Assembly (NCBI GenBank): GCA_031082125.1
Contig: JAVHLM010000001.1
Span: 62,001-126,000, forward strand
Reading direction: 5' to 3'
Source of the DNA: Candidatus Eremiobacterota bacterium
GTDB lineage: Bacteria; Vulcanimicrobiota; CADAWZ01; Ess09-12
DNA length: 64,000 bases
The notes under the pieces are model-generated. The model was not told the origin of the DNA, did no database searches, and saw only the letters and a list, made by a program, of their open reading frames with translations. This document shows, piece after piece, positions 1 to 64,000 of the stretch; the stretch's first letter is position 1, and each line of letters opens with the position of its first letter. The position numbers were made by a program, and so were the translations under genes.

Positions 1-222
1 AAAGGCACGGCGGCTCAGAAGGCCGCCCGCGCGGTGACGCCTGAGAATCCTTACCCCGAGAACGGGGAAACCCGCGTGGCCGTCGATGACGAGCTGCTCT
101 GGGACGAATGCGACAATGCAGTCTCATACCACTGTTATTTGTGGAAATCGGGGAGCCAGAAGCCTGCCGTCCCCACTTTCAGCAACCTTCCCTGTGGCGC
201 GGCAAGCCCTGCTAATCTCTAG
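1..222 (+). pseudogene. C-terminal remnant of a fibronectin-III-like protein
   Basis: An open frame enters from the left edge and stops at 222 (74 codons). The visible part has the opening strands of a fibronectin-type-III-like domain: a Pro-x-Asn-Gly start, a Leu-x-Trp core and a Tyr-x-x-Tyr-Leu-Trp strand (around residues 50-57). The domain then stops where its last strands should follow, so the reading frame looks truncated by a stop or frameshift. The bases just after the stop give no clean continuation in any frame. Function is unknown; such domains usually sit in exported, surface-bound proteins. It could also be an intact but short C-terminus, since only the tail is inside the window. 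Confidence 0.4.
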
Positions 223-293
223 ACAGGCAGGAACAGGCCCCTCTCTGGCAAAATTCATCTATGTCGATAGAATGACAAAAGGAGGCGAAAAAC

Positions 294-935
294 TTGAATA
301 CCAGCAACACAAGACCCTCGGCAGGCGCCTGCCTTATGATCTGCATCTTATGCCTGCTGCTCTTGAGTTTCGCTCTGCCTGGATGCACACAAAAAGCCGG
401 GCCGGCCGGTGAGGGAACAGAAACCACGGCTTCTTCTTCAAGCTCCCCGTCAGGCTCCTCATCAAGCTTACCGTCAAGCTCCTCATCAAGCTCCTCATCA
501 AGCTCCTCATCAACCGGGCCTGCAAGAACCTTTAAGATAATTCCCGGCAAGAGCTTTGGCAGCATAGCCCTGGATTCCCCGCTAAAGGATACGCAGAAAA
601 TCTGGGGCCAGGGTGAAAAGACTGCTTCGGCAGGCCCCCAGCTTTATGTCTACAGGAGTCTTGGAATGTCTCTCAGGGTAAGCGGCAGTACCATAAGATC
701 TATACAGGTAAACAAAGATAGATACCTTGATACTGCTTATGCCACCGATAAAGGTATCCAGGTAGGCAGTCCCGCAGGAAAAGTCATCGAGCAGTATGGG
801 AAAGATTACGAGCGCCTTGACTCAACCGACACTTCGTGCAAGTACCATCTCCATTATCAGAAACTGGGCATTCATTTCGCCGTCGGCAATGATGAAAAAG
901 TGACCATGATTACCATCAGCGCCCCTTTAAAATAA
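294..935 (+). CDS. Predicted lipoprotein with poly-Ser linker
   Basis: The 213-residue protein starts at TTG 294, which has GGAGG seven bases upstream. The N-terminus is a lipoprotein signal: a hydrophobic stretch (about residues 14-29) ends in Leu-Pro-Gly-Cys, so Cys31 should be lipidated. A low-complexity linker, nearly all Ser, spans roughly residues 45-75 and is encoded by a 12-bp tandem repeat. The folded C-terminal part (about 80-213) contains two similar halves, each with a Gly-x-Ser/Gly-x-x start and a strand ending in Ile-Arg/Thr-Ile. This resembles small beta-alpha domains found in other bacterial lipoproteins, but I cannot name the family. The following gene is convergent, so it is probably transcribed alone. 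Confidence 0.75.
   Translation: MNTSNTRPSAGACLMICILCLLLLSFALPGCTQKAGPAGEGTETTASSSSSPSGSSSSLPSSSSSSSSSSSSSTGPARTFKIIPGKSFGSIALDSPLKDTQKIWGQGEKTASAGPQLYVYRSLGMSLRVSGSTIRSIQVNKDRYLDTAYATDKGIQVGSPAGKVIEQYGKDYERLDSTDTSCKYHLHYQKLGIHFAVGNDEKVTMITISAPLK
441..512 (+). repeat. 12-bp coding minisatellite (six units)
   Basis: Six consecutive 12-bp units of the type AGCTCCTCATCA each encode four residues, mostly Ser. The last three units (477-512) are identical, while the first three carry substitutions. The identical units suggest recent slippage or unit duplication. Because 12 is a multiple of three, unit gain or loss changes linker length without breaking the frame. Confidence 0.85.
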
Positions 936-957
936 CTCTTATGGCACTTCTGCTCCT

Positions 958-2868
958 TCAATTCTGATAAATGACGGGATGAGCACCTTTTTTCGCGCCC
1001 GCCCTCTGGTTTTCCAGGGCGTTCTTTTTCATGAATGAGCAGTAATCATAGAGCTCATGCGGTGCTTCAAGGTTCTGAAGAGCGATATTCTCGTGCCTGG
1101 AAATAATGGCGGACAGGCTTCCGCACAATAAAATGGCTTTATCATAAGCTCTCATGGCCGAAGGCCAATCTCCCTGCTCATAGAATACATTTCCCATGTT
1201 GACATAGGGCTTCATGTAACCAGGCTCCCTCTCAACTGCTCTTGAGTACATTTCTACAGCCCTGTCATAATGGCCCTCCTCACGGAAGATATTGCCCATG
1301 TGATAGAAAGCCGGGGGATCATCGGGCATGAAGTAAAGCGCGAAATCCAAATGTGCCTTTTCACCCTCTTTATCATGCATGTCACGGCAAAGATTGGCAA
1401 GATTGATCCGTATCTTCACATCAAAAGGATTAATCGCCAGCGCTTTTTCAAAGCTCTCGAGAGCCTGCTTAAAGTCTCCTGCCTGATGGCAGATAATCCC
1501 CTTGTTGTTGAGAGCCGCCGTATAGCGGGGATAGTGCCCGAGCACATGGTTCCAGAGGGTCAGGCCGTCTTTATAAATCCCGCACCTCACATGGCTTGAG
1601 ATGGCAAATACAACGATCACTATGACGAGGGATGAAGTGAAAAGAGCCCTGCGCATGCCTGTTTTCTGCAGATGATAAAGTGATGACAGACCTACACCCG
1701 CGATGAGGAAAATGCCCAGAGAAGGAATATAGGCATGGCGAAGGGCCAACAGCGAGGTAGCATTTAACGGCAGAATCCTCAGGTGAGGGAAGATATTCAC
1801 AAGAAAGAAAACGACACCGAACAGCACGTGATGATAATGCAGGGGTGAGTGCCTCTTCAGCCTTCTCAGATAAGGAAGTATGCCCAAGACTATGACGAGG
1901 AGAATCAGCGGGGAGAGCCACGCCGCCAGAGGAAGCGCCTGAAACACTTCCGGGGAGAGCGGATAAATCTCGTGAAGATGAAAAGGCACCATGATAATCC
2001 TGAGATAGAAAAGACAGAGATAACACGCGATGAAGAAGCTCTGAAAGACAGAGAATGGATAAGGATAATGCCCACTGAGGCCTGCGGAGTTCCACAGGTG
2101 GAGCCAGGCAATCACGCCTGCGAAGACAAATCCTGAGAGGTATGGGAGCTTCAGGAGAAACTGGCGCATGCCGAATCTTCCGCAGATACAATAATCATAA
2201 AGGGCAAGCGCAAAGGGAAGCAGGGCCCCCAGGGGTTTTGCAAGAAGAGACATTATAAAAAGAAAGAGAGAGAGCAGGTAGTAAAGAACGCGGTGTTCTT
2301 TCACATAATATACATATGAGATAAAGGCAGAGAAAAAAAAGAGGGCTGAGAGAAGACCTTTTCGCTCTGATATCCAGGCCACGGACTGCACCCGGAGGGG
2401 AGAGAGGGAGAAAAGGAGGGCTGCGACAAATGCTGCGGTAAAGTCCCCGGTGATGAGCAGCACAAGTGAGAAGACCAGAAGGCTGTTCAGAATATGAAGA
2501 ACGAGATTGACTGCATGGTAAGGAACGGGATTGAGCCCGAAGAGCCGGTATTCGACTGCAAATGAAAGCTGCACAAGAGGGGTGTACATATGATATTTTG
2601 TCGTGGTGAAAATGCGATTCACGCTCTGCACGGAGAGCTCCCTGATCATTGGATTCCTGGTGACATAACGGTCATCGTCCCAGTTGGTGAAGCCGCTTTG
2701 AAGGACAGGGGAAAAGGCCGCGATGTCAAGCAAGACCAGCACCGCGAGAGCAAGAAGCGCCATCCTGCCGCCGGGCTGGTTATTCTTTCTGCCTGAATCC
2801 TGGGCTGCCTGAGGCTGTGTTTCTCTCACCATAAGATATATGCTCTCTATTGCGCGAGGGTTTCCCAT
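958..2868 (-). CDS. Multi-pass membrane protein with C-terminal TPR repeats
   Basis: This 636-residue protein has about ten to twelve membrane segments in its first 430 residues, then tetratricopeptide repeats (about 440-590; for example a YTAALNNKGIICHQAGDF unit followed by two or three more). The N-terminal part, with an early Asn-Trp-Asp-Asp-Asp motif in the first periplasmic loop, matches bacterial relatives of eukaryotic TMTC proteins and GT-C-type glycosyltransferases, where the acidic pair binds metal or substrate. A role in transferring sugar from a lipid carrier is therefore plausible but not shown. The listed start overlaps the upstream symporter gene by 22 bases and has GGAGAGG directly against it. 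A second ATG at 2832 would remove the overlap, so the start is uncertain. Coupled expression with the symporter is likely. Confidence 0.75.
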   Translation of the reverse strand: MGNPRAIESIYLMVRETQPQAAQDSGRKNNQPGGRMALLALAVLVLLDIAAFSPVLQSGFTNWDDDRYVTRNPMIRELSVQSVNRIFTTTKYHMYTPLVQLSFAVEYRLFGLNPVPYHAVNLVLHILNSLLVFSLVLLITGDFTAAFVAALLFSLSPLRVQSVAWISERKGLLSALFFFSAFISYVYYVKEHRVLYYLLSLFLFIMSLLAKPLGALLPFALALYDYCICGRFGMRQFLLKLPYLSGFVFAGVIAWLHLWNSAGLSGHYPYPFSVFQSFFIACYLCLFYLRIIMVPFHLHEIYPLSPEVFQALPLAAWLSPLILLVIVLGILPYLRRLKRHSPLHYHHVLFGVVFFLVNIFPHLRILPLNATSLLALRHAYIPSLGIFLIAGVGLSSLYHLQKTGMRRALFTSSLVIVIVVFAISSHVRCGIYKDGLTLWNHVLGHYPRYTAALNNKGIICHQAGDFKQALESFEKALAINPFDVKIRINLANLCRDMHDKEGEKAHLDFALYFMPDDPPAFYHMGNIFREEGHYDRAVEMYSRAVEREPGYMKPYVNMGNVFYEQGDWPSAMRAYDKAILLCGSLSAIISRHENIALQNLEAPHELYDYCSFMKKNALENQRAGAKKGAHPVIYQN

Positions 2869-4631
2869 CCTCTCCGGGAGAGGTCCCTCATTATCACCCA
2901 GAATGAGACTGCCGCGATGGCAAGGAATACAACACCCAGCGCAGTCTTGCCGAAGATGATGTTTCCCACGCCGAAAAGGGTCATGTAGATCATCAGGCAG
3001 CCGGCAATCCAGTCCATGAAGCTGAAGACCTCGTCATGGGGGGGAGCGACATCTTCGGCCTTTTTCGCCACAGGGCCCCAGAGCGCCGCCGAGGGCCTCA
3101 CCTTCCGGTAAAAGGCAAGAAGGACCTCTTCGGGCTCAGGCTTCGTGAGGAAGGTGACAGAAATCCATACCACCGTTGTCGCGGCGGTGGTGATGAGCAC
3201 AAGGTATGCATATTGACGGGGATCGGTCTCGGAGAGCCCCATGCCGAACTGGAGCGCCGTCGAGACAATGAAGGCGGTGATCATCGCCGAGACCTCGCTC
3301 CAGGCGTTGATGCGCCACCAGAACCACCTGAGGATGAAGACGAGGCCGGTGCCGGCGCCGATGGCGATAAGGAATTTCCACGCCCCCGATATTGAATCCA
3401 TATAAAAGGAGATGATGGCCGAGATGATCATTATCACCACCGTGGCGGCCTGGGAGGCACGGACATAATGGCGCTCCTCCCTTCCCTTGACCATGAAGCG
3501 CCGGTAGAGATCATTGACGAAATAGGAGGCGCCGGTGTTAAGCTGCGTGCCGATGGTGGACATGTAAGCCGCTGCAAAGGCAGCAATCATCAGCCCCCTG
3601 AGATACGCAGGGAGGCAGTCTATCATGATCCTTATATAGCCTGACTCGGGATCTTTCGCAAAGGCGGCGTCGCCCTGGTATTTCACGACCGCCACAAGGG
3701 CCACCAGTATCCAGGGCCAGGGCCTCAGGGCGAAGTGGGCTATGTTGAACCACAGGGTGGCAAGAAGGGAGTGTTTCTCGTTCTTTGCTGAAAAAATGCG
3801 CTGCGCCACGTAGCCGCCGCCGCCCGGCTCAGAGCCGGGGTACCATGTGGCCCACCAGTTCACGGCAACATACACAAGGAAAGTGATAAGGGGCATCCAG
3901 GGCGAGTTCAGATCGGGGATGAACGAGGTGATGGAGCCGCCCTGCGTGGCATTCCTGGCCAGATCAACGGCGTGAAGCTTTTCCATGAGGCCCCCCATCC
4001 CCCCCACGGCGTCCACGGCAAATACGGCAAGGATAATGACCATCGACATCTTGAGGAAGAACTGGAAAAGGTCCATGACCAGCACTCCCCAGAGGCCGGA
4101 GAGAGTGGAGATTGAAGCCGTGAGGACCATTATGCCGATGCAGATGATCACGGCATGAAGCTTGTCGATGGCCATTATCTGCATGAGTATCTTTATCATC
4201 GCGAGGTTTACCCATCCCATCACGATAAAATTCATTATTCCCAGGTAGAAGGCCCTGAAGCCCCTCAGAAAGGCCGCCGGCTTCCCCGCGTAGCGGATTT
4301 CCGCGAACTCCACGTCGGTGAGAACGCCGGCACGCCTCCAGAGCTTGGCATAGAAAAAAACGGTAAGCATGCCGCTCATCACCATGCTCCACCACACCCA
4401 GTTGCCGGCAATGCCGTTGCGGGCCACAAGGCCTGTCACCGCCAGGGGGGTGTCGGCGGCGAAAGTGGTGGCCACCATCGAGGTGCCGGCGAGCCACCAG
4501 GCCACGCTGCGCCCCGAGACAAAATAATCATCAACGCTCCCCGTGGCCTTCCTGTGATAATACAGGCCTATGGCAAGGTTGAAGATGAAATAGCCGATAA
4601 TCACCGTCCAGTCGATTATGGTAAGATGCAT
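2847..4631 (-). CDS. Sodium:solute symporter (SSS/SLC5 family)
   Basis: The 594-residue protein has about 13 hydrophobic segments and the family's N-terminal pattern: a first helix, then YFVSGRSVAWWLAGTSMVAT, the unwound second helix region. It is a little longer than classical 500-residue members because of a C-terminal extension with two more helices. It should couple sodium entry to uptake of a small organic solute, but the substrate cannot be read from the sequence. I use ATG 4631 (MHLTIIDW) rather than the upstream TTG at 4658, because the ATG has an AGGAA-like site and places the first helix at the N-terminus. It lies first in a two-gene unit with the TPR protein downstream. Confidence 0.88.
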   Translation of the reverse strand: MHLTIIDWTVIIGYFIFNLAIGLYYHRKATGSVDDYFVSGRSVAWWLAGTSMVATTFAADTPLAVTGLVARNGIAGNWVWWSMVMSGMLTVFFYAKLWRRAGVLTDVEFAEIRYAGKPAAFLRGFRAFYLGIMNFIVMGWVNLAMIKILMQIMAIDKLHAVIICIGIMVLTASISTLSGLWGVLVMDLFQFFLKMSMVIILAVFAVDAVGGMGGLMEKLHAVDLARNATQGGSITSFIPDLNSPWMPLITFLVYVAVNWWATWYPGSEPGGGGYVAQRIFSAKNEKHSLLATLWFNIAHFALRPWPWILVALVAVVKYQGDAAFAKDPESGYIRIMIDCLPAYLRGLMIAAFAAAYMSTIGTQLNTGASYFVNDLYRRFMVKGREERHYVRASQAATVVIMIISAIISFYMDSISGAWKFLIAIGAGTGLVFILRWFWWRINAWSEVSAMITAFIVSTALQFGMGLSETDPRQYAYLVLITTAATTVVWISVTFLTKPEPEEVLLAFYRKVRPSAALWGPVAKKAEDVAPPHDEVFSFMDWIAGCLMIYMTLFGVGNIIFGKTALGVVFLAIAAVSFWVIMRDLSRRGWETLAQ

Positions 4632-4660
4632 GGAAGCGCCGTTCCTTTCTCCGGGCAATC

Positions 4661-4689
4661 AAAAAGGGAATGGCCGGAATGGCATTCCC
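4661..4689 (-). terminator. Rho-independent terminator
   Basis: Read on the minus strand, GGGAATG and CATTCCC form a 7-bp perfect stem with a 10-base loop, followed by TTTTT. It lies 25 bases beyond the stop of the minus-strand gene ending at 4714 and separates it from the symporter unit. Confidence 0.7.
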
Positions 4690-4713
4690 TCAGGCAATCT
4701 CCTGGGAGACTTT

Positions 4714-5841
4714 CTAATCAAACTTGCTCAGGTAATTATGCCAGAAGTTGCTCCCCGTGGAAAACACGGGCTTTATGTCGGGAGAGTCGATAAACTCGTC
4801 GCCGGTGATGAACCTGTAGCCCAGGAACGATGATGGCTCCAGGCTTATCTCGGGAGCGGCCTTGTGGAGGACTTTGTAGGCGAACTCGGTGCAGTACATC
4901 TTGTCATCGGTGCTCAGGTTGAAGAACTTGTCGTACTCCACGTTCTTGTGCTGCTTGCCGGTCTTGATGACATTCAGGATGGTCTCCCTGTCCTTGTAAT
5001 TGGGCCTGAGAATGATGACGTGATGGTTCCTCTGTATGATAACCCTGGGATCTCGCTCCATGTAAGGCTTGTTATTCGCGTTTGCGCCGGCGTGAGAGTC
5101 GGGGGCCATGAATACATCGGCAAGGCTCTTGTCATCAACCACATGAGGCCTGTCGTTCAGCGTAGGTATCATGACCTCCATCACCGTCTTGTCATCGGCC
5201 ACAATGCCGATATGGGTCCATGCGCCGCTTCCCCCGATGGCCTTCTGGGTAAACTCAAAGCCGAAATTGCCGTCATTATTTCCCAGCAGGAGATCGCCGG
5301 GCTGCAAGTTCTTGGCAATCTCATTGGCTTCCTCGGATGAAATGAGCTTGTGGCTTGTGTATTCGGGGTTCTGAAGCTTCGAGAAGAGGGACTTCAGGGA
5401 AAAGCCCCTGGTCTCCTCGGCGAGCTTTTCTGATGGCGTAAAGCCGAGCTTCTGAGCGACATGGCCCAGTGCTGAGCCTATCGTGCCGCCGATCATTCCC
5501 CCGAGGACCCTGCCTGCCTTGAGCTTTGCCTCTGTGTAAATCCCCAGGCCGAGACCGGCCACGCCAGCCGCTATCAAGCCTACGGGGCCGAGGCCAATCA
5601 CTGATGCCGCCAGAGCCGTTGCGCCCGCCACGCCAAGGGACGGAAGCAGGGCGGCACGGCCCGTGATGGCCCCCACGGCTGCACCTATGGTGCCCGTCAC
5701 CCTGGGACAATCGTCAGGCGTGGAGCCAAGAGCAACCCTGTCTTCAACAGAAGCCTGGCCTTCAGGCTTCGCGGCAGCGTCCGATGCCTTCCGCGGCAAT
5801 GGAGAAAACCCTTGAACGGATGGTCCTGTTCCTATTTCCAC
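4714..5841 (-). CDS. Glycine-zipper protein with permuted NlpC/P60 (YiiX-like) domain
   Basis: The protein is 375 residues from GTG 5841. Residues 1-45 are polar and Pro-rich with no Sec signal. Residues 50-135 form long Gly/Ala-rich helices of glycine-zipper type, suggesting membrane insertion. The C-terminal 190 residues look like the permuted papain-like fold of YiiX/YebB proteins: GDLLLG at the start, His in THIGIV, and Cys in YCTEF. That order (His before Cys) is typical of the permuted family, which includes amidases and thiol peptidases acting on lipids or peptide bonds. I prefer GTG 5841 over ATG 5874: AGGGAGG lies six bases before the GTG, and a promoter -10 at 5880-5885 would leave ATG 5874 at the transcription start. 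The chosen start also gives an N-terminus like that of the glycine-zipper protein at 56229. Confidence 0.72.
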   Translation of the reverse strand: MEIGTGPSVQGFSPLPRKASDAAAKPEGQASVEDRVALGSTPDDCPRVTGTIGAAVGAITGRAALLPSLGVAGATALAASVIGLGPVGLIAAGVAGLGLGIYTEAKLKAGRVLGGMIGGTIGSALGHVAQKLGFTPSEKLAEETRGFSLKSLFSKLQNPEYTSHKLISSEEANEIAKNLQPGDLLLGNNDGNFGFEFTQKAIGGSGAWTHIGIVADDKTVMEVMIPTLNDRPHVVDDKSLADVFMAPDSHAGANANNKPYMERDPRVIIQRNHHVIILRPNYKDRETILNVIKTGKQHKNVEYDKFFNLSTDDKMYCTEFAYKVLHKAAPEISLEPSSFLGYRFITGDEFIDSPDIKPVFSTGSNFWHNYLSKFD

Positions 5842-5879
5842 AGTCTGCCTCCCTTGAAATGAGAGTTCCCCCATCCATG

Positions 5880-5946
5880 ATTATACCGCCCCTGCGGCAG
5901 TATTCAATATCATGAGAGTGCAAAAGAGGGTTAACAAAATGTTAAC
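5880..5946 (-). promoter_or_regulatory. Promoter with upstream TTAAC direct repeats
   Basis: On the minus strand a TTGAAT -35 (5902-5907) and a TATAAT -10 (5880-5885) are 16 bp apart. Upstream, two TTAAC-type hexamers (starting at 5945 and 5934, reading leftward) are spaced 11 bp centre to centre, forming GTTAAC-N5-GTTAAC. A similar 11-bp pair precedes three other genes in this window. The arrangement resembles PhoP/PhoB-type boxes. It predicts a short leader for the gene starting at 5841. Confidence 0.6.
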
Positions 5947-5972
5947 ATTTGGACAGGCCGCCCGGGAGGGCT

Positions 5973-7406
5973 TCAAGAAGGACCCTTCCTCTGGTTGCCG
6001 TACCATTTCCACCTGCCCTGCTCCCTGACAATCACCGCCGGCTCATCGGGATCAATGGTGAGGGGGTCAAGACCTATGGAGCTTCTGATGTAGCCATTGA
6101 TTTCAGCCCTGTCGCCTTTCACCTCGCACCTCGTAAGAAAGATACGCACGCCTTTCATTGCCCTGTATGAGGGCCTCATAAGGCTGTGATCCCAGAAAAG
6201 CTGAATGGCGAGCTTGTCTTCACCGCCGTCCAGGTAGCTGTCCGAGTAAGAGCTCATGACGGCCGAAACATCGTGCTTCGAGAGGGCGGCGCAATATTCG
6301 TCAAGAAAGGCTCCTATATCCCGGGGGGGCTCAAGGGCCTGGCGCTCTTCCGGGTGAGCGGTTTTCCCGCGGGAAAGAAGGGCTTTGCTGATCAGAGCCC
6401 CACGCTCGCCGGGTTTTGGCACCGCAGCGGAGGCAATCCTGAAAAAGCCCGACATCTTGCCATCGGGACGGCCGTCGCTTCTGCTGAGATACCGTGATGT
6501 CAGCTCAGGAGGGCCCAGGTCATAGACAAGGGCAAGGCCCTGGAGATTGAGGTAATGCCCTGCCTGGCCTTCATCTATGCCGAAGGTAAAAGGCTCACCC
6601 TTCTCGGCGACGACTTCTGCGGCGGCCCGTGCACGGTAATAGCGGTAATCGCCTCTGATGACCGGCGAAAGCACGTAGTCAAAGACCAGAGTGCTCCCGG
6701 GGGCTGATTCTCTGGAGATACACCTGAGGGTGCTCTCAACACCCTCGGCAGATATATAAAAACTCACTCCCTCCCATATGAAGAAAGAGACAACATCCTT
6801 CCTGAAGCCCTGCCTGGCCAGCACGCTCTCCAGAGTATCCTTGTTGAAATCGATGGGCGCAAAGGAGACCCAGGAAGGCGGGGCTCCCAGCAGCTCAGTT
6901 ACTTTCTTCTTTTTTGCTGCCTGGGTCTCCGGCAGGTCAACCTCGAAAAAGGTCACCTGGGGCATCTCACTGTGGAAACGGTAAGCCCGGCTGTCATATC
7001 CGGCGCCCAGGATCACCACCTGAGTGGCCCCCCCGGCGACAGCCTCCCTGAGAAGGGCGTCAATATGCTTCGTCCTTGCATTCACGTAGTAATAGACGGC
7101 CACCTTCCAGACATCGATAGTTCTCCTCGCTTCGGGAAAATCAAGGGAAAGACCGGGGACCGTGGCCCAGAAATCTGGGTGGATGAACTTTCCCGCCATG
7201 GAATCAGGATTTCTTATTTTCTCATCGGGATCGAGGGCCGCAAGGGCTCTCATGTACGCCACGTACTCGGCAGTCCAGGATGCCATGCCCTCTGTTACCG
7301 CCCATGTCTTCCTTCCCATGGGGAAAAGAAGGAGAAAAACAAGGCACACGGGCAAGAGCTTTGACAGGAAATCTGCTTTTCTCACCAGGTCTCTCAAGAA
7401 AACCAC
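5973..7406 (-). CDS. SAM-dependent methyltransferase (LCM/TIGR00027-like) with C-terminal NTF2-like domain
   Basis: The 477-residue protein has an N-terminal hydrophobic segment (about residues 15-32), so it is probably exported or membrane-anchored, which is unusual for this family. Residues 80-330 match the leucine carboxyl methyltransferase-like family: the SAM-binding loop VVILGAGYDSRAYR, an acidic end of the second strand (FFEVDLP) and an IWEGVSFYIS motif. Relatives act on small molecules or protein C-termini, and the substrate here is unknown. Residues 365-475 form a second domain with an NTF2/SnoaL-like pattern (a helix AFLDEYCAALSKHDVSAVMSSYS, then long strands), which often binds a ligand. 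No close operon partner is seen, as the downstream gene has its own promoter. Confidence 0.78.
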   Translation of the reverse strand: MVFLRDLVRKADFLSKLLPVCLVFLLLFPMGRKTWAVTEGMASWTAEYVAYMRALAALDPDEKIRNPDSMAGKFIHPDFWATVPGLSLDFPEARRTIDVWKVAVYYYVNARTKHIDALLREAVAGGATQVVILGAGYDSRAYRFHSEMPQVTFFEVDLPETQAAKKKKVTELLGAPPSWVSFAPIDFNKDTLESVLARQGFRKDVVSFFIWEGVSFYISAEGVESTLRCISRESAPGSTLVFDYVLSPVIRGDYRYYRARAAAEVVAEKGEPFTFGIDEGQAGHYLNLQGLALVYDLGPPELTSRYLSRSDGRPDGKMSGFFRIASAAVPKPGERGALISKALLSRGKTAHPEERQALEPPRDIGAFLDEYCAALSKHDVSAVMSSYSDSYLDGGEDKLAIQLFWDHSLMRPSYRAMKGVRIFLTRCEVKGDRAEINGYIRSSIGLDPLTIDPDEPAVIVREQGRWKWYGNQRKGPS

Positions 7407-7440
7407 CTCACACTGCTTCCCTGCCGATTATGTACTGACG

Positions 7441-7490
7441 CACCTTATACCATCATGCTGATGATGTCGTCAGTCTTACTCTTGAGTATA
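7441..7490 (-). promoter_or_regulatory. Upstream block shared with the gene at 58253-60058
   Basis: This block upstream of the methyltransferase is similar over about 50 bases to 60080-60130, which lies upstream of the transglutaminase gene. Both contain CCTTATAC at one end and CTCTTGAGTATA at the other. Read on the minus strand, the shared GTATAAGG could be a -10 region with CTGA(C/A)G as a weak -35. The TATACTCAAGAG half is one arm of a recurring palindrome. Confidence 0.45.
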
Positions 7491-7590
7491 TCACAGCCTT
7501 CCTCTCTCTTCAACTGGCGCGCCCGGGCTTCCTGTCCCTGCAAGGGGGGATGCTCCAATAAAAATTGTCGATTTAAAAGGAGGAAATACC

Positions 7591-7623
7591 ATGATGAGGA
7601 ATATTGTGGTGATAGATGGTTAA
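7591..7623 (+). CDS. Ten-codon ORF with a strong ribosome-binding site
   Basis: ATG 7591 follows AAAAGGAGGAAATACC, one of the best Shine-Dalgarno sites in the window, yet the frame stops after MMRNIVVIDG. The PilZ gene begins 45 bases later. It may be a leader peptide coupling translation to the PilZ gene. Alternatively it is the stub of a broken gene: the peptide looks like the first beta-strand of a Rossmann-type protein such as DUF3842, which starts with a VIDG-type strand. I cannot decide between these. Confidence 0.35.
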   Translation: MMRNIVVIDG

Positions 7624-7668
7624 TAGGGTGCCTTGTGACAACTCTCATTGAAAGGTGGGGACCCCCAA

Positions 7669-8433
7669 ATGGAGCTCTTCTCAAGGATTATCGAGGTCAT
7701 CATCCCTCCCTCAAAAGGCCTGCTGCAGGAGAAAAGGTCGTCACCCCGGATCCGCTGCGCAATTGATGCGGCCTTCTATAAGTCCGAGGACAGCGCCCTT
7801 ACCGGCAAGATAGTCGAAGTCGGCGTCACCGGCATGAGGCTGGAATCAGCAAAGGCTCTGCATAGAGGGGAGAAAATCGGCATAAGGGTCCTCAAAGGCC
7901 AGGGACTTCACACCATCACCAAGTTCGAAGTGGACAAGGTGACCGTTGAAGTGCGCTGGTGCAAGAAAAAGCCCGATGACAAGGTCTTCTATATCGGGGT
8001 AAAATACTGCGAGACCGAGGAGAATATCGGAAAATCCTGGGTCACCTTCCTCCTCAACAAGTTCGGCTTCAACGCCGGGTCATCGTTCCAGAAGAGAAAG
8101 GACGTGAGGGCAAGCTCGAAGCTCCCCATCCAGTACGAGCTGAAAAATAGCTGGCAGAAGGGAATCGCGCAGAATATCGGCCTGGGGGGAATGCTTCTTG
8201 CAGGACTCAACGAGGTTCCCATGCACGAGGAACTCAAGATCCGGATTGGACCCTACGGGAAGCTTGCCTCCCTGCTTCTGCTGGGCAAGGTGGTAAGGAA
8301 GAAATACTCTTCATATAACAAGGTCTGGCTTACGGGCATCTCCTTCATTGCCCTCTCCGGCCAGGAAGCGAAGCTCCTCGGTGATTACGTGGTAATAGTG
8401 CTGAAAGAGTCGGTGAAGGAACCTCCCAAATAA
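7669..8433 (+). CDS. Tandem PilZ-domain protein
   Basis: The 254-residue protein carries two PilZ domains. Domain 1 (about residues 22-115) has the basic KRSSPRIRC motif followed by the EVGVTGMRLES loop. Domain 2 (about 138-245) has KRKDVRASSKLPI and QNIGLGGMLLAG. PilZ domains bind cyclic di-GMP through an RxxxR box and a D/NxSxxG loop. Here the arginines are present (R-x-x-x-R in domain 2 as RKDVR), but the second motif reads VGVTG and NIGLGG, so binding needs testing. I choose ATG 7669, which has an AAGGTGGGG site, over the TTG at 7648. The gene is 22 bases before a GspF/PilC gene, so a c-di-GMP link to pilus or secretion function is a reasonable inference. Confidence 0.82.
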   Translation: MELFSRIIEVIIPPSKGLLQEKRSSPRIRCAIDAAFYKSEDSALTGKIVEVGVTGMRLESAKALHRGEKIGIRVLKGQGLHTITKFEVDKVTVEVRWCKKKPDDKVFYIGVKYCETEENIGKSWVTFLLNKFGFNAGSSFQKRKDVRASSKLPIQYELKNSWQKGIAQNIGLGGMLLAGLNEVPMHEELKIRIGPYGKLASLLLLGKVVRKKYSSYNKVWLTGISFIALSGQEAKLLGDYVVIVLKESVKEPPK

Positions 8434-8455
8434 GTTCAGATCCCGGAGAGAAACC

Positions 8456-9508
8456 GTGGAAAGGCCCAACCATCTTCGCAGGCTCACCCCGCGCTCCCTT
8501 GGCATATTCGCCCTCCAGTTCGGCTTGATGCTCGACGTGGGAATCAATATTGCCTCAGCCCTTGAGACGCTCACTGCCACTTCGGACCCTGAGCTTAACG
8601 AGGCAGTGCTTCACCTGAAGGGGAAGATAATCTCGGGCTCATCGCTCTCACAAGCCCTCGCAAGCCTTCCCGAGGCCTTTCCCCCCTTTTTCGTCAACGT
8701 GGTGCGGATCAATGAAAAAACAGGAAAGCTCGCCGGAGCCTTCGCGAGGCTCGCTCAATTCCTTTTCAAGGAGGAGAGAAAGCGCCTCCAGATAACCCAG
8801 GCCCTCACCTACCCCTGCTGCATCCTTCTTCTTTCCTTCGCAATGGTGGCCTTCATGGTCTTCTACATGGTGCCCCAGTTCAACGCGGTGTTCCTGCAGA
8901 GCGGCGCCCAGATACCCGGGCTGACCAGGACTCTGATGGCCGTCACCCGCCCCTCGATGATCCTTGCAGGCCTGGCCACCCTTCTTGTCGCTCTGCTTTT
9001 GATTGTGCCCTTTTTCAGGACGCCCCTGGGAAAAATCCACTTCCAGCGCCTCATCTATGATTCCCCCCTCATGGGCCATTACTTCAGGACCATAGTGATT
9101 GAACGCCTGAGCCGCACGCTGGCTGTCCTGATAAGGAGCACGGGAAACATCGCGCTCTCCCTGAAAACGATCTGCATGGGCACCACAGGCTACTACCTCC
9201 TCGACGCAGGCCTGGCCGATGTGCTGAGGAATATCTCGCAAGATGGGATGAGCTTTTCAGAGGCTCTCGCGCAGCATCCCGTGTTCCCCCGGATGCTTAT
9301 AAGCATCGTTGCCGCAGGGGAAGCCACCGGCGAGGTGAGCGATCTCCTCGATCAGTATGCCGCTCTCCAGGAATTCCAGAGCGAGCTTGCCCTTCAAGAT
9401 TTCATCAAGGTCCTCGAGCCTTGCATGCTTTTCATAATGGGGTTTGTCGTGGGATTTATAGTGCTTGCGGCATTTCTTCCCGTCTTCCAGCTCATCCAGA
9501 CATTGTAG
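8456..9508 (+). CDS. Type II secretion/type IV pilus inner-membrane platform protein (GspF/PilC family)
   Basis: The 350-residue protein starts at GTG 8456 after GGAGAG. It has two repeats of the T2SS_F domain (about residues 15-135 and 215-340), each a helical bundle with the family's GxxLxxALxxLP motif (SGSSLSQALASLPEAF; GMSFSEALAQHPVF). Three hydrophobic segments follow the expected plan (about 120-145, 165-195 and 310-340). In pili and type II systems this protein sits in the inner membrane and transmits the movement of the assembly ATPase to pilin subunits. Three prepilin-like genes lie convergently just downstream. The assembly ATPase is not in the window. Confidence 0.88.
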   Translation: MERPNHLRRLTPRSLGIFALQFGLMLDVGINIASALETLTATSDPELNEAVLHLKGKIISGSSLSQALASLPEAFPPFFVNVVRINEKTGKLAGAFARLAQFLFKEERKRLQITQALTYPCCILLLSFAMVAFMVFYMVPQFNAVFLQSGAQIPGLTRTLMAVTRPSMILAGLATLLVALLLIVPFFRTPLGKIHFQRLIYDSPLMGHYFRTIVIERLSRTLAVLIRSTGNIALSLKTICMGTTGYYLLDAGLADVLRNISQDGMSFSEALAQHPVFPRMLISIVAAGEATGEVSDLLDQYAALQEFQSELALQDFIKVLEPCMLFIMGFVVGFIVLAAFLPVFQLIQTL

Positions 9509-10063
9509 CTAGTGGAGCTGGTTTGAGAGAAAGAACCTTTCAGCGGCCTTGTAGGTGCTCTCCTTTTCCTTTGTGCCCTGGCCGGTGACGGCGGCTGTAA
9601 CAACCACTTCCAGCATCCTCTCCTCGGGCTTTGAAAAGGCGACGGCGCCGCCATTTCCTATGCAGGCAAGGCGCTTCGTCTCTCCCTTCCATATCCGCAC
9701 AAGGTAGCGGTTTCCTCCCGAAGCCTGCGAGGTGAGCTTCGCTTCATCGGCGTCGTAGATAATATATCCAGAGCTGTCCACTTCCACATGGCCGCCCGAA
9801 ACATTGGGTACCTGGTACGTTATTTCATCGGACTTCACGTCAGAAACGACAGAGCCATGGAGCTCCGTTTTCACCTGCTCCACGGCAAGCATCGCCATGC
9901 GGTAGGTGTTCCCCTCCACCTGGGTCTTCTGGAAGGCCGTGGCGCTGGAGTGGTGAATCAGGATCACCGTAACCAGGATGCCCATGAACACCGCAACGGC
10001 AACTGTTGTCTCGACCAGCGAGAGCCCCCGCAGAAAACGGATTCTTGCCAGGCTGAGCCTCAT
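9509..10063 (-). CDS. Prepilin-like protein (type IV/II pseudopilin)
   Basis: The 184-residue protein has a short basic leader, then GLSLVETTVAVAVFMGILVTVILI. This is the prepilin pattern: Gly before the cut, a Glu five residues after it and a hydrophobic helix. The processing site would lie after Gly13. The rest is a globular pilin-type head of unknown fold. AAGGA precedes ATG 10063. It is the last of three consecutive minus-strand genes (gap 12 bases) and ends base-to-base with the convergent GspF gene. Probably a minor pilin or pseudopilin. Confidence 0.85.
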   Translation of the reverse strand: MRLSLARIRFLRGLSLVETTVAVAVFMGILVTVILIHHSSATAFQKTQVEGNTYRMAMLAVEQVKTELHGSVVSDVKSDEITYQVPNVSGGHVEVDSSGYIIYDADEAKLTSQASGGNRYLVRIWKGETKRLACIGNGGAVAFSKPEERMLEVVVTAAVTGQGTKEKESTYKAAERFFLSNQLH

Positions 10064-10075
10064 AATGATCCTTCT

Positions 10076-10462
10076 TCAATAGTCATAGAGATAAGTCCAG
10101 AGGGAATAGCTCTTCAGCTCCGTTCCTTCTGTCCAGTACACCTTGACAGTGACCTTTTTGATGCTGGTCCCCGGCGCCTCCTCGAGGACCTCGTATTGAA
10201 AGCCCTCTTCACCTGGCACATCGCTCCTGCTGTGGGCGGCTGATACCGAAAAATCGGTGCGGAGGGCCTTTTCCTTCTCGCTCATGACGCGGTAGGCTAT
10301 CACGCTTGCCAGGTGACGGTATTTGTTTCCTCCCGTGGCTTTCAGCGAGTATATCTGGGTGCTCACAAGGCCCATCACTGCGATGGTGAGGAGCAGCAGG
10401 CAGACCATGATCTCTGCAAGGGTAAAGCCCCTGCTCCGCTTAGTAGTCTGATTTGTGCACAT
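10076..10462 (-). CDS. Prepilin-like protein (minor pseudopilin)
   Basis: Starting at ATG 10462 gives 128 residues: a basic leader (TTKRSR), then GFTLAEIMVCLLLLTIAVMGL, a clear type IV prepilin N-methylation motif with Glu at +5. The head domain is short. The start lies inside the last codons of the upstream gene (23-base overlap), so translation is probably coupled. An upstream in-frame extension to 10546 exists but would bury the leader, so I reject it. It belongs to the three-gene pilin-like unit 12176 to 9509. Confidence 0.83.
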   Translation of the reverse strand: MCTNQTTKRSRGFTLAEIMVCLLLLTIAVMGLVSTQIYSLKATGGNKYRHLASVIAYRVMSEKEKALRTDFSVSAAHSRSDVPGEEGFQYEVLEEAPGTSIKKVTVKVYWTEGTELKSYSLWTYLYDY

Positions 10463-12176
10463 AGCGGTATTGGACGGTGTTCCTGGGAACTCCCCCGGCT
10501 CCGAGATCATTGATTTTCTTTTCATACAAGCGGCCGGTGGCGCCATAGCGCTCCTCTTTCTTATAGGCTCCGGCCTCCCACTTGAACCGTGTCACGGGGA
10601 TGGGATTAAATTTCTCGTAAGTGAATTTCTGATCGTCCAGGAGCCTTATCACAGCGTCAGGCCCTCCATCGCCGTAGAATTTCATGCTGAGCTTTCCTTC
10701 TCCGTCAATGGCAGTCCTGCCTACGTTGTTTCTCGGGGGCGGGTCGGGATCGGTGTCGATCCCGTCATCAAATTCCCCGGGAGGAAGAGTCAGGGAAGCA
10801 TAAAAGTCCTGGGTGGGGGGCTCAATGGTGTCCCACGTGCCTTTCACGACCTTTCTCCAGTTGCCGTACCCGGGATCCCTTGTCCCCGAAAAGCGGTAAA
10901 TCGTGTCAACACCTTCCCTCGCATAACGGCCGTAGAGCGTTCCATCGGCGCTGCAGGACAGGCAGGATACATTGCCCACGTAGGTTCTCGGCGGCTCATA
11001 GAGGTTGAGCTTCCCTGATTCATAGCGGTAGTATTTATAAGGCACCTTGTCCAGGACCTCCCACTGGCCCTTCGTCTCCGCCCCCACCTGGTATTCCTTG
11101 TAGCGGTAAAGGGTGTCTATTCCGTCTCTCGCATATCTGGCATAAAGCCCCCCCGACTCGCTGGCTGCGATATCAGTGAGATTCCCGGCATAGGTTGTCC
11201 CCCAGTGGAGAGCACCATAGTAATCGTAATATTTGATCAGCGCGGGGGGGAGGACGCTCCACGAGGCATCGGCCGGATTGCTCTCAATGCTGTTGAGGTC
11301 CAGGCGGTAGATGGTATCGACGCCCGACCGGCTATCGCGGAGATAGAGGTTTTTTTTCCCGTCGGTGATCATGTCGTCAATGCTGTCAACAGGCCTGTCA
11401 TAGACCTTTTTTTCGCCCAGGGAATTGTAGGTCACGAGGCTTGGCGGCTTTATGGCATCGCAGGTCGGCGGGGTTGTGGTGAAATTGTAACGGTATATCG
11501 TGTCAGGGCCGCTCCTGCCCCACACGGCATAGAGATTGCCCTTGTTGTCCCCGCAGGCGAAGCGCATATTTGACGCGTAATCGCCTGATCTGGCGCCGGT
11601 TGCCTCCTCGTAGGTGAAATTATTATCATACATTTTCTTGACGAAGGGATCGAGGGCAACCCAGTCGCTGCTCCCCTGCTTGTAGTATATTATGTCGGGT
11701 CCGCTCAGGGAGCGGACCGCAAAAGTGATACTGTCACAATTGATTTCCCTGTTCACGATGAGTTCATAATCCTGGCTTATGGCCTGGGGGCTCCCGGGGC
11801 TCATGACGCCGCGGCCGTGTATATAGAGAATATTGCTCAAGGTGGGATGGGGCTCAATCCAGGCCAAGAGCTGCTCATCGGGCGAAGGCTGCTCGGTGGC
11901 GGCATTGGCGAAGCCAGTATGGGCCGACTCGTACGACGGCGTCTCGGCAAGATCCTTGTAGAACCTGTTTGCGGCGCCCTTGGCCAGAAAGTAGGCCCTG
12001 GTTTTCAGATGGGTGTACCGGGTGAAGTTGATATTCTGGTTCACCAGGGTAATCGTTGCCGTGACGAGAAAAAAAATCGCCATCACGACGAAAAGTGCCG
12101 TAGGAATAGCAATCCCATGGTCCCTCGACTTTTGACGGAGAGCTTTCACCATCGACTGTCTCTCAAAGATTTTCAT
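10440..12176 (-). CDS. PilX/GspK-like pilus-associated protein with DTIYR repeats
   Basis: The 578-residue protein starts at ATG 12176 (GGAG nine bases before). Residues 20-50 form one hydrophobic helix after a basic leader (HGIAIPTALFVVMAIFFLV), as in PilX_N-type minor pilins. Beyond residue 130 the protein carries about six repeats spaced 50-90 residues, each ending in a strand such as GPDTIYRY, GVDTIYRL, GIDTLYRY or GVDTIYRF. These are probably blades of a beta-propeller. A pilin-like anchor joined to a propeller suggests a tip adhesin like PilY1/PilX systems, but this is inference. The gene leads the three-gene minus-strand unit. A TGCTATAAT box lies just upstream (12191-12196), too close to leave a normal leader. 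Confidence 0.7.
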   Translation of the reverse strand: MKIFERQSMVKALRQKSRDHGIAIPTALFVVMAIFFLVTATITLVNQNINFTRYTHLKTRAYFLAKGAANRFYKDLAETPSYESAHTGFANAATEQPSPDEQLLAWIEPHPTLSNILYIHGRGVMSPGSPQAISQDYELIVNREINCDSITFAVRSLSGPDIIYYKQGSSDWVALDPFVKKMYDNNFTYEEATGARSGDYASNMRFACGDNKGNLYAVWGRSGPDTIYRYNFTTTPPTCDAIKPPSLVTYNSLGEKKVYDRPVDSIDDMITDGKKNLYLRDSRSGVDTIYRLDLNSIESNPADASWSVLPPALIKYYDYYGALHWGTTYAGNLTDIAASESGGLYARYARDGIDTLYRYKEYQVGAETKGQWEVLDKVPYKYYRYESGKLNLYEPPRTYVGNVSCLSCSADGTLYGRYAREGVDTIYRFSGTRDPGYGNWRKVVKGTWDTIEPPTQDFYASLTLPPGEFDDGIDTDPDPPPRNNVGRTAIDGEGKLSMKFYGDGGPDAVIRLLDDQKFTYEKFNPIPVTRFKWEAGAYKKEERYGATGRLYEKKINDLGAGGVPRNTVQYRYVHKSDY

Positions 12177-12310
12177 CTTGCATCGCTCCAATTATAGCAC
12201 AAAAAAGGGGATCCCCTCAAGTTTCACGGCAAAAACAGGGGATCACATTTTCCCATGCGCTTTTATCCCCTCATGAATCGCCGGCCCGTGTGAACGAAAA
12301 ATTTATTCTT

Positions 12311-12351
12311 TTAACAAAAGTTTAAGAAAGTTCACCGCTATTTAACATAAT
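12311..12351 (+). promoter_or_regulatory. Putative promoter with 11-bp-spaced TTAA repeats
   Basis: TTAACA (12311-12316) and TTAAGA (12322-12327) are 11 bp apart, followed by a weak CATAAT -10 (12346-12351). The pair matches the repeats near 5930, 18343 and 56152. The spacing to the -10 is three bases shorter than at the last two sites, so the assignment is less certain. Confidence 0.45.
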
Positions 12352-12402
12352 TTGCAGGAATTTGTAACACCCTGTCGTGATAGTGGTCACGGGAGGAATT
12401 CT

Positions 12403-15400
12403 ATGGAGCTTTTACGGATACAGGGAGAAAATTCCGGAGAAACCCGCAGACCGCCTTCACAGCCCTCAGGACAGAGAAATGCGGCCCTTCCCTTCCTGCG
12501 TTCGACGCAGCCACCAGGTACGGTCCCTTCCTCCGATGACCAGGCAGGGGAGAGAAAGATGGCGAACTCCCGTCTCGATGGAGTGTACCGCGGCTTTGTC
12601 GAGTCAGACGAGAGGCGCACTCCAGATGCGCTGCGTCTCGAAAGTGACGTGCAGATAACCCAGGCCCGCATGGAGAGGGATCTTTCCGGCCTCGAGAGAG
12701 ACCTTACCTTCTATCTTGACGAAGGAGCGTCTGATATTGGAAAAATAATAGAGGAGATGGAGAGAGAGGGCCTCTCCCCCGGGGGAACAGAGGCAGAAAG
12801 CGTTGAACCGGCGGCCACGCTCAACGATAAAGATGAGATTACCACTCTTGTAGGTGAAAAAACAAGGTCAGCCGTCGAGCACCTTGGGGCAATCGTTGAT
12901 GAGAAGGCATGGAAGGCCTGCAGAAAAGTCCATGACAGGTTTGAAAAAAGCGCTGAAAGGCTCGGCCGCCAGTCCGAGAGACAACCTGCCGCGAAAAACC
13001 TGCTGCAGCAGAAAAGCGGGGGGTCGCCCCTCGAGAAGGCCGAGGCTTCAATCAGGCAGAGAGGGACCTCGGCGCGCTCCCTCCTCATCTCGCAGGACGA
13101 GAAAATGGCCTCGCAGATAATGGCGCAGGTTCCCTTTCAGAAGACGGCGGGCCGTGAAAGACGAGGGGAGAATAGCCGGGAAAAGCGGCAGACGCCCTCT
13201 CAGGGCGGGGACCAGGTACCCAAGACCGCGCAGGCAGCGCCGCTGAAAAGAGAGGGTCAGGGAGAAGGCCTTACCAGAACAGCAACTGCCGCGAAAGAGA
13301 ATGGCGGAAGCGGTAGCAAGGAATCCCGGCAGCCTGAAACACCTTGCCGGGAATTCCACCCCGCTCCGGTGCCGATAAAGCACCCGGCGCCGGGAACAGT
13401 GAAGGAGGCTTCTCAAAGAGCCGAAAGGTCTTTTGCAGCCCCTCCCTTTCAGGCAAAAGGAACGCCAGTGCCTGTGAAAAAAGCCCCCGAAGCCCTGGGA
13501 GCGCATGCTGCGATCTCCCCGAAAGGTGTGTCGGCCAAGAATGGTGTGCCGGCCCGGAAACCTGGCCTTACTTTTGCTCCCCCCGCTCCGGCGGAAAAGC
13601 AGGAGCCCCTGAGGCCAAAGCCCGTGGCGCCATTACCCCCGGAAAGCTTGCCAAGGCCCGGCGGCCAGAATGACGCCGCCTTTATCAAGATGCCCATGCA
13701 GAGCCTTCCAGGTGTCACCAGGGCCTCTCAAGCCATTCAAAATCCCCGGGAGAGTAATCGGCAAGTGCTTCAGAATCCGCACACTGCCGGAGAGAGCAAG
13801 GAGTCTCGATTCCGCCTCCAGAAACGTCCGTTTGAATCTGCGGGAGCGGCAATGAACGGCTTGCCTGAAACGCTCTCCCGGACGCCTCTCATCCCGCCCG
13901 GAGATGCATTGAAGCAGCGACCGGCGGATTCCCCTTCAGCGCAGGCCCGGGAGCCTTTTCAGGCAACAGCTTCACAGGCCACCGGCACTCTCCCTTTCCA
14001 GGGGCGCAATTCCATCACGGCAGGCGAAAGAGGCACCGCAGAAGTTCAGGCCATCACTCCGAAAATCCCTGGGGCCGCAGTGCCTTCACGGGAAGCCCCT
14101 CCTCTGGACAGGCTCCGGAAAACAGAGACTCCCCGCATTGACGCAAGGAAAGAGGCATTTCAGGCCATAATCCGTGAGCCCCTGAAGGTTACCATGAATC
14201 CCGGCGAAGCACGGCACCCGGTGAAACCAATGCCAGGCAGCGAACCGCTGCGCATGAGAGGTGATTTACCGGGAGCTCCAAATATCGGGGGCGCCGAAAA
14301 GACTGCAGCAAAAGCCGTAAAAAGCCTGAGCCAGGCTGCAGTCTCTGAGCTACCCCCGCCAAGACCAGGAATGACAGGCATACCCGTAAAGAATGCCCTT
14401 GATGTGCCTTCCCCCGGAAGGGAGAAAGCGCCTCCGCACCCCGGGGACATTGAAACAAGGCCTGCCGCTCCCGCGCTCCGGGCACAGAGGGGCCTCGAGG
14501 AAAAGGCGGCCCTTTCAGGGACAAGAGCACCTGGAAAGCCTTCCCCGGCCCCCGTCCCCTCGAGGGAAAAGCCCCTTGTTGAGAAAAAAGCCTCCGCAAG
14601 GGAGAAGGAGCAGGCACCGCTCTCCATCGGCAGACGCTCAACGGCCTCTATCAAAGCCATAAGCTCCATATCCCGCATTCTCCTCTTCCAGAGCCCCATG
14701 GTGGCCGCCTTCCCGGCTGCCGTCACTGAAGAGCACCTCGCCCGCTTCAAGGCCGTCGCCGAGAAATTCCGCACCCCTGTTTTCATCGACAGAAGCACCG
14801 CCGGATCGGTCCAGAAGGTGACAAGGGAGGAGAAGAACACCGGCAATGAAAGAGAGTCCGGCAATTCCGGCGGCGAAGGCCGCGAAGAGGAGTCAGAGGC
14901 CAGGGGCCTCACCGTCAGGGCCATCAAGAGTGTACCTGCGGAGAAAGAGCCGGCAGTGCTCCAGGTACCTGTCCTCCCGGACCAGGGCACCCCGGAAGAG
15001 GCCGGCGAGAAGGCACTCGTTGAGACAGCCATTGACAACAGGACGGAGCTTGAGCTGAAGAACGAGCAGGTCTCCCAGGCGTCCAGAAACGCCGCCACCT
15101 GCATCGAGTCCGTGATAAAAAAATCGGCGGGCGAGGAGTGGACTGGCGACGAGATGGCGGCAAAGCTTATCTATCTCCTCATGAAGGCCTCGAGCACTTT
15201 CACTTTCGAGCATTCATCGAGAGTGATCGGCCTTTCAGTAGCGCTGGCACAGGAGATAGGAATAACCGACGAGGACCAGCTCAAGACCATTGAGGACGGC
15301 GCCCGCTTTCATGACATCGGCCAGGTGGGTCTTGAGCTTGACAGCGCGCCGCCGCGGGTGAAAGACCGTCTCTCCTGGTATATAGGGATTCTTGACCTGA

Positions 15401-15852
15401 AGAACTGCAGCTTTCTCCATGACATAGGAAAGGTGAAGATTCCCGACAGCATCCTCTACAAGCCGGGACGCCTCACCGACGAGGAGTTCCAGGTTCTCAA
15501 GCAGCACCCCGTCATCGGGGAAGCCATTCTGAAGCCCATCGCCTCCCTCGCCCATGTGCTGCCCGTGGCACGGCACCACCATGAGAAATGGGACGGGAAA
15601 GGATATCCTGACGGCCTCGCGGGCGAAGAGACACCTCTGGCGGCGAGGATAGTCTGTATCACCGATGCCTATGATGCGATGGTCTCAGATCGTCCCTACC
15701 GCAAAGGGATGGGTGTGGAGGAAGCCGTGGCCGAGCTCAGAAAATGCGGGGGGACCCATTTTGACCCCCGGCTCGTGGAAGCATTCCTGAGAGTGGTGGA
15801 AAAAAAGCCCCACCTCGTGCAGGGAGGAAAGCTTGACGAAGGCCCCCGGTAA
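12403..15852 (+). CDS. HD-GYP phosphodiesterase-like protein with long disordered N-terminus
   Basis: ATG 12403 follows GGGAGGAATTCT, giving 1149 residues. About 760 residues are Pro/Ala/Lys/Glu-rich and low in complexity, with no signal peptide or membrane segment. After a short folded part (about 750-800) comes the HD-GYP domain (about 930-1140): HSSRV, HDIGK with KVKIPD, a single His in HPVIGE, HHEKWDGKGYP and DAYDAMVSDRPYR. These are the metal ligands and GYP motif of cyclic di-GMP phosphodiesterases, so the active site looks intact. Oddly, a second HD motif (ARFHDIGQVGLEL, about residue 970) precedes the canonical one (about 1006), as if a helix-HD segment had been duplicated. The disordered region could be a scaffold or a secretion tail. 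The NYN gene is convergent downstream. Confidence 0.85.
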   Translation: MELLRIQGENSGETRRPPSQPSGQRNAALPFLRSTQPPGTVPSSDDQAGERKMANSRLDGVYRGFVESDERRTPDALRLESDVQITQARMERDLSGLERDLTFYLDEGASDIGKIIEEMEREGLSPGGTEAESVEPAATLNDKDEITTLVGEKTRSAVEHLGAIVDEKAWKACRKVHDRFEKSAERLGRQSERQPAAKNLLQQKSGGSPLEKAEASIRQRGTSARSLLISQDEKMASQIMAQVPFQKTAGRERRGENSREKRQTPSQGGDQVPKTAQAAPLKREGQGEGLTRTATAAKENGGSGSKESRQPETPCREFHPAPVPIKHPAPGTVKEASQRAERSFAAPPFQAKGTPVPVKKAPEALGAHAAISPKGVSAKNGVPARKPGLTFAPPAPAEKQEPLRPKPVAPLPPESLPRPGGQNDAAFIKMPMQSLPGVTRASQAIQNPRESNRQVLQNPHTAGESKESRFRLQKRPFESAGAAMNGLPETLSRTPLIPPGDALKQRPADSPSAQAREPFQATASQATGTLPFQGRNSITAGERGTAEVQAITPKIPGAAVPSREAPPLDRLRKTETPRIDARKEAFQAIIREPLKVTMNPGEARHPVKPMPGSEPLRMRGDLPGAPNIGGAEKTAAKAVKSLSQAAVSELPPPRPGMTGIPVKNALDVPSPGREKAPPHPGDIETRPAAPALRAQRGLEEKAALSGTRAPGKPSPAPVPSREKPLVEKKASAREKEQAPLSIGRRSTASIKAISSISRILLFQSPMVAAFPAAVTEEHLARFKAVAEKFRTPVFIDRSTAGSVQKVTREEKNTGNERESGNSGGEGREEESEARGLTVRAIKSVPAEKEPAVLQVPVLPDQGTPEEAGEKALVETAIDNRTELELKNEQVSQASRNAATCIESVIKKSAGEEWTGDEMAAKLIYLLMKASSTFTFEHSSRVIGLSVALAQEIGITDEDQLKTIEDGARFHDIGQVGLELDSAPPRVKDRLSWYIGILDLKNCSFLHDIGKVKIPDSILYKPGRLTDEEFQVLKQHPVIGEAILKPIASLAHVLPVARHHHEKWDGKGYPDGLAGEETPLAARIVCITDAYDAMVSDRPYRKGMGVEEAVAELRKCGGTHFDPRLVEAFLRVVEKKPHLVQGGKLDEGPR

Positions 15853-15867
15853 GTGAGCCGGCTCCCT

Positions 15868-16902
15868 TCATATCTTCGAGAGCTTTATGTAAAGCACTGC
15901 GCCGATGCCGGCGACGGAGCGCCTTGCTGCCTCCACATATCCTGCCCCGCTCACCATCTCGAGAAACCTGTTGGCCTCCTCAACGGTCATGCTGACGACC
16001 CTGAGAAAATACTCGTCTCTCACGACGCTCCAGGGGACAGAGGGGGTGTTCTGATCGCGCTGTGCCTCTTCAATGGCCATCCTGAGGGCCTGGAAATGAT
16101 CGACTGATTCACCCTGCCGCTTTTTCAATGAAAGGCGGGGTACAATCCTGCCCCGGCCATAGGTATCTATGGGAGGAGGCTCACTGCCGGTGATCTCCTC
16201 GATGTTCAGGATCACGAACTCGTCGGCAGCCTCCTGGAGGCGGAAGGAGAGGTTCGGCTGCAGCGACATCACTACGGATTTCTTCCCAAGGCGCCTGACG
16301 CGCTCTATGGCCTCGACAAAGTCATTGTCCCCCGAGAGTATGAAAAAATGGCTGATGGGCGTCACATGGGCATCTTCCACGATATCGAGGCTCATGACAA
16401 AATCCACGAGGTTCTTGACAGGCCTGCCGCTCCAGTAGTCTTCCTTTGACGGCACCGCCACGGTACGCCACCCTACAAGCGCCCAGTCATCCTGGGCGCG
16501 GCGGTGCTCAGGCACAAGGGCGTCCCAGTTGGCATAGACGGCTGTCTTGAAGAACCCTTCTCCCCCCATGCCGCGGGTGATCCTGTTAAGGCCCCTCACC
16601 AGCCGGGGCACATTCAAGGTATAGGACTGCTTCTTCACGCCATAGAAGAGGTTCTCGTAGTCCACATAGCAGGCGCTTACAGGCGGCGCGGAAGGCTCCT
16701 TCGGCCTTTTTAGCGCGGGTTTCCCGGGCCGGGGCGAATCCTTCTCCGGCGGCGGCACCTGTGGCTCTTCAGGGGCCGCGTCTTTCACTGCTTCCTCTTG
16801 AGAGGCTTCTTCAGGGCGGGGTAAGAGGCTTACCTTCTCTTTTTGCTGGGTCTGCTTTCTCTTTTCCCTTCTCTTTTCGGATCTCCGCTCTTCCTTTCCC
16901 AT
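15868..16902 (-). CDS. NYN-domain ribonuclease-like protein
   Basis: The protein is 344 residues from ATG 16902, which follows AAAGGA; the TTG at 16917 lacks a site. A charged Lys/Glu/Pro-rich N-terminus (1-75) precedes a NYN (PIN-like) domain at about 80-235. Its acidic motifs are ACYVDYENLFY, the LVDFVMSLDIVED region and LSGDNDFVEAIERVRRLGKKSVV, matching LabA/Limkain-type NYN nucleases. The C-terminal 90 residues (ALRMAIEEAQRDQN to the end) form a winged-helix pattern resembling OST-HTH/LOTUS. NYN proteins cut RNA or process transcripts. The bacterial targets are mostly unknown. Confidence 0.85.
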   Translation of the reverse strand: MGKEERRSEKRREKRKQTQQKEKVSLLPRPEEASQEEAVKDAAPEEPQVPPPEKDSPRPGKPALKRPKEPSAPPVSACYVDYENLFYGVKKQSYTLNVPRLVRGLNRITRGMGGEGFFKTAVYANWDALVPEHRRAQDDWALVGWRTVAVPSKEDYWSGRPVKNLVDFVMSLDIVEDAHVTPISHFFILSGDNDFVEAIERVRRLGKKSVVMSLQPNLSFRLQEAADEFVILNIEEITGSEPPPIDTYGRGRIVPRLSLKKRQGESVDHFQALRMAIEEAQRDQNTPSVPWSVVRDEYFLRVVSMTVEEANRFLEMVSGAGYVEAARRSVAGIGAVLYIKLSKI

Positions 16903-17015
16903 AAGAAATCCTTTCAATGCTGCTTTTCATTGGTACATTCGAGCCTCCGTGAGACCATACCTTCATCGATGGTACCGCACCAGGTACCGGAAAATTATCC
17001 CCGCTGCGCCAAAAA

Positions 17016-17032
17016 TTAACGTGGCCGTTACA
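17016..17032 (+). promoter_or_regulatory. Weak TTAAC repeat pair upstream of the glycine-rich gene
   Basis: TTAACG (17016-17021) is followed by TTACAG (17028-17033) with a 12-bp rather than 11-bp period. No convincing -10 lies at the expected distance. It is listed as a weak relative of the boxes at 12311, 18343 and 56152. Confidence 0.2.
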
Positions 17033-17130
17033 GATTTGAGTTTTTTTTGAGGCACTTTTGAGATTTCCATGGAAGGGGTGGCTTATCATGGAGCCAGAGG
17101 GTTGCAGAAACATAAAGGAGGAGAAAAAAA

Positions 17131-18276
17131 ATGTCAGGAATCACAGTGAATCAGATACTTGTCAACGGGAGCTCCGGCTCATATTTCAACAATGTCGGCT
17201 CAGATTATTCCGGCCTGCTCGGATACGGCAACAACTACGCCAGCGCCAACCAGGGACCCACGATGATGGATCTCATAATGCTCGCGGGGCTCTTCGCGAA
17301 TATGGGCCAGAGCTCACAGTCAGGTCTCGGCTCGGGACTCGGCAGCTTCGGGTCACCGATGGGTTTCGGCATGCCTATGGGCTTCTCGGGCCTTGACGGA
17401 TGGGGCAGCGGCATGAACGGGCTCGGCAGCAGCTCGGGACTTTTCGGGAACTCCGGCTTCGGCGACTACTCGAGCCTCTTCGGGAATTACGGCTTCGGCT
17501 CGAACCTGGGCTTTTCCGGCCTTGAAGGGTGGGGCAGCTCCAATGACTATTCCGGCCAGTCAAACGGCTGGTCAGGCTACGGCGACTATTCGAACCTTTA
17601 CGGGAATAACGGCTTCGGCTCAGATATAGGCTTCAGCAACTCGCTTGACATCATCAACAACATCATCAATATCTACAACGGCGACAATTACGGCAATGAC
17701 TACGGCAGTGGCTTCGGTTTCAGGCCCCGTCCCTTCGAGGGCTTCGGCGAAGACTACGGCGTGGGCACCGAGGAGGAGGACTTCACGGCATCAATCACGG
17801 GTGATCCCCACTTCACCATTGACGGCGAGATCGACGGCGAAGACGTGAGCACCTCTTTTGACAACCAGGAAATCGGCACCAGGACAATGCTCGAAGGCGA
17901 GGGCTTCCAGCTGGACACCACGACAGAACAGTGGGGAGGCAACGCAAATACGGCAGTGACCACCAACGCCACTATCACCACGGGCTTCGGAAGGGATGCC
18001 GACAAGCTCTCCTTCGATGCCGACGGTGAGAACGGGGTGCTGAAGATTAACGGCAAAGAGTTCACGATGGACAACGGTGAGGAGTATCAGGTCAACAGGA
18101 CCTCCACCATCAAGAGGAATGACGACGGGAGCTATACCGTCACCTCCAAGAGCGGTGACGGCACCGTGACCCAGACCATCAATCCCCAGGAAAACGCCAG
18201 CGGCGACTACCTTGACATCTCAATCGCCGCCGATGATGTCCAGACCGAGGGCTGGCTCCAGGACCAGGCCGCGTAA
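17131..18276 (+). CDS. Glycine/serine-rich protein with vWD-like C-terminal domain
   Basis: ATG 17131 has AGGAGG upstream, giving 381 residues. Residues 1-200 are extremely Gly/Ser/Asn/Phe-rich, with two or three copies of a unit built on GFSGLDGWGSG and GFGDYSSLFGNYGFG, and no Sec signal. From residue 210 a folded domain begins with ITGDPHFTIDGEIDG, which resembles the GDPHxxxxDG opening of von Willebrand type D-like domains. It continues as beta-rich sequence to about 370. Such proteins are usually extracellular and structural. The lack of a signal peptide means either a non-Sec export route or a cytoplasmic role. A strong terminator follows. Confidence 0.65.
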   Translation: MSGITVNQILVNGSSGSYFNNVGSDYSGLLGYGNNYASANQGPTMMDLIMLAGLFANMGQSSQSGLGSGLGSFGSPMGFGMPMGFSGLDGWGSGMNGLGSSSGLFGNSGFGDYSSLFGNYGFGSNLGFSGLEGWGSSNDYSGQSNGWSGYGDYSNLYGNNGFGSDIGFSNSLDIINNIINIYNGDNYGNDYGSGFGFRPRPFEGFGEDYGVGTEEEDFTASITGDPHFTIDGEIDGEDVSTSFDNQEIGTRTMLEGEGFQLDTTTEQWGGNANTAVTTNATITTGFGRDADKLSFDADGENGVLKINGKEFTMDNGEEYQVNRTSTIKRNDDGSYTVTSKSGDGTVTQTINPQENASGDYLDISIAADDVQTEGWLQDQAA

Positions 18277-18301
18277 CAAAGTCTGCGATCCCATTGATAT
18301 A

Positions 18302-18334
18302 CGACCGGTGCCGGCAAGGCCCGGTCTTTTTTTT
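18302..18334 (+). terminator. Rho-independent terminator
   Basis: GACCGG-t-GCC pairs with GGC-c-CGGTC around a 5-base loop, followed by eight T residues. It ends the transcript of the glycine-rich protein gene. Confidence 0.8.
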
Positions 18335-18342
18335 GAAAAAAG

Positions 18343-18386
18343 TTAACGATTCGTTCATAGCACCGGCACCCTTCAGGTGCTATAAT
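18343..18386 (+). promoter_or_regulatory. Promoter with TTAAC-N5-TTCAT repeat
   Basis: TTAACG (18343-18348) and TTCATA (18354-18359) are 11 bp apart. An extended -10, TGCTATAAT, ends at 18386. The distance from the second hexamer to the -10 is 21 bp, exactly as at 56152-56195. There is no good -35 hexamer, which fits activator-dependent transcription. Confidence 0.6.
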
Positions 18387-18455
18387 GGAGAGTACCTGGC
18401 AGTGCCTGAGGGAGACCTGGGCAGAATTTTCCGTCAGGGAACGGGAGGACACGCC

Positions 18456-19355
18456 ATGCAGACAAACCCTCTGGAGCCGAGGATTTCCGCGGGAGCACCG
18501 CAGCCCCTCAAGGCTTTCAAGCCGCCCCTGGAGAAGGAACAGGAAGCCGGACCGCCTGCGGATTCCTTCACAAAAGAGGACGCTCAGGTTATGCAGAAGC
18601 CCGGGATCGATCCCGGCAAGGAAAATCTGCTGATCGATCCCGGAAGGACTATCGATGAAGCCCTCTCCCTTCTCTCTGACGCGACAAGCTCAATGGACTG
18701 GGCAAAGTCAGGACTCAACAACGCGGGATACAGCGTGAGGAACGCTGAATCTGCCCTCAGGAGAGCCGATTTCTCCCTCCGCCGGGTCCAGATGGACAAT
18801 GACAAGACAGATATGAGCAATGAAGGCTTCATGCTGGACATGTACTTCTCCGACGCGAAGAGGGAGACTGGCTCGGCGGGAAGAGGAGTCAACGATGCCG
18901 ACAGCAGGGTGGACCGCTCAAATGACTCGCTTGCCTCGTCATACAGCAAGGTCGAGCGCCTCGAGCGGGAGCTCCAGTCCGAGGGCCCCACGTACTCGAG
19001 CGTGCTCACCCACCTGCGCAAGGCGAAAAATGACATAGCCCAGGCCCAGCGGGGCGGCAAGGATTCAGACCGCGACATCCACGACACCGACAGGGACGTG
19101 GACAGGGCAGAGAGCGATCTCACGTGGATAAGCTCCGATATAATGACCATCAAGATGGACGGCCCCGGCAAAAATGTCTCCCATGCGGGTTACAGCCTTG
19201 CCTCAACTTCTCAGCGCACCGGTAACGACCTTAATTCGGCGGAGAGCACCATGCGCAGGGCCGATATGGACATGCGCGACACCCTCCAGAACATCAATTA
19301 CGCCGCCGATGCCCTCAGGAGGGCGAAAAGCGAGCTTGGGACCATCAAGCCCTGA
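18456..19355 (+). CDS. Coiled-coil protein without signal peptide
   Basis: ATG 18456 follows GGGAGGACACGCC, giving 299 residues. A polar Pro-rich N-terminus (1-70) leads into one long helical region (about 70-295). There, hydrophobic positions recur every 7 or 11 residues amid Asp, Arg, Ser and Asn: units such as AESALRRADFSLRRVQMDND and DVDRAESDLTWISSDI, and a repeated ALRRA. This predicts an extended coiled coil or helical bundle. There is no enzymatic motif. The same organisation (TTAAC-box promoter, polar start, no signal) recurs in three other genes here. Function unknown. It may be structural or secreted by a non-Sec path. Confidence 0.62.
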   Translation: MQTNPLEPRISAGAPQPLKAFKPPLEKEQEAGPPADSFTKEDAQVMQKPGIDPGKENLLIDPGRTIDEALSLLSDATSSMDWAKSGLNNAGYSVRNAESALRRADFSLRRVQMDNDKTDMSNEGFMLDMYFSDAKRETGSAGRGVNDADSRVDRSNDSLASSYSKVERLERELQSEGPTYSSVLTHLRKAKNDIAQAQRGGKDSDRDIHDTDRDVDRAESDLTWISSDIMTIKMDGPGKNVSHAGYSLASTSQRTGNDLNSAESTMRRADMDMRDTLQNINYAADALRRAKSELGTIKP

Positions 19356-19385
19356 AGCGGCCGACCGTTATTAATCAGCACACAT

Positions 19386-19423
19386 CCCCCCCGGAGCATC
19401 AAAACCCCGGGGGTCCTTATTTT
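19386..19423 (+). terminator. Rho-independent terminator
   Basis: CCCCCCGG and CCGGGGG form a stem with a 12-base loop, followed by TCCTTATTTTA. The T run is interrupted, so it is moderately convincing. Confidence 0.55.
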
Positions 19424-19515
19424 ATATGGCCAATATTTCCCCTTTTGAAGGAAAAAGAAGGAGCTTAAGATAAATTGTTGAGTAAAGAGAGAAAGGCCGG
19501 GCATAATAAGAAGGA

Positions 19516-20625
19516 ATGAGCTCCCAGGAGACCATCAAGGAATTTCATGACAGGATATGCCATTTCGAGCATCCCGAGGAGCTCTTCGGCGACCTCGGAG
19601 AAGACAACGAGACCCGGTACAAGACCCTCTCCAATGCGTTCAAATACCTTGTGAAACTCTACCATCCCGACCTCTTCCCCTCGGGGAGCGAAGAGCAGCA
19701 TCTTGCCGGCATCGTGACCAAGCTCATCAATTCTCTCCGCACCGATGCCGAGAAAAAGATTGAAAAGGGGACATACGGCCAGCCCATCGATCAGGCCCAC
19801 GAGGCTTCCGAGTGCATCATCACCACGTCCCTCAGGGAGTACAGGGTCACGAGACACTTTGCCGAAGGGGAGAAATGCGACATCTACCATGCCGAGTATG
19901 ATGATCCCGAGGACAAGATTCTCCCCTTCAAGCAGGCCGTCATCAAGATCATAGCATTGCCCTCGGAAAACCACCTCATTGAGAACGAGATCCAGGTGCT
20001 CAGGCTCCTCACGCACCAGTCTCTTCCGCAGTTCATCGATCATTTCATCATGCCTGAAGAGAAAAAGAAGGCGGTGATTTCAAGGTTTATTGAAGGCGCC
20101 GACCTCACGTCCATAAGGCAGAAATATCCTGACGGCGTCCCTGACAGGCACGTGTGCTGGATAATGGAGCGCCTCCTTTCCGTGCTGGGATTCATGCATT
20201 ACAACGCCGTGCTGCACTGCAACATACATCCCGGGAACATCATTGTGAGGCCCCGGGACCATAACGTGTTTCTGATTGATTTTCTCCACAGCCTCGTTCA
20301 TCCCGATGGAAGCGACAAGATGAAAGCAGCCCACAAGGACTTTGCCGCTCCCGAGCTCACCTCCTTTGCCTCGAAAGCAAAACCCCATCCGGCTGCCGAT
20401 ATGTATGCCCTCGGGAAGTCCATGATATACCTTCTGGGCGGTGATGCAAGAGGTGACACGGTACCGCACCACGTGGACAGGAGAATCGCAAGATTTATCA
20501 AGGAGTTTCTTACCAAAAACCCTGTGCAGAGAGCCAACGACGCCTGGAATATGTACGGGAGAATCTCGGATCTTCGCCTGGAGGTCTTCGGGGCGCGCCA
20601 TGAATTCTATCCCTTCGCGCTGTGA
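19516..20625 (+). CDS. J-domain-like / pseudokinase fusion
   Basis: The 369-residue protein starts at ATG 19516 after AGAAGGA. Residues 25-95 look like a DnaJ J-domain: a helix, then YHPDLF (HPD at about 50) and a second helix. Residues 110-350 follow a protein-kinase fold. The nucleotide-binding Lys is in AVIKII and there is an APE motif, but the catalytic loop is HCNIHPGN where active kinases have HRDxKxxN (catalytic Asp replaced by Asn), and DFG is replaced by DFL. It is therefore predicted to be inactive as a kinase and probably a scaffold or ligand sensor. It is the first gene of a five-gene unit. A TTGAGT / CATAAT pair (19478 and 19502) could be the promoter, leaving almost no leader. 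Confidence 0.75.
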   Translation: MSSQETIKEFHDRICHFEHPEELFGDLGEDNETRYKTLSNAFKYLVKLYHPDLFPSGSEEQHLAGIVTKLINSLRTDAEKKIEKGTYGQPIDQAHEASECIITTSLREYRVTRHFAEGEKCDIYHAEYDDPEDKILPFKQAVIKIIALPSENHLIENEIQVLRLLTHQSLPQFIDHFIMPEEKKKAVISRFIEGADLTSIRQKYPDGVPDRHVCWIMERLLSVLGFMHYNAVLHCNIHPGNIIVRPRDHNVFLIDFLHSLVHPDGSDKMKAAHKDFAAPELTSFASKAKPHPAADMYALGKSMIYLLGGDARGDTVPHHVDRRIARFIKEFLTKNPVQRANDAWNMYGRISDLRLEVFGARHEFYPFAL

Positions 20626-20679
20626 AGCCCGGAGGGGTATTGAATACACGTAAAACCAGAGGAAAGAGGGTGGCAAAGT

Positions 20680-21618
20680 ATGGGCGGTTCCTGCTACGAC
20701 CGTGATGTGATAAGCACAAGCAGCAACAGGGCTTTCTCCGATATTTCCGACACCGTCATCAGCCGGTCAGGTGTTGACGATGACCTCCTCCCGAAGTACC
20801 CCGGCGCCAGGAAATGCCGCGAGATTGACTGCTTCCACAAGAACCCCATCGTGTGCATCTTTGACGTCACAGGCTCGATGGGTGACTGGAGCAAGACCAT
20901 CTACGACAAGCTCCCCCTCTTCTTCGGTGAGGTCGAGAAGCAGGGATACCTCACAGATCCGGCAATAAGCTTCGCCGCCGTCGGCGACGCTTATACCGAC
21001 AGGGCACCGATCCAGGTCTGCAACTTTTCTCAGAGCCGCGAGCTTGACGACTACCTCTCCAGGGTGTTCCTTGAAGCAGGCGGCGGCGGACAGAACATGG
21101 AGTCCTACGAGCTCATGGCGTACTATTATCTCCACCACTGCATCCTTAGCAAACCGGAGCTCTCATTCCTTTTCATCACCGGTGACGAGGGATTTTACCC
21201 TCATATCGAGCCCTCGCAGGTAAAAAATCTTTTCGGCGACAGCATTGAAAAGCTGGAGAGCAGAAAGGTCTTCGAGCAGCTCAGGAACAAGTTCAACGTG
21301 TTTCTGATCCACAAGCGCTACGAATACGACGGCATGGAAGGCAAGATTCTCAAGCAGTGGAAAGACGTCCTTGGCGAAAGGATCCTCATGCTCAATGATC
21401 CCAAGGCCATAATAGACGTGATGCTCGGAGCCGTAGCCCTCACGAGCGGCTCAAGAAGCCTCGATACTTACCTCAAGGATATGAAAGACCGGGGACAGTC
21501 AACCAGGCGCCTCAAGGACGTGGAGAATTCCCTGTCCCAGTACCACGAAAGCCTTGCCCTCGTGAAGGTCACCGTGAAGGGCCGGCTTCCGGTGCCGGTG
21601 AAGAAGGACAAAAAGTAA
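20680..21618 (+). CDS. VWA-domain protein
   Basis: The 312-residue protein starts at ATG 20680 after AGAGGGTGG. A von Willebrand A-type fold spans about residues 50-250, with the metal site motif DVTGSMGDW (Asp-x-Thr-x-Ser) and a later Thr/Asp loop (ITGDEGFYP). VWA domains use the metal to hold an acidic residue on a partner protein. The C-terminus is a charged helix and a Lys-rich tail. No signal peptide is seen, so it is cytoplasmic. It sits between the pseudokinase and the pyruvate-kinase-like gene, overlapping the latter by one base (TAATG), so the three products are probably made together and may form a complex. Confidence 0.8.
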   Translation: MGGSCYDRDVISTSSNRAFSDISDTVISRSGVDDDLLPKYPGARKCREIDCFHKNPIVCIFDVTGSMGDWSKTIYDKLPLFFGEVEKQGYLTDPAISFAAVGDAYTDRAPIQVCNFSQSRELDDYLSRVFLEAGGGGQNMESYELMAYYYLHHCILSKPELSFLFITGDEGFYPHIEPSQVKNLFGDSIEKLESRKVFEQLRNKFNVFLIHKRYEYDGMEGKILKQWKDVLGERILMLNDPKAIIDVMLGAVALTSGSRSLDTYLKDMKDRGQSTRRLKDVENSLSQYHESLALVKVTVKGRLPVPVKKDKK

Positions 21619-22541
21619 TGCTCATTGCGACGCTTCCCCTCCTGCCAAGGTACCGCCATGACATAGTGAGGAGCCCCGTGGTGGACCAGCTTCGCTATAA
21701 TACCGTGATGCCCATTGACGTGGAGATTATCACCGTCGTCGAGCAGCTCCTCGAGCTTGCCGGCGAAAAGCCCCTCTGGATTGACCTGAAGTGCCGGCAG
21801 CTGCGTATCACGAAGTTCTCCTACCTGCCCTATGACTACGTGGAAATAAGCCATCCAATCACGGTGAATATGCCGACAAAGCTCTATTTCAAGGACTGCG
21901 TGGCAGACATAGAGAGCGTCGTGAACGGCACCAGGCTCATCCTGGCCGAGAGGCCCCTTCGCACCGTGGGCGCCGGCGAGCCCGTCAATATCCTTGACCC
22001 GTCGCTGCGCATCGAGGGATTCCTCACCGAGCAGGACAGGGCTTACATCGAGGCGGCAAAGAGCCTGGGCCTCCACCGCTACATGCTCTCCTTCGTGGAG
22101 AGGAGGGAGGACATTGAAGAGCTCCTTTCCCTTGATCCCGATGCCGAGATTATCGCCAAGATAGAATCCAAGCGGGGCATTGACTTTGTCGAGCGTGATT
22201 ACCCCTCATACCGTCACTGCGTGCGCCTCATGGCAGCCCGCGACGACCTCTATATCAACCTTGGAGAAGAGAAGGTGCAGATGCTCCCGGCCCTCTATTA
22301 CCTCGTCTCGCAGGACCCGCAGGCAATCGCCGCTTCCAGGCTCCTCACCTCGCTCTATGAAAAGGACACCCCCGCGATGGGCGACCTCGCCGACCTCCAT
22401 ATGCTCCACCTGATGGGATACCGCTCCTTCATGCTGAGCGACGAAATCTGCCGCATCAGGGATGTCTTCAGGAAAGTCGCCGAGATTTACGGAGAATACC
22501 TGGAATTCCTCAGGAACAACCCTTTCTGCTCAGCGGAATAA
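21618..22541 (+). CDS. Pyruvate kinase-like barrel protein
   Basis: The 307-residue protein is much shorter than true pyruvate kinase (about 470). The order of motifs is that of the pyruvate kinase barrel: RYNTVMP (Arg-x-Asn as in RLNFSHG), WIDLKCRQLRI (as in LDTKGPEIR), LTEQDRAYIEAAKSLG, SFVERREDI, IIAKIESKRGID and AARDDLYINLGEE (as in ARGDLGxE), then a GYRSFMLSDE end. The catalytic Lys and the metal-binding Glu and Asp appear kept. The region of the ATQML loop reads AASRLL, losing the conserved Thr, and the C-terminal regulatory domain is absent. It may have a related phosphoenolpyruvate or pyruvate chemistry, or bind a ligand only. Start ATG 21618 overlaps the VWA stop. Confidence 0.7.
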   Translation: MLIATLPLLPRYRHDIVRSPVVDQLRYNTVMPIDVEIITVVEQLLELAGEKPLWIDLKCRQLRITKFSYLPYDYVEISHPITVNMPTKLYFKDCVADIESVVNGTRLILAERPLRTVGAGEPVNILDPSLRIEGFLTEQDRAYIEAAKSLGLHRYMLSFVERREDIEELLSLDPDAEIIAKIESKRGIDFVERDYPSYRHCVRLMAARDDLYINLGEEKVQMLPALYYLVSQDPQAIAASRLLTSLYEKDTPAMGDLADLHMLHLMGYRSFMLSDEICRIRDVFRKVAEIYGEYLEFLRNNPFCSAE

Positions 22542-22544
22542 CCC

Positions 22545-24125
22545 ATGGCATCAAAGGGACAGCACCTTATCACCCAGCTCGTGAAGGCCCTGGCCCTGCC
22601 GCCTGATACTCCCCTTTCCACTGTATGGCTCGCCATAGGTGACTTCAATAATTTCAAAGACCTGAACAGCCTTTACGGGAGAGCCATAATGGACGCGCTG
22701 CTCAAGCAGGCCAGGGCGTTGATAAGGGACAGGGCCGCCCGGTTCAGGGGTCCTGGAGGAAAAGAGTCCCCTGAGGTCACCTTCGTTGGTGACGAGGCAG
22801 CCCTGGTCTTCCCCCGATCTCAGAGCGACGGGGCGCACCTCACGCATCTGCTTGAAAAAGTCCAGCATGCCCTTGAGGGAGCCTTCAGGGAGCGCCACAT
22901 TGTGGCCTGCCTTTCAGGCATCGAGGCCGGCCAGGGGACATCGCCGACGGCTTTTATCGCATCAATCAGGCATCACCTTGAAGAAAAGGGCATTATCCTC
23001 GATCCCCTCCCGAGATCGGCGGGGCACCTTGTCCTGTTCAGCAGGGAAAGCGGCGAGTCATCGGCCGACGCTCTCAGGAGAGTCACAAAAGAGGTGGGAA
23101 AGCATCTTCCGGCGGGATACGGTGAAGCTGTGAAGGCGACGACCCGCTGGCTTTTCAACAGGCAGACGGGAAGCTTCGAAGAGTTCAACAGCGGGAAAAT
23201 ATGGCCTCTCACCATCTCATTCGGAGTGATCTCAAGCAGGCAGGCTCTCCATCTCGCCGGAATTGACCATGAAGCCCCCTTCGGGGAAGAGCACCTCAGC
23301 AAGGCGGCCTTCATGATGTTCGAGCTTGCCCAGCACAATCTCAAGCGGGCCAAGAGTCTCCCGCACAGGATAAGCCTCGACAGCGTCACAAGCGATATAG
23401 GCTCCGAGACCCGGGAGCTCCTGAAAGTGACGCTCGCCCCCTTCAGGCCCTACAATCCCCGGAGGGTAAAATACCCCATCATCAGCGAAGAATTCCTGAA
23501 AACGGTGGTGAACAACCTCAACAGGGCGGGAGAGCGGGGCGTGCTTCTCCACGCCGAGCCTGTCTACTCCCTCGCCCTTGGCGACAGGCTCAAAGCCGTC
23601 TCCCGTGACATCCTGAGGGGCGATGAGTATGGAATCGGCCTCAAGGGCATCAACGATCTTCTCGGCTACGAGATGGGCGACAAAGTAATATGCCTGCTGG
23701 AATCGGCCTTTTTCCGGACCATGGCACGCTTCAGGAAAGGAAGGCGGGCAAAAGCCCAGCAGGTCCACATCGCCCGCTTCATTGACTCTTTCACCGTGTA
23801 TTTCTCGGGCCTCTCCCTTAAAGATCCCTCCCTGGTAAAACTGATGCGGAAAATCATCGCCTGCTTTAACAGCCATGCCAGGAAGCTTTCCCTCTCGCGC
23901 CTCTCGGTGAGTGTCGTGCAGAACAGGGAGAGAGTCGAGAGCTCCATTCTCTTCAAGCGCCTCGAAAGAACCATGCGGTCCCCCGGAAAGGCCCGGACTG
24001 CCTGCCAGGAGCAGGATCTCATCATCAGGCACTTCACCCCAGATGTGGAAGAAGAAGCGCGCATCCTGAGGGAGGAGGAGGCCTGGCAAAGCGCTTCCAG
24101 GCTTCTGAAAAAGCCGCTTCGCTGA
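22545..24125 (+). CDS. Protein with two degenerate GGDEF-like domains
   Basis: The 526-residue protein starts three bases after the previous stop. Residues 20-130 have the GGDEF fold: IGDFNNFKDLNSLYG (cf. DIDxFKxxND) and FVGDEAALVF in place of GGDEF. Residues 330-450 repeat the pattern: GIGLKGINDLLGYEMGDKVI and FIDSFTVYFSG. Neither half has the GG(D/E)EF signature needed for cyclic di-GMP synthesis, and the metal-binding Asp positions are partly kept. It may be an inactive nucleotide-binding receptor or make another nucleotide. It is the fourth gene of the pseudokinase operon. Confidence 0.65.
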   Translation: MASKGQHLITQLVKALALPPDTPLSTVWLAIGDFNNFKDLNSLYGRAIMDALLKQARALIRDRAARFRGPGGKESPEVTFVGDEAALVFPRSQSDGAHLTHLLEKVQHALEGAFRERHIVACLSGIEAGQGTSPTAFIASIRHHLEEKGIILDPLPRSAGHLVLFSRESGESSADALRRVTKEVGKHLPAGYGEAVKATTRWLFNRQTGSFEEFNSGKIWPLTISFGVISSRQALHLAGIDHEAPFGEEHLSKAAFMMFELAQHNLKRAKSLPHRISLDSVTSDIGSETRELLKVTLAPFRPYNPRRVKYPIISEEFLKTVVNNLNRAGERGVLLHAEPVYSLALGDRLKAVSRDILRGDEYGIGLKGINDLLGYEMGDKVICLLESAFFRTMARFRKGRRAKAQQVHIARFIDSFTVYFSGLSLKDPSLVKLMRKIIACFNSHARKLSLSRLSVSVVQNRERVESSILFKRLERTMRSPGKARTACQEQDLIIRHFTPDVEEEARILREEEAWQSASRLLKKPLR

Positions 24126-24181
24126 AAGCCCCCGGAGGTGAGAGAGGATTCTCACGCCGCTTCGCTGAAATCTCAGGAGAG

Positions 24182-24778
24182 GTGGTGTTCTTGAAAAAGG
24201 GCAGAAAATGGCTTTTTACAGGTCTCCTGATTGTCCTTGCGCTTTTTCTTGTCCTCTTTGCCCTCAGGGCGCTCTTCCCCAACCTGGCCGAAGTGTATTT
24301 CGACAACGGCCTCGGGACCTCAGTAACCGTGCATCTTGATTCAAAAAAGCTCATAGCTGTGGATCCGCATACCACCGCCAAGCTCGACATTCCGGGAGGC
24401 ACGCATCTCGTGGAGGTCTATGACAGCTCCAACAGGCTTATCGACAAGGCTCTCATCTACTGCAGGAAGTTTGACCTGTTCCTGAAGACAAGATACATCT
24501 TCAATATTGCCTCGGCGAACAATTACGCCCTCTATTCCGTCGCATACGGAGGGGAGGCAGGAACAGGAGGGAGGCCCAGGACCATCCCTCCAAAAAGCCT
24601 CGCCCGGGAGCATTTCTTCAGGTACCCCGCCTCCTACGGGAGCCTCAACAGCGGGTTTCCCAGGGAAGTCTCGGTGAGGAAGGGGCAAAGCTCCTTAACG
24701 CTCCAGGTAGTAGGCCATGAGCCTGTCCATCCCTCCTTTCCCTGCTGCACCCAGATGAGGCAGAGCATGGGAAAATGA
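24182..24778 (+). CDS. Membrane-anchored protein of unknown function
   Basis: About 198 residues. A single hydrophobic helix (about residues 10-30) after a Lys/Arg start makes an uncleaved anchor with the rest outside. Residues 38-100 form a small beta domain (EVYFDNGLGTSVTVHLDSKKLIAVDPHTTAKLDIPGG), reminiscent of PEGA-type carrier modules. The rest is not recognised. Starts at GTG 24182, GTG 24185 and TTG 24191 are all possible after AGGAGAGG, and 24191 has the best spacing. It is the last gene of the operon; the 56-base gap to the GGDEF-like gene has no terminator, and a terminator follows. Confidence 0.6.
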   Translation: MVFLKKGRKWLFTGLLIVLALFLVLFALRALFPNLAEVYFDNGLGTSVTVHLDSKKLIAVDPHTTAKLDIPGGTHLVEVYDSSNRLIDKALIYCRKFDLFLKTRYIFNIASANNYALYSVAYGGEAGTGGRPRTIPPKSLAREHFFRYPASYGSLNSGFPREVSVRKGQSSLTLQVVGHEPVHPSFPCCTQMRQSMGK

Positions 24779-24819
24779 GGTAAAAAGTAACATCCCGTTC
24801 ATCATTTCAGCATTTTTTA

Positions 24820-24842
24820 AGGGCCCTTTCAGGGCCTTTTTA
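24820..24842 (+). terminator. Rho-independent terminator
   Basis: GGCCCT and AGGGCC form a 6-bp stem with a 3-base loop, followed by TTTTTAT. It ends the 19516-24778 operon. Confidence 0.7.
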
Positions 24843-24890
24843 TCTGCTGTCGTGACATGGCCTCAAAGGTACTGCACCAGGAGGATCATT

Positions 24891-25736
24891 ATGACCAGGA
24901 TGGGATATACGCAGCCAGCATTCACAGGCTCCATGCCTTCATTTTCCGGCAGTATGCCGGCCCTTTCAGGCTTCAGCGCCACGTCGCTGATGGGGCTTCC
25001 CGGCACCTCGGGCTCATTCGGGATGCCATCCTTTACGGGAGGATTTGGCACGGGAACCGACAGGCTCTCCTCGAGCCTCGAAGCATCAAACCTCATGACG
25101 CAGAATCCTCAGGCTTCAGGGATGATGGCCGGGATTCCTTCCTTCGCCATGCAGGGTACCCTCATGAGCATGATGAAGAGCTTCATGGAAATAATGGCGA
25201 TGTACAGCCAGTTCATGCAGGCAAACGGCATGAACAACGGCGGCCTCCAGGGAAACAACTATGACGGTGGAGGCGGCAACGGCGGCGGAGGCGGCGCTGA
25301 CTACGACAACGGCGACACAGGCCCCGTTGACACGAATGGCACGCCCAATGGCAAGGCGAATCTCTCACCTTCAGGGGGATGGGCAGGCACCGAGAACCCG
25401 GTGAAGAGCCTCGTGTCCCTTGCGGGTAAAGGCTTCAGCGTCACCTCTGCAAAGCGCGGCACGCAGATGACCGCCTCGGGGAACGTGTCTGATCACTACA
25501 TCGGCAACAAAACAGCCTATGCCAATGATGTCGGGTGGGGATCAAGCACACCTACGGCATCGTCAGACTCAGCGGCATCAAGAATTGTCCAGGCCCTCGG
25601 CGGCCCCGCAAACTGGGGCTCCAAGGGCGGCGTCTTCACGAAGACCATCAACGGCATCCGCTACCAGGTGCTCTACAGAACCAATGTCGGCGGCAACCAT
25701 TTCAACCACATCCATATCGGGGCCAAAAGGGTCTGA
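24891..25736 (+). CDS. M15-type zinc peptidase-like protein with low-complexity N-terminus
   Basis: ATG 24891 follows AGGAGGATCATT, giving 281 residues. Residues 1-160 are Gly/Ser/Met/Phe/Asn-rich (repeated FSGSMP, then a run of Gly) with no Sec signal. The C-terminal 110 residues have the spacing of an M15/hedgehog-type zinc site: SDHYIGNKTAYANDVGWG (cf. SxHxxGxAxD) and NHFNHIHIG (HxH). M15 enzymes are D-Ala-D-Ala or L-Ala-D-Glu peptidases that cut peptidoglycan stem peptides. If active, it must reach the cell wall, yet no classical signal is present. A GTAACA/TTCATC pair 11 bp apart lies at 24787-24803 upstream of the terminator. Phage endolysins use the same fold, but no phage genes are nearby. 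Confidence 0.68.
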   Translation: MTRMGYTQPAFTGSMPSFSGSMPALSGFSATSLMGLPGTSGSFGMPSFTGGFGTGTDRLSSSLEASNLMTQNPQASGMMAGIPSFAMQGTLMSMMKSFMEIMAMYSQFMQANGMNNGGLQGNNYDGGGGNGGGGGADYDNGDTGPVDTNGTPNGKANLSPSGGWAGTENPVKSLVSLAGKGFSVTSAKRGTQMTASGNVSDHYIGNKTAYANDVGWGSSTPTASSDSAASRIVQALGGPANWGSKGGVFTKTINGIRYQVLYRTNVGGNHFNHIHIGAKRV

Positions 25737-25742
25737 AGGCAC

Positions 25743-26921
25743 TCAGCGGAAAAACTCCCTGACGCTGTCAACAGGGGCTTTCTCCCTGATGGCCTTTGCC
25801 ACCTGGGTCTCGCCGGCGGTGTCACCGAGCATGATGGCCCCGATTACCGTGCCTTCTGAGACCACTGCCTTCTTATAGGACTTTCCCTCATGGAAAAGCA
25901 CGAGAGACTCATGCTTTTCCTCGGCGTCAATCTCCCCCATGGAGACAAGATCGATTCCCACCACCTTGAGCTTGTGCGAGGGGAGGGTGCCCTCGTAGGC
26001 CTTTTGATGGCCCGCCATCACCGATCCTGCCACCTCTCCCTGCTCCCTGGCAGGGGGCCAGATGCCGTAAAGCCTGCTCCTGTGCTCAATGGCATCACCG
26101 GCGGCAAAGATGTCAGCCACGCTGGTCTTCATGAGGTCATCGGCTGTGATGCCCTTGCCGACGGCCAGGCCGGCCTTCCGTGCGAGCGTGAGATCGGGCC
26201 TCACTCCTGCCGAGACTATGACAAAGTCTCCTTCCACGGTTTTTCCGCTCTTCAGGTGGAGCCTGAGCCTTGCGCCGTCGCCGTCAAGCCTCTCCGATGT
26301 CTCCCCCAGGTAAAAGACAAACCCCAGGGAAGCGAGGATGCTCTGCAGGATCCCTGCCCCCTTCACGTCGAGCTGGCGCGGCAGCAGGCGCGGGAAAAAC
26401 TCCACCACATGCACCGAGAGACCCAGTTTTCTGAGGCTGTTTCCCGTTTCAAGCCCCAGGAGCCCCCCGCCGATGAGCAGTGCCTCCTTCGAGGCCTTCG
26501 CTTTTTCAAGTATCCTGTCGGCATCGCCGCTGTGCTTCAGGGTGAAAACCCTCTCCTTCTGCTCTGGCACGCCTGAAATGGGCGGCACGAAGCATTCGGC
26601 GCCCGTCGCGAAAAGGAGCCTGTCATAGGGAAAGACCTCTCCCGAAGAAGTGGCTACCTCTTTTTTCACCGTATCGACGGAAGCTATCTCCGTTGACAGA
26701 TGGAGGCCGATATGCTGCTCATCGTACCATTCCTTGCGGTGAAGCGTGATCCGCTGGAGGGTCACTTCCCCGGCAAGATAGTCTATGAGCCGCGGGCGGT
26801 AGTAGAAAGAATGCTCCTCCCTGGTAAACATATCGATGGGGCCAGCGCTGTCCAGCTCGCGGATCTTCACTGCGGCGCTGTCACCGGCCACTCCGTTTCC
26901 AATGATGACATACCGGTTCAT
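25743..26921 (-). CDS. FAD/NAD(P)-dependent oxidoreductase
   Basis: The 392-residue protein is of the rubredoxin-NAD reductase / NirB N-terminal type. Motifs in order: the FAD loop YVIIGNGVAGDSAA (residues 4-17), the ATG motif LLFATGAECFVPP (about 105), the NAD(P) loop ALLIGGGLLGLETGNSL (about 147) and the second FAD motif VADIFAAGDAIEH (about 275). It should pass electrons from NAD(P)H through FAD to an acceptor such as rubredoxin, ferredoxin or an oxygenase component. The partner is not obvious nearby. GAGGGGAAATG gives the start. It is transcribed alone or after the ankyrin gene 41 bases upstream. Confidence 0.9.
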   Translation of the reverse strand: MNRYVIIGNGVAGDSAAVKIRELDSAGPIDMFTREEHSFYYRPRLIDYLAGEVTLQRITLHRKEWYDEQHIGLHLSTEIASVDTVKKEVATSSGEVFPYDRLLFATGAECFVPPISGVPEQKERVFTLKHSGDADRILEKAKASKEALLIGGGLLGLETGNSLRKLGLSVHVVEFFPRLLPRQLDVKGAGILQSILASLGFVFYLGETSERLDGDGARLRLHLKSGKTVEGDFVIVSAGVRPDLTLARKAGLAVGKGITADDLMKTSVADIFAAGDAIEHRSRLYGIWPPAREQGEVAGSVMAGHQKAYEGTLPSHKLKVVGIDLVSMGEIDAEEKHESLVLFHEGKSYKKAVVSEGTVIGAIMLGDTAGETQVAKAIREKAPVDSVREFFR

Positions 26922-26941
26922 TTCCCCTCGTCCTCCTTTTT

Positions 26942-26957
26942 TATACTCCGGAGCATA
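26942..26957. promoter_or_regulatory. TATACTC-CG-GAGCATA palindrome
   Basis: This 16-bp near-perfect palindrome sits between the ankyrin gene stop and the oxidoreductase start, 20 bases upstream of the latter. The same TATACTC-NN-GAGYATA pattern occurs upstream of the genes at 60058 and 7406. It is a candidate operator. Confidence 0.45.
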
Positions 26958-26962
26958 CCAGC

Positions 26963-27700
26963 CTATTCTTCTGCCCCGCGCTCCTTGAGGTACTGCATTA
27001 CCTCTTTTTTACCCTTGCTGGCGGCACATCTCAGGGGAGTGGGGCCGTCCGACACGCGGGCATTCACGTTGGCTCCCTTTTCAACAAGTATCTTCACGAT
27101 CTCCAGGTTCCCGTTTCTCGCGGCATAATGGAGTGCGGTATAGCCCGATTGATTAATGCCCTTCGCCACATTTGCCCCCTGTGCAATAAGGTAGAGCACC
27201 ATGTCCTTCTGGTTGCTCTGCACGGCATAGCTCAGTGAAGGCGAGCTTCCCGCCCTGCCGTCGTTGACGGGAGCACCCTTGGCGATGAGGAGCCTTGCAA
27301 CGCCGATACTTCCCGTCTGCGCGGCAAACTCCAGCGGAGTGAAGCCCAGGGTGGTCTCCGCCTTGACAGGGGCATTTCTTTCAATGAGCATTGTTGCGGC
27401 TTCGGGCTTGTTTTCCCGCGCCATGTAATGGAGAAGGGTAAAGCCGTTTCTATCCCTGGCGAAGGGTATCTGGGGATTCTCCTCCAGAATCACCCGGGCT
27501 TTGCTCATAGAGCCTTTGAGGACCGCCTTGAGAAACTCGAAGGCATGGCTCCACAGCATGTCATCATTGGTATTTTCCACCTGCTCCCGGCTCTCTTCGC
27601 CCTGTCTTTCCTTCTCTGCAAAGCCCTGGAGCGGCATGACGACAATGAGGAGAAGGATGGCACATGCCATTATCCTTTTCACCTGCACCATATTTTCCAT
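26963..27700 (-). CDS. Exported ankyrin-repeat protein
   Basis: The 245-residue protein has a signal peptide (hydrophobic residues about 10-27, AFA-like end FAE). Residues 80-240 hold five ankyrin repeats with the canonical G-x-TPLHYAA / VKILVEKGANVN pattern (for example GYTALHYAARNGNLEIVKIL). They mediate protein binding. The exported location suggests a periplasmic binding partner. A second ATG three codons in (27691) is also possible. It lies upstream of the FAD oxidoreductase on the same strand. Confidence 0.85.
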   Translation of the reverse strand: MENMVQVKRIMACAILLLIVVMPLQGFAEKERQGEESREQVENTNDDMLWSHAFEFLKAVLKGSMSKARVILEENPQIPFARDRNGFTLLHYMARENKPEAATMLIERNAPVKAETTLGFTPLEFAAQTGSIGVARLLIAKGAPVNDGRAGSSPSLSYAVQSNQKDMVLYLIAQGANVAKGINQSGYTALHYAARNGNLEIVKILVEKGANVNARVSDGPTPLRCAASKGKKEVMQYLKERGAEE

Positions 27701-27763
27701 AACCTTCCCGGTATCCCCCTTTCTGGCTCCCTCTCGACGGTCTGACGACCGGGGACGCTCCCT

Positions 27764-28489
27764 TTACGCATGCACCGGGTTGAAGGAATAAAAGTGGAAC
27801 TGGAGCGAGTTGTATATCTGCTTTACCCAGAGGGGCCAGTCATGGGGACCTTCCGTCATCTCAAACTCGCAGAAAAAGCCAAGGTCTCTCAGGAAATGGA
27901 CAAACTTCTCGTTCCCGGGGATAAACTCGGGCTCCCAGGCGCCGACTCCGACTCTGAAGCGCATGCCCAGCTCATGGAGGTACTCCTTTTTCTCCCATAT
28001 GGTCCTGTAGATATCATCACCGAAGCCTCCCGAGAGGCAGCCGACGGAACAGAACATCTCGGGGAAATGAGCTCCCATGAAGATAGCCCATGAGGCTCCC
28101 AGCGAGAGGCCTTCAATCCCGCGGTGGTAGCGGCTGGCGATGGTCCTGAACTCGTAATCGATATGGCCTACCAGGTCTCTGCCGAGGTAGTAGGCAAACT
28201 CCGCCTTCCTGTGGGGGTCAAGGGCGGCATCGTCCTTGTCAGGCATGACAACTATCATCTCGCCGATGGTGCCGCTGTATATGAGATGATCCATATGTTC
28301 ATGGACTCTCCCCTTCTCCACCCATGTCATCTCGTAATCCATAAGGCCCGGGAGAAGATACACGGCGGAATAGCGAGCTTCGGGCTGGTAGCGGTAGCTC
28401 GGAGGGAGATAGATGGTGTAGCGCTTCTCCTTGTTCATTGCCGGGCAGTAAAACGACCGGTGCAACACTAATGATTCACTCATTGCCAT
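27764..28489 (-). CDS. Esterase of the alpha/beta-hydrolase fold (esterase D/antigen 85-like)
   Basis: The 241-residue protein has no signal peptide. Motifs: RYTIYLPPSYRY near the start, YLLPGLMDYE (oxyanion loop), the nucleophile elbow GLSLGASWA (Ser at about 121) and a late His in GPHDWPLW (about 218). The acid is probably Asp/Glu in the VGVGAWEPEF region. It resembles S-formylglutathione hydrolase/feruloyl esterase-type enzymes that cut carboxylic esters. The substrate is unknown. It is separated from the ankyrin gene by 63 bases without a clear terminator. Confidence 0.85.
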   Translation of the reverse strand: MAMSESLVLHRSFYCPAMNKEKRYTIYLPPSYRYQPEARYSAVYLLPGLMDYEMTWVEKGRVHEHMDHLIYSGTIGEMIVVMPDKDDAALDPHRKAEFAYYLGRDLVGHIDYEFRTIASRYHRGIEGLSLGASWAIFMGAHFPEMFCSVGCLSGGFGDDIYRTIWEKKEYLHELGMRFRVGVGAWEPEFIPGNEKFVHFLRDLGFFCEFEMTEGPHDWPLWVKQIYNSLQFHFYSFNPVHA

Positions 28490-28570
28490 AACCTGCTTTC
28501 ATTGATATTCCGCCCGCAGTTCATAAGGGCGGGCAGTTACATCAAAGGATATATCAAAATACGGGAAATG

Positions 28571-29215
28571 TCAACTGGAGATCTCCCTCTCCCCTACTTC
28601 GAGCCTTATCACTTCCGAGAGTGCCCTCCGCACATGGTGGCCGTTGCCCCAGGCGCAGTTGAGTTCCCAGGTTTTGCCCCCCGCCTCAAGGACAAGCACG
28701 TCATAGGGAACTTCGCCTTCGGAACCTTTGTCCAGCAAAAGTCGCGCCGTGAGAATATCCTTGAAGGTAAAGGCGAAATTGCCTTTATGCTCCTTCACTA
28801 TATCCTCTGGCTGCCATGCCAGGTATTTTCTCCATGGCGCACTGGAAAAATCATGGCTTTCTATGTATTCCCTCCAGTCCAGCCCTTTCTCTTCAGCCTT
28901 TTCCGTCACCTTGATATCTATGTCGCTGACCTCGCTGAACAGCTCATCAGGCATGAGGGCGAAAATAAGGCGTTCAGTTGTCACCACCAGGTTCATGAAT
29001 TTTGTGCCAAGGCCCAGGAAGCCCTTGATCTCTACAAGGTAAGGGATCACGTCCAGGACTGCTTCCGGGCCACCGGGGGGGCCTCCAGGCGGCGGCTCTG
29101 AAATGGCCGGCTGCGGGCCTTCCCCCTCTTTCGGCGCACCGCAGTCAGCACAAAAATCCTCGCCAGGCTTGAATTCCCGGCCACAGTAACTGCAAAATGA
29201 TGCTGTCTCGCTCAA
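28571..29215 (-). CDS. Zinc-ribbon protein of unknown function
   Basis: The 214-residue protein starts at TTG 29215 after AAGGAGGAGCC. The N-terminus is a four-Cys zinc ribbon (FCSYCGREF and FCADCGAPK). A Pro/Gly linker leads to a 150-residue domain with alternating strands (KFMNLVVTTERLIFAL; FAFTFKDILTARLLL; YDVLVLEAGGKTWELN) that looks like a PH-like fold. Such zinc-ribbon plus PH-like proteins are widespread and poorly characterised. It is divergent from speD, with 194 bases between the starts. Confidence 0.7.
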   Translation of the reverse strand: MSETASFCSYCGREFKPGEDFCADCGAPKEGEGPQPAISEPPPGGPPGGPEAVLDVIPYLVEIKGFLGLGTKFMNLVVTTERLIFALMPDELFSEVSDIDIKVTEKAEEKGLDWREYIESHDFSSAPWRKYLAWQPEDIVKEHKGNFAFTFKDILTARLLLDKGSEGEVPYDVLVLEAGGKTWELNCAWGNGHHVRRALSEVIRLEVGEREISS

Positions 29216-29327
29216 GGCTCCTCCTTATTGTACGAATTTTTCCTCAGGTAAAGATTTAATCTCACCCGGTGAGATATCCTTCACCGGGAACGGCACTGCT
29301 GCAGGATCAGGGAAGAGGGCCGCCATG

Positions 29328-29356
29328 TTGCGCAAAGGGAATTTTTTTGATAGAAT
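29328..29356 (+). promoter_or_regulatory. Promoter of speD
   Basis: TTGCGC (29328-29333) and TAGAAT (29351-29356) are separated by 17 bp. The predicted transcript would start near 29363, about 46 bases before the speD ATG. Confidence 0.45.
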
Positions 29357-29409
29357 CTTTCCAGTGACCTTCAAGAGGCCCAGTGCCACTTTTCCCGCAG
29401 GAGCGCCCG

Positions 29410-30234
29410 ATGCAGTATAAACCAATCAGGAAACTCAGGCTTCATGGCTTCAACAACCTCACCAAGATACTGAGCTTTAACATATACGACATCTGTTACG
29501 CGAAATCAATAAAGCACAGGAAAGGCTACATCGAGTATATCGACGAGCAGTACAACGCCGAGAGACTTACCAAGATTCTCACCGATGTCTCTGATATAAT
29601 AGGCGCTACCATCCTGAATATTGCCAGCCAGGATTATGATCCCCAGGGAGCGAGTGTCACCATGCTGATCTCTGACGGGAAGCCCATTGAAGAGCATAAC
29701 GGGAGTCATATCCTCAACGGGGAAGAGGGGCCCTGCGCCTTCCCCGACGCGGTGGTGGCCCACCTGGACAAGAGCCACATCACGGTCCACACTTACCCTG
29801 AAAGCCACCCCGACGAGGGCATCAGCACCTTCAGGGCCGACATCGATGTATCAACATGCGGCCACATCTCGCCCCTCAAGGCCCTCAATTACCTGCTGGG
29901 GAGCTTTGACTCCGACATTGTGACCATTGATTACCGCGTGAGGGGGTTCACCAGAAAAATTGACGGCAGGAAGCTCTTTATCGATCACAAGATCACTTCC
30001 ATACAGAATTTCATCCTGGGAAAATATAAGAACCGTTACCAGATGATCGATGTGAACGTATACCAGGAAAATATTTTTCATACCAAGATGCTGCTGAACC
30101 AGTTCGACCTGGACAACTACCTCTTCGGCACCACCAGGAAAGAGCTTGACAGGGAGGAAAGGAAAAGGATAAAGGCCAGGCTCAAGAAAGAGATGGTGGA
30201 GATATTCTACGGAACGAACATACCCAATGTGTGA
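29410..30234 (+). CDS. speD: S-adenosylmethionine decarboxylase proenzyme
   Basis: The 274-residue protein starts at ATG 29410 after GGAGCGCCCG and is close to the 264 residues of the Escherichia coli enzyme. [20 protein letters not shown] near the N-terminus and [17 protein letters not shown] (about 118-134) are class markers. The chain cuts itself before Ser122, which becomes the pyruvoyl cofactor; His and Cys residues downstream (CGHISP) take part in catalysis. It supplies decarboxylated SAM for spermidine synthesis. No speE is nearby. A 7-bp hairpin without a T run follows (30241-30257). Confidence 0.95.
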
Positions 30235-30312
30235 GAGGCCCGCAGCGCTGCTGCGGCATAGACCCTGTGTTTCTGCCTTTTTATTCTTACAGTGAAGGGA
30301 AGGAAATATCTC

Positions 30313-32274
30313 ATGAGCGGAATAGTCAGATATATAGTGTGGGGGCTTGGCGCAATGGCATGCTTTTTCATTTTTGCGGGGCTTGCAGCGGATCCGGCAG
30401 AGGCCGGGGCTCCGCCGCTCATTCCAAGGAGCCTTCTTTTCGGGAATCCCGCCAGAGCCGTTCCCAGGATCTCGCCCGACGGGACAAGACTTGCGTACCT
30501 TGCGCCCCACCAGGGAGTTCTCAATGTCTGGGTAAAGACCCTGGGGAAAACCGATGACGCCGTCGTGACGGGCGACAGGAAAAGGGGCATCCACGTATTC
30601 CTCTGGCAGGGCGACAGCGCCCACATTCTCTACATGCAGGACAATGACGGCGATGAAAACTACCACATCTTCCAGACCGAGCTTGCCACCAAAGCGACAC
30701 GTGACCTCACGCCCTTCATGGGTATCAGGGCGGAGATTCTCGCTGTCGATCCCGCATTCCCCGATACCCTCCTTGTCCAGTGCAACATCCGCGACAGGCG
30801 CTACATGGATGTTTACAGGATTAACCTGAAGAACGGAGCCATGGAGCTTGATACGAAGAACCCCGGTGATGTTGCAGACTGGGTGCCCGACAACACGTTC
30901 ACTGTGCGGGCTGCAGGGGCAAGCCTCCCCGACGGCGGCATGGAGATCCGCACAAGAAAAGACGGGCAATCGCCCTGGGAAGTCCTCATGAAATGGTCCG
31001 GTGATGATACCGGCGACGGCGTCGTTGCCTTCACTCCCGATAACAAGGGGGTGTATGTCCTCACAAGCCTCGGCGCTAACGCCATAAGACTGCTGGAAAT
31101 TGATCTTGCCACGAAAGCCCGGAAGGTTATCGCCTCCGATCCCCAGTTCGACGTGGCCCGCATCCTCACCCATCCCAAAAACCACACCCTGCTGGCAGTG
31201 CAGATCCTCGGTGAGCGCGCCACCTGGAAAGCCATTGATCCCGGCGTTGCCGCCGATCTTGAGAACCTCAGGAAAGCCTGCGACGGCGACTTCCAGATCA
31301 TCAGCAGGGATTATGCCAACTCCCGCTGGACCGTTGATTATACCATTGACAGCAAGCCTCCCTGCGCTTACGAGTATGACAGGAGCACGGGGAAGGCCGC
31401 CTTCCTTTTCAGTTATTATCCCGATCTCGACAAGTATGCCTTTTCCCCGATGAAGCCGATAAGCTTCAAAGCCCGCGACGGCATGCAGATCTATGGTTAT
31501 CTCACCCTTCCCGCGGGCCTCCCCCACAAAAACCTCCCCCTCATCCTGAACGTCCATGGAGGGCCATGGTACCGCGACCGCTGGTGCTTCAACAGGGAGG
31601 TGCAGTGGTTCGCGAACAGGGGCTACGCGGTGCTCCAGATAAATTTCCGCGGCTCCACGGGCTACGGGAAGGCTTACCTGAACGCGGGAAACAGGGAATG
31701 GGCAGGGAAAATGCATGATGACCTTCTTGACGGGAAAAAGTGGGCTCTTGCCCAGGGCTTTGCGGATCCCAGGCGTGTTGCCATATACGGGGGAAGCTAC
31801 GGAGGGTATGCCACGCTCGTGGGACTGGCCTTCACCCCCGACGAGTTTGCCTGCGGTGTGGACATGGTGGGCCCTTCCAATATCATCACCCTGATGAAAA
31901 CACTTCCCCCTTACTGGGAGGCCGGAAAGGCCATTTTCACCAGGCGCGTGGGAAGCCTCGAAAAGGACGAGGAGTTCCTGAAGTCCCGCTCTCCTCTCTT
32001 CAAGGCGGGCCAGATTAAAGCGCCTCTCCTCATAGCCCAGGGCGCCAACGACCCCAGGGTGAAGCAGGCTGAAAGCGATCAGATAGTGGCGGCCATGAGG
32101 AAAAACGGCAAAGAGGTAGAGTATCTCCTCTTCCCCGACGAGGGCCACGGCTTCGCGCGGCCGGAAAACAACATGATATTCTATGCCGCCGCCGAGCAGT
32201 TCTTTGCAAAGCACCTGGGCGGCAGGGCCGAGCCGGTGAACGAAAAAGAGAAAGCCGACCACCTGAGGAAATAA
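30313..32274 (+). CDS. Prolyl oligopeptidase-family (S9) serine peptidase
   Basis: The protein is 653 residues from ATG 30313, which follows AAGGA; the GTG at 30292 lacks a clear site. A hydrophobic N-terminal segment (about 8-28) is a signal peptide or anchor. Residues 45-390 form a beta-propeller (PRISPDGTRLAYLAP and similar blades). The C-terminal hydrolase domain has HGGPWYRD (oxyanion), YGGSYGGYATLVGL (Ser at about 495), GANDPRVKQAES (Asp about 580) and PDEGHGFARPEN (His about 612). It should cleave short peptides, probably outside the cytoplasm. It is related to acylaminoacyl-peptidase/dipeptidyl-peptidase enzymes. The structured element A begins about 16 bases after its stop. Confidence 0.92.
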   Translation: MSGIVRYIVWGLGAMACFFIFAGLAADPAEAGAPPLIPRSLLFGNPARAVPRISPDGTRLAYLAPHQGVLNVWVKTLGKTDDAVVTGDRKRGIHVFLWQGDSAHILYMQDNDGDENYHIFQTELATKATRDLTPFMGIRAEILAVDPAFPDTLLVQCNIRDRRYMDVYRINLKNGAMELDTKNPGDVADWVPDNTFTVRAAGASLPDGGMEIRTRKDGQSPWEVLMKWSGDDTGDGVVAFTPDNKGVYVLTSLGANAIRLLEIDLATKARKVIASDPQFDVARILTHPKNHTLLAVQILGERATWKAIDPGVAADLENLRKACDGDFQIISRDYANSRWTVDYTIDSKPPCAYEYDRSTGKAAFLFSYYPDLDKYAFSPMKPISFKARDGMQIYGYLTLPAGLPHKNLPLILNVHGGPWYRDRWCFNREVQWFANRGYAVLQINFRGSTGYGKAYLNAGNREWAGKMHDDLLDGKKWALAQGFADPRRVAIYGGSYGGYATLVGLAFTPDEFACGVDMVGPSNIITLMKTLPPYWEAGKAIFTRRVGSLEKDEEFLKSRSPLFKAGQIKAPLLIAQGANDPRVKQAESDQIVAAMRKNGKEVEYLLFPDEGHGFARPENNMIFYAAAEQFFAKHLGGRAEPVNEKEKADHLRK

Positions 32275-32289
32275 CTATAAGCGTCAAGA

Positions 32290-32395
32290 GAGGGCAGGGG
32301 AATTCTCCCGGCAAACAGGGATTGTCTGCGCTGAGATGCACCTATAGCGACAATCCCAATTGTTTGCTGAAGAGGAGAATGTCCCCTGCCCTCTT
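32290..32395 (-). repeat. Structured palindromic element, copy A
   Basis: A 106-nt imperfect palindrome. On the minus strand it aligns without a gap to copy B (46571-46676): about 80 of 106 bases match. Nearly all differences fall in paired positions and keep the pairing. Structure: an outer 19-bp stem with one bulged base, an asymmetric internal loop (CTTCAG side only), a 7-bp stem, a 3-base ATT bulge, a 9-bp stem, and an apical hairpin. It could be a structured RNA or a single-stranded-DNA hairpin of a mobile repeat family. Its orientation is opposite to copy B. Confidence 0.8.
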
Positions 32396-32817
32396 CGCAT
32401 ATGGCTTTGTAACTGCAAGTTTTCCTCGTCTTCATCTCCCCGGGAAAAATTCTCAAAGAATTTCCCGCCTCTCTGTCACTATTCGCTCGGCAATGTTTTA
32501 CTAAGGTGAAAAGTTTTAGAATAGCTCTGCCGTACATGTGTCAGCGGAAGGTGCTACGATGAATAAGTAATGCATGGAGGTGCATTTTATTACGGTGTCA
32601 AAGATTATAAGGAAAATCAAACTCATCTTTTCAAATATCCTAGCAAGAATCCCCGCTTTTTTCCCGTAAAATACTGTGTTCGATCTGGAAGTGTTTTGTA
32701 TGAAGGAGATCTGAAGACAGTTTTCTGATGGCTCACATGGTACCTGATTTGTTTTCACTGACATTCATGATGTCAGCAGAGCATAGTAAAATGCGGTTAT
32801 GTAATGATCGTGAAAGT
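32396..32817. other. Intergenic region, no gene recognised
   Basis: No convincing coding sequence. An 11-bp imperfect hairpin (CGGGAAA...TTTCCCG, 32441-32467) and a short AATGCA/TGCATT hairpin near 32574-32591 are visible, neither with a proper T run on the plus strand. The 82-codon minus-strand frame here has no ribosome-binding site and no recognisable domain. Base composition turns A+T-rich from here on. Confidence 0.5.
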
Positions 32818-32846
32818 TTGTCGGACATGCAAAGTGATATTATGAT
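32818..32846 (+). promoter_or_regulatory. Candidate promoter of the cas operon
   Basis: TTGTCG (32818-32823) and TATGAT (32841-32846) are separated by 17 bp. The predicted start near 32853 leaves about 47 bases of leader before cas3. Confidence 0.45.
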
Positions 32847-32899
32847 TTGATCTGAAAATCTAACGCTTTGATTATTTGAGGCCGACGGAGGAGATGACG

Positions 32900-35425
32900 G
32901 TGACTAATTTCAGTTCTTATGATGTTTTCTTTAAGGCGGCAACCGGCACAGATCCTTGGCCATATCAAAAGAGAATGGGATGTCATCAAGAATATCCCAC
33001 TGTTCTCAGTGTACCTACAGGTGCCGGGAAAACCGCTGCAGTCGTAATCTCCTGGCTTTGGCGCAGATTGTTTTCTGGTGACGAAAAGTTGAGAAAGCAG
33101 ACTCCAATGCGCTTAATTTACTGTCTTCCCATGCGGGTGCTTGTAGAACAGACATTTAATGTAATCAAGGAATGGATTGAGAAATTGGACGTCCCTTTCA
33201 ATATGAATTCGTGCAAGGGTGTTATTGTTGCCAAGCTTCTCGGCGGTGATAAGAGTGTTTATACCTTTTCAGCCGATTCATCGGGAGGTTCGAGCAAATC
33301 CGATAATGAGAATCTTTGGTCTCTTTATCCGGAATCTGATGCAATATTGGTGGGCACTCAGGACATGCTTCTTTCCCGTGCTTTGAACAGGGGATACGGA
33401 GCATCAAAATACCGCTGGCCGAAAGATTTCGCGTTACTCAATAACGACTGTTTATGGGTGATGGATGAGATACAGCTCATGGGAAGCGGCCTTTATACAA
33501 CAACCCAGCTTCAGGCATTCAGGGATTCATTTGGAGTCTATGGAGGCAGTCATTCATTATGGATGAGTGCCACGCTGAGAGAAGAATGGCTCAGAACAGT
33601 GAATTACCAGACACAAAGCATGCATCGCGAAGAGCTTCTAGATGATGATCAAAAGAACCGCTTATTGAATAGCAGGATGAAGGCATACAAAACTCTGCGC
33701 AAGGCCTCTTCAACACTAGACGATAAGAATTATATTTCAAGCCTTGCCAAGGAGGTTTTGGAACGTCATTGTAACAATATGAAACAGAAAGCCTCTGAGC
33801 GATCTCCAAGCGAATCCAGAAACACAATCGTTGTCCTGAATACCGTTCGAAGAGCAAGGGATCTTTACCGTAAAATTAAGGAACAACAAGGAAAACCTGA
33901 TTGTGCGGTGAAACCGGAGATTGTCTTGTTGCATTCTCAGTTTCGGCCAGATGACAGAGAAAAAGCTTTGAAAAAAGCTTTAGATGAAAATGTCGGCCAG
34001 TTCGGCAGAATAGTGGTATCCACACAGGTTATTGAAGCGGGAGTGGATATCTCGTGTTCGCTCATGTTCACTGAAATAGCCCCATGGGCATCAATGGTAC
34101 AGAGATACGGCAGAGTTAACCGATGGGGAAACCTTGACCATTCTGAAATATACTGGATCGGATTCAGTGATGAACCGGCTGACAAGGACCTCTTGAAAAT
34201 CGTAAGTCCTTATCAAATTGAACAGATAAGGACATCTTCTGATATCTGCAAAAAATTCGAAAATAAGCAGGTCAATCCAGGATCGCTTAACTCCTGCAAT
34301 CAGCAAATGGAGGTAGAAGAGGGCTTTGTGATAAGAAAAAAAGATATTGTAGAGCTTTTCGACACCACGGCAGACATTTCCGGGTTTGATATGGATATTT
34401 CAAGATTCATCCGTGAGGCAGAAGATTTCAACGTGCATGTGTTTTGGAGGGAAGACAGTAAGACTGTGCTTTTGAAATATCAGAATGATCCTGCGCGTAA
34501 GGAGCTTTGTAATGTGCCGGTGGCAGATATAAAGGAGATCCTGAAGAAAAAGCCCGGTACTGTGTGGAAGAAAAACTATATTGAAGGTGAGTGGCAACCG
34601 GCCGGCGCAAATGAGATTGTGCCGGGAATGGTGCTGATGATGAATTGTGCTGATGGAGGCTACCTGGAAGAAATCGGATGGAGCAAGGAGAGCAAAAGCC
34701 CTGTTGTATTGCCAGGTAATCCAATACATTTGGCATCTATGGATAATAACGCGTCCGATGACCTCTCTGAAAGCAATTCGTGGAAGACTATCCAGGATCA
34801 TACAACCGGGGTAGTGAACAAGCTGCGATATATTCTGAAAATGCTGGGCTATGATAGTAGTCTTCCCGAGGACAGGTTAATCAAATCGGCTTTGTGGCAT
34901 GATGTTGGGAAGGCTCACCCGGTGTTTCAAAAAAGCCTTCACAATAACAGCAGTCCTGCTCCATCTTCCAATGAGCTTTATGCGAAGTCGCCTTCAAAAC
35001 GGATAAGGCACGAGCGGAAGGGATTCCGCCATGAGCTGGCGTCGGCACTTCTTGCACTTCAGAACGGAGCAGGTGATCTTATTGCATATCTGGCGGCATC
35101 TCATCATGGGAAAGTGAGGCTTTCCATAAGGGCATTACCTGAAGAAGATCGGCCTGGTGATAAGCAGAAGAGATTTGCCCGCGGTGTCTGGGAAGGAGAC
35201 AGAATTCCTGAAGCTCCGCATTCAGAAATAAGAGTCGGTAATGAACTCAAGATACTACCCTCGGATATAGATTTGGTTTATATGGAATTGGGCCGCAGCG
35301 GTAAAATGGAAAGCTGGACTCAGCGCGTTCTTGGTTTACGAGAAGAATACGGGCCTTTCAGGCTGGCTTTTATGGAAAGCCTTATTCGAGCCGCTGATGA
35401 ACGCGAAAGTGGAGGGCTTATATGA
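32900..35425 (+). CDS. cas3: CRISPR-associated helicase/nuclease Cas3, type I-G
   Basis: I choose GTG 32900, which has AGGAG six bases before it; ATG 32894 directly abuts that site. The product is about 841 residues. The helicase comes first: Walker A VPTGAGKTAAV (about 39-49), the DEAD-box variant MDEIQLM (about 188), SAT, and the motif VI QRYGRVNRWG. The HD nuclease is at the C-terminus (HDVGKAHPVFQ, about 667, and ASHHGKVR about 735). This helicase-then-HD order is a known feature of type I-U/I-G Cas3. It unwinds and degrades target DNA recruited by the Cascade-like complex. Its stop overlaps csx17 by 4 bases. Confidence 0.93.
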   Translation: MTNFSSYDVFFKAATGTDPWPYQKRMGCHQEYPTVLSVPTGAGKTAAVVISWLWRRLFSGDEKLRKQTPMRLIYCLPMRVLVEQTFNVIKEWIEKLDVPFNMNSCKGVIVAKLLGGDKSVYTFSADSSGGSSKSDNENLWSLYPESDAILVGTQDMLLSRALNRGYGASKYRWPKDFALLNNDCLWVMDEIQLMGSGLYTTTQLQAFRDSFGVYGGSHSLWMSATLREEWLRTVNYQTQSMHREELLDDDQKNRLLNSRMKAYKTLRKASSTLDDKNYISSLAKEVLERHCNNMKQKASERSPSESRNTIVVLNTVRRARDLYRKIKEQQGKPDCAVKPEIVLLHSQFRPDDREKALKKALDENVGQFGRIVVSTQVIEAGVDISCSLMFTEIAPWASMVQRYGRVNRWGNLDHSEIYWIGFSDEPADKDLLKIVSPYQIEQIRTSSDICKKFENKQVNPGSLNSCNQQMEVEEGFVIRKKDIVELFDTTADISGFDMDISRFIREAEDFNVHVFWREDSKTVLLKYQNDPARKELCNVPVADIKEILKKKPGTVWKKNYIEGEWQPAGANEIVPGMVLMMNCADGGYLEEIGWSKESKSPVVLPGNPIHLASMDNNASDDLSESNSWKTIQDHTTGVVNKLRYILKMLGYDSSLPEDRLIKSALWHDVGKAHPVFQKSLHNNSSPAPSSNELYAKSPSKRIRHERKGFRHELASALLALQNGAGDLIAYLAASHHGKVRLSIRALPEEDRPGDKQKRFARGVWEGDRIPEAPHSEIRVGNELKILPSDIDLVYMELGRSGKMESWTQRVLGLREEYGPFRLAFMESLIRAADERESGGLI

Positions 35426-37503
35426 TGACCGTAGATTTGCCTGGCTGCAAATTGGAACCCTTCTCATCCTTCTTCAAGTCACTGGGAATATTCCGCATTC
35501 TCTCAGAGCAAGTCTCAGACCAAATAAGGGGATACTGGAAGGAAGGAATCTTCCGCCTTGAAATGTCCCAAAATATCAATATTATCGACTTCTTTATTGA
35601 TAAGTATAAACCGTCACCCATTCTTTCTCCCTGGAACATGGGAAGCGGATTTTATCCATATGATGCAAAGGGAGTGCCCGGAAACAGGGAATGTGTGAAG
35701 TCTCTCAATCAAATATCCAATTCGGCCGATCCGAGGGTGAGAGAATATTGTGAGACCATTGAGGACATAAGGCGTCTGCCGGGTTTTAACGAGAAGCTCA
35801 AATGCAGCGGCGATAAGGATAAAGCATATAAATCCAGATTGATACAGCAGTGCAGGAACTCGCTTGGCGAGAATTTTTTGAAATGGCTTGACACAGCAGT
35901 CATAATCGACTCTTCCGGGGAGCTCAGCTTCCCGCCGGTGATGGGCAGCGGGGGGAATGACGGCAATTCCGAGTTTTCGTCATTGTTTATGCAGATGATC
36001 CACTGGCTGATCCTTGATCCCAAGAATTGCCAGAAATCAATGAATCTGCTGGATAACTCGTTCTATGGGAAGCCATGTGAGGATTTTCAGAAATACCCTA
36101 TAGGATTTCTCTATCCCGGCAGAGCCGGTGGACCTAATCAGGGCAATAGAATCGTGACAGAAAACATACCGATAAATCCCTGGGAATATGTTCTTGCCAT
36201 TGAAGGTGTGCTCTGCTGGAATGGCTCTCTCTCAAGAAGATTTGCTTCCACAGGGAGTATATCCGCAAGGAGCCCCTTCACGGTAAGCAATGGCGCATTT
36301 GGCTTCTCTTCAGCATCAGATGACGAAAAGTCACGAGGCGAGATCTGGCTTCCAGTATGGAAAAATCCTGTCACATTAATTGAATTTATTCATTTTATTT
36401 CGGAAGGAAGGGCTGAATTAAAATCCAAGCGGGTCCGCAGTGCAATGCAGTTTGCAGAAGCGGTTTCTTCTCTCGGCACAGACAGAGGAGTCGGCTCTTT
36501 TGCGAGGTATGCACTTCTAGAAAGAAGGGGGAACGCCTATGTAACGGTTCCGGCGGGAGTCATATCAGTTAAGGAGAGAACCCATAATGATCTCGTAAGA
36601 GAATTTGACCCCGTGTTCAGGCAGTTCAGAAAAACCGAGAATACGACTCTCCTGTCCCATCTGAAGATGTTGCGTGAAAAGATATATCAGATGCTGATGC
36701 GTGGTAACGCTTCTGCGGTCATTGATGCATTCACTGTTCTCGGCCGTATAAATAAGGTCCTCTCAATACAGGATCATAAACAAAATAGTATAAATCCAAT
36801 ATATTCGCTCACAAGCAGGTGGATTGAAGCAGCTGATGATGGTTCTGTAGAGCTTCGCATTGCAGCGGCATTGGCTTCCATACAGACAGAGGAGAAGCTG
36901 GGTTCTCTCAGTGCATACCTGTATGGGGTTGATCCTATAAATGCCTATCAATGGAACAAGAGCTCAGGCAAGGTAAGCTGGAAGGGATCGAATTTTTCCA
37001 GGAGGCTCTCTTATGTACTGATGAGGAGAATGGTTGATGCTGCAAGAGAAAATGCTGAAAGAAATCCGCTGTCATCTGCCGTCTGTTTATCTGCCCGAGA
37101 TGTGATGGCTTTCATAATGAATTTATGTAGCGATTCTCTGATAGAAGACCTCCTCTTCGCCTGTTTTTCTATCAAAGATATCAGGTTTATGAAAACACCT
37201 GAAAGGTGGAAGAAGCCGGTATATCAGCTTCCTGTCTCCGGCGAATACAAACTGTTAAAGAAGCTCTTTCTGCCGTATATTCCATTCAGCATTTCTGGTA
37301 AAAAGCAGACAATTAAGCCGGAAGAGGGAATTATTCCGAAATTATTGGCCAACAGAATTAGTGATGCCTGCCGAACTGCACAAAGACGCCTTTTTTCATC
37401 GGGTCTTAATCCTCCGGACGTCATATTTCCTGATCACTGCAATGGGGGCAGGCTTGCTGCCTCAATGCTCATACCGGTGAAAACTGCTGATCTGGAGTTT
37501 TAA
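35422..37503 (+). CDS. csx17: CRISPR-associated protein Csx17 (type I-G large subunit)
   Basis: The 693-residue protein starts at ATG 35422, overlapping cas3 by 4 bases (ATGA). The opening LPGCKLEPFSSFFKSLGIFRIL and the YKPSPILSPWNMGSGFY motif (residues about 58-75) are hallmark sequences of Csx17, the Cas8-like large subunit of type I-U/I-G effector complexes. It is expected to help recognise the protospacer-adjacent motif and hold the non-target strand. Internal regions (VLAIEGVLCWNGSLSRRF; ARYALLERRGNAYV) also match the family. The length is typical. Confidence 0.92.
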   Translation: MMTVDLPGCKLEPFSSFFKSLGIFRILSEQVSDQIRGYWKEGIFRLEMSQNINIIDFFIDKYKPSPILSPWNMGSGFYPYDAKGVPGNRECVKSLNQISNSADPRVREYCETIEDIRRLPGFNEKLKCSGDKDKAYKSRLIQQCRNSLGENFLKWLDTAVIIDSSGELSFPPVMGSGGNDGNSEFSSLFMQMIHWLILDPKNCQKSMNLLDNSFYGKPCEDFQKYPIGFLYPGRAGGPNQGNRIVTENIPINPWEYVLAIEGVLCWNGSLSRRFASTGSISARSPFTVSNGAFGFSSASDDEKSRGEIWLPVWKNPVTLIEFIHFISEGRAELKSKRVRSAMQFAEAVSSLGTDRGVGSFARYALLERRGNAYVTVPAGVISVKERTHNDLVREFDPVFRQFRKTENTTLLSHLKMLREKIYQMLMRGNASAVIDAFTVLGRINKVLSIQDHKQNSINPIYSLTSRWIEAADDGSVELRIAAALASIQTEEKLGSLSAYLYGVDPINAYQWNKSSGKVSWKGSNFSRRLSYVLMRRMVDAARENAERNPLSSAVCLSARDVMAFIMNLCSDSLIEDLLFACFSIKDIRFMKTPERWKKPVYQLPVSGEYKLLKKLFLPYIPFSISGKKQTIKPEEGIIPKLLANRISDACRTAQRRLFSSGLNPPDVIFPDHCNGGRLAASMLIPVKTADLEF

Positions 37504-37555
37504 AACTGAGAAAGTCTTTCTGAAGGTTCCTTAATAAAAATTTAGGAGGTAAGAG

Positions 37556-38617
37556 ATGAATAACAATGTGACGGTTTTCTGCGACCAGATCCTTAAAAGT
37601 CCGAGACTGCTCCTTGAATGTGAGCTTGAGCCTGTGCAGGGTGAAAGATTTCAGCCGACAGGCTTCCCCGATATCGGGTCGGCGGTCTATGAGCTCCCTG
37701 ATGGAAGGCGCAAAATTCTCGTGGAATCAGCGCAGTCTATGGCAAACAGATTTGAAAAAGTCTGCGTGAAAGGTGATGGACCCGGTATAGATGATGATCT
37801 GGCTGGGATTCCATATATCAAAGTAAAGCTGAAAGGAGCACTGAAATCTGAAACCTCCTCTCTTGTGGAAGCCCATAGAATTAATTCACCTTTTATTATT
37901 AAGGCTCATAAATCAAAGGAGCCCTTTGAATCGGTGTTCAGAGCCAAAAGCGGCTATGAAGAAAAAAAGCCGATTGACTGGCAAAAAGTTGCAGGGGCTT
38001 TGCTATATTATGATCCTTCTTCTCTTGTGCATGGTGTTTTTATGGCCAATATTGGAGATGGAAGGCTGAAGGTGCCGCGGCTTTTGTCAGCATTCATTGA
38101 AGCCGAAGATGTGAGGGAAGTCTCATACGGCGGCGTTAAAAACAATGCCTATGATCCTAAGGGTGAAATAAGAGCAAAGGATTTTGATAAAGATGTATAT
38201 GGAAATGTGCCGTATCACAGAACGGAATATACCGCATCTGTAATAAAGGCATACTTTAATATTGATATCACCCAGTTACAGGGATATTTTGCCGGAAATG
38301 ACCGTGTGAAAAAATTCTTCCTGGTATTCTGCCTGCTTAAAATTCGACGCTTTCTCAACAGGGGCCTTCGATTAAGGACTTCATGTGATTTCAAGTGTAA
38401 AGGCGGCCTGAAGATTACCATGCCTGAAAAATTACCTGCTGTGCCTGACGAAGGTGAACTGCTCAATGCCCTTCAATCAATGATAAAAGAGTGTGCAGAC
38501 GAAGGGCTTTTCGCCTCTCCTGCGGTGACTGAATTGGAATGCGAATCAGTCAAGAAGGAAAGTAAGGCAAAGCCTGCGGATGATGGTGCCGTGAACGAAG
38601 AGAGAGAATCTGCATAA
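37556..38617 (+). CDS. csb1: CRISPR-associated protein Csb1 (Cas7, GSU0053 family)
   Basis: The 353-residue protein starts at ATG 37556 after TTAGGAGGTAAGAG. The ESAQSMANRFEKVC motif (about 61-74), the HRINSPFI region and the YGGVKNNAYDPKG segment (about 190) identify Csb1, the backbone Cas7-like subunit in type I-U/I-G. Several copies line up along the crRNA. The acidic tail (about 325-353) is less conserved. The 52-base gap from csx17 holds no terminator, so it is in the same transcript. Confidence 0.93.
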   Translation: MNNNVTVFCDQILKSPRLLLECELEPVQGERFQPTGFPDIGSAVYELPDGRRKILVESAQSMANRFEKVCVKGDGPGIDDDLAGIPYIKVKLKGALKSETSSLVEAHRINSPFIIKAHKSKEPFESVFRAKSGYEEKKPIDWQKVAGALLYYDPSSLVHGVFMANIGDGRLKVPRLLSAFIEAEDVREVSYGGVKNNAYDPKGEIRAKDFDKDVYGNVPYHRTEYTASVIKAYFNIDITQLQGYFAGNDRVKKFFLVFCLLKIRRFLNRGLRLRTSCDFKCKGGLKITMPEKLPAVPDEGELLNALQSMIKECADEGLFASPAVTELECESVKKESKAKPADDGAVNEERESA

Positions 38618-38672
38618 TCCTGGCAGATGCTTCAGTATCAGACTGTTATTTTTGACCAAGGAGGCATCGGCT

Positions 38673-40154
38673 GTGATTGTGATAAGCATAAAATTCATTG
38701 CCGGCAGGTATCATGCGACACCCTATGGTAAACACGTTAATGAAGGCACTCCAGAATGGCCGCCATCTCAGTATCGTTTCGTACGAGCCCTGATAGATAC
38801 ATGGAAGCGCAAATTCTGCAATTACACTGAAATGCAGATTGCTCCAATTCTGGAACATCTATCCGATACTCCGGCCTTTTATGCACTTCCGAGAGTGATG
38901 ACTTCACACCTGAGATACTTCATGAGTGCCAATACAATTGATCCCTCAGACAAAAACAAGATTCTGGATCCTTTCATCTCGTTGGGGAAAGCTGATACAA
39001 TGCATATAGGGTGGCATACAAGTGAACCATTGTCTGACGGCAGCCAGGAGTTTTTAAGCACGCTTCTTTCAGGTTTGCAGTATCTCGGCCGTTCTGAATC
39101 CTGGGTCCAATGCCAGCTGGAAAATGAATGGGAGAAGATAAAATGGAACTGTATTCCGGAAGAGCGGCATGATGACCCATCAAATCCCATTGATGATGAA
39201 CACCGTTTATTTATCTGCTGCACCAAGCCAAAAGGAGAGTACGAGAAGGAACCGTACGAGATAATCAGAGGGAAGAAGCGACAAACGGTAAGTTGGCTTG
39301 ACGCAATATGCTACGATACTTCGAATGTTCTGCAGGATTGTCTCAGTTCTCCTCCTGGAATGATTACACTGCCCTATATATGCAAAAATGAGCTTTATGG
39401 AAAAGACTATCAGGTAAAAAAATTGCCTAAACTGAAGGTAAATACCGTCCTGTATGCTCTGAATTCAAAGGTGCTTCCACGGTACACAGAGGCAATTTCC
39501 ACGTCAGAAATGGTTCGAAGGTTCCTTATGGGGATTCATAAGAAAGTTATTGGTGATCCTGCCGCAGTATCTGAAAAATTCAGTGGCAAGACGAGGAAGA
39601 GTGTTCCGCTGAAAGGCCATAAGCATTGCAAATTTATTGTATTCGATAACGATCAGGATGGGAAAACCGATCATATTGCCGTGATTGCCGGCGAAGATTA
39701 CACTGATACTGAACTTGAGGCTTTGGGGAGAAATACGAGAATTCCACAAAGGGGGAACTATGAAATAAATCTGGTTCCTATTTACTGGGGAAGCCAGGAA
39801 GGCGTTCTCAAAGCGCTACCAAAGAAGCACAAATCTTCCAGAAGATACAAAAGCGTAACCCCTTTTTTGCCTGATTACCATTACAGGAAGGGCAGAGGCG
39901 ATTTCCTGGCCTGGCACTGTGAAAAGCTTAAGAAAGAGTTCGGTTTGCATGGATATCCTGAACCACTGAAAGTGTCGCCATTGTATCCTTCAGGTAAGAA
40001 TAAATGGTATGACTTCAGGAGAGCGCGGCCGTCCAAGAATGAAATACCTCGATGGGGCTGGGGTTTTGAGGTCGAGTTTGAGAATGAACAGAAGGTCCCT
40101 TTCACCATTGGCCACAGCAGCCATTATGGAATGGGGCTCTTTCTCCCTGATTAG
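38673..40154 (+). CDS. csb2: CRISPR-associated protein Csb2 (Cas5-Cas6 fusion, GSU0054 family)
   Basis: Starting at GTG 38673 (AAGGAGG eight bases upstream) gives 493 residues. The upstream TTG 38652 lies before the ribosome-binding site, so I reject it. The N-terminal FIAGRYHATPYGKHVNEGTPEWPPSQYR region is the Csb2 signature. The N-terminal half is Cas5-like and caps the crRNA 5' end. The C-terminal half is Cas6-like and cuts pre-crRNA in the repeat; a candidate catalytic His lies near the C-terminal IGHSSHYGMGLF. It is the last cas gene, and the array follows 167 bases on. Confidence 0.92.
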   Translation: MIVISIKFIAGRYHATPYGKHVNEGTPEWPPSQYRFVRALIDTWKRKFCNYTEMQIAPILEHLSDTPAFYALPRVMTSHLRYFMSANTIDPSDKNKILDPFISLGKADTMHIGWHTSEPLSDGSQEFLSTLLSGLQYLGRSESWVQCQLENEWEKIKWNCIPEERHDDPSNPIDDEHRLFICCTKPKGEYEKEPYEIIRGKKRQTVSWLDAICYDTSNVLQDCLSSPPGMITLPYICKNELYGKDYQVKKLPKLKVNTVLYALNSKVLPRYTEAISTSEMVRRFLMGIHKKVIGDPAAVSEKFSGKTRKSVPLKGHKHCKFIVFDNDQDGKTDHIAVIAGEDYTDTELEALGRNTRIPQRGNYEINLVPIYWGSQEGVLKALPKKHKSSRRYKSVTPFLPDYHYRKGRGDFLAWHCEKLKKEFGLHGYPEPLKVSPLYPSGKNKWYDFRRARPSKNEIPRWGWGFEVEFENEQKVPFTIGHSSHYGMGLFLPD

Positions 40155-40321
40155 CGAAAGGATGGCAGAAACATCTATGGCAATGGCATCTCACAACATT
40201 CCTGATTTGGTGCCGGTCAGAATGCTGAATCAGTATTGCCCGAGACTATTTTTTCAGAAATACCTACTGTTATAGTGATATAGTTTTTTGTTCTTTGACA
40301 AATGAATATAGAGTAGGAACT
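40155..40321 (+). promoter_or_regulatory. Probable CRISPR leader
   Basis: A gene-free stretch between csb2 and the array. The last 90 bases are A+T-rich, with TTATAGTGATATAG (about 40268-40281) and TTCTTTGACAAATG (40290-40303) close to the array, as in many leaders. The position downstream of cas genes and the repeat 3' end ATTGAAGC support rightward transcription. No exact promoter spacing can be fixed. Confidence 0.5.
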
Positions 40322-41227
40322 GCTGTGGTCATTGAAAATCGGTGGCTCCATTGAAGCGTGCCCTCGAAATATACAAGCACCGTGCCTCCTGCCTATATCC
40401 ACCGATGAAAACCGGTGGCTCCATTGAAGCGAGGGGAATTGGGTCGAACCCATTGACCTCTTCTACGTATCCACCGATGAAAATCGGTGGATACATTGAA
40501 GGGTTACGGCTTTTTTCGACGACGCGTCAGATGATGCAAGTGTCTACCGATGAAGATCGTTGGCTCCATTGAAGTAATATCACTGATGATCAGAGAGTGG
40601 TGGCAGGACCTATATCCACCGATGCAAATCGGCGGCTCCATTGAAGCGACTGCGACATGGTGCTCTACCCCGGGGCACTTGAAATATCCATCGATGAAAA
40701 TCGGTGGCTCCATTGAAGCTCCCACACTTCGACGGCTCTCCATTACCCGTTCTTCATATCCACCGATGAAGATCGTTGGCCCCATTGAAGCTACAATGTC
40801 TACACCGGCGACGTGACACGCTCCTAGAATATCCACCGATGAAAATCGTTGGCTCCATTGAAGCGCAAAATCGTAAAGGCGAGGCACATAGTTGATCACA
40901 ATATCCATCGATGAAATCGGTGGCTCCATTGAAGCTCGATACCGATGCCTTCTATCTCATATATCTCTTCTTATATCCACCGATGAAGATCGTTGGCTCC
41001 ATTGAAGCGACCTTTACGGCAACCAGAAGATCGTGGGCAACATTGATATCCACCGATAAAAATCGGTGGCTCCATTGAAGCCCGGTGACATTCCCAACAA
41101 CCGGACCGTTGCAGGTTCATATCCATCGATGAAGATCGGTGGCCCCATTGAAGCACTTCAACTTTCGTCACCACCCCGGCCCGGTTGTATGCTATCCACC
41201 GATGAAAATCGGTGGCTCCATTGAAGC
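40322..41227 (+). CRISPR. CRISPR array, 13 repeats and 12 spacers, 36-bp repeat
   Basis: The repeat begins ATATCCACCGATG, continues AAAATCGGTGG and ends CTCCATTGAAGC. CCACCGAT and ATCGGTGG form an 8-bp stem with a 4-base loop. Repeat starts: 40322, 40395, 40467, 40540, 40612, 40684, 40756, 40829, 40901 (35 bp), 40973, 41046, 41119 and 41192. Spacers are 36 or 37 bp. Repeats vary: the first has a scrambled 5' half, the third has ATAC for CTCC, and the fourth has altered 5' and 3' ends. Several carry GTTGG or TCGAT substitutions in the stem. No spacer matches another part of this window by eye. Confidence 0.95.
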
Positions 41228-41352
41228 ATGACAGCGACTGGACACCCATCGCCTGTGGCAGGTTCTTGAGGTAAGCAATGGCTCCGCTCTTAGCATATTA
41301 GATGAACCATGAACTCGGATGTTTGCTTGTATTTCTGTATTAGTGCCCAAGC

Positions 41353-44300
41353 TCAATTTCTCGCATCGATGCCAATTACAGTTATATTCCTGATGCAGGA
41401 ATAAGCAACTTTCACCTTCTTGAGCAGAGCAGACCACTTGAGATCATCATGATGAATATTGAAAATCAATAATATTCCATTATCACAATGGAATCCTTCC
41501 ATGTAACTTTTCAACTTCAGAAAAGATTCTTTTTCCGTAAGTTCTGCATTTAGACCAAGATCTTTATGGTCAGATTTCTTGACTTCAATCGCCTCCTTGA
41601 TGTTGGGAGAGAAACCATATGAAACCAGGAAGTCCACTCTTTCATCATCAAGTTTCTGGGGTTCTCTCAATATGCTTCTTATCCCCAGATGCCTCAATTC
41701 GTCATTCAATTTTGTATAGATAAGTTTCTGTAATCTCGGTTCACGGAATGCCCTTCTATTGGAATCATAGAATTGTTCACGAGCTCCCTCAATTTCAATC
41801 CATGAGCGAAATTTTCCATCTATGAGTTCGATCACCTTCTCATGGAGTTCACGTGGTGTGTTGATATCAACATATTGGTGAGCCTTTAGAGTATTGTATT
41901 TCTTAATGCAGGCAGTGATTGATTTTTGTTGACCGAGATATACAAGATAGCTCCTCTTTAGTGTTTTAAATTTTTGCTTGAACCAATTAATGCCTTCTTC
42001 CTCTGCATGCCCCGCTATAAACTGCTCAAGCAATCTTATTGGTTCATAGTTGCCGAGATGTTTTAGATTATCGACATATTGAACTACAATATGCCATATG
42101 TATTGAGCATAATTCCAATAATTCATGTCTTCCCTTATGATGGTGAGTGAGAATCTCAAGAGATCCTGAAATTCATACCAGTATATCGACGATTTAATCA
42201 CCATAATTGGATATGCGAATCTCTTATTATCCAGCTCTTCCTCTTCTGGACCCACCATGTGTCCGTTCAGAGGGTAAGAAAACTTGAATTTTCTCTCCTT
42301 TATTTGATTAATACGCCACTTAGTCGCCTCCTGATCATCATGGTTTCTAATTAGAAGTTCATTCGCTATGATCTGCAGAGCCTCACATAGACTCTCAGAG
42401 TTGCTTATTTCATTCAAGTAATTTCGGTCTGGCTGGAATTCTTCACATGCCCTCAAAGCCTTTTCGCGCAGGGAATCATCAATTTTATCATCGACAACAA
42501 ATCCTCGTAGAATTGAAAGCAGACCGTTACTCCTGCTATGTTTGGCCAAATCTATCAGATTATCAGGTCTGAAGTATCTTAGATCATTCTCAGAATGGTA
42601 GATGTCCATGATGCGATGCATATCGCTATCGCGAATATTATCGATCAATTTGAGAATCGTCTCCATGCACTGATGAGCATATGGAATGAAACTAATGAGA
42701 TTTTGTCTCATCTCTGGGCTTATCAGGATTGAGAGTTCATGTGCGACCTCAATGCAGTCCTCGAAAAGAAATATGTCTCCGCTCAAACTGAACTTTCTAT
42801 TTCCTTTCTTACTATCACTCTCTAGAATTTTCAGGTGAAAATCCTTCGGATCGAATTTGGTGAGAATTTCAACCGTCAACAACTTAATTCTGTCAATATC
42901 TTCCTTCTGTAGGTATTGCTCCAATTTCTTACGATTATTGAGAAAGAATGAGAATAAATTGGTCATATATTTGCCTTCTAGGGGCGCTAACCTGAATCGG
43001 AATTCATCATAGATTCCTTCTTCTTTTGAAGTCTGTTCTTCCTTATTTTCATTCGCAGTATGCTCAGCAGTCTCAAATATGGATCTGAAATATTTACGGC
43101 CCTCCTCATAGATAGATATCCCCTCATCTCCTCGCATATCTCTGGCTGCTCTGAAGATACCATACAAGATCCAGATGGGTCCACTGTAATCCCGAAAGTA
43201 TTCAGCGAAGGCTGATACATTCTTCATCGTTATATTCTCCGCAAAGAAATCTTTGAAACTGATTATGAGTTCGTTCGAAGCACCGGCATCCACAATTTCT
43301 TTACAGATTTTGTCAAAGATGTGTTGGTCTTTTGCCTCCAGCAATTTAAGTATTTCATTTTCCAAAGAGTCCGTGGACCAGGCATTCTTCACCATAAGGA
43401 AAAGAATTTTGAACAATTTCTCTCCTATTTCGATGTTATAACATGCGTTGATGGCTTTGAAAATCCCCTCACCATCTCTAGAAGAAGATCTATTGTCTCT
43501 TGAAAAAGCTCTCAAGAATGCAGAATCTTCAATGAGGCTGTCTAGAACCCTCCTAATGGCTTCGGACTCAGTAATCGAATTCAGGCACTGAAAAGCATGG
43601 GATTGATTTTGCTTCATTCCTTTGATAAAATAAGACACACTTTCAACAGCATTTGGATCAGTGACACGACAGAATTCAAGGAAACTATCTCTGACAGCCG
43701 AATCGGGATGATCGAAGGCACTAGCAACTTGTTTTATGATTGAGTTATCCTGTAAGCCAGCCAACGCATACAGTGCTTTTCTCTGGAGGACACCGTTTTC
43801 ATTCTTGTCATTTGCGAATCGTATTAGTCTATTTCTCCAGTATTTCTTGGATTTCTCGCCAAACTTGTTCTTATGCAGGAGATAGCCAATTATGATTGTT
43901 ATATTCCCCTGCCTGATATTGTCATTGCTGAGACTTACACTCTTCTTAACTCTCTTTCTTTTCTTTATGAAAGTCTTCAGGTATTTTTCCACTGAATCAT
44001 CATAGAAATCTGCGAGTTTCTCATCAATTTCCCAATCGATCCAGACAAGCTCTTTCTGATATTGGTCAAAGACTCGCATGAAGATGCTTATTTTCTGAGC
44101 TTTCGATAATCGTGAAGTATTAGCATTTATGAGAAATCTCAAGTATTCCTTACTTTCAATGACTCTGTCATGAATTCCATAATTATTCATTCCAAATTCA
44201 ACGAGGGGTTCAAGCAGATCTATACTCTGATCAACCGCAAACATTAATGTTTCGAACCAACTTGGATGAATTTCCTCGACTATTTGTTCAACAGCCAATT

Positions 44301-45402
44301 CGAAAATTGCCCTTTGGCCGCCCAAACGAAGTAATTCACGTGAGGCCCGGTATTCCTGGAGAGACCTATCTTCGAATGAGATGGATTTTCCATTGTCCAC
44401 CAATAGGCTACGATCGAAGAGAATTCTCAATTTATCTGAGCTCAAGAAATTTGCTGCAATATTCGAGTTGAGATCATCGAGGATCGTCAACAATTCATTC
44501 TTGTCTAACTCATTCTTCTGATATATCTCCATTATAAGGGCGATCTTTTCCAGGAGATGTCTGACAAGCGCACTGTCCTGAAAGCCTTTCTTTGAATCCT
44601 CCAACGTTAACCTCTCATCAATGAAATAATCGAAGAGCTCCGATTTTGAGGGCTTATTGGGTCTGAACTTCAGGAAATAGTGCGCATATTTTTCAAGATA
44701 ACGAGGGATTCGTATTATCGCTTCATTGTCAGGTGTCCGGAAATCATTGATGATTTCATTTATGAGTTCTTCACTGAATTCTCTTTTGGCTTCTGGGCTC
44801 ATGACTAAAGAAAGATATTCACGAATCTGCTGATTATTAAATCTATCCAGATAGAAATAAGGGATGCCACTTTCTCTGAAGACTGGAAATTTTCTATAGA
44901 AGAATGATCTGCAAGCTATATAGATATTATTGTTGCTGAAACGCACCATGAAGGTACGAATCTGCTGTATAAGGTAGTTGAAAAGATTCTGATCGACTTC
45001 ATCAAGGCCATCGAGGCATAGACTCAACGGCCTTGAATTGTTCGCAAGGACGAAGACAGACCCAAGTTCGATCGAAATTTGGTTCTCGATGAAGTCTACA
45101 AGCTGATCTCTTTCAAGATAAGATTTGAGTTTAATAATGAAGGTGCCTAAGCTTTTTCTTTCATTCCACTTCTTAAATTCTTCAAATAACCTTGTCTTGC
45201 CGTAACCCGGATCAGCAAGTATTATTGCTCTCTTCTTGGATTCCAGAGCTTCAAAAATATCATGCGTCTCCTTTCTATATCGTGAGCCCAGATAATCCTG
45301 AGAAATTTTATCTCTTAAATCTTCAAATCCCTTGAAATCTGAAAAGAACGTGTAATGAGGCGGGATATAGATTTCATTGCTCATAGTAGTTCGGGTTTCC
45401 AT
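41353..45402 (-). CDS. NACHT-type STAND NTPase with C-terminal PD-(D/E)XK-like nuclease domain
   Basis: About 1349 residues from ATG 45402; ATG 45384 is an alternative, and neither has a strong ribosome-binding site. The NTPase is N-terminal: Walker A ADPGYGKTRL (about 63-72), Walker B LCLDGLDEVD (about 128-137, the NACHT-type acidic pattern) and an ACRSFF sensor. From about 350 to 1100 the chain is long helical repeats of HEAT type. The last 100 residues have a restriction-endonuclease-like motif: VDFLVSYGF, then EAIEVKKS (E-x-K) and a strand GILLIFNIHH. Bacterial NACHT proteins detect phage components and trigger an effector, usually at the N-terminus. Here the likely effector is at the C-terminus. 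The base composition is clearly A+T-richer than the flanks, so it was probably acquired. Confidence 0.82.
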   Translation of the reverse strand: METRTTMSNEIYIPPHYTFFSDFKGFEDLRDKISQDYLGSRYRKETHDIFEALESKKRAIILADPGYGKTRLFEEFKKWNERKSLGTFIIKLKSYLERDQLVDFIENQISIELGSVFVLANNSRPLSLCLDGLDEVDQNLFNYLIQQIRTFMVRFSNNNIYIACRSFFYRKFPVFRESGIPYFYLDRFNNQQIREYLSLVMSPEAKREFSEELINEIINDFRTPDNEAIIRIPRYLEKYAHYFLKFRPNKPSKSELFDYFIDERLTLEDSKKGFQDSALVRHLLEKIALIMEIYQKNELDKNELLTILDDLNSNIAANFLSSDKLRILFDRSLLVDNGKSISFEDRSLQEYRASRELLRLGGQRAIFELAVEQIVEEIHPSWFETLMFAVDQSIDLLEPLVEFGMNNYGIHDRVIESKEYLRFLINANTSRLSKAQKISIFMRVFDQYQKELVWIDWEIDEKLADFYDDSVEKYLKTFIKKRKRVKKSVSLSNDNIRQGNITIIIGYLLHKNKFGEKSKKYWRNRLIRFANDKNENGVLQRKALYALAGLQDNSIIKQVASAFDHPDSAVRDSFLEFCRVTDPNAVESVSYFIKGMKQNQSHAFQCLNSITESEAIRRVLDSLIEDSAFLRAFSRDNRSSSRDGEGIFKAINACYNIEIGEKLFKILFLMVKNAWSTDSLENEILKLLEAKDQHIFDKICKEIVDAGASNELIISFKDFFAENITMKNVSAFAEYFRDYSGPIWILYGIFRAARDMRGDEGISIYEEGRKYFRSIFETAEHTANENKEEQTSKEEGIYDEFRFRLAPLEGKYMTNLFSFFLNNRKKLEQYLQKEDIDRIKLLTVEILTKFDPKDFHLKILESDSKKGNRKFSLSGDIFLFEDCIEVAHELSILISPEMRQNLISFIPYAHQCMETILKLIDNIRDSDMHRIMDIYHSENDLRYFRPDNLIDLAKHSRSNGLLSILRGFVVDDKIDDSLREKALRACEEFQPDRNYLNEISNSESLCEALQIIANELLIRNHDDQEATKWRINQIKERKFKFSYPLNGHMVGPEEEELDNKRFAYPIMVIKSSIYWYEFQDLLRFSLTIIREDMNYWNYAQYIWHIVVQYVDNLKHLGNYEPIRLLEQFIAGHAEEEGINWFKQKFKTLKRSYLVYLGQQKSITACIKKYNTLKAHQYVDINTPRELHEKVIELIDGKFRSWIEIEGAREQFYDSNRRAFREPRLQKLIYTKLNDELRHLGIRSILREPQKLDDERVDFLVSYGFSPNIKEAIEVKKSDHKDLGLNAELTEKESFLKLKSYMEGFHCDNGILLIFNIHHDDLKWSALLKKVKVAYSCIRNITVIGIDARN

Positions 45403-45419
45403 CAATAAAATTTGAACGG

Positions 45420-45435
45420 ATCCGTTTTTACGGAT
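45420..45435. promoter_or_regulatory. Perfect inverted repeat upstream of the NACHT gene
   Basis: ATCCGT and ACGGAT flank a 4-base T loop, 17 bases upstream of the NACHT start. It could be an operator or a leader hairpin that limits expression. Confidence 0.4.
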
Positions 45436-45823
45436 AAATCGATTCCCTTAGCTGTACTGAAATACACAGTATTCGTTCATTATCAAATAAAATGTTGAAC
45501 CTCGCCAATTACGCTAATATCATATATCAGGCTTATATTTGGGATTAATTTCTTCACAGATCTCGTCGCCACCTCCAGATTGAGGAAAGGAGTTTTGAGT
45601 CCGGCCTCCGTCGGAATCCGCAGAAATTATACAATAAATTTCCGAAAAGTCCAAATATTTCTTAAAGAAGAGCGGTTAAAGGGGCCAAAGAGAGAAAAAT
45701 TCCGGAAAGCGGTGAGTCCGAGTGGGGAAAAAGACAGGACAGCGGGTAGAAAACCCTGATTCTGTATGCGCAGAACCAGAGCCCTTCCTGACCCACCCCT
45801 TATATCTCTAATTACGCCCGGGA
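45436..45823. other. Intergenic region, nothing recognised
   Basis: No coding sequence with a plausible start site and no terminator. The minus-strand frame of 69 codons at 45627-45836 has no ribosome-binding site and runs into the repeat element. It probably contains the promoter of the NACHT gene, but no clear -35/-10 pair is visible. Confidence 0.45.
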
Positions 45824-45928
45824 TGTCACTAGTCACCTGAAATGATCCACTGAGTAATCACCCTAATGATCCACTGAATAATCCCTCTTAGCCGATCATG
45901 GGTGGATCGATTAAGGCGATCAGTGACA
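45824..45928. mobile_element. 105-bp inverted-repeat element, likely insertion-sequence remnant
   Basis: The ends are inverted repeats: TGTCACTAGTCACCTGAA on the left, and TGTCACTGATCGCCTTAA when the right end is read inward. About 21 of 27 bases match, including GATCCAC. Inside, AATGATCCACTGA(G/A)TAATC occurs twice in tandem. Ends starting with TG and carrying internal multiple repeats recall IS21-family termini, so this may be two IS ends left after loss of the transposase genes, or a small non-autonomous element. No target duplication was identified. Confidence 0.55.
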
Positions 45929-45953
45929 CTTGACCTTCGTCGCGAGGAACTTG

Positions 45954-45985
45954 GTCGCCCCTCGCGCAGGGGCGTGGATTGAAAC
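45954..45985 (+). CRISPR. Orphan 32-bp CRISPR repeat (type I-C-like), copy 1
   Basis: The sequence begins GTCGCCCCTCGCGCAGGGGC and ends GTGGATTGAAAC, the form of type I-C repeats: a GCCCCTCGCGCAGGGGC stem and a GAAAC 3' end. There is no neighbouring repeat at the usual 34-36 bp distance on either side; the only other copy is at 46528. No I-C cas genes are in the window. Confidence 0.75.
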
Positions 45986-45999
45986 AGAGGAGGGAATGG

Positions 46000-46182
46000 T
46001 CACAGGCTCTCTATGGCTTTTTCAATAATGGCCGTCACTGTCACACCTTGCTTATCTGCTTTGTCCTTCAGCTTGTCGAGCATCTTCTGAGAGAGCCTGA
46101 GCGTAAAAGGCTTCTTGCTTTCCCGCTCTCCCCTCTCAGACCTGCATACCGGGCATCGGCATCCTTGCTTGTGGCCATTCAT
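46000..46182 (-). CDS. Small ribbon-helix-helix-like protein with Cys cluster
   Basis: The 60-residue protein starts at ATG 46182, overlapping the DUF2442 stop by one base (TAATG) with GGAAGGGGG upstream. The N-terminal part has four clustered metal-type residues (HKQGCRCPVCRSE). Residues 25-58 follow a ribbon-helix-helix pattern (KPFTLRLSQKMLDKLKDKADKQGVTVTAIIEKAIESL), used by antitoxins to bind DNA. It is co-transcribed with the DUF2442 gene. The pair looks like a toxin-antitoxin-type module, but which member would be the toxin is not clear. Confidence 0.65.
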   Translation of the reverse strand: MNGHKQGCRCPVCRSERGERESKKPFTLRLSQKMLDKLKDKADKQGVTVTAIIEKAIESL

Positions 46183-46451
46183 TATGCCGCCCCCTTCCAG
46201 GCTTCAACTACTCTTTTCAGGGGGACCGCTGCCTCATAGAGAGAATCGGGACAGAAGTCTATATCATACTTGGGCCACCTCAGGGCACCGTGATCTATTT
46301 CCACCTGCCCGAAAATCTCTATGTCTTTCAGCGGCTGCATAACCTCCCCCCATAATTCGGGCTCGAAGTCAAAGACTTTAACGGCGCCATCATCGAACGT
46401 GAGCAGAAGTATATACCCGGAAATATGTCTCACATCAGTAACGATATGCAT
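46182..46451 (-). CDS. DUF2442-family protein
   Basis: From ATG 46451 (AGG six bases upstream) the protein has 89 residues. It follows the DUF2442 pattern: short strands (IVTDVRHISGYILLLTFDDGAVKVFDF), then EIDHGALRWPKYDIDFCPDSLYEAA, including the family's hallmark W-P-x-x-x-D-x-x-P/C-x-x-L. DUF2442 proteins are commonly paired with small partners such as DUF4160 in putative toxin-antitoxin loci. Here the partner is a ribbon-helix-helix protein. An extended -10 promoter lies directly upstream. Confidence 0.75.
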   Translation of the reverse strand: MHIVTDVRHISGYILLLTFDDGAVKVFDFEPELWGEVMQPLKDIEIFGQVEIDHGALRWPKYDIDFCPDSLYEAAVPLKRVVEAWKGAA

Positions 46452-46466
46452 ATGCATCCTGTAATC

Positions 46467-46496
46467 ATTATAGCATATATACATACATCCGTCACT
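46467..46496 (-). promoter_or_regulatory. Promoter of the DUF2442/RHH pair
   Basis: On the minus strand TGCTATAAT (-10 hexamer 46467-46472) forms an extended -10. A weak GTGACG/TGACGG -35 lies about 17-18 bp upstream. The predicted leader is about ten bases. Confidence 0.5.
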
Positions 46497-46527
46497 ACAT
46501 TGCAGGGCACAAGGTTAAAAATACCGG

Positions 46528-46559
46528 GTCGCCCCTCGCGCAGGGGCGTGGATTGTTAC
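46528..46559 (+). CRISPR. Orphan 32-bp CRISPR repeat (type I-C-like), copy 2
   Basis: Identical to copy 1 over the first 28 bases, but the last four read TTAC instead of AAAC, as in a degenerate terminal repeat. The 542 bases between the copies hold the DUF2442/RHH pair, far longer than a spacer. It ends 11 bases before structured element B. Confidence 0.75.
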
Positions 46560-46570
46560 TTTTAATCACC

Positions 46571-46676
46571 AAGAGGCCAGGGGCCATTCTCCTCTTCAGC
46601 CAATGATTGAGTTTGTCACTATCTTGTCCAAGTAACACAGACAAACTCTATTGGCCGGGAGAATGCCCCTGGCCTC
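46571..46676 (+). repeat. Structured palindromic element, copy B
   Basis: A 106-nt palindrome that matches the reverse complement of copy A (32290-32395) base for base in length. Outer stem: GAGGCCAGGGGCCATTCTCC with GGGAGAATGCCCCTGGCCTC, one bulged C. The inner stems are GCCAATG/TATTGGC and GAGTTTGTC/GACAAACTC with a bulged ATT. The apical hairpin is CTTG-TC-CAAG. At least nine pairs differ from copy A by changes on both sides. It lies about 130 bases before the sigma factor gene. Confidence 0.8.
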
Positions 46677-46744
46677 ACGATTCTGGTGCAGAAAGTCAAG
46701 ATCACCCGGTGTCACCGCTGTGCAGGAAATTTTTTCTGCTGTTC

Positions 46745-46772
46745 GAACTTTTTTCACCCTCCGTGCCTCATA
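46745..46772 (+). promoter_or_regulatory. Candidate ECF-type autoregulatory promoter
   Basis: GAACTT (46745-46750), a 17-bp spacer and TCATA (46768-46772) match the general ECF promoter form (GAAC-type -35, TC-rich -10). ECF sigma genes are commonly autoregulated. Leader of about 30 bases to GTG 46810. Confidence 0.45.
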
Positions 46773-46809
46773 CTCTTTGGAGAACAAAATCCGTTACCGG
46801 GGAGCACAT

Positions 46810-47388
46810 GTGAGCGAACTTGAACAGGCAGTCAGCCAGTGCAGAGGGGGCAACAGAAGCGCCTACCGCGCAGTCGTCGATGCCCTTTCATCAAGGGCCG
46901 TGAGGTTCGCCTACCACTTCCTGGGAAACTACCTCGATGCCGAGGACGCGGCGCAGGAGGCATTTCTCCAGGCCTGGCGGAGGCTTGAGACCCTCAGGGA
47001 CGAGGGCTCCTTCACCGGATGGTTCTTCCAGATCCTCGCCAATACGTCAAGAAGGAAGCTTAAGGGAACAAGGACCGAGGAGAGCGTCGATGAGTATGAG
47101 TCGATGCTCGAGGACAGGCGCTACGATCCGGAGAGCCTCTACCAGAAAAAGGAGCGTCACGATGCCATGAAAGAGGCCCTCGCGAAACTCCCTCCCCATT
47201 ACCGAAGCGCCGTCATCCTGAGAGACATCGAGGGGCTGTCCTACGAACAGATAGCGGCGGTGCTCCAGGTCCCCCTTGGAACCGTGAAGTCAAGAATCTC
47301 ATCAGCGCGCGAGAAGCTTCGCATTGCGCTTTTTGAAACAGAAAGAGGTGACAGAGAATGCCGTGCAATGATCTCAAGGAAAAACTGA
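46810..47388 (+). CDS. ECF-type RNA polymerase sigma factor
   Basis: Starting at GTG 46810 (GGGGAG five bases before) gives 192 residues. The upstream in-frame codons are non-coding in character. Region 2 (about 25-95) has AYHFLGNYLDAEDAAQEAFLQAWRRLE, the DAEDAxQExF core that binds the polymerase. Region 4 (about 125-185) has LPPHYRSAVILRDIEGLSYEQIAAVLQVPLGTVKSRISSAREKL, a helix-turn-helix for the -35. It overlaps the anti-sigma gene by 31 bases, so they are co-translated. Confidence 0.93.
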   Translation: MSELEQAVSQCRGGNRSAYRAVVDALSSRAVRFAYHFLGNYLDAEDAAQEAFLQAWRRLETLRDEGSFTGWFFQILANTSRRKLKGTRTEESVDEYESMLEDRRYDPESLYQKKERHDAMKEALAKLPPHYRSAVILRDIEGLSYEQIAAVLQVPLGTVKSRISSAREKLRIALFETERGDRECRAMISRKN

Positions 47389-47963
47389 GTGCTTTTCTCG
47401 ACGGGGAGCTCACCGCCGGGGAACGGCAGACCGTGGAGGAGCATCTTGCAACGTGCAAAGCCTGCAGGGAGCACGCCAATGAGCTGATGGAGGTGATCAC
47501 CGTGGTGAAGGGCATGCCGGCGCCCTCACCGCGGGCTGATTTCACCGGGTCGGCATTGGCAAGAATTGCCAGGGAGGAGAAGCGGGTGCCTCTTATAAGG
47601 CGCCTGCTGGCCCCGGTGGAACAGGCGGGAATACTCCTTTTCCGGTCCCCCGCCTTCTATGGCCTGGCACTCCTCTGTGTCGTAGGCAGGTTCTGCCTCT
47701 CTCCCCCCACGGACACCCATGGAGAGTTTGCCCAGCTCAACAATCCCGCGTTCGTGCAGGCTCTCGCAAAAAAGGGCGACGCCGTGAAGATTGTCGTGTC
47801 GCGCGGTGAAGAGATACCCGAGATAAACTCCATTGAAAACAAAAAGGAGGGACCTTACGATGTTCACAAGAAAGACATATCTCACAGGGTTGCAGTTCGC
47901 CGTCATGGCGGCCCTCGTGGCCCAGGGCTTCCTCGCCATATACTTCGCCATAGTGACTCCTAA
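47358..47963 (+). CDS. Zinc-finger anti-sigma factor
   Basis: 201 residues as written. The N-terminus carries the anti-sigma zinc motif EEHLATCKACREHANEL (His-x-x-x-Cys-x-x-Cys) after LSAFLDGELTAGER, which binds the cognate sigma factor. A single hydrophobic segment (about 93-113) anchors it in the membrane. The last 35 residues lie inside the next gene's start and look like frame shadow (Arg/Gly/Pro-rich), so the natural stop may have been lost by a frameshift or the overlap may be real. It should release the sigma factor on an envelope signal. Confidence 0.82.
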   Translation: MPCNDLKEKLSAFLDGELTAGERQTVEEHLATCKACREHANELMEVITVVKGMPAPSPRADFTGSALARIAREEKRVPLIRRLLAPVEQAGILLFRSPAFYGLALLCVVGRFCLSPPTDTHGEFAQLNNPAFVQALAKKGDAVKIVVSRGEEIPEINSIENKKEGPYDVHKKDISHRVAVRRHGGPRGPGLPRHILRHSDS

Positions 47964-49686
47964 CTTCATGAGGGCTGTCGTCACGCACAGCTTCTATAAG
48001 AACTGCGCCTGGGTAGCCGCCATGTACCCCGCTTTCCTGGAAAAAACCTCCTGGTACACGGGAAGCATTATTGTCCTTGCAGTGATTATGGGCTACATCG
48101 CCATGAGAAAAATGAATTTCTTCTCTTTCATCAAGGCCATGTTCACCGAATATGTGCCCTTCGCAGAGCAGGCACTCTTCATGGCACCTCTCACGTTTCT
48201 CATGCTCATCGCATCCCTTTTCATAGTGCCGGATGCCCGCGCCCTGGTGCCTTTCGGCTACTACGGTGAATCGGCCTTCCTGATGACAATACTCCAGTGG
48301 ATGACCTCAGTATGCTTTGTGGTGCTCCTCATCATATCAAGATACCAGTGGCGGCATATCAAGGCCCTCAAAGGCTTCGGCCCTTACGGCTCTGTCCTTT
48401 ACTCGATTCTCTTTGCCCTCCCCCCTGCTCTTGTCCTCTACATGGGGAACACCACAATTACCAATTTTGTCCAGAGCGGAAAGATCGAGGGGCTCCTTGA
48501 GTTCATCGTGGTGAACTGCACCCCCAGGGCTATCGCCATAGGCTTCACCCTCGCCCTGGCGCTCCTCGGCTTCATGGGGGGGCTCCTCCTGCCTCTCATG
48601 GCCTTCAGAAAAGAAGAAGGCAGGGACTATCCCCTCACAAGGGAAGCTCTTTCCTACCTCGCCCTTATGGCGGTGATCATCGGGGGAGGCGCGCTGTTTT
48701 ATAAACTGGTGCTGGTGGAAAAACTCCATTTCTTCACTGACGGCCGGGAAGTCCTCGCGGTCACCGAGGCACAGGCCACCCCCAGGAAAGCTCTTTTCTT
48801 CGGCGAGGGGTCATCGGTGAGGGAGTGCATGCTCTCAGCTCCCACTACTTTCTATACAGAAGAGAACATGGAGCGCCTCAGGCAGTACCTGCTCAGGCAC
48901 CGCAGGCCAACGGCCTATACCTCGCTGGCGACGTCCCGCCTTGCCGACTGGCACATCACCGGCTGGGATCTCCCCGGCGCCTTTGAATGGACAAGGGTGA
49001 GAATAGACAGCCACTATGAGAATATCATTGACATCATGATCTCGCTGGCGGTGCTCTCAAGGGCTCACAGCTCGCCGGACCTGGAAAAATATGTCGCACA
49101 CCTCGCTGATCCAAAGGTCTTCACCTACCCCGGCGCATACTCATGCCTTCACATTTACAACGTCATGCTTCATTACGGCCACCACAGCGAGGCGGCAAAG
49201 TTCATGGAGCAGGCTTTGAAGCGCCCCCAGGGAAATGAGCAGGTGGCGCAGTATCTCAAGAGACACAATGACGTCTCCGAGGGCCTCGGGGTCATTACTG
49301 GGGAGGTGCTCCGGGAAGGGAAAGGGCTTTCCGGCATCAAGGTGCGCCTCTTTCCCAAAAAGCCCCCGGGCTACAGCGATGACAGGGCCCTCTCCGAGGG
49401 AATTTACCAGCGCCTCAAGGAGGAGCAGAAGACCCGCAGGCAGGACCTGAAAGAATTTCTCAGGCGCACATGCCCCAACTTCCTCAATATGCGTGAGCTC
49501 TATGCCGTGACAAAAACCGATGAGGCGGGCCGTTTCACCTTCAGTGAGCTTCCCGTCGATGACTACGTGGTGGCCATAATGCTCGAAGGAAACGAGAGCC
49601 GCCTCACGGCAGCGTCAGGCCCCGGCATCGCCCGCGTCACCCGCGTTGACGAGAAAGTGGCCCTGCCTGCCATAGAATTGAAATAA
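47860..49686 (+). CDS. Multi-pass membrane protein with carrier-type beta domain
   Basis: ATG 47860 follows AGGAGGGACCTTACG, giving 608 residues. Eight or so membrane segments occupy residues 10-290. A soluble region (about 300-480) has helical-repeat character. Residues 485-608 look like a carboxypeptidase regulatory-like beta sandwich (VITGEVLREGKGLSGIKVRLFP then GRFTFSELPVDDYVVAIM), interrupted by a charged helical insertion. As the third gene of the sigma/anti-sigma operon, it may sense or answer the envelope signal. The product is not otherwise recognised. Confidence 0.7.
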   Translation: MFTRKTYLTGLQFAVMAALVAQGFLAIYFAIVTPNFMRAVVTHSFYKNCAWVAAMYPAFLEKTSWYTGSIIVLAVIMGYIAMRKMNFFSFIKAMFTEYVPFAEQALFMAPLTFLMLIASLFIVPDARALVPFGYYGESAFLMTILQWMTSVCFVVLLIISRYQWRHIKALKGFGPYGSVLYSILFALPPALVLYMGNTTITNFVQSGKIEGLLEFIVVNCTPRAIAIGFTLALALLGFMGGLLLPLMAFRKEEGRDYPLTREALSYLALMAVIIGGGALFYKLVLVEKLHFFTDGREVLAVTEAQATPRKALFFGEGSSVRECMLSAPTTFYTEENMERLRQYLLRHRRPTAYTSLATSRLADWHITGWDLPGAFEWTRVRIDSHYENIIDIMISLAVLSRAHSSPDLEKYVAHLADPKVFTYPGAYSCLHIYNVMLHYGHHSEAAKFMEQALKRPQGNEQVAQYLKRHNDVSEGLGVITGEVLREGKGLSGIKVRLFPKKPPGYSDDRALSEGIYQRLKEEQKTRRQDLKEFLRRTCPNFLNMRELYAVTKTDEAGRFTFSELPVDDYVVAIMLEGNESRLTAASGPGIARVTRVDEKVALPAIELK

Positions 49687-49706
49687 CCATTAAGGGTCAG
49701 ACATGC

Positions 49707-49740
49707 AAAAAGGTGCCCCGCGAGACGCGGAGCACCTTTT
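49707..49740. terminator. Bidirectional rho-independent terminator
   Basis: AAAAGGTGC-CCCGCG and CGCGG-AGCACCTTTT form a long stem with A and T runs on its two sides, between convergent genes. It can end transcripts from both directions. Confidence 0.85.
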
Positions 49741-49760
49741 GTTGCTTCCTGAAAAGTTTC

Positions 49761-50684
49761 CTAGTCAGCCCATGATTTGCTGAGCCACTTTGAGGTAGTC
49801 TCGTGGAACTCCTTGACATCGTGGGCCCTGTTTTTCACCGACTCCACAAGCCCTTCCTTGTAGGCATCGGCGAAGCCCTTGTAGACGCCGTATACTGCAC
49901 CGCCGACCGTGCCGAGGGGGGTGGCGAGCGCTACTGCCACGGGAACCAGTATGGACGCGGTGGTCTTGATGACGGGGCCGACGCTATCAGTCTTGTAAAT
50001 TGCCTCATAGGTTCTGTAAGTTGCCTTGGGAGTCTTTGCAAGGGTCAGGCCGCCGATTCCCACACCCTCAATGGTTCCGCCTGCGACGGCACCGACAAGG
50101 CCCTTGCCTGCCTCAACGAGCTTGATGTCATAGGGCTTCTCGCCGGGCTCAAGGTGGGGCGTCTCGAATTCCTGCATCGCATCGACAGCCTTCTTGGCAA
50201 GGTCATTATGGAAATGCTTCACATCATCTGCCGTTGCTTTCACCGCGGAACCGAAGCCGTGCTCAACGCCCTCGCCGAAGCCGTGGAACATGCCGTATCC
50301 AAGAGATCCAACTGCTACAATGATAGGGGCGGCTACAGTCGCGACGGGGAGAAGCGCGGTAAGGGTGGTCTTGAGGACGGGGCCGATGGTGTCGGTCATC
50401 CATATCGTTCTTCCTGCGTGATATACTGCTTTCGGAAGGTTCACGAGCGACGATGCGGTGTTTCCCACTGTCTCTATGCCGGCGCCGGCAACGGCGCTCG
50501 CAAGGCCGGTGACGGCCTGCTTGATGGTGATGTCCTCTTTTTTGTGCTCCGTTGAGCCGTCGCTCACTGAAACGCTGTCCTGGGGCTGGGCATCGGCCTG
50601 CTGGGGAGCTCTCTCCCGGGGCTTTGCCTGCTCCTGGGCGGTAAGATTCACCGGCTGATTTAATGCAACACTCTGAAGCGTCAT
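49761..50684 (-). CDS. Duplicated glycine-zipper protein
   Basis: The 307-residue protein starts at ATG 50684 after TTTAGGAGGATACACGATC. A polar Gln/Pro-rich N-terminus (1-50) without a Sec signal is followed by two homologous halves of about 125 residues. Each reads KxxVxGLxxAVAGAGIExVG...LxxLPKAVYxAGRTI...DTIGPVLKTT...LLPVA...AAPIxxVGSLGYGMxHGFxxGxxHG and ends in a KHFHNDL/KEFHETT helix. Glycine-spaced helices suggest membrane insertion or tight packing. The family resembles the proteins at 4714-5841 and 56229-56786 in outline only. Function unknown. Confidence 0.68.
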   Translation of the reverse strand: MTLQSVALNQPVNLTAQEQAKPRERAPQQADAQPQDSVSVSDGSTEHKKEDITIKQAVTGLASAVAGAGIETVGNTASSLVNLPKAVYHAGRTIWMTDTIGPVLKTTLTALLPVATVAAPIIVAVGSLGYGMFHGFGEGVEHGFGSAVKATADDVKHFHNDLAKKAVDAMQEFETPHLEPGEKPYDIKLVEAGKGLVGAVAGGTIEGVGIGGLTLAKTPKATYRTYEAIYKTDSVGPVIKTTASILVPVAVALATPLGTVGGAVYGVYKGFADAYKEGLVESVKNRAHDVKEFHETTSKWLSKSWAD

Positions 50685-50824
50685 GATCGTGTATCCTCCT
50701 AAATTTTACTGCTCATTTTTCACAGCCTAAGCATACCGCGAAATGCCCATGCCATGCATCATCTTTCCGGCAAGGGGAAAAAAGGGGGAGCCAAGATGCA
50801 GGAGCCGGGAGGCAAGGTGAATTT

Positions 50825-52351
50825 TCAGGGCCTCTTTATCATGGTGAGAAACCACGAATCAAGGGGGGGCACGCCAAGGACAATCTTCCAGGCATCGCCC
50901 TTATTGCGGGGCCTTTCCAGGCTCCCCGGGAAAGGCTTCTCCCCTTCGAGGGTGGCAAGTGAGAGATCCGCATCCTTCCATTCGTCGGGGAGAAAAGCGT
51001 TCACAGTCACCACGCGCTTTTCTCTTCCCAGGTTGGCGATGAGGAGTCCGGCCCTGTCTCCTGCCTGCGAGCGGGTCCCCAGGCCCGCGAAAAGGCCGTC
51101 ATCCTGGAGCACCACCGTACGGCACCGCAAAGGGGTCTTTTCCTTGACAAGCCATGTGAGCCTCTCGTGGCATGCCAGGGGAGTGGCCTTGTTCTCGGGG
51201 GTGAAATAACAGTATGCATAGAAGTTTCTCTTCTTCGCCTTTTCTTCTATCGTCGGAGGAAAGGCACGGGCGCTTGCAAGATAATAACAGGATCCATCCA
51301 GGATGCCCTGCCAGCGTATCTTGCATGAAAGGGCATAGGTGGCAATAGCCTTTGAATAGGCTGCCACTTCCTCTGGCGTAGGAGATGATTGTGCCGCCAT
51401 TACCCTGTCGTTGAGGTACTCCTTCAGGAAACCGCCGGCCTGCCACTCCGAGTTCCACAGGGCCGTGCCCTTCATGCCATATTCATCGAGGAGCGCGCGG
51501 TATGCCCTTGCAATTTTCTGATTCGCCTGGGGAGAGGTGTCCCTGCCGTAAGTGTGGAAGCTCAGCACCGGCAGGGTGACTTTCTGTTCCTTCAGGATCG
51601 TGAACAATTTCCTGAACCTTGGCTCCCAGGTGCCCCACTGGTCCCAGCTGAAGGGGATCCCCGGCCCCACGGCCTTGACAGGCGTGCGGGGATGATTCCT
51701 GTTGTACCGCTCTATAGTCCCGATAAACTCGATGAAGGCAGGGATAAGCCTCTCCGACTCCTTCCCCTTGAAGCCGCCAAGGCCGTTCGGCTCATTGACG
51801 AACTCCACGTACTTTACGGCATAGTCGCTTCCCCCTGCCCAGCCGTTATTGAAATGCTCAAGGCATTTTTCCACAACCCGGCACCACCGCATCATGTTCT
51901 CCGGTGCCCTCCCGCCGAGGTTGGGTGTCACCCAGAAATCAGAATGCCCCACGTCATAGGAAGACTGCCAGAGGATGTCGCATCCTGCCTCCCTTGCCGC
52001 CTTGATATGCCTGTCAATTTCACTGAAGTCATAATTCCCCGGATCATCGGGGTTTGTGATATCGACGGGGAAAATGCCTGCAAGGGTAAGGGTGTTGGGG
52101 TAGCAGTCCTGGGGGAAGCGGCAGAGCTCCACGTGATATTCCCTGAAAAGGGAAACTTTCTCCCTGTCATAGGACACAATGGGATAAGGAGAGCCCTGGA
52201 CACCTGAAAGGCGGCTGAACTCTCCCGCAGGAGCCCTGTAATCGACGTTTATCATGACGCCGGCGGCGAAGACCGGCGTTCCTGCCGCGTACTCTCCCGC
52301 AAGCAGGAGCAGGAAAACGATTATCACTCCATAAAGGCGTCGGCGCATCAT
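50825..52351 (-). CDS. Clan GH-A glycoside hydrolase (GH39-like)
   Basis: The 508-residue protein starts at ATG 52351 after AGGAGG. An N-terminal signal peptide (about 8-28) exports it. The (beta/alpha)8 barrel has an acid/base Glu in VEFVNEPNGLGG (about 186) and a nucleophile Glu in ALWNSEWQAGG (about 300), the E-on-strand-4/E-on-strand-7 arrangement of clan A. A C-terminal beta domain (about 400-500) follows. It resembles GH39-type beta-xylosidases/iduronidases, but the substrate is not assigned. Confidence 0.78.
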   Translation of the reverse strand: MMRRRLYGVIIVFLLLLAGEYAAGTPVFAAGVMINVDYRAPAGEFSRLSGVQGSPYPIVSYDREKVSLFREYHVELCRFPQDCYPNTLTLAGIFPVDITNPDDPGNYDFSEIDRHIKAAREAGCDILWQSSYDVGHSDFWVTPNLGGRAPENMMRWCRVVEKCLEHFNNGWAGGSDYAVKYVEFVNEPNGLGGFKGKESERLIPAFIEFIGTIERYNRNHPRTPVKAVGPGIPFSWDQWGTWEPRFRKLFTILKEQKVTLPVLSFHTYGRDTSPQANQKIARAYRALLDEYGMKGTALWNSEWQAGGFLKEYLNDRVMAAQSSPTPEEVAAYSKAIATYALSCKIRWQGILDGSCYYLASARAFPPTIEEKAKKRNFYAYCYFTPENKATPLACHERLTWLVKEKTPLRCRTVVLQDDGLFAGLGTRSQAGDRAGLLIANLGREKRVVTVNAFLPDEWKDADLSLATLEGEKPFPGSLERPRNKGDAWKIVLGVPPLDSWFLTMIKRP

Positions 52352-52431
52352 GGTCCTCCTGAACTGAAACTTAGTGGATCATGCCCAAAAACCTTTCGGA
52401 GCAGGTCAGTGAATTACCTGCCACAGGCCCT

Positions 52432-52460
52432 TTGATCGAATCATGATAATCTGCTATAAT
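52432..52460 (+). promoter_or_regulatory. Promoter of the tandem pseudokinase gene
   Basis: TTGATC (52432-52437), 17 bp, and an extended -10 TGCTATAAT ending at 52460. The start near 52467 leaves a short leader to ATG 52484. Confidence 0.6.
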
Positions 52461-52483
52461 CAGGTACGCAGGATTTACTGACG

Positions 52484-55018
52484 ATGAGCAGCAACCTTCC
52501 CGCACCCCGGACCCGCTACCACGGCCGCGATGTCTTCCCGCGGCTGGAAGATTTTTTCGTCAAGGAATGGCTTGGCGGAGGGATCTATTCCAATTTCTAC
52601 CTCGTTGAAGCGAAGAGAACAGGGAAGCTCTACTCTCTGAAACTCTGCCCGGCCACCGATACAAATAATGACCCCCTCGCGAGAGAGGCGGCTCTCCTCT
52701 CGGAGCTCTCCCACCCGGGCCTCCCCACCTTTTATACTTCCATAACCTTAAATGACAGAACCGCTCTTGTCTTTGAAGCGTTTCACTCAAAAAACCTGAG
52801 CAGGCATATTTTGAACTCTTTCACCAACTTCAACGCCTTCCTGCGGCCCAGCATGGTGAAGGAAATCGGCCTCCAGCTCATTGACATCCTGGCTTATCTC
52901 CACTCGCAGGGCATAGTTCACGGCGAGCTCAGGCCTGAAAATATCGCGATCCTCCAGGGAGAAAAGCCCCGGGTGCTCCTTCTTGACCTTGGCCTTGGGA
53001 ATGAGGACAGAAGGAGCGTGCGGGAATATTCGGTGTATTCTCCTCCTGAGCATGCTGAAAGGATAATCGTCGAGAAAAATGACATGTGGTCCCTGGGCAT
53101 CATTCTCTATGAGCTCCTCTTCGGTAATACCCCCTTTGACCGCTCCCTTGCAGACGAAAATGCAGGCCATCACGCTGGCAGCAGATGGCCCGTCGCCTTC
53201 TCACAGGAAAAGCTCCTCACCTGGCTCAGAGCCGCCGCCGGCACTCCATACATTGACTTTTCAAATCCGGGATATTATATTGACTGCAGCATGTGCAGCC
53301 TCAACGAGGGCTGCGAAGGGACCGTCTTCGGCGCCTATCCTTTCTGCGCCGTAGTCCACAGGGAGCACAGCAGGGACAGCGCGGCGCTTGGCGCCCTCAT
53401 GGACTTCATAGGTGATCTGCTTCTCAAGGGACCTCTCACCCGACGGGCAGATGACCGCAAGGCAATGGCCTTTTTTCAGAATCCTGAAAGAGAAGGCCCT
53501 CCCTCCATTCTTATCAAGAACTTCCTCAGGCCCCTTCGATGGATTTCCCGCGGCGACGGCTTCTCGCTTCTTTCCGTGGAAGACACGAAGTGCGGGAGCC
53601 ATTATGCCCTCCTCATATGCGATGCCGGCATAAGCGAAGAGCGCATCGAAGCCACTGAAAACCTTTACCGGCAGAGCGACGGGAGCTTTTTCCCAAGGCT
53701 CATTGACACCTTTCACTGGATGAGAAAGTGCTTTCTGCTGGAGCCCTGGGAAGGCGAGCCCCTCTCACGGTCATCAAGAAAAAAGGAATGGCTCCCCGCC
53801 CGCTCCATCGAGGCAATTGCCGCGCTGGCTGGCCACGCTGCGAGATTTGATGAAAAGATCATTGAAGAGGTGATCCTCACCTCTGACTCAGTGATTGTGA
53901 AACAGGACTCCGGCGGCACAGCCCTCAGGTGGTACGGCATCGCAGGCAAGGGGCCCTCGACGGCCCTTTACCGGCCGCCTGCGGAGCGGGGGGAAGGCGC
54001 CCTCCTCTGGAACATCGCCTCTCTTCTCTATGAGCTTTTTACCGGGCGAACTCCCCATGGGGTGATCATGCAGGGACATGACCTCTCGATGAGAGACTTT
54101 CACAGGATTCTGTGGCAGAGGCTTACCGAGCTGCGCCGCCAGGGCTATGGCCTTCCCGAGAGCATCTTCTATGACGAGAGGCTCGTGAGCTGTGACCGGT
54201 GCCGCGACCTCATGGACAGCCCCTCCCCTGAAAACGGGTGGCGCGGCAGGCCATGCAGAGGTGAGCTCTGCCTGGAGGGGAGAAGCAAGATCCTCAGCTT
54301 CCTGCTCCCCATCCCTGTGGCCATGTTCCTTAAAAACGACCTGCTGCTCTTTGACGAGCACCGTCGGCTCTCCTTCCCCATGATGAGGGAGAAACTCGAG
54401 GCATTCCGCTCCCTGGACGATGAAAAAATGAGCGCCCCCGTATGGATACCCCATTTCACCTCATTCCTTCTCCATTTCAGGAGGGTCGTGAATGAGAGCC
54501 CTCCCCGCAAGGCCTTTTCCACCGACCCAGGTGAGACAGGCCGCACATTTGCCGTCAACCCTGAATGCGAGGCCGTCCCGCCGGACTTTTCATGGCTGCC
54601 TCCCCCCATGGAGAACCTCCCCTATATCCTGGTCTCGGGATACGAGGCCCTTGAAGGGATCACCGGAGTGCGCCATGGTGAAAAGGAGCGGCTCATCTCC
54701 CTCTATGAGTGGAAACCTGAACTACGGCTGGCACCTGCCCTCCCCCCCGACAGGGACTTTCTGAAAAGGCTCCTCAGGGAGGGCCACCAGAACATGGCCC
54801 GTCACCTCTCGGCGGCAGGGTACCTGAGGAGGGCCCTCATCGAGTATGAGAAAGCCCTCGACCTGGACTCAAGCGACAGGGAAAACCTTGAAGAGGCCAT
54901 CATCACAAGCGGCCTGCTGAACGATCTCCCCAGGGCGAGGTATTACCTGGCGCTCCTCAGGAAAGAAGGCTCCTCGCCGTCCCTTGCGGCCCTGGCCACT
55001 TATATCGACGGGAAGTAA
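52484..55018 (+). CDS. Tandem kinase-like protein with C-terminal TPR-like repeats
   Basis: 844 residues. Kinase-like domain 1 (about 25-290) keeps SLKLC (Lys), the HGELRPEN catalytic loop (HRD altered to HGE, so the catalytic Asp is replaced by Glu) and DLGLG. It also has a Cys-rich insertion around 263-289 (YIDCSMCSLNEGCEG). Domain 2 (about 340-600) is more degenerate: VIVKQDSGGTALRWYG then LLWNIASLLYELFTGRTP, with no catalytic loop. A second CxxC insertion follows (VSCDRCRDLMD). The C-terminus (about 765-840) has TPR-like helices. It is predicted to be a pseudokinase scaffold. Start ATG 52484 has an AGGA site at distance 10. Confidence 0.75.
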   Translation: MSSNLPAPRTRYHGRDVFPRLEDFFVKEWLGGGIYSNFYLVEAKRTGKLYSLKLCPATDTNNDPLAREAALLSELSHPGLPTFYTSITLNDRTALVFEAFHSKNLSRHILNSFTNFNAFLRPSMVKEIGLQLIDILAYLHSQGIVHGELRPENIAILQGEKPRVLLLDLGLGNEDRRSVREYSVYSPPEHAERIIVEKNDMWSLGIILYELLFGNTPFDRSLADENAGHHAGSRWPVAFSQEKLLTWLRAAAGTPYIDFSNPGYYIDCSMCSLNEGCEGTVFGAYPFCAVVHREHSRDSAALGALMDFIGDLLLKGPLTRRADDRKAMAFFQNPEREGPPSILIKNFLRPLRWISRGDGFSLLSVEDTKCGSHYALLICDAGISEERIEATENLYRQSDGSFFPRLIDTFHWMRKCFLLEPWEGEPLSRSSRKKEWLPARSIEAIAALAGHAARFDEKIIEEVILTSDSVIVKQDSGGTALRWYGIAGKGPSTALYRPPAERGEGALLWNIASLLYELFTGRTPHGVIMQGHDLSMRDFHRILWQRLTELRRQGYGLPESIFYDERLVSCDRCRDLMDSPSPENGWRGRPCRGELCLEGRSKILSFLLPIPVAMFLKNDLLLFDEHRRLSFPMMREKLEAFRSLDDEKMSAPVWIPHFTSFLLHFRRVVNESPPRKAFSTDPGETGRTFAVNPECEAVPPDFSWLPPPMENLPYILVSGYEALEGITGVRHGEKERLISLYEWKPELRLAPALPPDRDFLKRLLREGHQNMARHLSAAGYLRRALIEYEKALDLDSSDRENLEEAIITSGLLNDLPRARYYLALLRKEGSSPSLAALATYIDGK

Positions 55019-55097
55019 CCTGACGGGGATTTCTCCTCAGAGGCACATGCACAATATCTCATCAGTGGCAAAGCAGGGGGGAGCTTTCCAGCGTAGG

Positions 55098-55961
55098 CTA
55101 CCCGCTCACCTGGAGAATTTTATTGAGCACCCAGCCATAGGAAAGGGAGCTTACAACCGTACCGCAGGAAGGGCACGCCAGGGTGCCGCTCTTCAGCTCC
55201 TTTGCACAGGCGGGGCATGCGATGGAGGGGGGCTCACTCCCTCTGGGACAAGTCCTTGCAAGAGCTCCTCTCGCAAAAAACCAGTACTCCGAGAAAGCGG
55301 TGGCAGCGCCGCTTCCCTTTACAAGGGAGCCCTGGGCATCAAGGGTCTTGTCAACCATCGATGCCTCGATCTTCACCTTGAGGTGATCGAGACCCGCTGT
55401 GTCGAGAATAATCTCATGGAGCGCCATGCCTTTGATCTGTATATCCTCGAGGACATTCATCTGGCCTTTCGCTTTCATTTCCAGCACCTGGTCATTCCAG
55501 CGGTTGAACTCTTTCTCAGAGAGAAGATTGCGCACAGGGTGCAGGTCGTTCCTGGACCATGCAAGCTGGAGGTCAATGAAGACCTGCTGTGCCCTCAGGA
55601 TGAATTCACCTTCATTAAAGAGGGGATCTTTTGCCTTAAGCCTCCTGAGGGCGGCTGACAGCTGCATCTTCCTGAAGTAATCCCCGATGCCGAAAAATAT
55701 TCTGGCGGTGTAGGCCACCACCGCGCAGATGACCAGTAGCACCCCTGTGCAGGCGAGCATCCCCAGAATGCCCTGGGTATTGCAGTTGTTATAGTTTCCG
55801 CCGCTTGAGCGTGATGTGGAGGAGCTGCCGGAGCTTCCGCCGCCTCCCCCTGAATGGCTTCCCCCTCCCCCTCCACCTCCCCGTGCAAATCCGTCCCCAA
55901 CTGCAAGGGAGAGTATGATAATAATCGCCACAAGCGCTGTTCCGAGGTGTCCTGCTTTCAT
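55098..55961 (-). CDS. Tim44-like domain membrane protein with zinc ribbon
   Basis: The 287-residue protein starts at ATG 55961 after GGAGCTTT. A signal or anchor helix (5-25) leads to a Gly/Ser-rich stretch (27-55), then a second hydrophobic helix (about 63-88). Residues 100-230 match the bacterial Tim44-like domain (FILRAQQVFIDLQLAWSRNDLHPVRNLLSEKEFNRW). The C-terminus ends in a CPAC/CPSC zinc ribbon, which is unusual for the family. It resembles membrane proteins with a TPM/Tim44 fold; function unknown. Confidence 0.82.
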   Translation of the reverse strand: MKAGHLGTALVAIIIILSLAVGDGFARGGGGGGGSHSGGGGGSSGSSSTSRSSGGNYNNCNTQGILGMLACTGVLLVICAVVAYTARIFFGIGDYFRKMQLSAALRRLKAKDPLFNEGEFILRAQQVFIDLQLAWSRNDLHPVRNLLSEKEFNRWNDQVLEMKAKGQMNVLEDIQIKGMALHEIILDTAGLDHLKVKIEASMVDKTLDAQGSLVKGSGAATAFSEYWFFARGALARTCPRGSEPPSIACPACAKELKSGTLACPSCGTVVSSLSYGWVLNKILQVSG

Positions 55962-56151
55962 AAAGCTCCTTCCGCTGCAGCTGTAAGTTATCTTCAGGGA
56001 GGAAGGGAGGTCTTCCTGTTCGATTATCAGCTGATCTGATTCCTGAAAATCTACCTCACATGACTGCCAATATCCTTCCCCGTATAAAAGTCAATGCATC
56101 ACATGTCAGGGGAGGAAGCATTCAGGATGCTCCATAGAATCTTGCGGATTT

Positions 56152-56195
56152 TTAACAAAAAGTTCATTTGCCCCCGGGGGCCCTGGTGTTATAAT
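56152..56195 (+). promoter_or_regulatory. Promoter with TTAAC-N5-TTCAT repeat
   Basis: TTAACA (56152-56157) and TTCATT (56163-56168) lie 11 bp apart. An extended -10, TGTTATAAT, has its hexamer at 56190-56195, 21 bp after the second hexamer, the same distance as at 18343-18386. Confidence 0.6.
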
Positions 56196-56228
56196 AAGCA
56201 AGGGAAACCGTCTGCAGGAGGAGATCAA

Positions 56229-56786
56229 ATGGAGATTCGAAGCACCGCACACGCCATAAATCAACCCCTTACAAAACCAGCTCCAAAGCCTGAGCAGGAA
56301 AATCTTACCCCGCTGGACATCTTCAGCGCGAAAGCTGATGTCCCGGAGCATAAGAGAATCACCGGAAAAGAGGTTATGTCTTTTGCCCTCAAATCCGCCG
56401 TGGGCGCAGGCATCGGGGCAGGAGTTCTCGCCCTCTCGGGGGGAAGCGTGCTGGCCGCCATTGGCCTGAGCACGGCCTTCTCTGCCGGTCTTGGGGCATT
56501 GAAAGGAGTGGCAAGCGCTTTCCTCTCAAGCTTGAATTTTGGAGGCCACTCAGGCGCCTCTTCAGCCATCGACAGGGACCCGGCAGTGCTTGCCGTGGTC
56601 ATGGGCGCCGTCGGGGCATTAAAAGGAGCCGCCGAGGGGCTCGTGTTCGGCACCCTCTCGGGTATGGGATTCGGTGCCTGTGCCGGCGCAACGGCCGGGG
56701 CGGTCATGCCGACCCTGGAAAAGGGAGTGTCCAAGCTGATCGGGAAGATCATGGAGCACCACCACCAGCACGGGATCAGGGACTGA
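56229..56786 (+). CDS. Glycine-zipper protein
   Basis: ATG 56229 follows CAGGAGGAGATCAA, giving 185 residues. A polar N-terminus with Pro/Lys/Gln (1-55), no Sec signal, then two long Gly/Ala-rich helical stretches (about 58-100 and 115-160) with GxxxG spacings (AVGAGIGAGVLALSGGSVLAA and similar). A His-rich tail (MEHHHQHG) ends it. Like the protein at 4714-5841 it starts ME-I and has a TTAAC-box promoter, which suggests a shared regulon. The molecular role is unknown. Confidence 0.65.
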   Translation: MEIRSTAHAINQPLTKPAPKPEQENLTPLDIFSAKADVPEHKRITGKEVMSFALKSAVGAGIGAGVLALSGGSVLAAIGLSTAFSAGLGALKGVASAFLSSLNFGGHSGASSAIDRDPAVLAVVMGAVGALKGAAEGLVFGTLSGMGFGACAGATAGAVMPTLEKGVSKLIGKIMEHHHQHGIRD

Positions 56787-56822
56787 GCGCCGGGAGCGCC
56801 TCTCCTCACTGCCATCGTCTTA

Positions 56823-57422
56823 TCAGTCTTGATAAAGGGCCTCCAGGAGACCCTTTGTGCTTTCCACGTGGGCAAAGGCATAGGCAAGATTCCTGAGCGA
56901 TGACAGGTGCAGCTCCTCATCGGCAGTAGCAGTGGCATCGGAGACGAAGAAGACCCGGTAGTCATTCATGAAAGCCTCGCGTGCCGTGGTCTCGCAGCAG
57001 CAGTTCGTCATCACGCCCGTAATGATGAGCTGGTCTCTTGTCAGTGAGGTAAGGTGCTGATGGAGGTCGGTCCCATGAAAGGCGCTGTACCTCATCTTGT
57101 CTATGATCTTCTCATCCTCAGCAACGGTGAGCTCCCTGAGGAGTTCCCACTCAGGCGTGCCGACCATCGCGAGGGTTCCCCACCACTCGGCAAGAATCCC
57201 CCCGTCGCGGGAAAGATCCCTGTGCCCGTGGCGCGTGAATATCACCGGCACTGATGCGCGGCGGCAAGCGCCGATCAGCGCATTTACATTCTCCAGTACC
57301 GGGGCCGCGATAGGCCTGAAAAACTCCTGCATGTCGATCACCAGGAGCGCCAGACTCTCTTTACAGGGCTTTGCCTTCCTCACGTTGTATCTCCTGATTT
57401 CTTCAAGAAAATCTTTTCCCAT
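56823..57422 (-). CDS. Isochorismatase-family cysteine hydrolase
   Basis: The 199-residue protein starts at ATG 57422 after AGGAGG. The catalytic triad is visible: Asp in LLVIDMQEFF, Lys in IDKMRYSAFHGTDL and Cys in TGVMTNCCCETTAREAF. Relatives hydrolyse amides (nicotinamidase, biuret and ureidoacrylate hydrolases) or isochorismate. The substrate is unknown, with no pathway neighbours. Confidence 0.9.
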   Translation of the reverse strand: MGKDFLEEIRRYNVRKAKPCKESLALLVIDMQEFFRPIAAPVLENVNALIGACRRASVPVIFTRHGHRDLSRDGGILAEWWGTLAMVGTPEWELLRELTVAEDEKIIDKMRYSAFHGTDLHQHLTSLTRDQLIITGVMTNCCCETTAREAFMNDYRVFFVSDATATADEELHLSSLRNLAYAFAHVESTKGLLEALYQD

Positions 57423-57462
57423 ACTTCCTCCTTGAATGCTCCCTCAGACCTGACCGCTCCTC

Positions 57463-58245
57463 TCATTCACCGGCCTCCACCTTGCCCGCCTCAACAAGGG
57501 CAGGCTCATCCTCCTTCCTGGAAAAGCGCACGCAGGGCTCTTCATCAAGGCGGTGGGAGGCGTAATGACTGAGAAAGACCTTTGCCTTCTTTAACGATGA
57601 GGCGAAGGCGGGATTGCCCTCACCCCTCCTCTCAAGGAATTCCAAGGCATCCCTGTTGGCGCCGTGCTCCACGAAAAAACAGAGAGTATTCCACAGCACT
57701 TCGAGGACTCTCTGAAAAAGAAAAATCAGAATGAAAGGGATCGCGAAGACCAGGAGCACGATGAGGGTGAGCAGACCGATCATCGAAAGGCTTTCAGGTA
57801 CAATCTTAAAAAAGATCTCCAGCAAGAAGACCCCCATAGTGATGAGAACAGGCCAGAAAAGCCGGTCAGACCAGGCCTGGGCCTTTGAAAGCGTCCCATG
57901 GAGCCGCTCCATGAGCTTCAGGGGTTTGATCTCTTTCTCATATTGAATGATATGGCTCGCCACGTGGGCTGTCTCGACAAGGGCAAGCACCTCGGTGCTT
58001 TCGGCAAACTCCTCGGACATGAAGAACATCCTCTTTAAGGGATCAAAGTATGGGTGGGCTATTGCGCCGCTTTCAACGGTGCATATCGACGCCTCGATAT
58101 TGCGGCTCCTGATGATCTCCTCGAGAAACTCAAGCGCGGTAGTCCCCGAGAGCTCGTGAAACTCCCCGGGGATATAGCGGGAGAGGGGGAATATGAGCCT
58201 TCTCAGGCCCTTCAGGAAAGGATTTATAAGCTCAATGCCAATCAT
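57463..58245 (-). CDS. YugP-like membrane protein with lost zinc-protease Glu
   Basis: The 260-residue protein is about the size of YugP-type zinc metallopeptidases. Residues 55-105 follow that family: HPYFDPLKRMFFMSEEFAESTE, then the helix ETAHVASHIIQYE. The family's active motif is HExGH; here it reads HVASH, so both His remain and the catalytic Glu is Val. Three hydrophobic helices follow (about 140-190). A late His in LSHYASHRLDEEPCVR may be part of the site. Probably inactive. It lies seven bases after the transglutaminase gene and is co-transcribed with it. Confidence 0.7.
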   Translation of the reverse strand: MIGIELINPFLKGLRRLIFPLSRYIPGEFHELSGTTALEFLEEIIRSRNIEASICTVESGAIAHPYFDPLKRMFFMSEEFAESTEVLALVETAHVASHIIQYEKEIKPLKLMERLHGTLSKAQAWSDRLFWPVLITMGVFLLEIFFKIVPESLSMIGLLTLIVLLVFAIPFILIFLFQRVLEVLWNTLCFFVEHGANRDALEFLERRGEGNPAFASSLKKAKVFLSHYASHRLDEEPCVRFSRKEDEPALVEAGKVEAGE

Positions 58246-58252
58246 TCCCTCA

Positions 58253-60058
58253 TCACCTCGTCTTTCCCGGAAGCTTGAGAAATTCGGCCTTCGAGACAGC
58301 CGTGGCGAGGAGCTGCCATCGCCTGTGCTCCGGGAGATGAGTCGTCACAAAGGCATCCGGCGGGGTAAAAAACCAGAAGCCATCAAAGCTCCTTGTATAA
58401 GTCCATGTCGCCGCGTTGACATGGCCTGCTCCCCAGGTGGCATCGACCAGGCGCCACTTCCCGTCAATTTTCACGGCATTCCATGCATGATTGGTGTCGC
58501 TGCCCGACTCGTCCTTCTTCTCCAGGATGGCTCCCTTTGCGTAACCGGTCACTTTTGCACACTCAAGCCCGGAGAGGATGGCAAGCTTTCTGAAGAGGGC
58601 GGCATAGCCTTCACAGACAGCGGTCCGCCGGCGCAGCACGCCCTCCGCCGAGAGATCGCCGAACTTGCGGCTCCGGTACATCGCCACGTCATAATCTATA
58701 TGGGCAGCAATCCACCAGAAAATGGCCCTGGCCTTTTCCCTTTCATTGCCTGCCCCAGAGGCAAGGTATTTCGCCAGGGACTGCACTGTTTTTTCAGCCC
58801 CCGGAGGAGCCGCCGCCGCATGGCGGTCAATGGGGCCATAGTTATAGCGGCTGTCAAGATAAATGTCCGCTTGCCGGGGAATCACTACACGCACAGTATC
58901 AAGCTTTATACTGCATCTCACTTTGTCGATGGCCGCCCTGAAGAGGCACTCATCTTCGAGATCCCTGTGTGATACATAAAGTGAATCGGCTATACGGATG
59001 CTGCTTGTCCGGTACTCTTCGCCGTCGAGCAGGTAGAGATGTGAGCGCGGGCTTCCCTGGAATTTCATTCTTGCTGCAAGGGCCACGGCAGCGATGGGAA
59101 GCATCAGCGTCTCTCCGCTCTTCATCGAGCCCGAAGGCTTTGTGCGCGTGAGGCTCATGTAGGCGCTGAAGCTCCTGTCACAATAACTGATTGCTTTCGC
59201 CGCGGTGATGGCCTTCCCGTCAAGCACCATGTCATAAGCCTTTTCCACGGCAGAAAGCCTGTCGTTTCTCGAGGCAAGCTTCACGGCGCCCCGCGCCTCA
59301 TCAAGGGTCACGAGGAAATACTCGTTGACAAAATCGCGGTACAGGTAGAGCGCTCCCTCCTGGACAAATGAAAGCTCTTTTATATGCTGGTATTCGCAGG
59401 CGCCTATGATGAAGGACCGTGAGCTCTGGGAATACTTGAGGAAGAGCTTTTTTTTCTCAGCGGCGGCAGAGAAAGGGATATAGAGCAGGCCGTTCCTGGT
59501 GAGAGTCCTTGCGCCGGGAAGGAAAGCCCCGTCGAGAAATACCGCATGAGAAACGTCGTTTTTCTCCTGTCTCATGATGATGCGGCACGATCCGCTTCCG
59601 CCTGTGGAGGACTGTGACGTCGTCGAGGCGGAAGATGTCCCATAGGCCGAGGCAAGAGCTCTTGTCGTGCCGGCAAGCCTCTCATCGCGCCTGAGCTGAT
59701 CCTTTTTAGTCACCAGCCGCACGAAGCGCCTTCCCTCATCGACAGAGGCGGTGAAGGGAAGAGAGCCTTCAATGCTTGACAGTGAAAAATACAGCTCGCT
59801 TCCCAAGGTAAACCAGTCACCACCCGTGTAAGTGATCCCGTTGAGGGTGACGGTCTTCTCGTCGTCGGAGAAGCTGAGGGTCATATTCTTCCTCTCTGCC
59901 ACCGTCCTGAGGGGGATATAGATGATGCCGTTCCATTTTAACGCTTTTGCCTCAGAGAGGTAGATGCCGTCAAGGGAGAGATAATAGGCGGTTTCACCGG
60001 CGCCGTATGCGGCGTTGGAGGCAAGAAGCATCATAATTGCAAGGAAAATTTTCACCAT
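58253..60058 (-). CDS. Exported transglutaminase-like protein with three stalk-type repeats
   Basis: The 601-residue protein has a signal peptide (about 1-20). Three copies of the copper-amine-oxidase-N-type stalk domain follow (about 25-120, 165-255 and 265-395), with pattern YYLSLDGIYL..LKWNGIIYIPLRTVAE in the first copy. The C-terminal 190 residues are a transglutaminase core: TAVCEGYAALFRKL (Cys), NHAWNAVKIDGKWRLVDATWGAG (His and Asp). The triad is complete, so peptidase or transamidase activity outside the cell is likely. Start ATG 60058 has a weak site. Upstream lies the palindromic block at 60085-60130. Confidence 0.85.
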   Translation of the reverse strand: MVKIFLAIMMLLASNAAYGAGETAYYLSLDGIYLSEAKALKWNGIIYIPLRTVAERKNMTLSFSDDEKTVTLNGITYTGGDWFTLGSELYFSLSSIEGSLPFTASVDEGRRFVRLVTKKDQLRRDERLAGTTRALASAYGTSSASTTSQSSTGGSGSCRIIMRQEKNDVSHAVFLDGAFLPGARTLTRNGLLYIPFSAAAEKKKLFLKYSQSSRSFIIGACEYQHIKELSFVQEGALYLYRDFVNEYFLVTLDEARGAVKLASRNDRLSAVEKAYDMVLDGKAITAAKAISYCDRSFSAYMSLTRTKPSGSMKSGETLMLPIAAVALAARMKFQGSPRSHLYLLDGEEYRTSSIRIADSLYVSHRDLEDECLFRAAIDKVRCSIKLDTVRVVIPRQADIYLDSRYNYGPIDRHAAAAPPGAEKTVQSLAKYLASGAGNEREKARAIFWWIAAHIDYDVAMYRSRKFGDLSAEGVLRRRTAVCEGYAALFRKLAILSGLECAKVTGYAKGAILEKKDESGSDTNHAWNAVKIDGKWRLVDATWGAGHVNAATWTYTRSFDGFWFFTPPDAFVTTHLPEHRRWQLLATAVSKAEFLKLPGKTR

Positions 60059-60084
60059 GGCAGGTATTTCAAACCGACGCGCCT

Positions 60085-60130
60085 TATACTCTCGAGCATA
60101 ATGATGCCTTCAGTCATGCTCTTGAGTATA
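60085..60130 (-). promoter_or_regulatory. 46-bp inverted repeat upstream of the transglutaminase gene
   Basis: TATACTCTCGAGCAT and ATGCTCTTGAGTATA are inverted with a 16-base spacer (13 of 15 positions pair). Each arm is itself nearly palindromic (TATACTC-NN-GAGCAT). The whole block resembles 7441-7490. A GTATAAGG on the minus strand could be the -10. Confidence 0.5.
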
Positions 60131-60259
60131 GCAGAAATCGGCTGCCGCGGCAAGAAAAGCCTCAGAAGCTTGACATACGGGAGCTCACGCCCATAGAGAG
60201 GGAATTGCCGGGTTTCTGCGAATATTGGCCAGAAAACCATTGAAGGGAGACACGATGGG

Positions 60260-62263
60260 ATGAAGTGCGCCAGGTGCGGCGGCCTCATGGAAAGGAATCC
60301 CAAGAAGCCTTATGAAGAGTGCCATTCCTGCGGCACCCTCACGAGCCTCATCTTCCCGGTCCCGAGGCCCCGGGTGATCAGCACCGCGGAGCAGGGCGGG
60401 GTACTCTCAATATATGTGGATTACCGGAGCCTGCCCCTCGGGCTCTTTCTCATTCTCGCCGGGGCGGGCTGCTATGGGGTACCGGCCTGGTTTCTCCTCC
60501 ACGATCCCCATGGAAGGATTTTTATAAGGCTGGCACTGGATATTATCAGGGAGATGCCTCCCTTCCCTCTCTTCCTCAACGTGATCCTTGCCGTCATGCC
60601 CCTCTCGTTCATTTACCTGGGGCTGAACAAGCTCTTTACAAGAAGCGTCTTCCAGCTGGACGGCACATTTCTCACAAAGTACTCATCGCCTTTCCCCTCG
60701 GTGCCTCTCAGGATTCCCCTTGATAAAATAAAGGATTTCATCATCGACAGGCAGGTCGCCGGGAAGGGCAGAGACTCAACTTACTACGGCCTGCGCTGCG
60801 TGCTGGAAAATGGGGCAAAAAAATCACTGTGGTCCCCTGACAACGATCCCTTCGTGGTCCTCTTCCTCCGGGAAGCAATCTCCAGGGCAATCGATTCCTG
60901 CGATGAGGCATCTTACAGCGCCACCTTCACGAAGCTCCTCAAAGCTGTGGAGCACGGGGCCGACGACGAGGCGGAAAGCCTTCTCCGAGCCGAACCGGCC
61001 CTTGTGAACAGGAGATCCCACAAGGGCCAGACCCTTCTCACCTGCGCCATAGAGCATGGGAACAGAGCCATGGCAAGGCTTCTCATCGACAACGGAGCAT
61101 CGGTGGACAAAAGCGAGGGGAAAAAGGGAAGAACACCACTCCACTTTGCAGTTATCAGGGGCGACGATGAAGCGGTGGGGCTCCTTCTCTCCCGCGGCGC
61201 ATCCCCGAATGTGCAGGACAGGGAAGGCGCTACTCCTCTCCGCCTTGCGCGGGGAAAATCAGGGATAACGGAGCTTCTGGAGGCAGGGGGAGCCATGGAC
61301 ATGGTGGACTATACCCCGGGGAAGCCCGGGTTTCAATGGACCCTGCTGATCCCTTTCCTTTTCCCCCTTGCGATACTGATCGTGCTGGGGCTCTCTTCTC
61401 TCGGCGACATCACCATGGCAGCCCGCAGCGGGAACCTTGCCTGGGTGAAAATTCTGTTGCACAGCAACCCTGGCCTCCTCAATAAAAAAGTCCCCGAAAA
61501 GGCGTTACAGGGGAATACTCCCCTCCATGAGGCGGCAGGAAAGGGGCACCTGGAGATGGTGAAGTTCCTCGTGGAAAAGGGCGCCGTGGCGGATGCGAAA
61601 AACAACTGCGGCGACACGCCTCTCTATGAAGCGGCAAAAAACGGCCACAGCGCGGTGATGGAGTACCTGATCTCCAGAGGTGCCGATGTGAAGGCAAAAG
61701 ACACTTTAGGTCGAACAATCCTTCACGGGGCGGCATCGGGAGGAAACATCTATGCAATGAGGCTCCTCACACGCTCGATGCCCGACAGTCCTCCCGGGGA
61801 GGCTGCCATGGCTGCAGCAGCACCTGAAAAGGACAAAGCCCTGCAGCCCCTGGCTGAGGTGAACTACCGTGACAAGTGGGGAAGCACGCCTCTCCATGAG
61901 GCCATAAAGGCCTGGGCCCCCGATGTGGCATCATTGCTGATAGGCAAGGGAGCCGACGTGAATGCGAAAGATTCGGGGTATCAGGCGAAGGGGAAGACTC
62001 CCCTTCACTATGCCTGTGACGACGAGGCCGTAAGAGTCCTCGTCAAGGGGGGAGCCAGGGTGAATGCCCAGGACAGCTCCGGTCGCACTCCCCTCCATTA
62101 CGCGGCATCTGAAGGTCACGGGAGCGCCGTGGAGGCCCTTATCGCCTTCGGTGCCTGGGTCAACGCAAGAGACTGGCATGGCAGAACGCCACTTTCTTTC
62201 GCTCATAAAAACTCCCGGCGTTACTCAAGCGAGGTGCTCCGAAGAAGCGGGGGCAAGGAGTGA
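60260..62263 (+). CDS. Membrane protein with zinc ribbon and ankyrin repeats
   Basis: The 667-residue protein starts at ATG 60260 after AAGGGAGA. An N-terminal four-Cys zinc ribbon (CARCGG, CHSCGT) precedes two hydrophobic helices (about 55-80 and 98-120) and a beta region that may be PH-like. About nine ankyrin repeats follow in two blocks: about 225-345 and 390-660, with a hydrophobic helix (about 355-375) between them. Typical units are GNTPLHEAAGKGHLEMVKFLVEKGA and GRTPLHYAASEGHGSAVEALIAFGA. The repeats bind proteins. Topology puts the two blocks on different sides of a third helix. Confidence 0.82.
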   Translation: MKCARCGGLMERNPKKPYEECHSCGTLTSLIFPVPRPRVISTAEQGGVLSIYVDYRSLPLGLFLILAGAGCYGVPAWFLLHDPHGRIFIRLALDIIREMPPFPLFLNVILAVMPLSFIYLGLNKLFTRSVFQLDGTFLTKYSSPFPSVPLRIPLDKIKDFIIDRQVAGKGRDSTYYGLRCVLENGAKKSLWSPDNDPFVVLFLREAISRAIDSCDEASYSATFTKLLKAVEHGADDEAESLLRAEPALVNRRSHKGQTLLTCAIEHGNRAMARLLIDNGASVDKSEGKKGRTPLHFAVIRGDDEAVGLLLSRGASPNVQDREGATPLRLARGKSGITELLEAGGAMDMVDYTPGKPGFQWTLLIPFLFPLAILIVLGLSSLGDITMAARSGNLAWVKILLHSNPGLLNKKVPEKALQGNTPLHEAAGKGHLEMVKFLVEKGAVADAKNNCGDTPLYEAAKNGHSAVMEYLISRGADVKAKDTLGRTILHGAASGGNIYAMRLLTRSMPDSPPGEAAMAAAAPEKDKALQPLAEVNYRDKWGSTPLHEAIKAWAPDVASLLIGKGADVNAKDSGYQAKGKTPLHYACDDEAVRVLVKGGARVNAQDSSGRTPLHYAASEGHGSAVEALIAFGAWVNARDWHGRTPLSFAHKNSRRYSSEVLRRSGGKE

Positions 62264-62272
62264 AGGGTCACC

Positions 62273-63067
62273 TCAGCCGGAGTCATTACCGCTGTGCATG
62301 CATCGCTCTTCAATCCAGTCGGCTACAGCAGCCGCAATGACTTCCCACCCGGGCTCGCCAAGCACCCAGTGGGCATTATGGGGAAACTCCCGGTACGTGG
62401 CCAATTCGCCGTATTTTCCGGCAATTTTCCTCACCATCGATGCCGGGGTGATCCTGTCCTCAAGGCACCCCACGATAAATACCGGGCACTTCACCTTCGT
62501 TTCATCGACCGATGACGCCCGCTTCCTGTCAAGATACCAGAGTCCTATCTCAAAGACGGCACGGCCCGATTCATAACCGAACCTGCCGTAGCCTTCCTGC
62601 TGCTCCTCAGGGGTGAGGCGGCCCATGATGGACCGGGCTGCCTCAGCAAACGTCTGCCGCACCGGCTTTCTCCAGAAGCCCCACTTCGTAAAGATGCTGC
62701 TGAAACTCGCTGCCACCTGCGGCGAGAAAACAAGGATCCCCGACGGAGGGGCGGGCGTGAGAAGCACGAGCGCCCTCCCGAGACCGCGGCTCGCCAGGAT
62801 CTGGGCAAGCAGGCCTCCCATTGAATGGCCTATTATGACCGGCGCCTCACCAAGCCTCCTGATCTGTTCCTCAAGATCGGCGGCATAATCAAGAAGGCTC
62901 GTGGTTCCAAGCCTCTCATCGGGGATGCCATGGGGATCACGGTCATGGTAACGCAAGGTGGGCGTCTCGCATGAAAACCCCCTTGCTTGAAAAACCTCAC
63001 GGTACCGGTCCCAGTGCCACCCTGCCCCCCACATGCCGTGGATCATGAAAAGCACCGGCATCGTCAT
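62273..63067 (-). CDS. Alpha/beta-hydrolase
   Basis: The 264-residue protein has no signal peptide. Motifs: FMIHGMWGAGWHWD (oxyanion), IIGHSMGGLLAQ (nucleophile Ser about 82), GCLEDRITP (Asp about 207) and HNAHWVLGEPGW (His about 233). Typical of serine hydrolases acting on esters, lactones or related bonds. Its start overlaps the upstream phosphatase stop by 4 bases (ATGA), so they are co-transcribed. Confidence 0.88.
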   Translation of the reverse strand: MTMPVLFMIHGMWGAGWHWDRYREVFQARGFSCETPTLRYHDRDPHGIPDERLGTTSLLDYAADLEEQIRRLGEAPVIIGHSMGGLLAQILASRGLGRALVLLTPAPPSGILVFSPQVAASFSSIFTKWGFWRKPVRQTFAEAARSIMGRLTPEEQQEGYGRFGYESGRAVFEIGLWYLDRKRASSVDETKVKCPVFIVGCLEDRITPASMVRKIAGKYGELATYREFPHNAHWVLGEPGWEVIAAAVADWIEERCMHSGNDSG

Positions 63068-64000
63068 CGCTCCCGGGATGCTCCTTCCTGCTCCCCGTCA
63101 ATCCTCATCACAAGAAGGGTCCTGTCATCGTACTGGGCAGCCTTACCCTGGAATCCCTCGACCTTATTGAAAAGAGCCTTTGCCATTTCTTGCGCGGAAG
63201 CGCTCTGAAGCTCAAGGGCAGTCTCCCAGATGCCATTTTCGTCAACCTGTTCGCCCTTTTCATTCCACACATCGCTCACCCCGTCGGTATAAAGAATGAG
63301 AATGTCACCTGCCATGAGAGCGATTTCTCTTTTCTGATACACCGTATCATCCATGCACCCCAGGGGCATCTCGCTCCCCTCGAGCTCGGTGATTTTCCCG
63401 CCGCGGCAGAGGATTGGGTGGTTGTGGCCTGCATTGGCATAAGTGAATACTTTTCCCTCCAGGTCAAGAAAGCCAAGGAACACCGTCACGAAGAGGCCCG
63501 TATCCGAGATCCTGTGGATGGAGCGGTTCACCAGGGAGAGGACCTCGGAGGGATTGAATACCCGTTCCGCAATAAAGCTTATCAGTGTCTTCGTCATGGA
63601 CATCATCAGCGCGCTCGGCATGCCTTTGCCCGACACATCACCGATGCTGACTGCGATGGAATGCTCCCTTGCATCAATGAAGTCAAAAAAATCACCGCCC
63701 ACCTCCCTCGCAGGGACCGATTCCCCGTAAAAATCGCCGCCGGCGATTCTCACCTCGCCCTTGGGAAGAAAGGCCATCTGCATGTCATAGGCAAGCTTCA
63801 GCTCCTTCTCAATGGCTTTCATCTTCTCTTTTTCCAGGGAGTAATAGGCTCTCAGGATCATTATTATGGGGATGACCAGCAGCAGCACAAGCACCAGGGA
63901 AAACTCCACGACCTGCGTCGTGGTTCTCATAAGGCGGTTCTGCAGGAAGGATTTCGGCGAGACGAGGAGGAGCAGGAGCTCAGGTCCCTTCACCCGGCTT
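63064..64000 (-). CDS. SpoIIE/PP2C-type protein phosphatase, membrane-anchored (partial)
   Basis: The reading frame runs past the right edge; the visible 312 codons are its C-terminal part. One hydrophobic helix (about 25-50 in the visible part) is followed by a linker helix (LEKEKMKAIEKELKLAYDMQMAFLP), as in RsbU-type phosphatases. The catalytic domain has GGDFYGES, GGDFFDFID, SIGDVSGKGMPSALMMS, NAGHNHPILC, LYTDGVSD and DDRTLLVMR, the metal and core motifs of the PP2C/SpoIIE fold. It should remove phosphate from an anti-sigma antagonist-type protein in response to an outside signal. The sensor domain is outside the window. Confidence 0.9.
   Translation of the reverse strand, partial: SRVKGPELLLLLVSPKSFLQNRLMRTTTQVVEFSLVLVLLLVIPIIMILRAYYSLEKEKMKAIEKELKLAYDMQMAFLPKGEVRIAGGDFYGESVPAREVGGDFFDFIDAREHSIAVSIGDVSGKGMPSALMMSMTKTLISFIAERVFNPSEVLSLVNRSIHRISDTGLFVTVFLGFLDLEGKVFTYANAGHNHPILCRGGKITELEGSEMPLGCMDDTVYQKREIALMAGDILILYTDGVSDVWNEKGEQVDENGIWETALELQSASAQEMAKALFNKVEGFQGKAAQYDDRTLLVMRIDGEQEGASRER

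What the first reader, a model, noticed from the sequence alone, without database searches (positions are those of the whole stretch)
46571..46676. 106-nt element whose two copies differ almost only by compensatory base-pair changes
Reverse complement of 32290-32395 aligns to 46571-46676 with no gap over 106 positions. About 26 positions differ. By my count 21 of these lie in paired positions and all keep pairing. Double changes (element numbering, B minus 46570): 7/102, 14/95, 31/83, 34/80, 40/77, 42/75, 53/62, 54/61 and 55/60, plus an A-T to G-T wobble at 35/79. A single bulged base (15), a TCTTCA asymmetric loop and an ATT bulge (36-38) are unchanged. Such a pattern needs selection for the folded form, either as RNA or as single-stranded DNA. 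I do not recognise it as a known class. Only two copies were compared, so the statistics must come from more members.
Basis: seen in the sequence. Interest (0 to 1): 0.9.

Follow-up and report, generated by a model that had tools for sequence, protein, structure and literature searches.

The report
Dispersed hairpin repeat near acquired genes
The 106-nt hairpin is real and is one of about 42 scattered copies in this genome whose folded shape is preserved while its letters change; it most resembles the small palindromic mobile repeats called REPINs, but the enzyme that normally moves those is absent, and many copies sit beside one nuclease gene family or at the edges of acquired DNA.

Summary
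A covariance model finds about 42 copies in this genome and none in 148 other genomes of the phylum. Over 36 copies 97.6% of stem cells pair, with 109 double-sided changes against 33 in shuffles. Rfam has no such family.

Anatomy: conserved outer arms, each folding weakly on its own; freely changing but paired inner stems; a short conserved tail on the 3' side only, read G[TC]A[GT] (often GTAG) on the other strand. That is the plan of a REPIN, for which compensatory changes are already published (PMC3116915). No RAYT transposase was found. Eleven copies directly follow, always in sense, members of an HNH-nuclease family of at least 80 loci; the HNH tree needs six changes, so this is not one co-duplication. 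Elsewhere the 5' flank is AT-richer than the tail flank. Both window copies bound a low-GC CRISPR I-G island.

Best reading: a REPIN-like non-autonomous element, mobiliser unknown. New variant of a known kind.

The parts
46571..46676 (+). Hairpin element, copy A
   Evidence: CM hit 130.8 bits; MFE -57.4 kcal/mol, z -9.1
46573..46593 (+). Conserved 5' outer arm GAGGCCAGGGGCCATTCTCCT, which also folds weakly on its own
   Evidence: alignments A2 and A3; single-arm folds
46593..46598 (+). Conserved TCTTCA internal loop of the 5' arm (its first base can pair in the predicted fold of single copies)
   Evidence: replaced by a short loop in L021, L024, L025, L050, L104 and L105
46599..46617 (+). 5' side of the two inner stems (29-35 and 39-47) with the ATT bulge (36-38); most compensatory changes lie here
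   Evidence: pair counts for helices 3 and 4
46618..46639 (+). Variable apical loop
46640..46655 (+). 3' side of the two inner stems
46656..46676 (+). Conserved 3' outer arm CGGGAGAATGCCCCTGGCCTC
46677..46688 (+). Tail on the 3' side (family consensus nCKnTRCAc, with a weaker C at +12)
   Evidence: column information above the 99.9% shuffle level at +1 to +3, +5 to +9 and +12
32290..32395 (-). Hairpin element, copy B
   Evidence: CM hit 131.6 bits; reverse complement aligned to copy A
32278..32289 (-). Tail of copy B
32396..46570 (.). Low-GC island (mostly 0.39-0.47; about 0.55 outside) between the two outward-facing elements: type I-G CRISPR-Cas, array, 1350-aa ORF, two I-C-type repeats
   Evidence: GC; PADLOC; NCBIfam
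46527..46555 (+). Solitary I-C-type CRISPR repeat 15 nt upstream of copy A; 3 of only 4 places in the genome lie just 5' of a hairpin

Best explanation
A lineage-specific family of short non-autonomous mobile repeats built like REPINs: two inverted, conserved, REP-like arms joined by a spacer whose sequence drifts but must keep pairing, plus a one-sided tag. The most likely mode of action is that one strand (the + strand of the element, or its tagged complement) is exposed as single-stranded DNA, folds into the long hairpin, and is recognised through the conserved arms, bulges and tag by a nuclease or transposase that cuts and reinserts it, usually in intergenic DNA just past stop codons. Shown: the family, its dispersal, the conserved fold, the polarity, the missing RAYT. 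Inferred: mobility, single-stranded DNA as substrate, and an enzyme that is lost, unassembled or of another type. The HNH family whose genes repeatedly carry the element just past the stop codon is a candidate partner, unproven.
For: About 42 copies in unrelated intergenic settings; conserved arms with covarying inner stems; each arm alone folds REP-like, weakly (mean z -1.2 and -1.6); one-sided tag, GTAG or GTAT in 12 of 36 and G[TC]A[GT] in 20 of 36 on the reverse strand; no target-site duplication found, as expected of REP and IS200-type elements; shortened and single-arm versions exist, and one short version shares flanks with a full copy (C12:97360 and C12:96203); the published REPIN plan includes compensatory changes and an excised hairpin with a 5' tail (PMC3116915); G-U over A-C bias points to one folding strand.
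Against: No RAYT/Y1 transposase in the assembly (97.6% complete). The tag is loose and on one side only, while REPINs carry it at both ends. No empty site or excision was seen; no relative closer than the same order is held, so mobility is not shown directly. Copies differ by 5-25%, so spread may be old.
Confidence: 0.6

Rival explanations
1. A structured RNA element of mRNA 3' ends (stabiliser or ribonuclease III-type processing site), kept by selection on transcripts.
For: Very stable fold; many copies just past stop codons; always sense after HNH genes; G-U tolerated more than A-C on the + strand.
Against: Apart from HNH genes the nearest gene on the 5' side is sense and antisense about equally often (14 and 14, my count), so the + strand is not consistently transcribed; no conserved promoter upstream; no T run; absent from relatives.
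Confidence: 0.2
2. A terminal or cassette recombination site: the hairpin is the 3' boundary of acquired gene units, working like an integron attC.
For: 5' flank is AT-richer than the tail flank (1 kb, 24 copies, mean -0.049, Wilcoxon p=0.0017; weaker at 3 and 6 kb). The 5' side holds HNH genes or acquired genes: CRISPR I-G, PLD/ResIII helicases, TcmP-DUF5131. Two helicase islands (C22, C19) are bounded by outward-facing hairpins 96-97% identical within a pair.
Against: No integron integrase over cut-off; no attC core sequences seen in the alignment; most hairpins stand singly; the window pair is only 75% identical by position; no cassette boundary or empty site found.
Confidence: 0.1
3. Arm-to-arm template switching keeps the arms complementary without selection on a folded molecule.
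For: Half of the double changes (15 of 31) are transversion-type, with few mismatch intermediates.
Against: The bulges and the TCTTCA loop are mostly unchanged, whereas templated repair should remove them; wobble pairs are strand-biased; outer arms are conserved in sequence.
Confidence: 0.1

Closest known systems
REPINs (REP doublets forming hairpins; Bertels and Rainey 2011, PMC3116915)
   Same: Long hairpin from two inverted conserved arms, less conserved spacer that keeps pairing with compensatory changes, intergenic, solitary and shortened forms, hairpin with a single-stranded tail
   Different: No RAYT in the assembly; tag loose and on one side only; about 42 copies, with an HNH gene in the place where a RAYT would stand beside some copies
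GTAG- and CGTC-tagged REP families (PMC3733652)
   Same: Tagged palindromes downstream of genes; CGTC families also lack a dedicated transposase
   Different: Those units are 20-40 bp; here the unit is 106 nt plus a tail and the tag is degenerate
ERIC/NEMIS-type intergenic palindromes and bacterial MITEs (from general knowledge; reviewed in PMC2229807 and PMC10969869, not read in full here)
   Same: About 100-130 bp imperfect palindromes, non-autonomous, many copies
   Different: No target-site duplication and no autonomous element with matching ends found; no sequence relation tested
Integron attC sites (PMC2727003, abstract only)
   Same: Imperfect hairpin with conserved unpaired bases, structure kept while stem sequence varies, at 3' ends of acquired genes
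   Different: No integrase over cut-off and no attC core boxes seen; no cassette array

Membership tests
REPIN / RAYT system | Two inverted conserved arms joined by a pairing spacer | tested here: met
REPIN / RAYT system | Each arm is itself an imperfect palindrome | tested here: inconclusive
   Both arms fold alone, mean z -1.2 and -1.6: weak
REPIN / RAYT system | GTAG-type tetranucleotide at both outer ends | tested here: not met
   One end only; GTAG in 6 of 36, G[TC]A[GT] in 20 of 36
REPIN / RAYT system | Cognate RAYT (Y1_Tnp) in the genome, flanked by the repeats | tested here: not met
   PF01797 and NF047646 absent; assembly 97.6% complete
REPIN / RAYT system | Mobility (excision, or presence/absence between strains) | not testable with these tools
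   No close relative held; none in 148 genomes of the phylum
Integron attC | RYYYAAC / GTTRRRY core boxes at the palindrome ends | tested here: not met
   Ends read GAGGCCAGGGG / CCCCTGGCCTC in the alignment; read by eye
Integron attC | Integron integrase in the genome | tested here: not met
   TIGR02249: best 73.7 bits against cut-off 265
DDE-type MITE | Target-site duplication | tested here: not met
   No excess of matching flanks for words of 2-6 nt; the script stopped before 8-nt words
Intrinsic terminator | T run after the stem | tested here: not met
   Tail consensus nCKnTRCA
Known Rfam family | Match over the gathering score | tested here: not met
   only weak generic hairpin matches far below cut-off

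The most novel reading that the evidence does not exclude
A REPtron-like system in which a multi-copy HNH endonuclease family (at least 80 loci, HNH domain nearest that of IscB) takes the place of the RAYT: the HNH protein processes the folded strand, the hairpin lies at the 3' end of the nuclease gene, and the same hairpins, acting in trans, end up at the borders of acquired islands, including defence loci.
Probability: 0.15. Interest if true: 0.8.

Novelty: new variant of a known kind. Interest (0 to 1): 0.5.

Why it matters
REPINs are among the commonest bacterial repeats, and their movement is ascribed to one enzyme family. A strongly structure-constrained family of the same plan in a genome without that enzyme, repeatedly placed behind HNH nuclease genes, gives a defined sequence, about 40 natural variants and a candidate enzyme with which to ask whether other nucleases can mobilise hairpins. 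It also gives a marker for the edges of acquired islands in this lineage.

Tried and rejected
Rfam family, also with a permissive threshold. RAYT-driven REPIN in the strict sense. Integron. IS110 as the driver: a single decayed copy near one hairpin, ending several hundred bases before it. Target-site duplication. HNH and hairpin as one co-duplicated unit: rejected as the sole explanation, since the HNH tree needs 6 changes and the hairpins of the closest HNH pair are not each other's nearest. Same arrangement at HNH genes of other genomes of the phylum: stretches fetched and read by eye, no shared hairpin recognised. Replication-strand bias: skew near zero, not usable. AlphaFold model of the HNH protein: mean pLDDT 56, not used.

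Full report
Observation. The copies at 46571-46676 (+) and 32290-32395 (-) align over 106 positions without a gap and differ at 26. The predicted folds share 36 pairs with six double changes and one wobble; the three apical pairs are possible but not common to both folds. Both fold about nine standard deviations better than shuffles.

Family. BLAST of one copy against its own genome (7.43 Mb, 69 contigs) gave about 30 full or near-full copies. A covariance model from 28 of them (A2, R1) raised this to about 42 and found none in the 148 other genomes of the phylum that are held, the nearest being only of the same order. Pattern and BLAST searches in GTDB contigs, IMG/VR, phages and plasmids found nothing.

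Covariation. On the MAFFT alignment of 28 copies 97.4% of stem cells pair; 14 pairs and 78 cells carry double changes against 7 and 23 in shuffles. On 36 copies, 8 of them not used in the model, the figures are 97.6%, 16 pairs and 109 cells against 9 and 33 (this alignment was fitted to the model and leans towards it). Between nearest copies unpaired positions differ at 13% (132 of 1008), while stem pairs show 31 kept double changes, 21 G-U changes, 16 broken single and 2 broken double changes. Single changes leave G-U on the + strand 21 times and A-C 3 times; without the two richest pairs it is 11 to 3, p=0.057. Constraint on one folding strand is therefore likely, not certain. Half of the double changes are transversion-type, so arm-to-arm copying may contribute.

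Anatomy. Outer arms are nearly fixed in sequence, inner stems drift but pair, and the TCTTCA loop and ATT bulge are mostly kept. Conservation continues past the stem on the 3' side only (nCKnTRCAc, weaker at +12); the 5' side ends with the stem. The complement of the tail reads G[TC]A[GT] in 20 of 36 copies, GTAG in 6. Each arm also folds alone, weakly. No target-site duplication was found. This is the REPIN plan, including compensatory changes and a hairpin with a 5' tail (PMC3116915); GTAG and CGTC tags of REPs are described in PMC3733652.

Setting. Copies are intergenic, often within a few tens of bases of a stop codon. Eleven follow the end of an HNH-nuclease gene or its remnant within about 110 nt, all in sense; the family has at least 80 loci by my count. 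Among 28 well-preserved genes of one HNH subfamily, 11 have the arm's start motif in sense within 60 nt of the stop: seven with full hairpins and four that look like remnants, where about 2 are expected in the whole scanned stretch. A tree of these proteins needs six changes of the hairpin label, with no significant clustering (86 of 500 shuffles as low), so the association arose, or was lost, repeatedly. The HNH domain matches that of IscB, but no RuvC part was detected.

Polarity. For copies not next to HNH genes the 5' flank is AT-richer than the tail flank: 1 kb, 24 copies without duplicates, 19 lower and 5 higher, Wilcoxon p=0.0017; 3 kb p=0.016 and 6 kb p=0.029, where the sign test is not significant. 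In the window the two copies face outward around a 14-kb low-GC island holding type I-G CRISPR-Cas genes and a 1350-aa protein with a weak match to the antiphage protein EruA. Two other islands with PLD/ResIII helicase genes (C22, C19) are bounded by outward-facing hairpins that are 96-97% identical within a pair. This is suggestive of a border role; the analysis was made after seeing the data, and no insertion boundary was proved.

Mechanism. The usual REPIN enzyme is missing: PF01797 and NF047646 find nothing. An integron integrase over cut-off is missing. The best reading is a REPIN-like non-autonomous element whose mobiliser is lost, unassembled or of another type. The HNH family is the only repeated partner seen. 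An RNA role at mRNA ends is the main rival; equal numbers of sense and antisense placements outside HNH genes speak against it as the sole function.

Limits.

Noticed in passing
window 45953-45981 and 46527-46555; L100, L101: An I-C-type CRISPR repeat occurs at only four places in the genome, singly, and three of them lie just 5' of a hairpin copy. The two window copies flank a small gene pair that looked DUF2442-like by eye.
   Followed up: partly
window 40316-41229: CRISPR array of a type I-G locus with unusually divergent repeats (64-89% identity to a reference copy); no cas1/cas2 was noticed among the neighbouring ORFs, but none was searched for.
   Followed up: no
window 41353-45405 (-): 1350-aa ORF, GC 0.39, no Pfam or PADLOC hit, weak match to NACHT antiphage protein EruA.
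   Followed up: partly
G000 genome-wide, e.g. L031-L070: At least 80 loci of about 800-aa HNH proteins in two subfamilies, with a conserved upstream promoter region; other genomes of the phylum also hold relatives.
   Followed up: partly
L108 3001-3190 (C44:41883-42072): One hairpin copy is interrupted by a second, unrelated palindrome of about 53 nt that has roughly 15-20 copies of its own in the genome.
   Followed up: partly
C12:96203 and C12:97360 (L022, L111): A full hairpin and a 28-nt shortened version share flanking sequence, a natural before/after pair for a deletion between short GGCC repeats.
   Followed up: partly
L031-L056, about 240-330 nt before the conserved HNH start: The start of the conserved region upstream of HNH genes resembles the hairpin's extended tail (TRCACCRCAGGGC); not tested statistically.
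   Followed up: no
C39, C44 (L100, L115): Rpn-type (PDDEXK_2) nuclease gene on the tail side of the C44 copy (Pfam hit); two short ORFs ending 23 nt before the C39 copies look like Rpn tails by eye only (one has just a weak HTH_7 match).
   Followed up: partly
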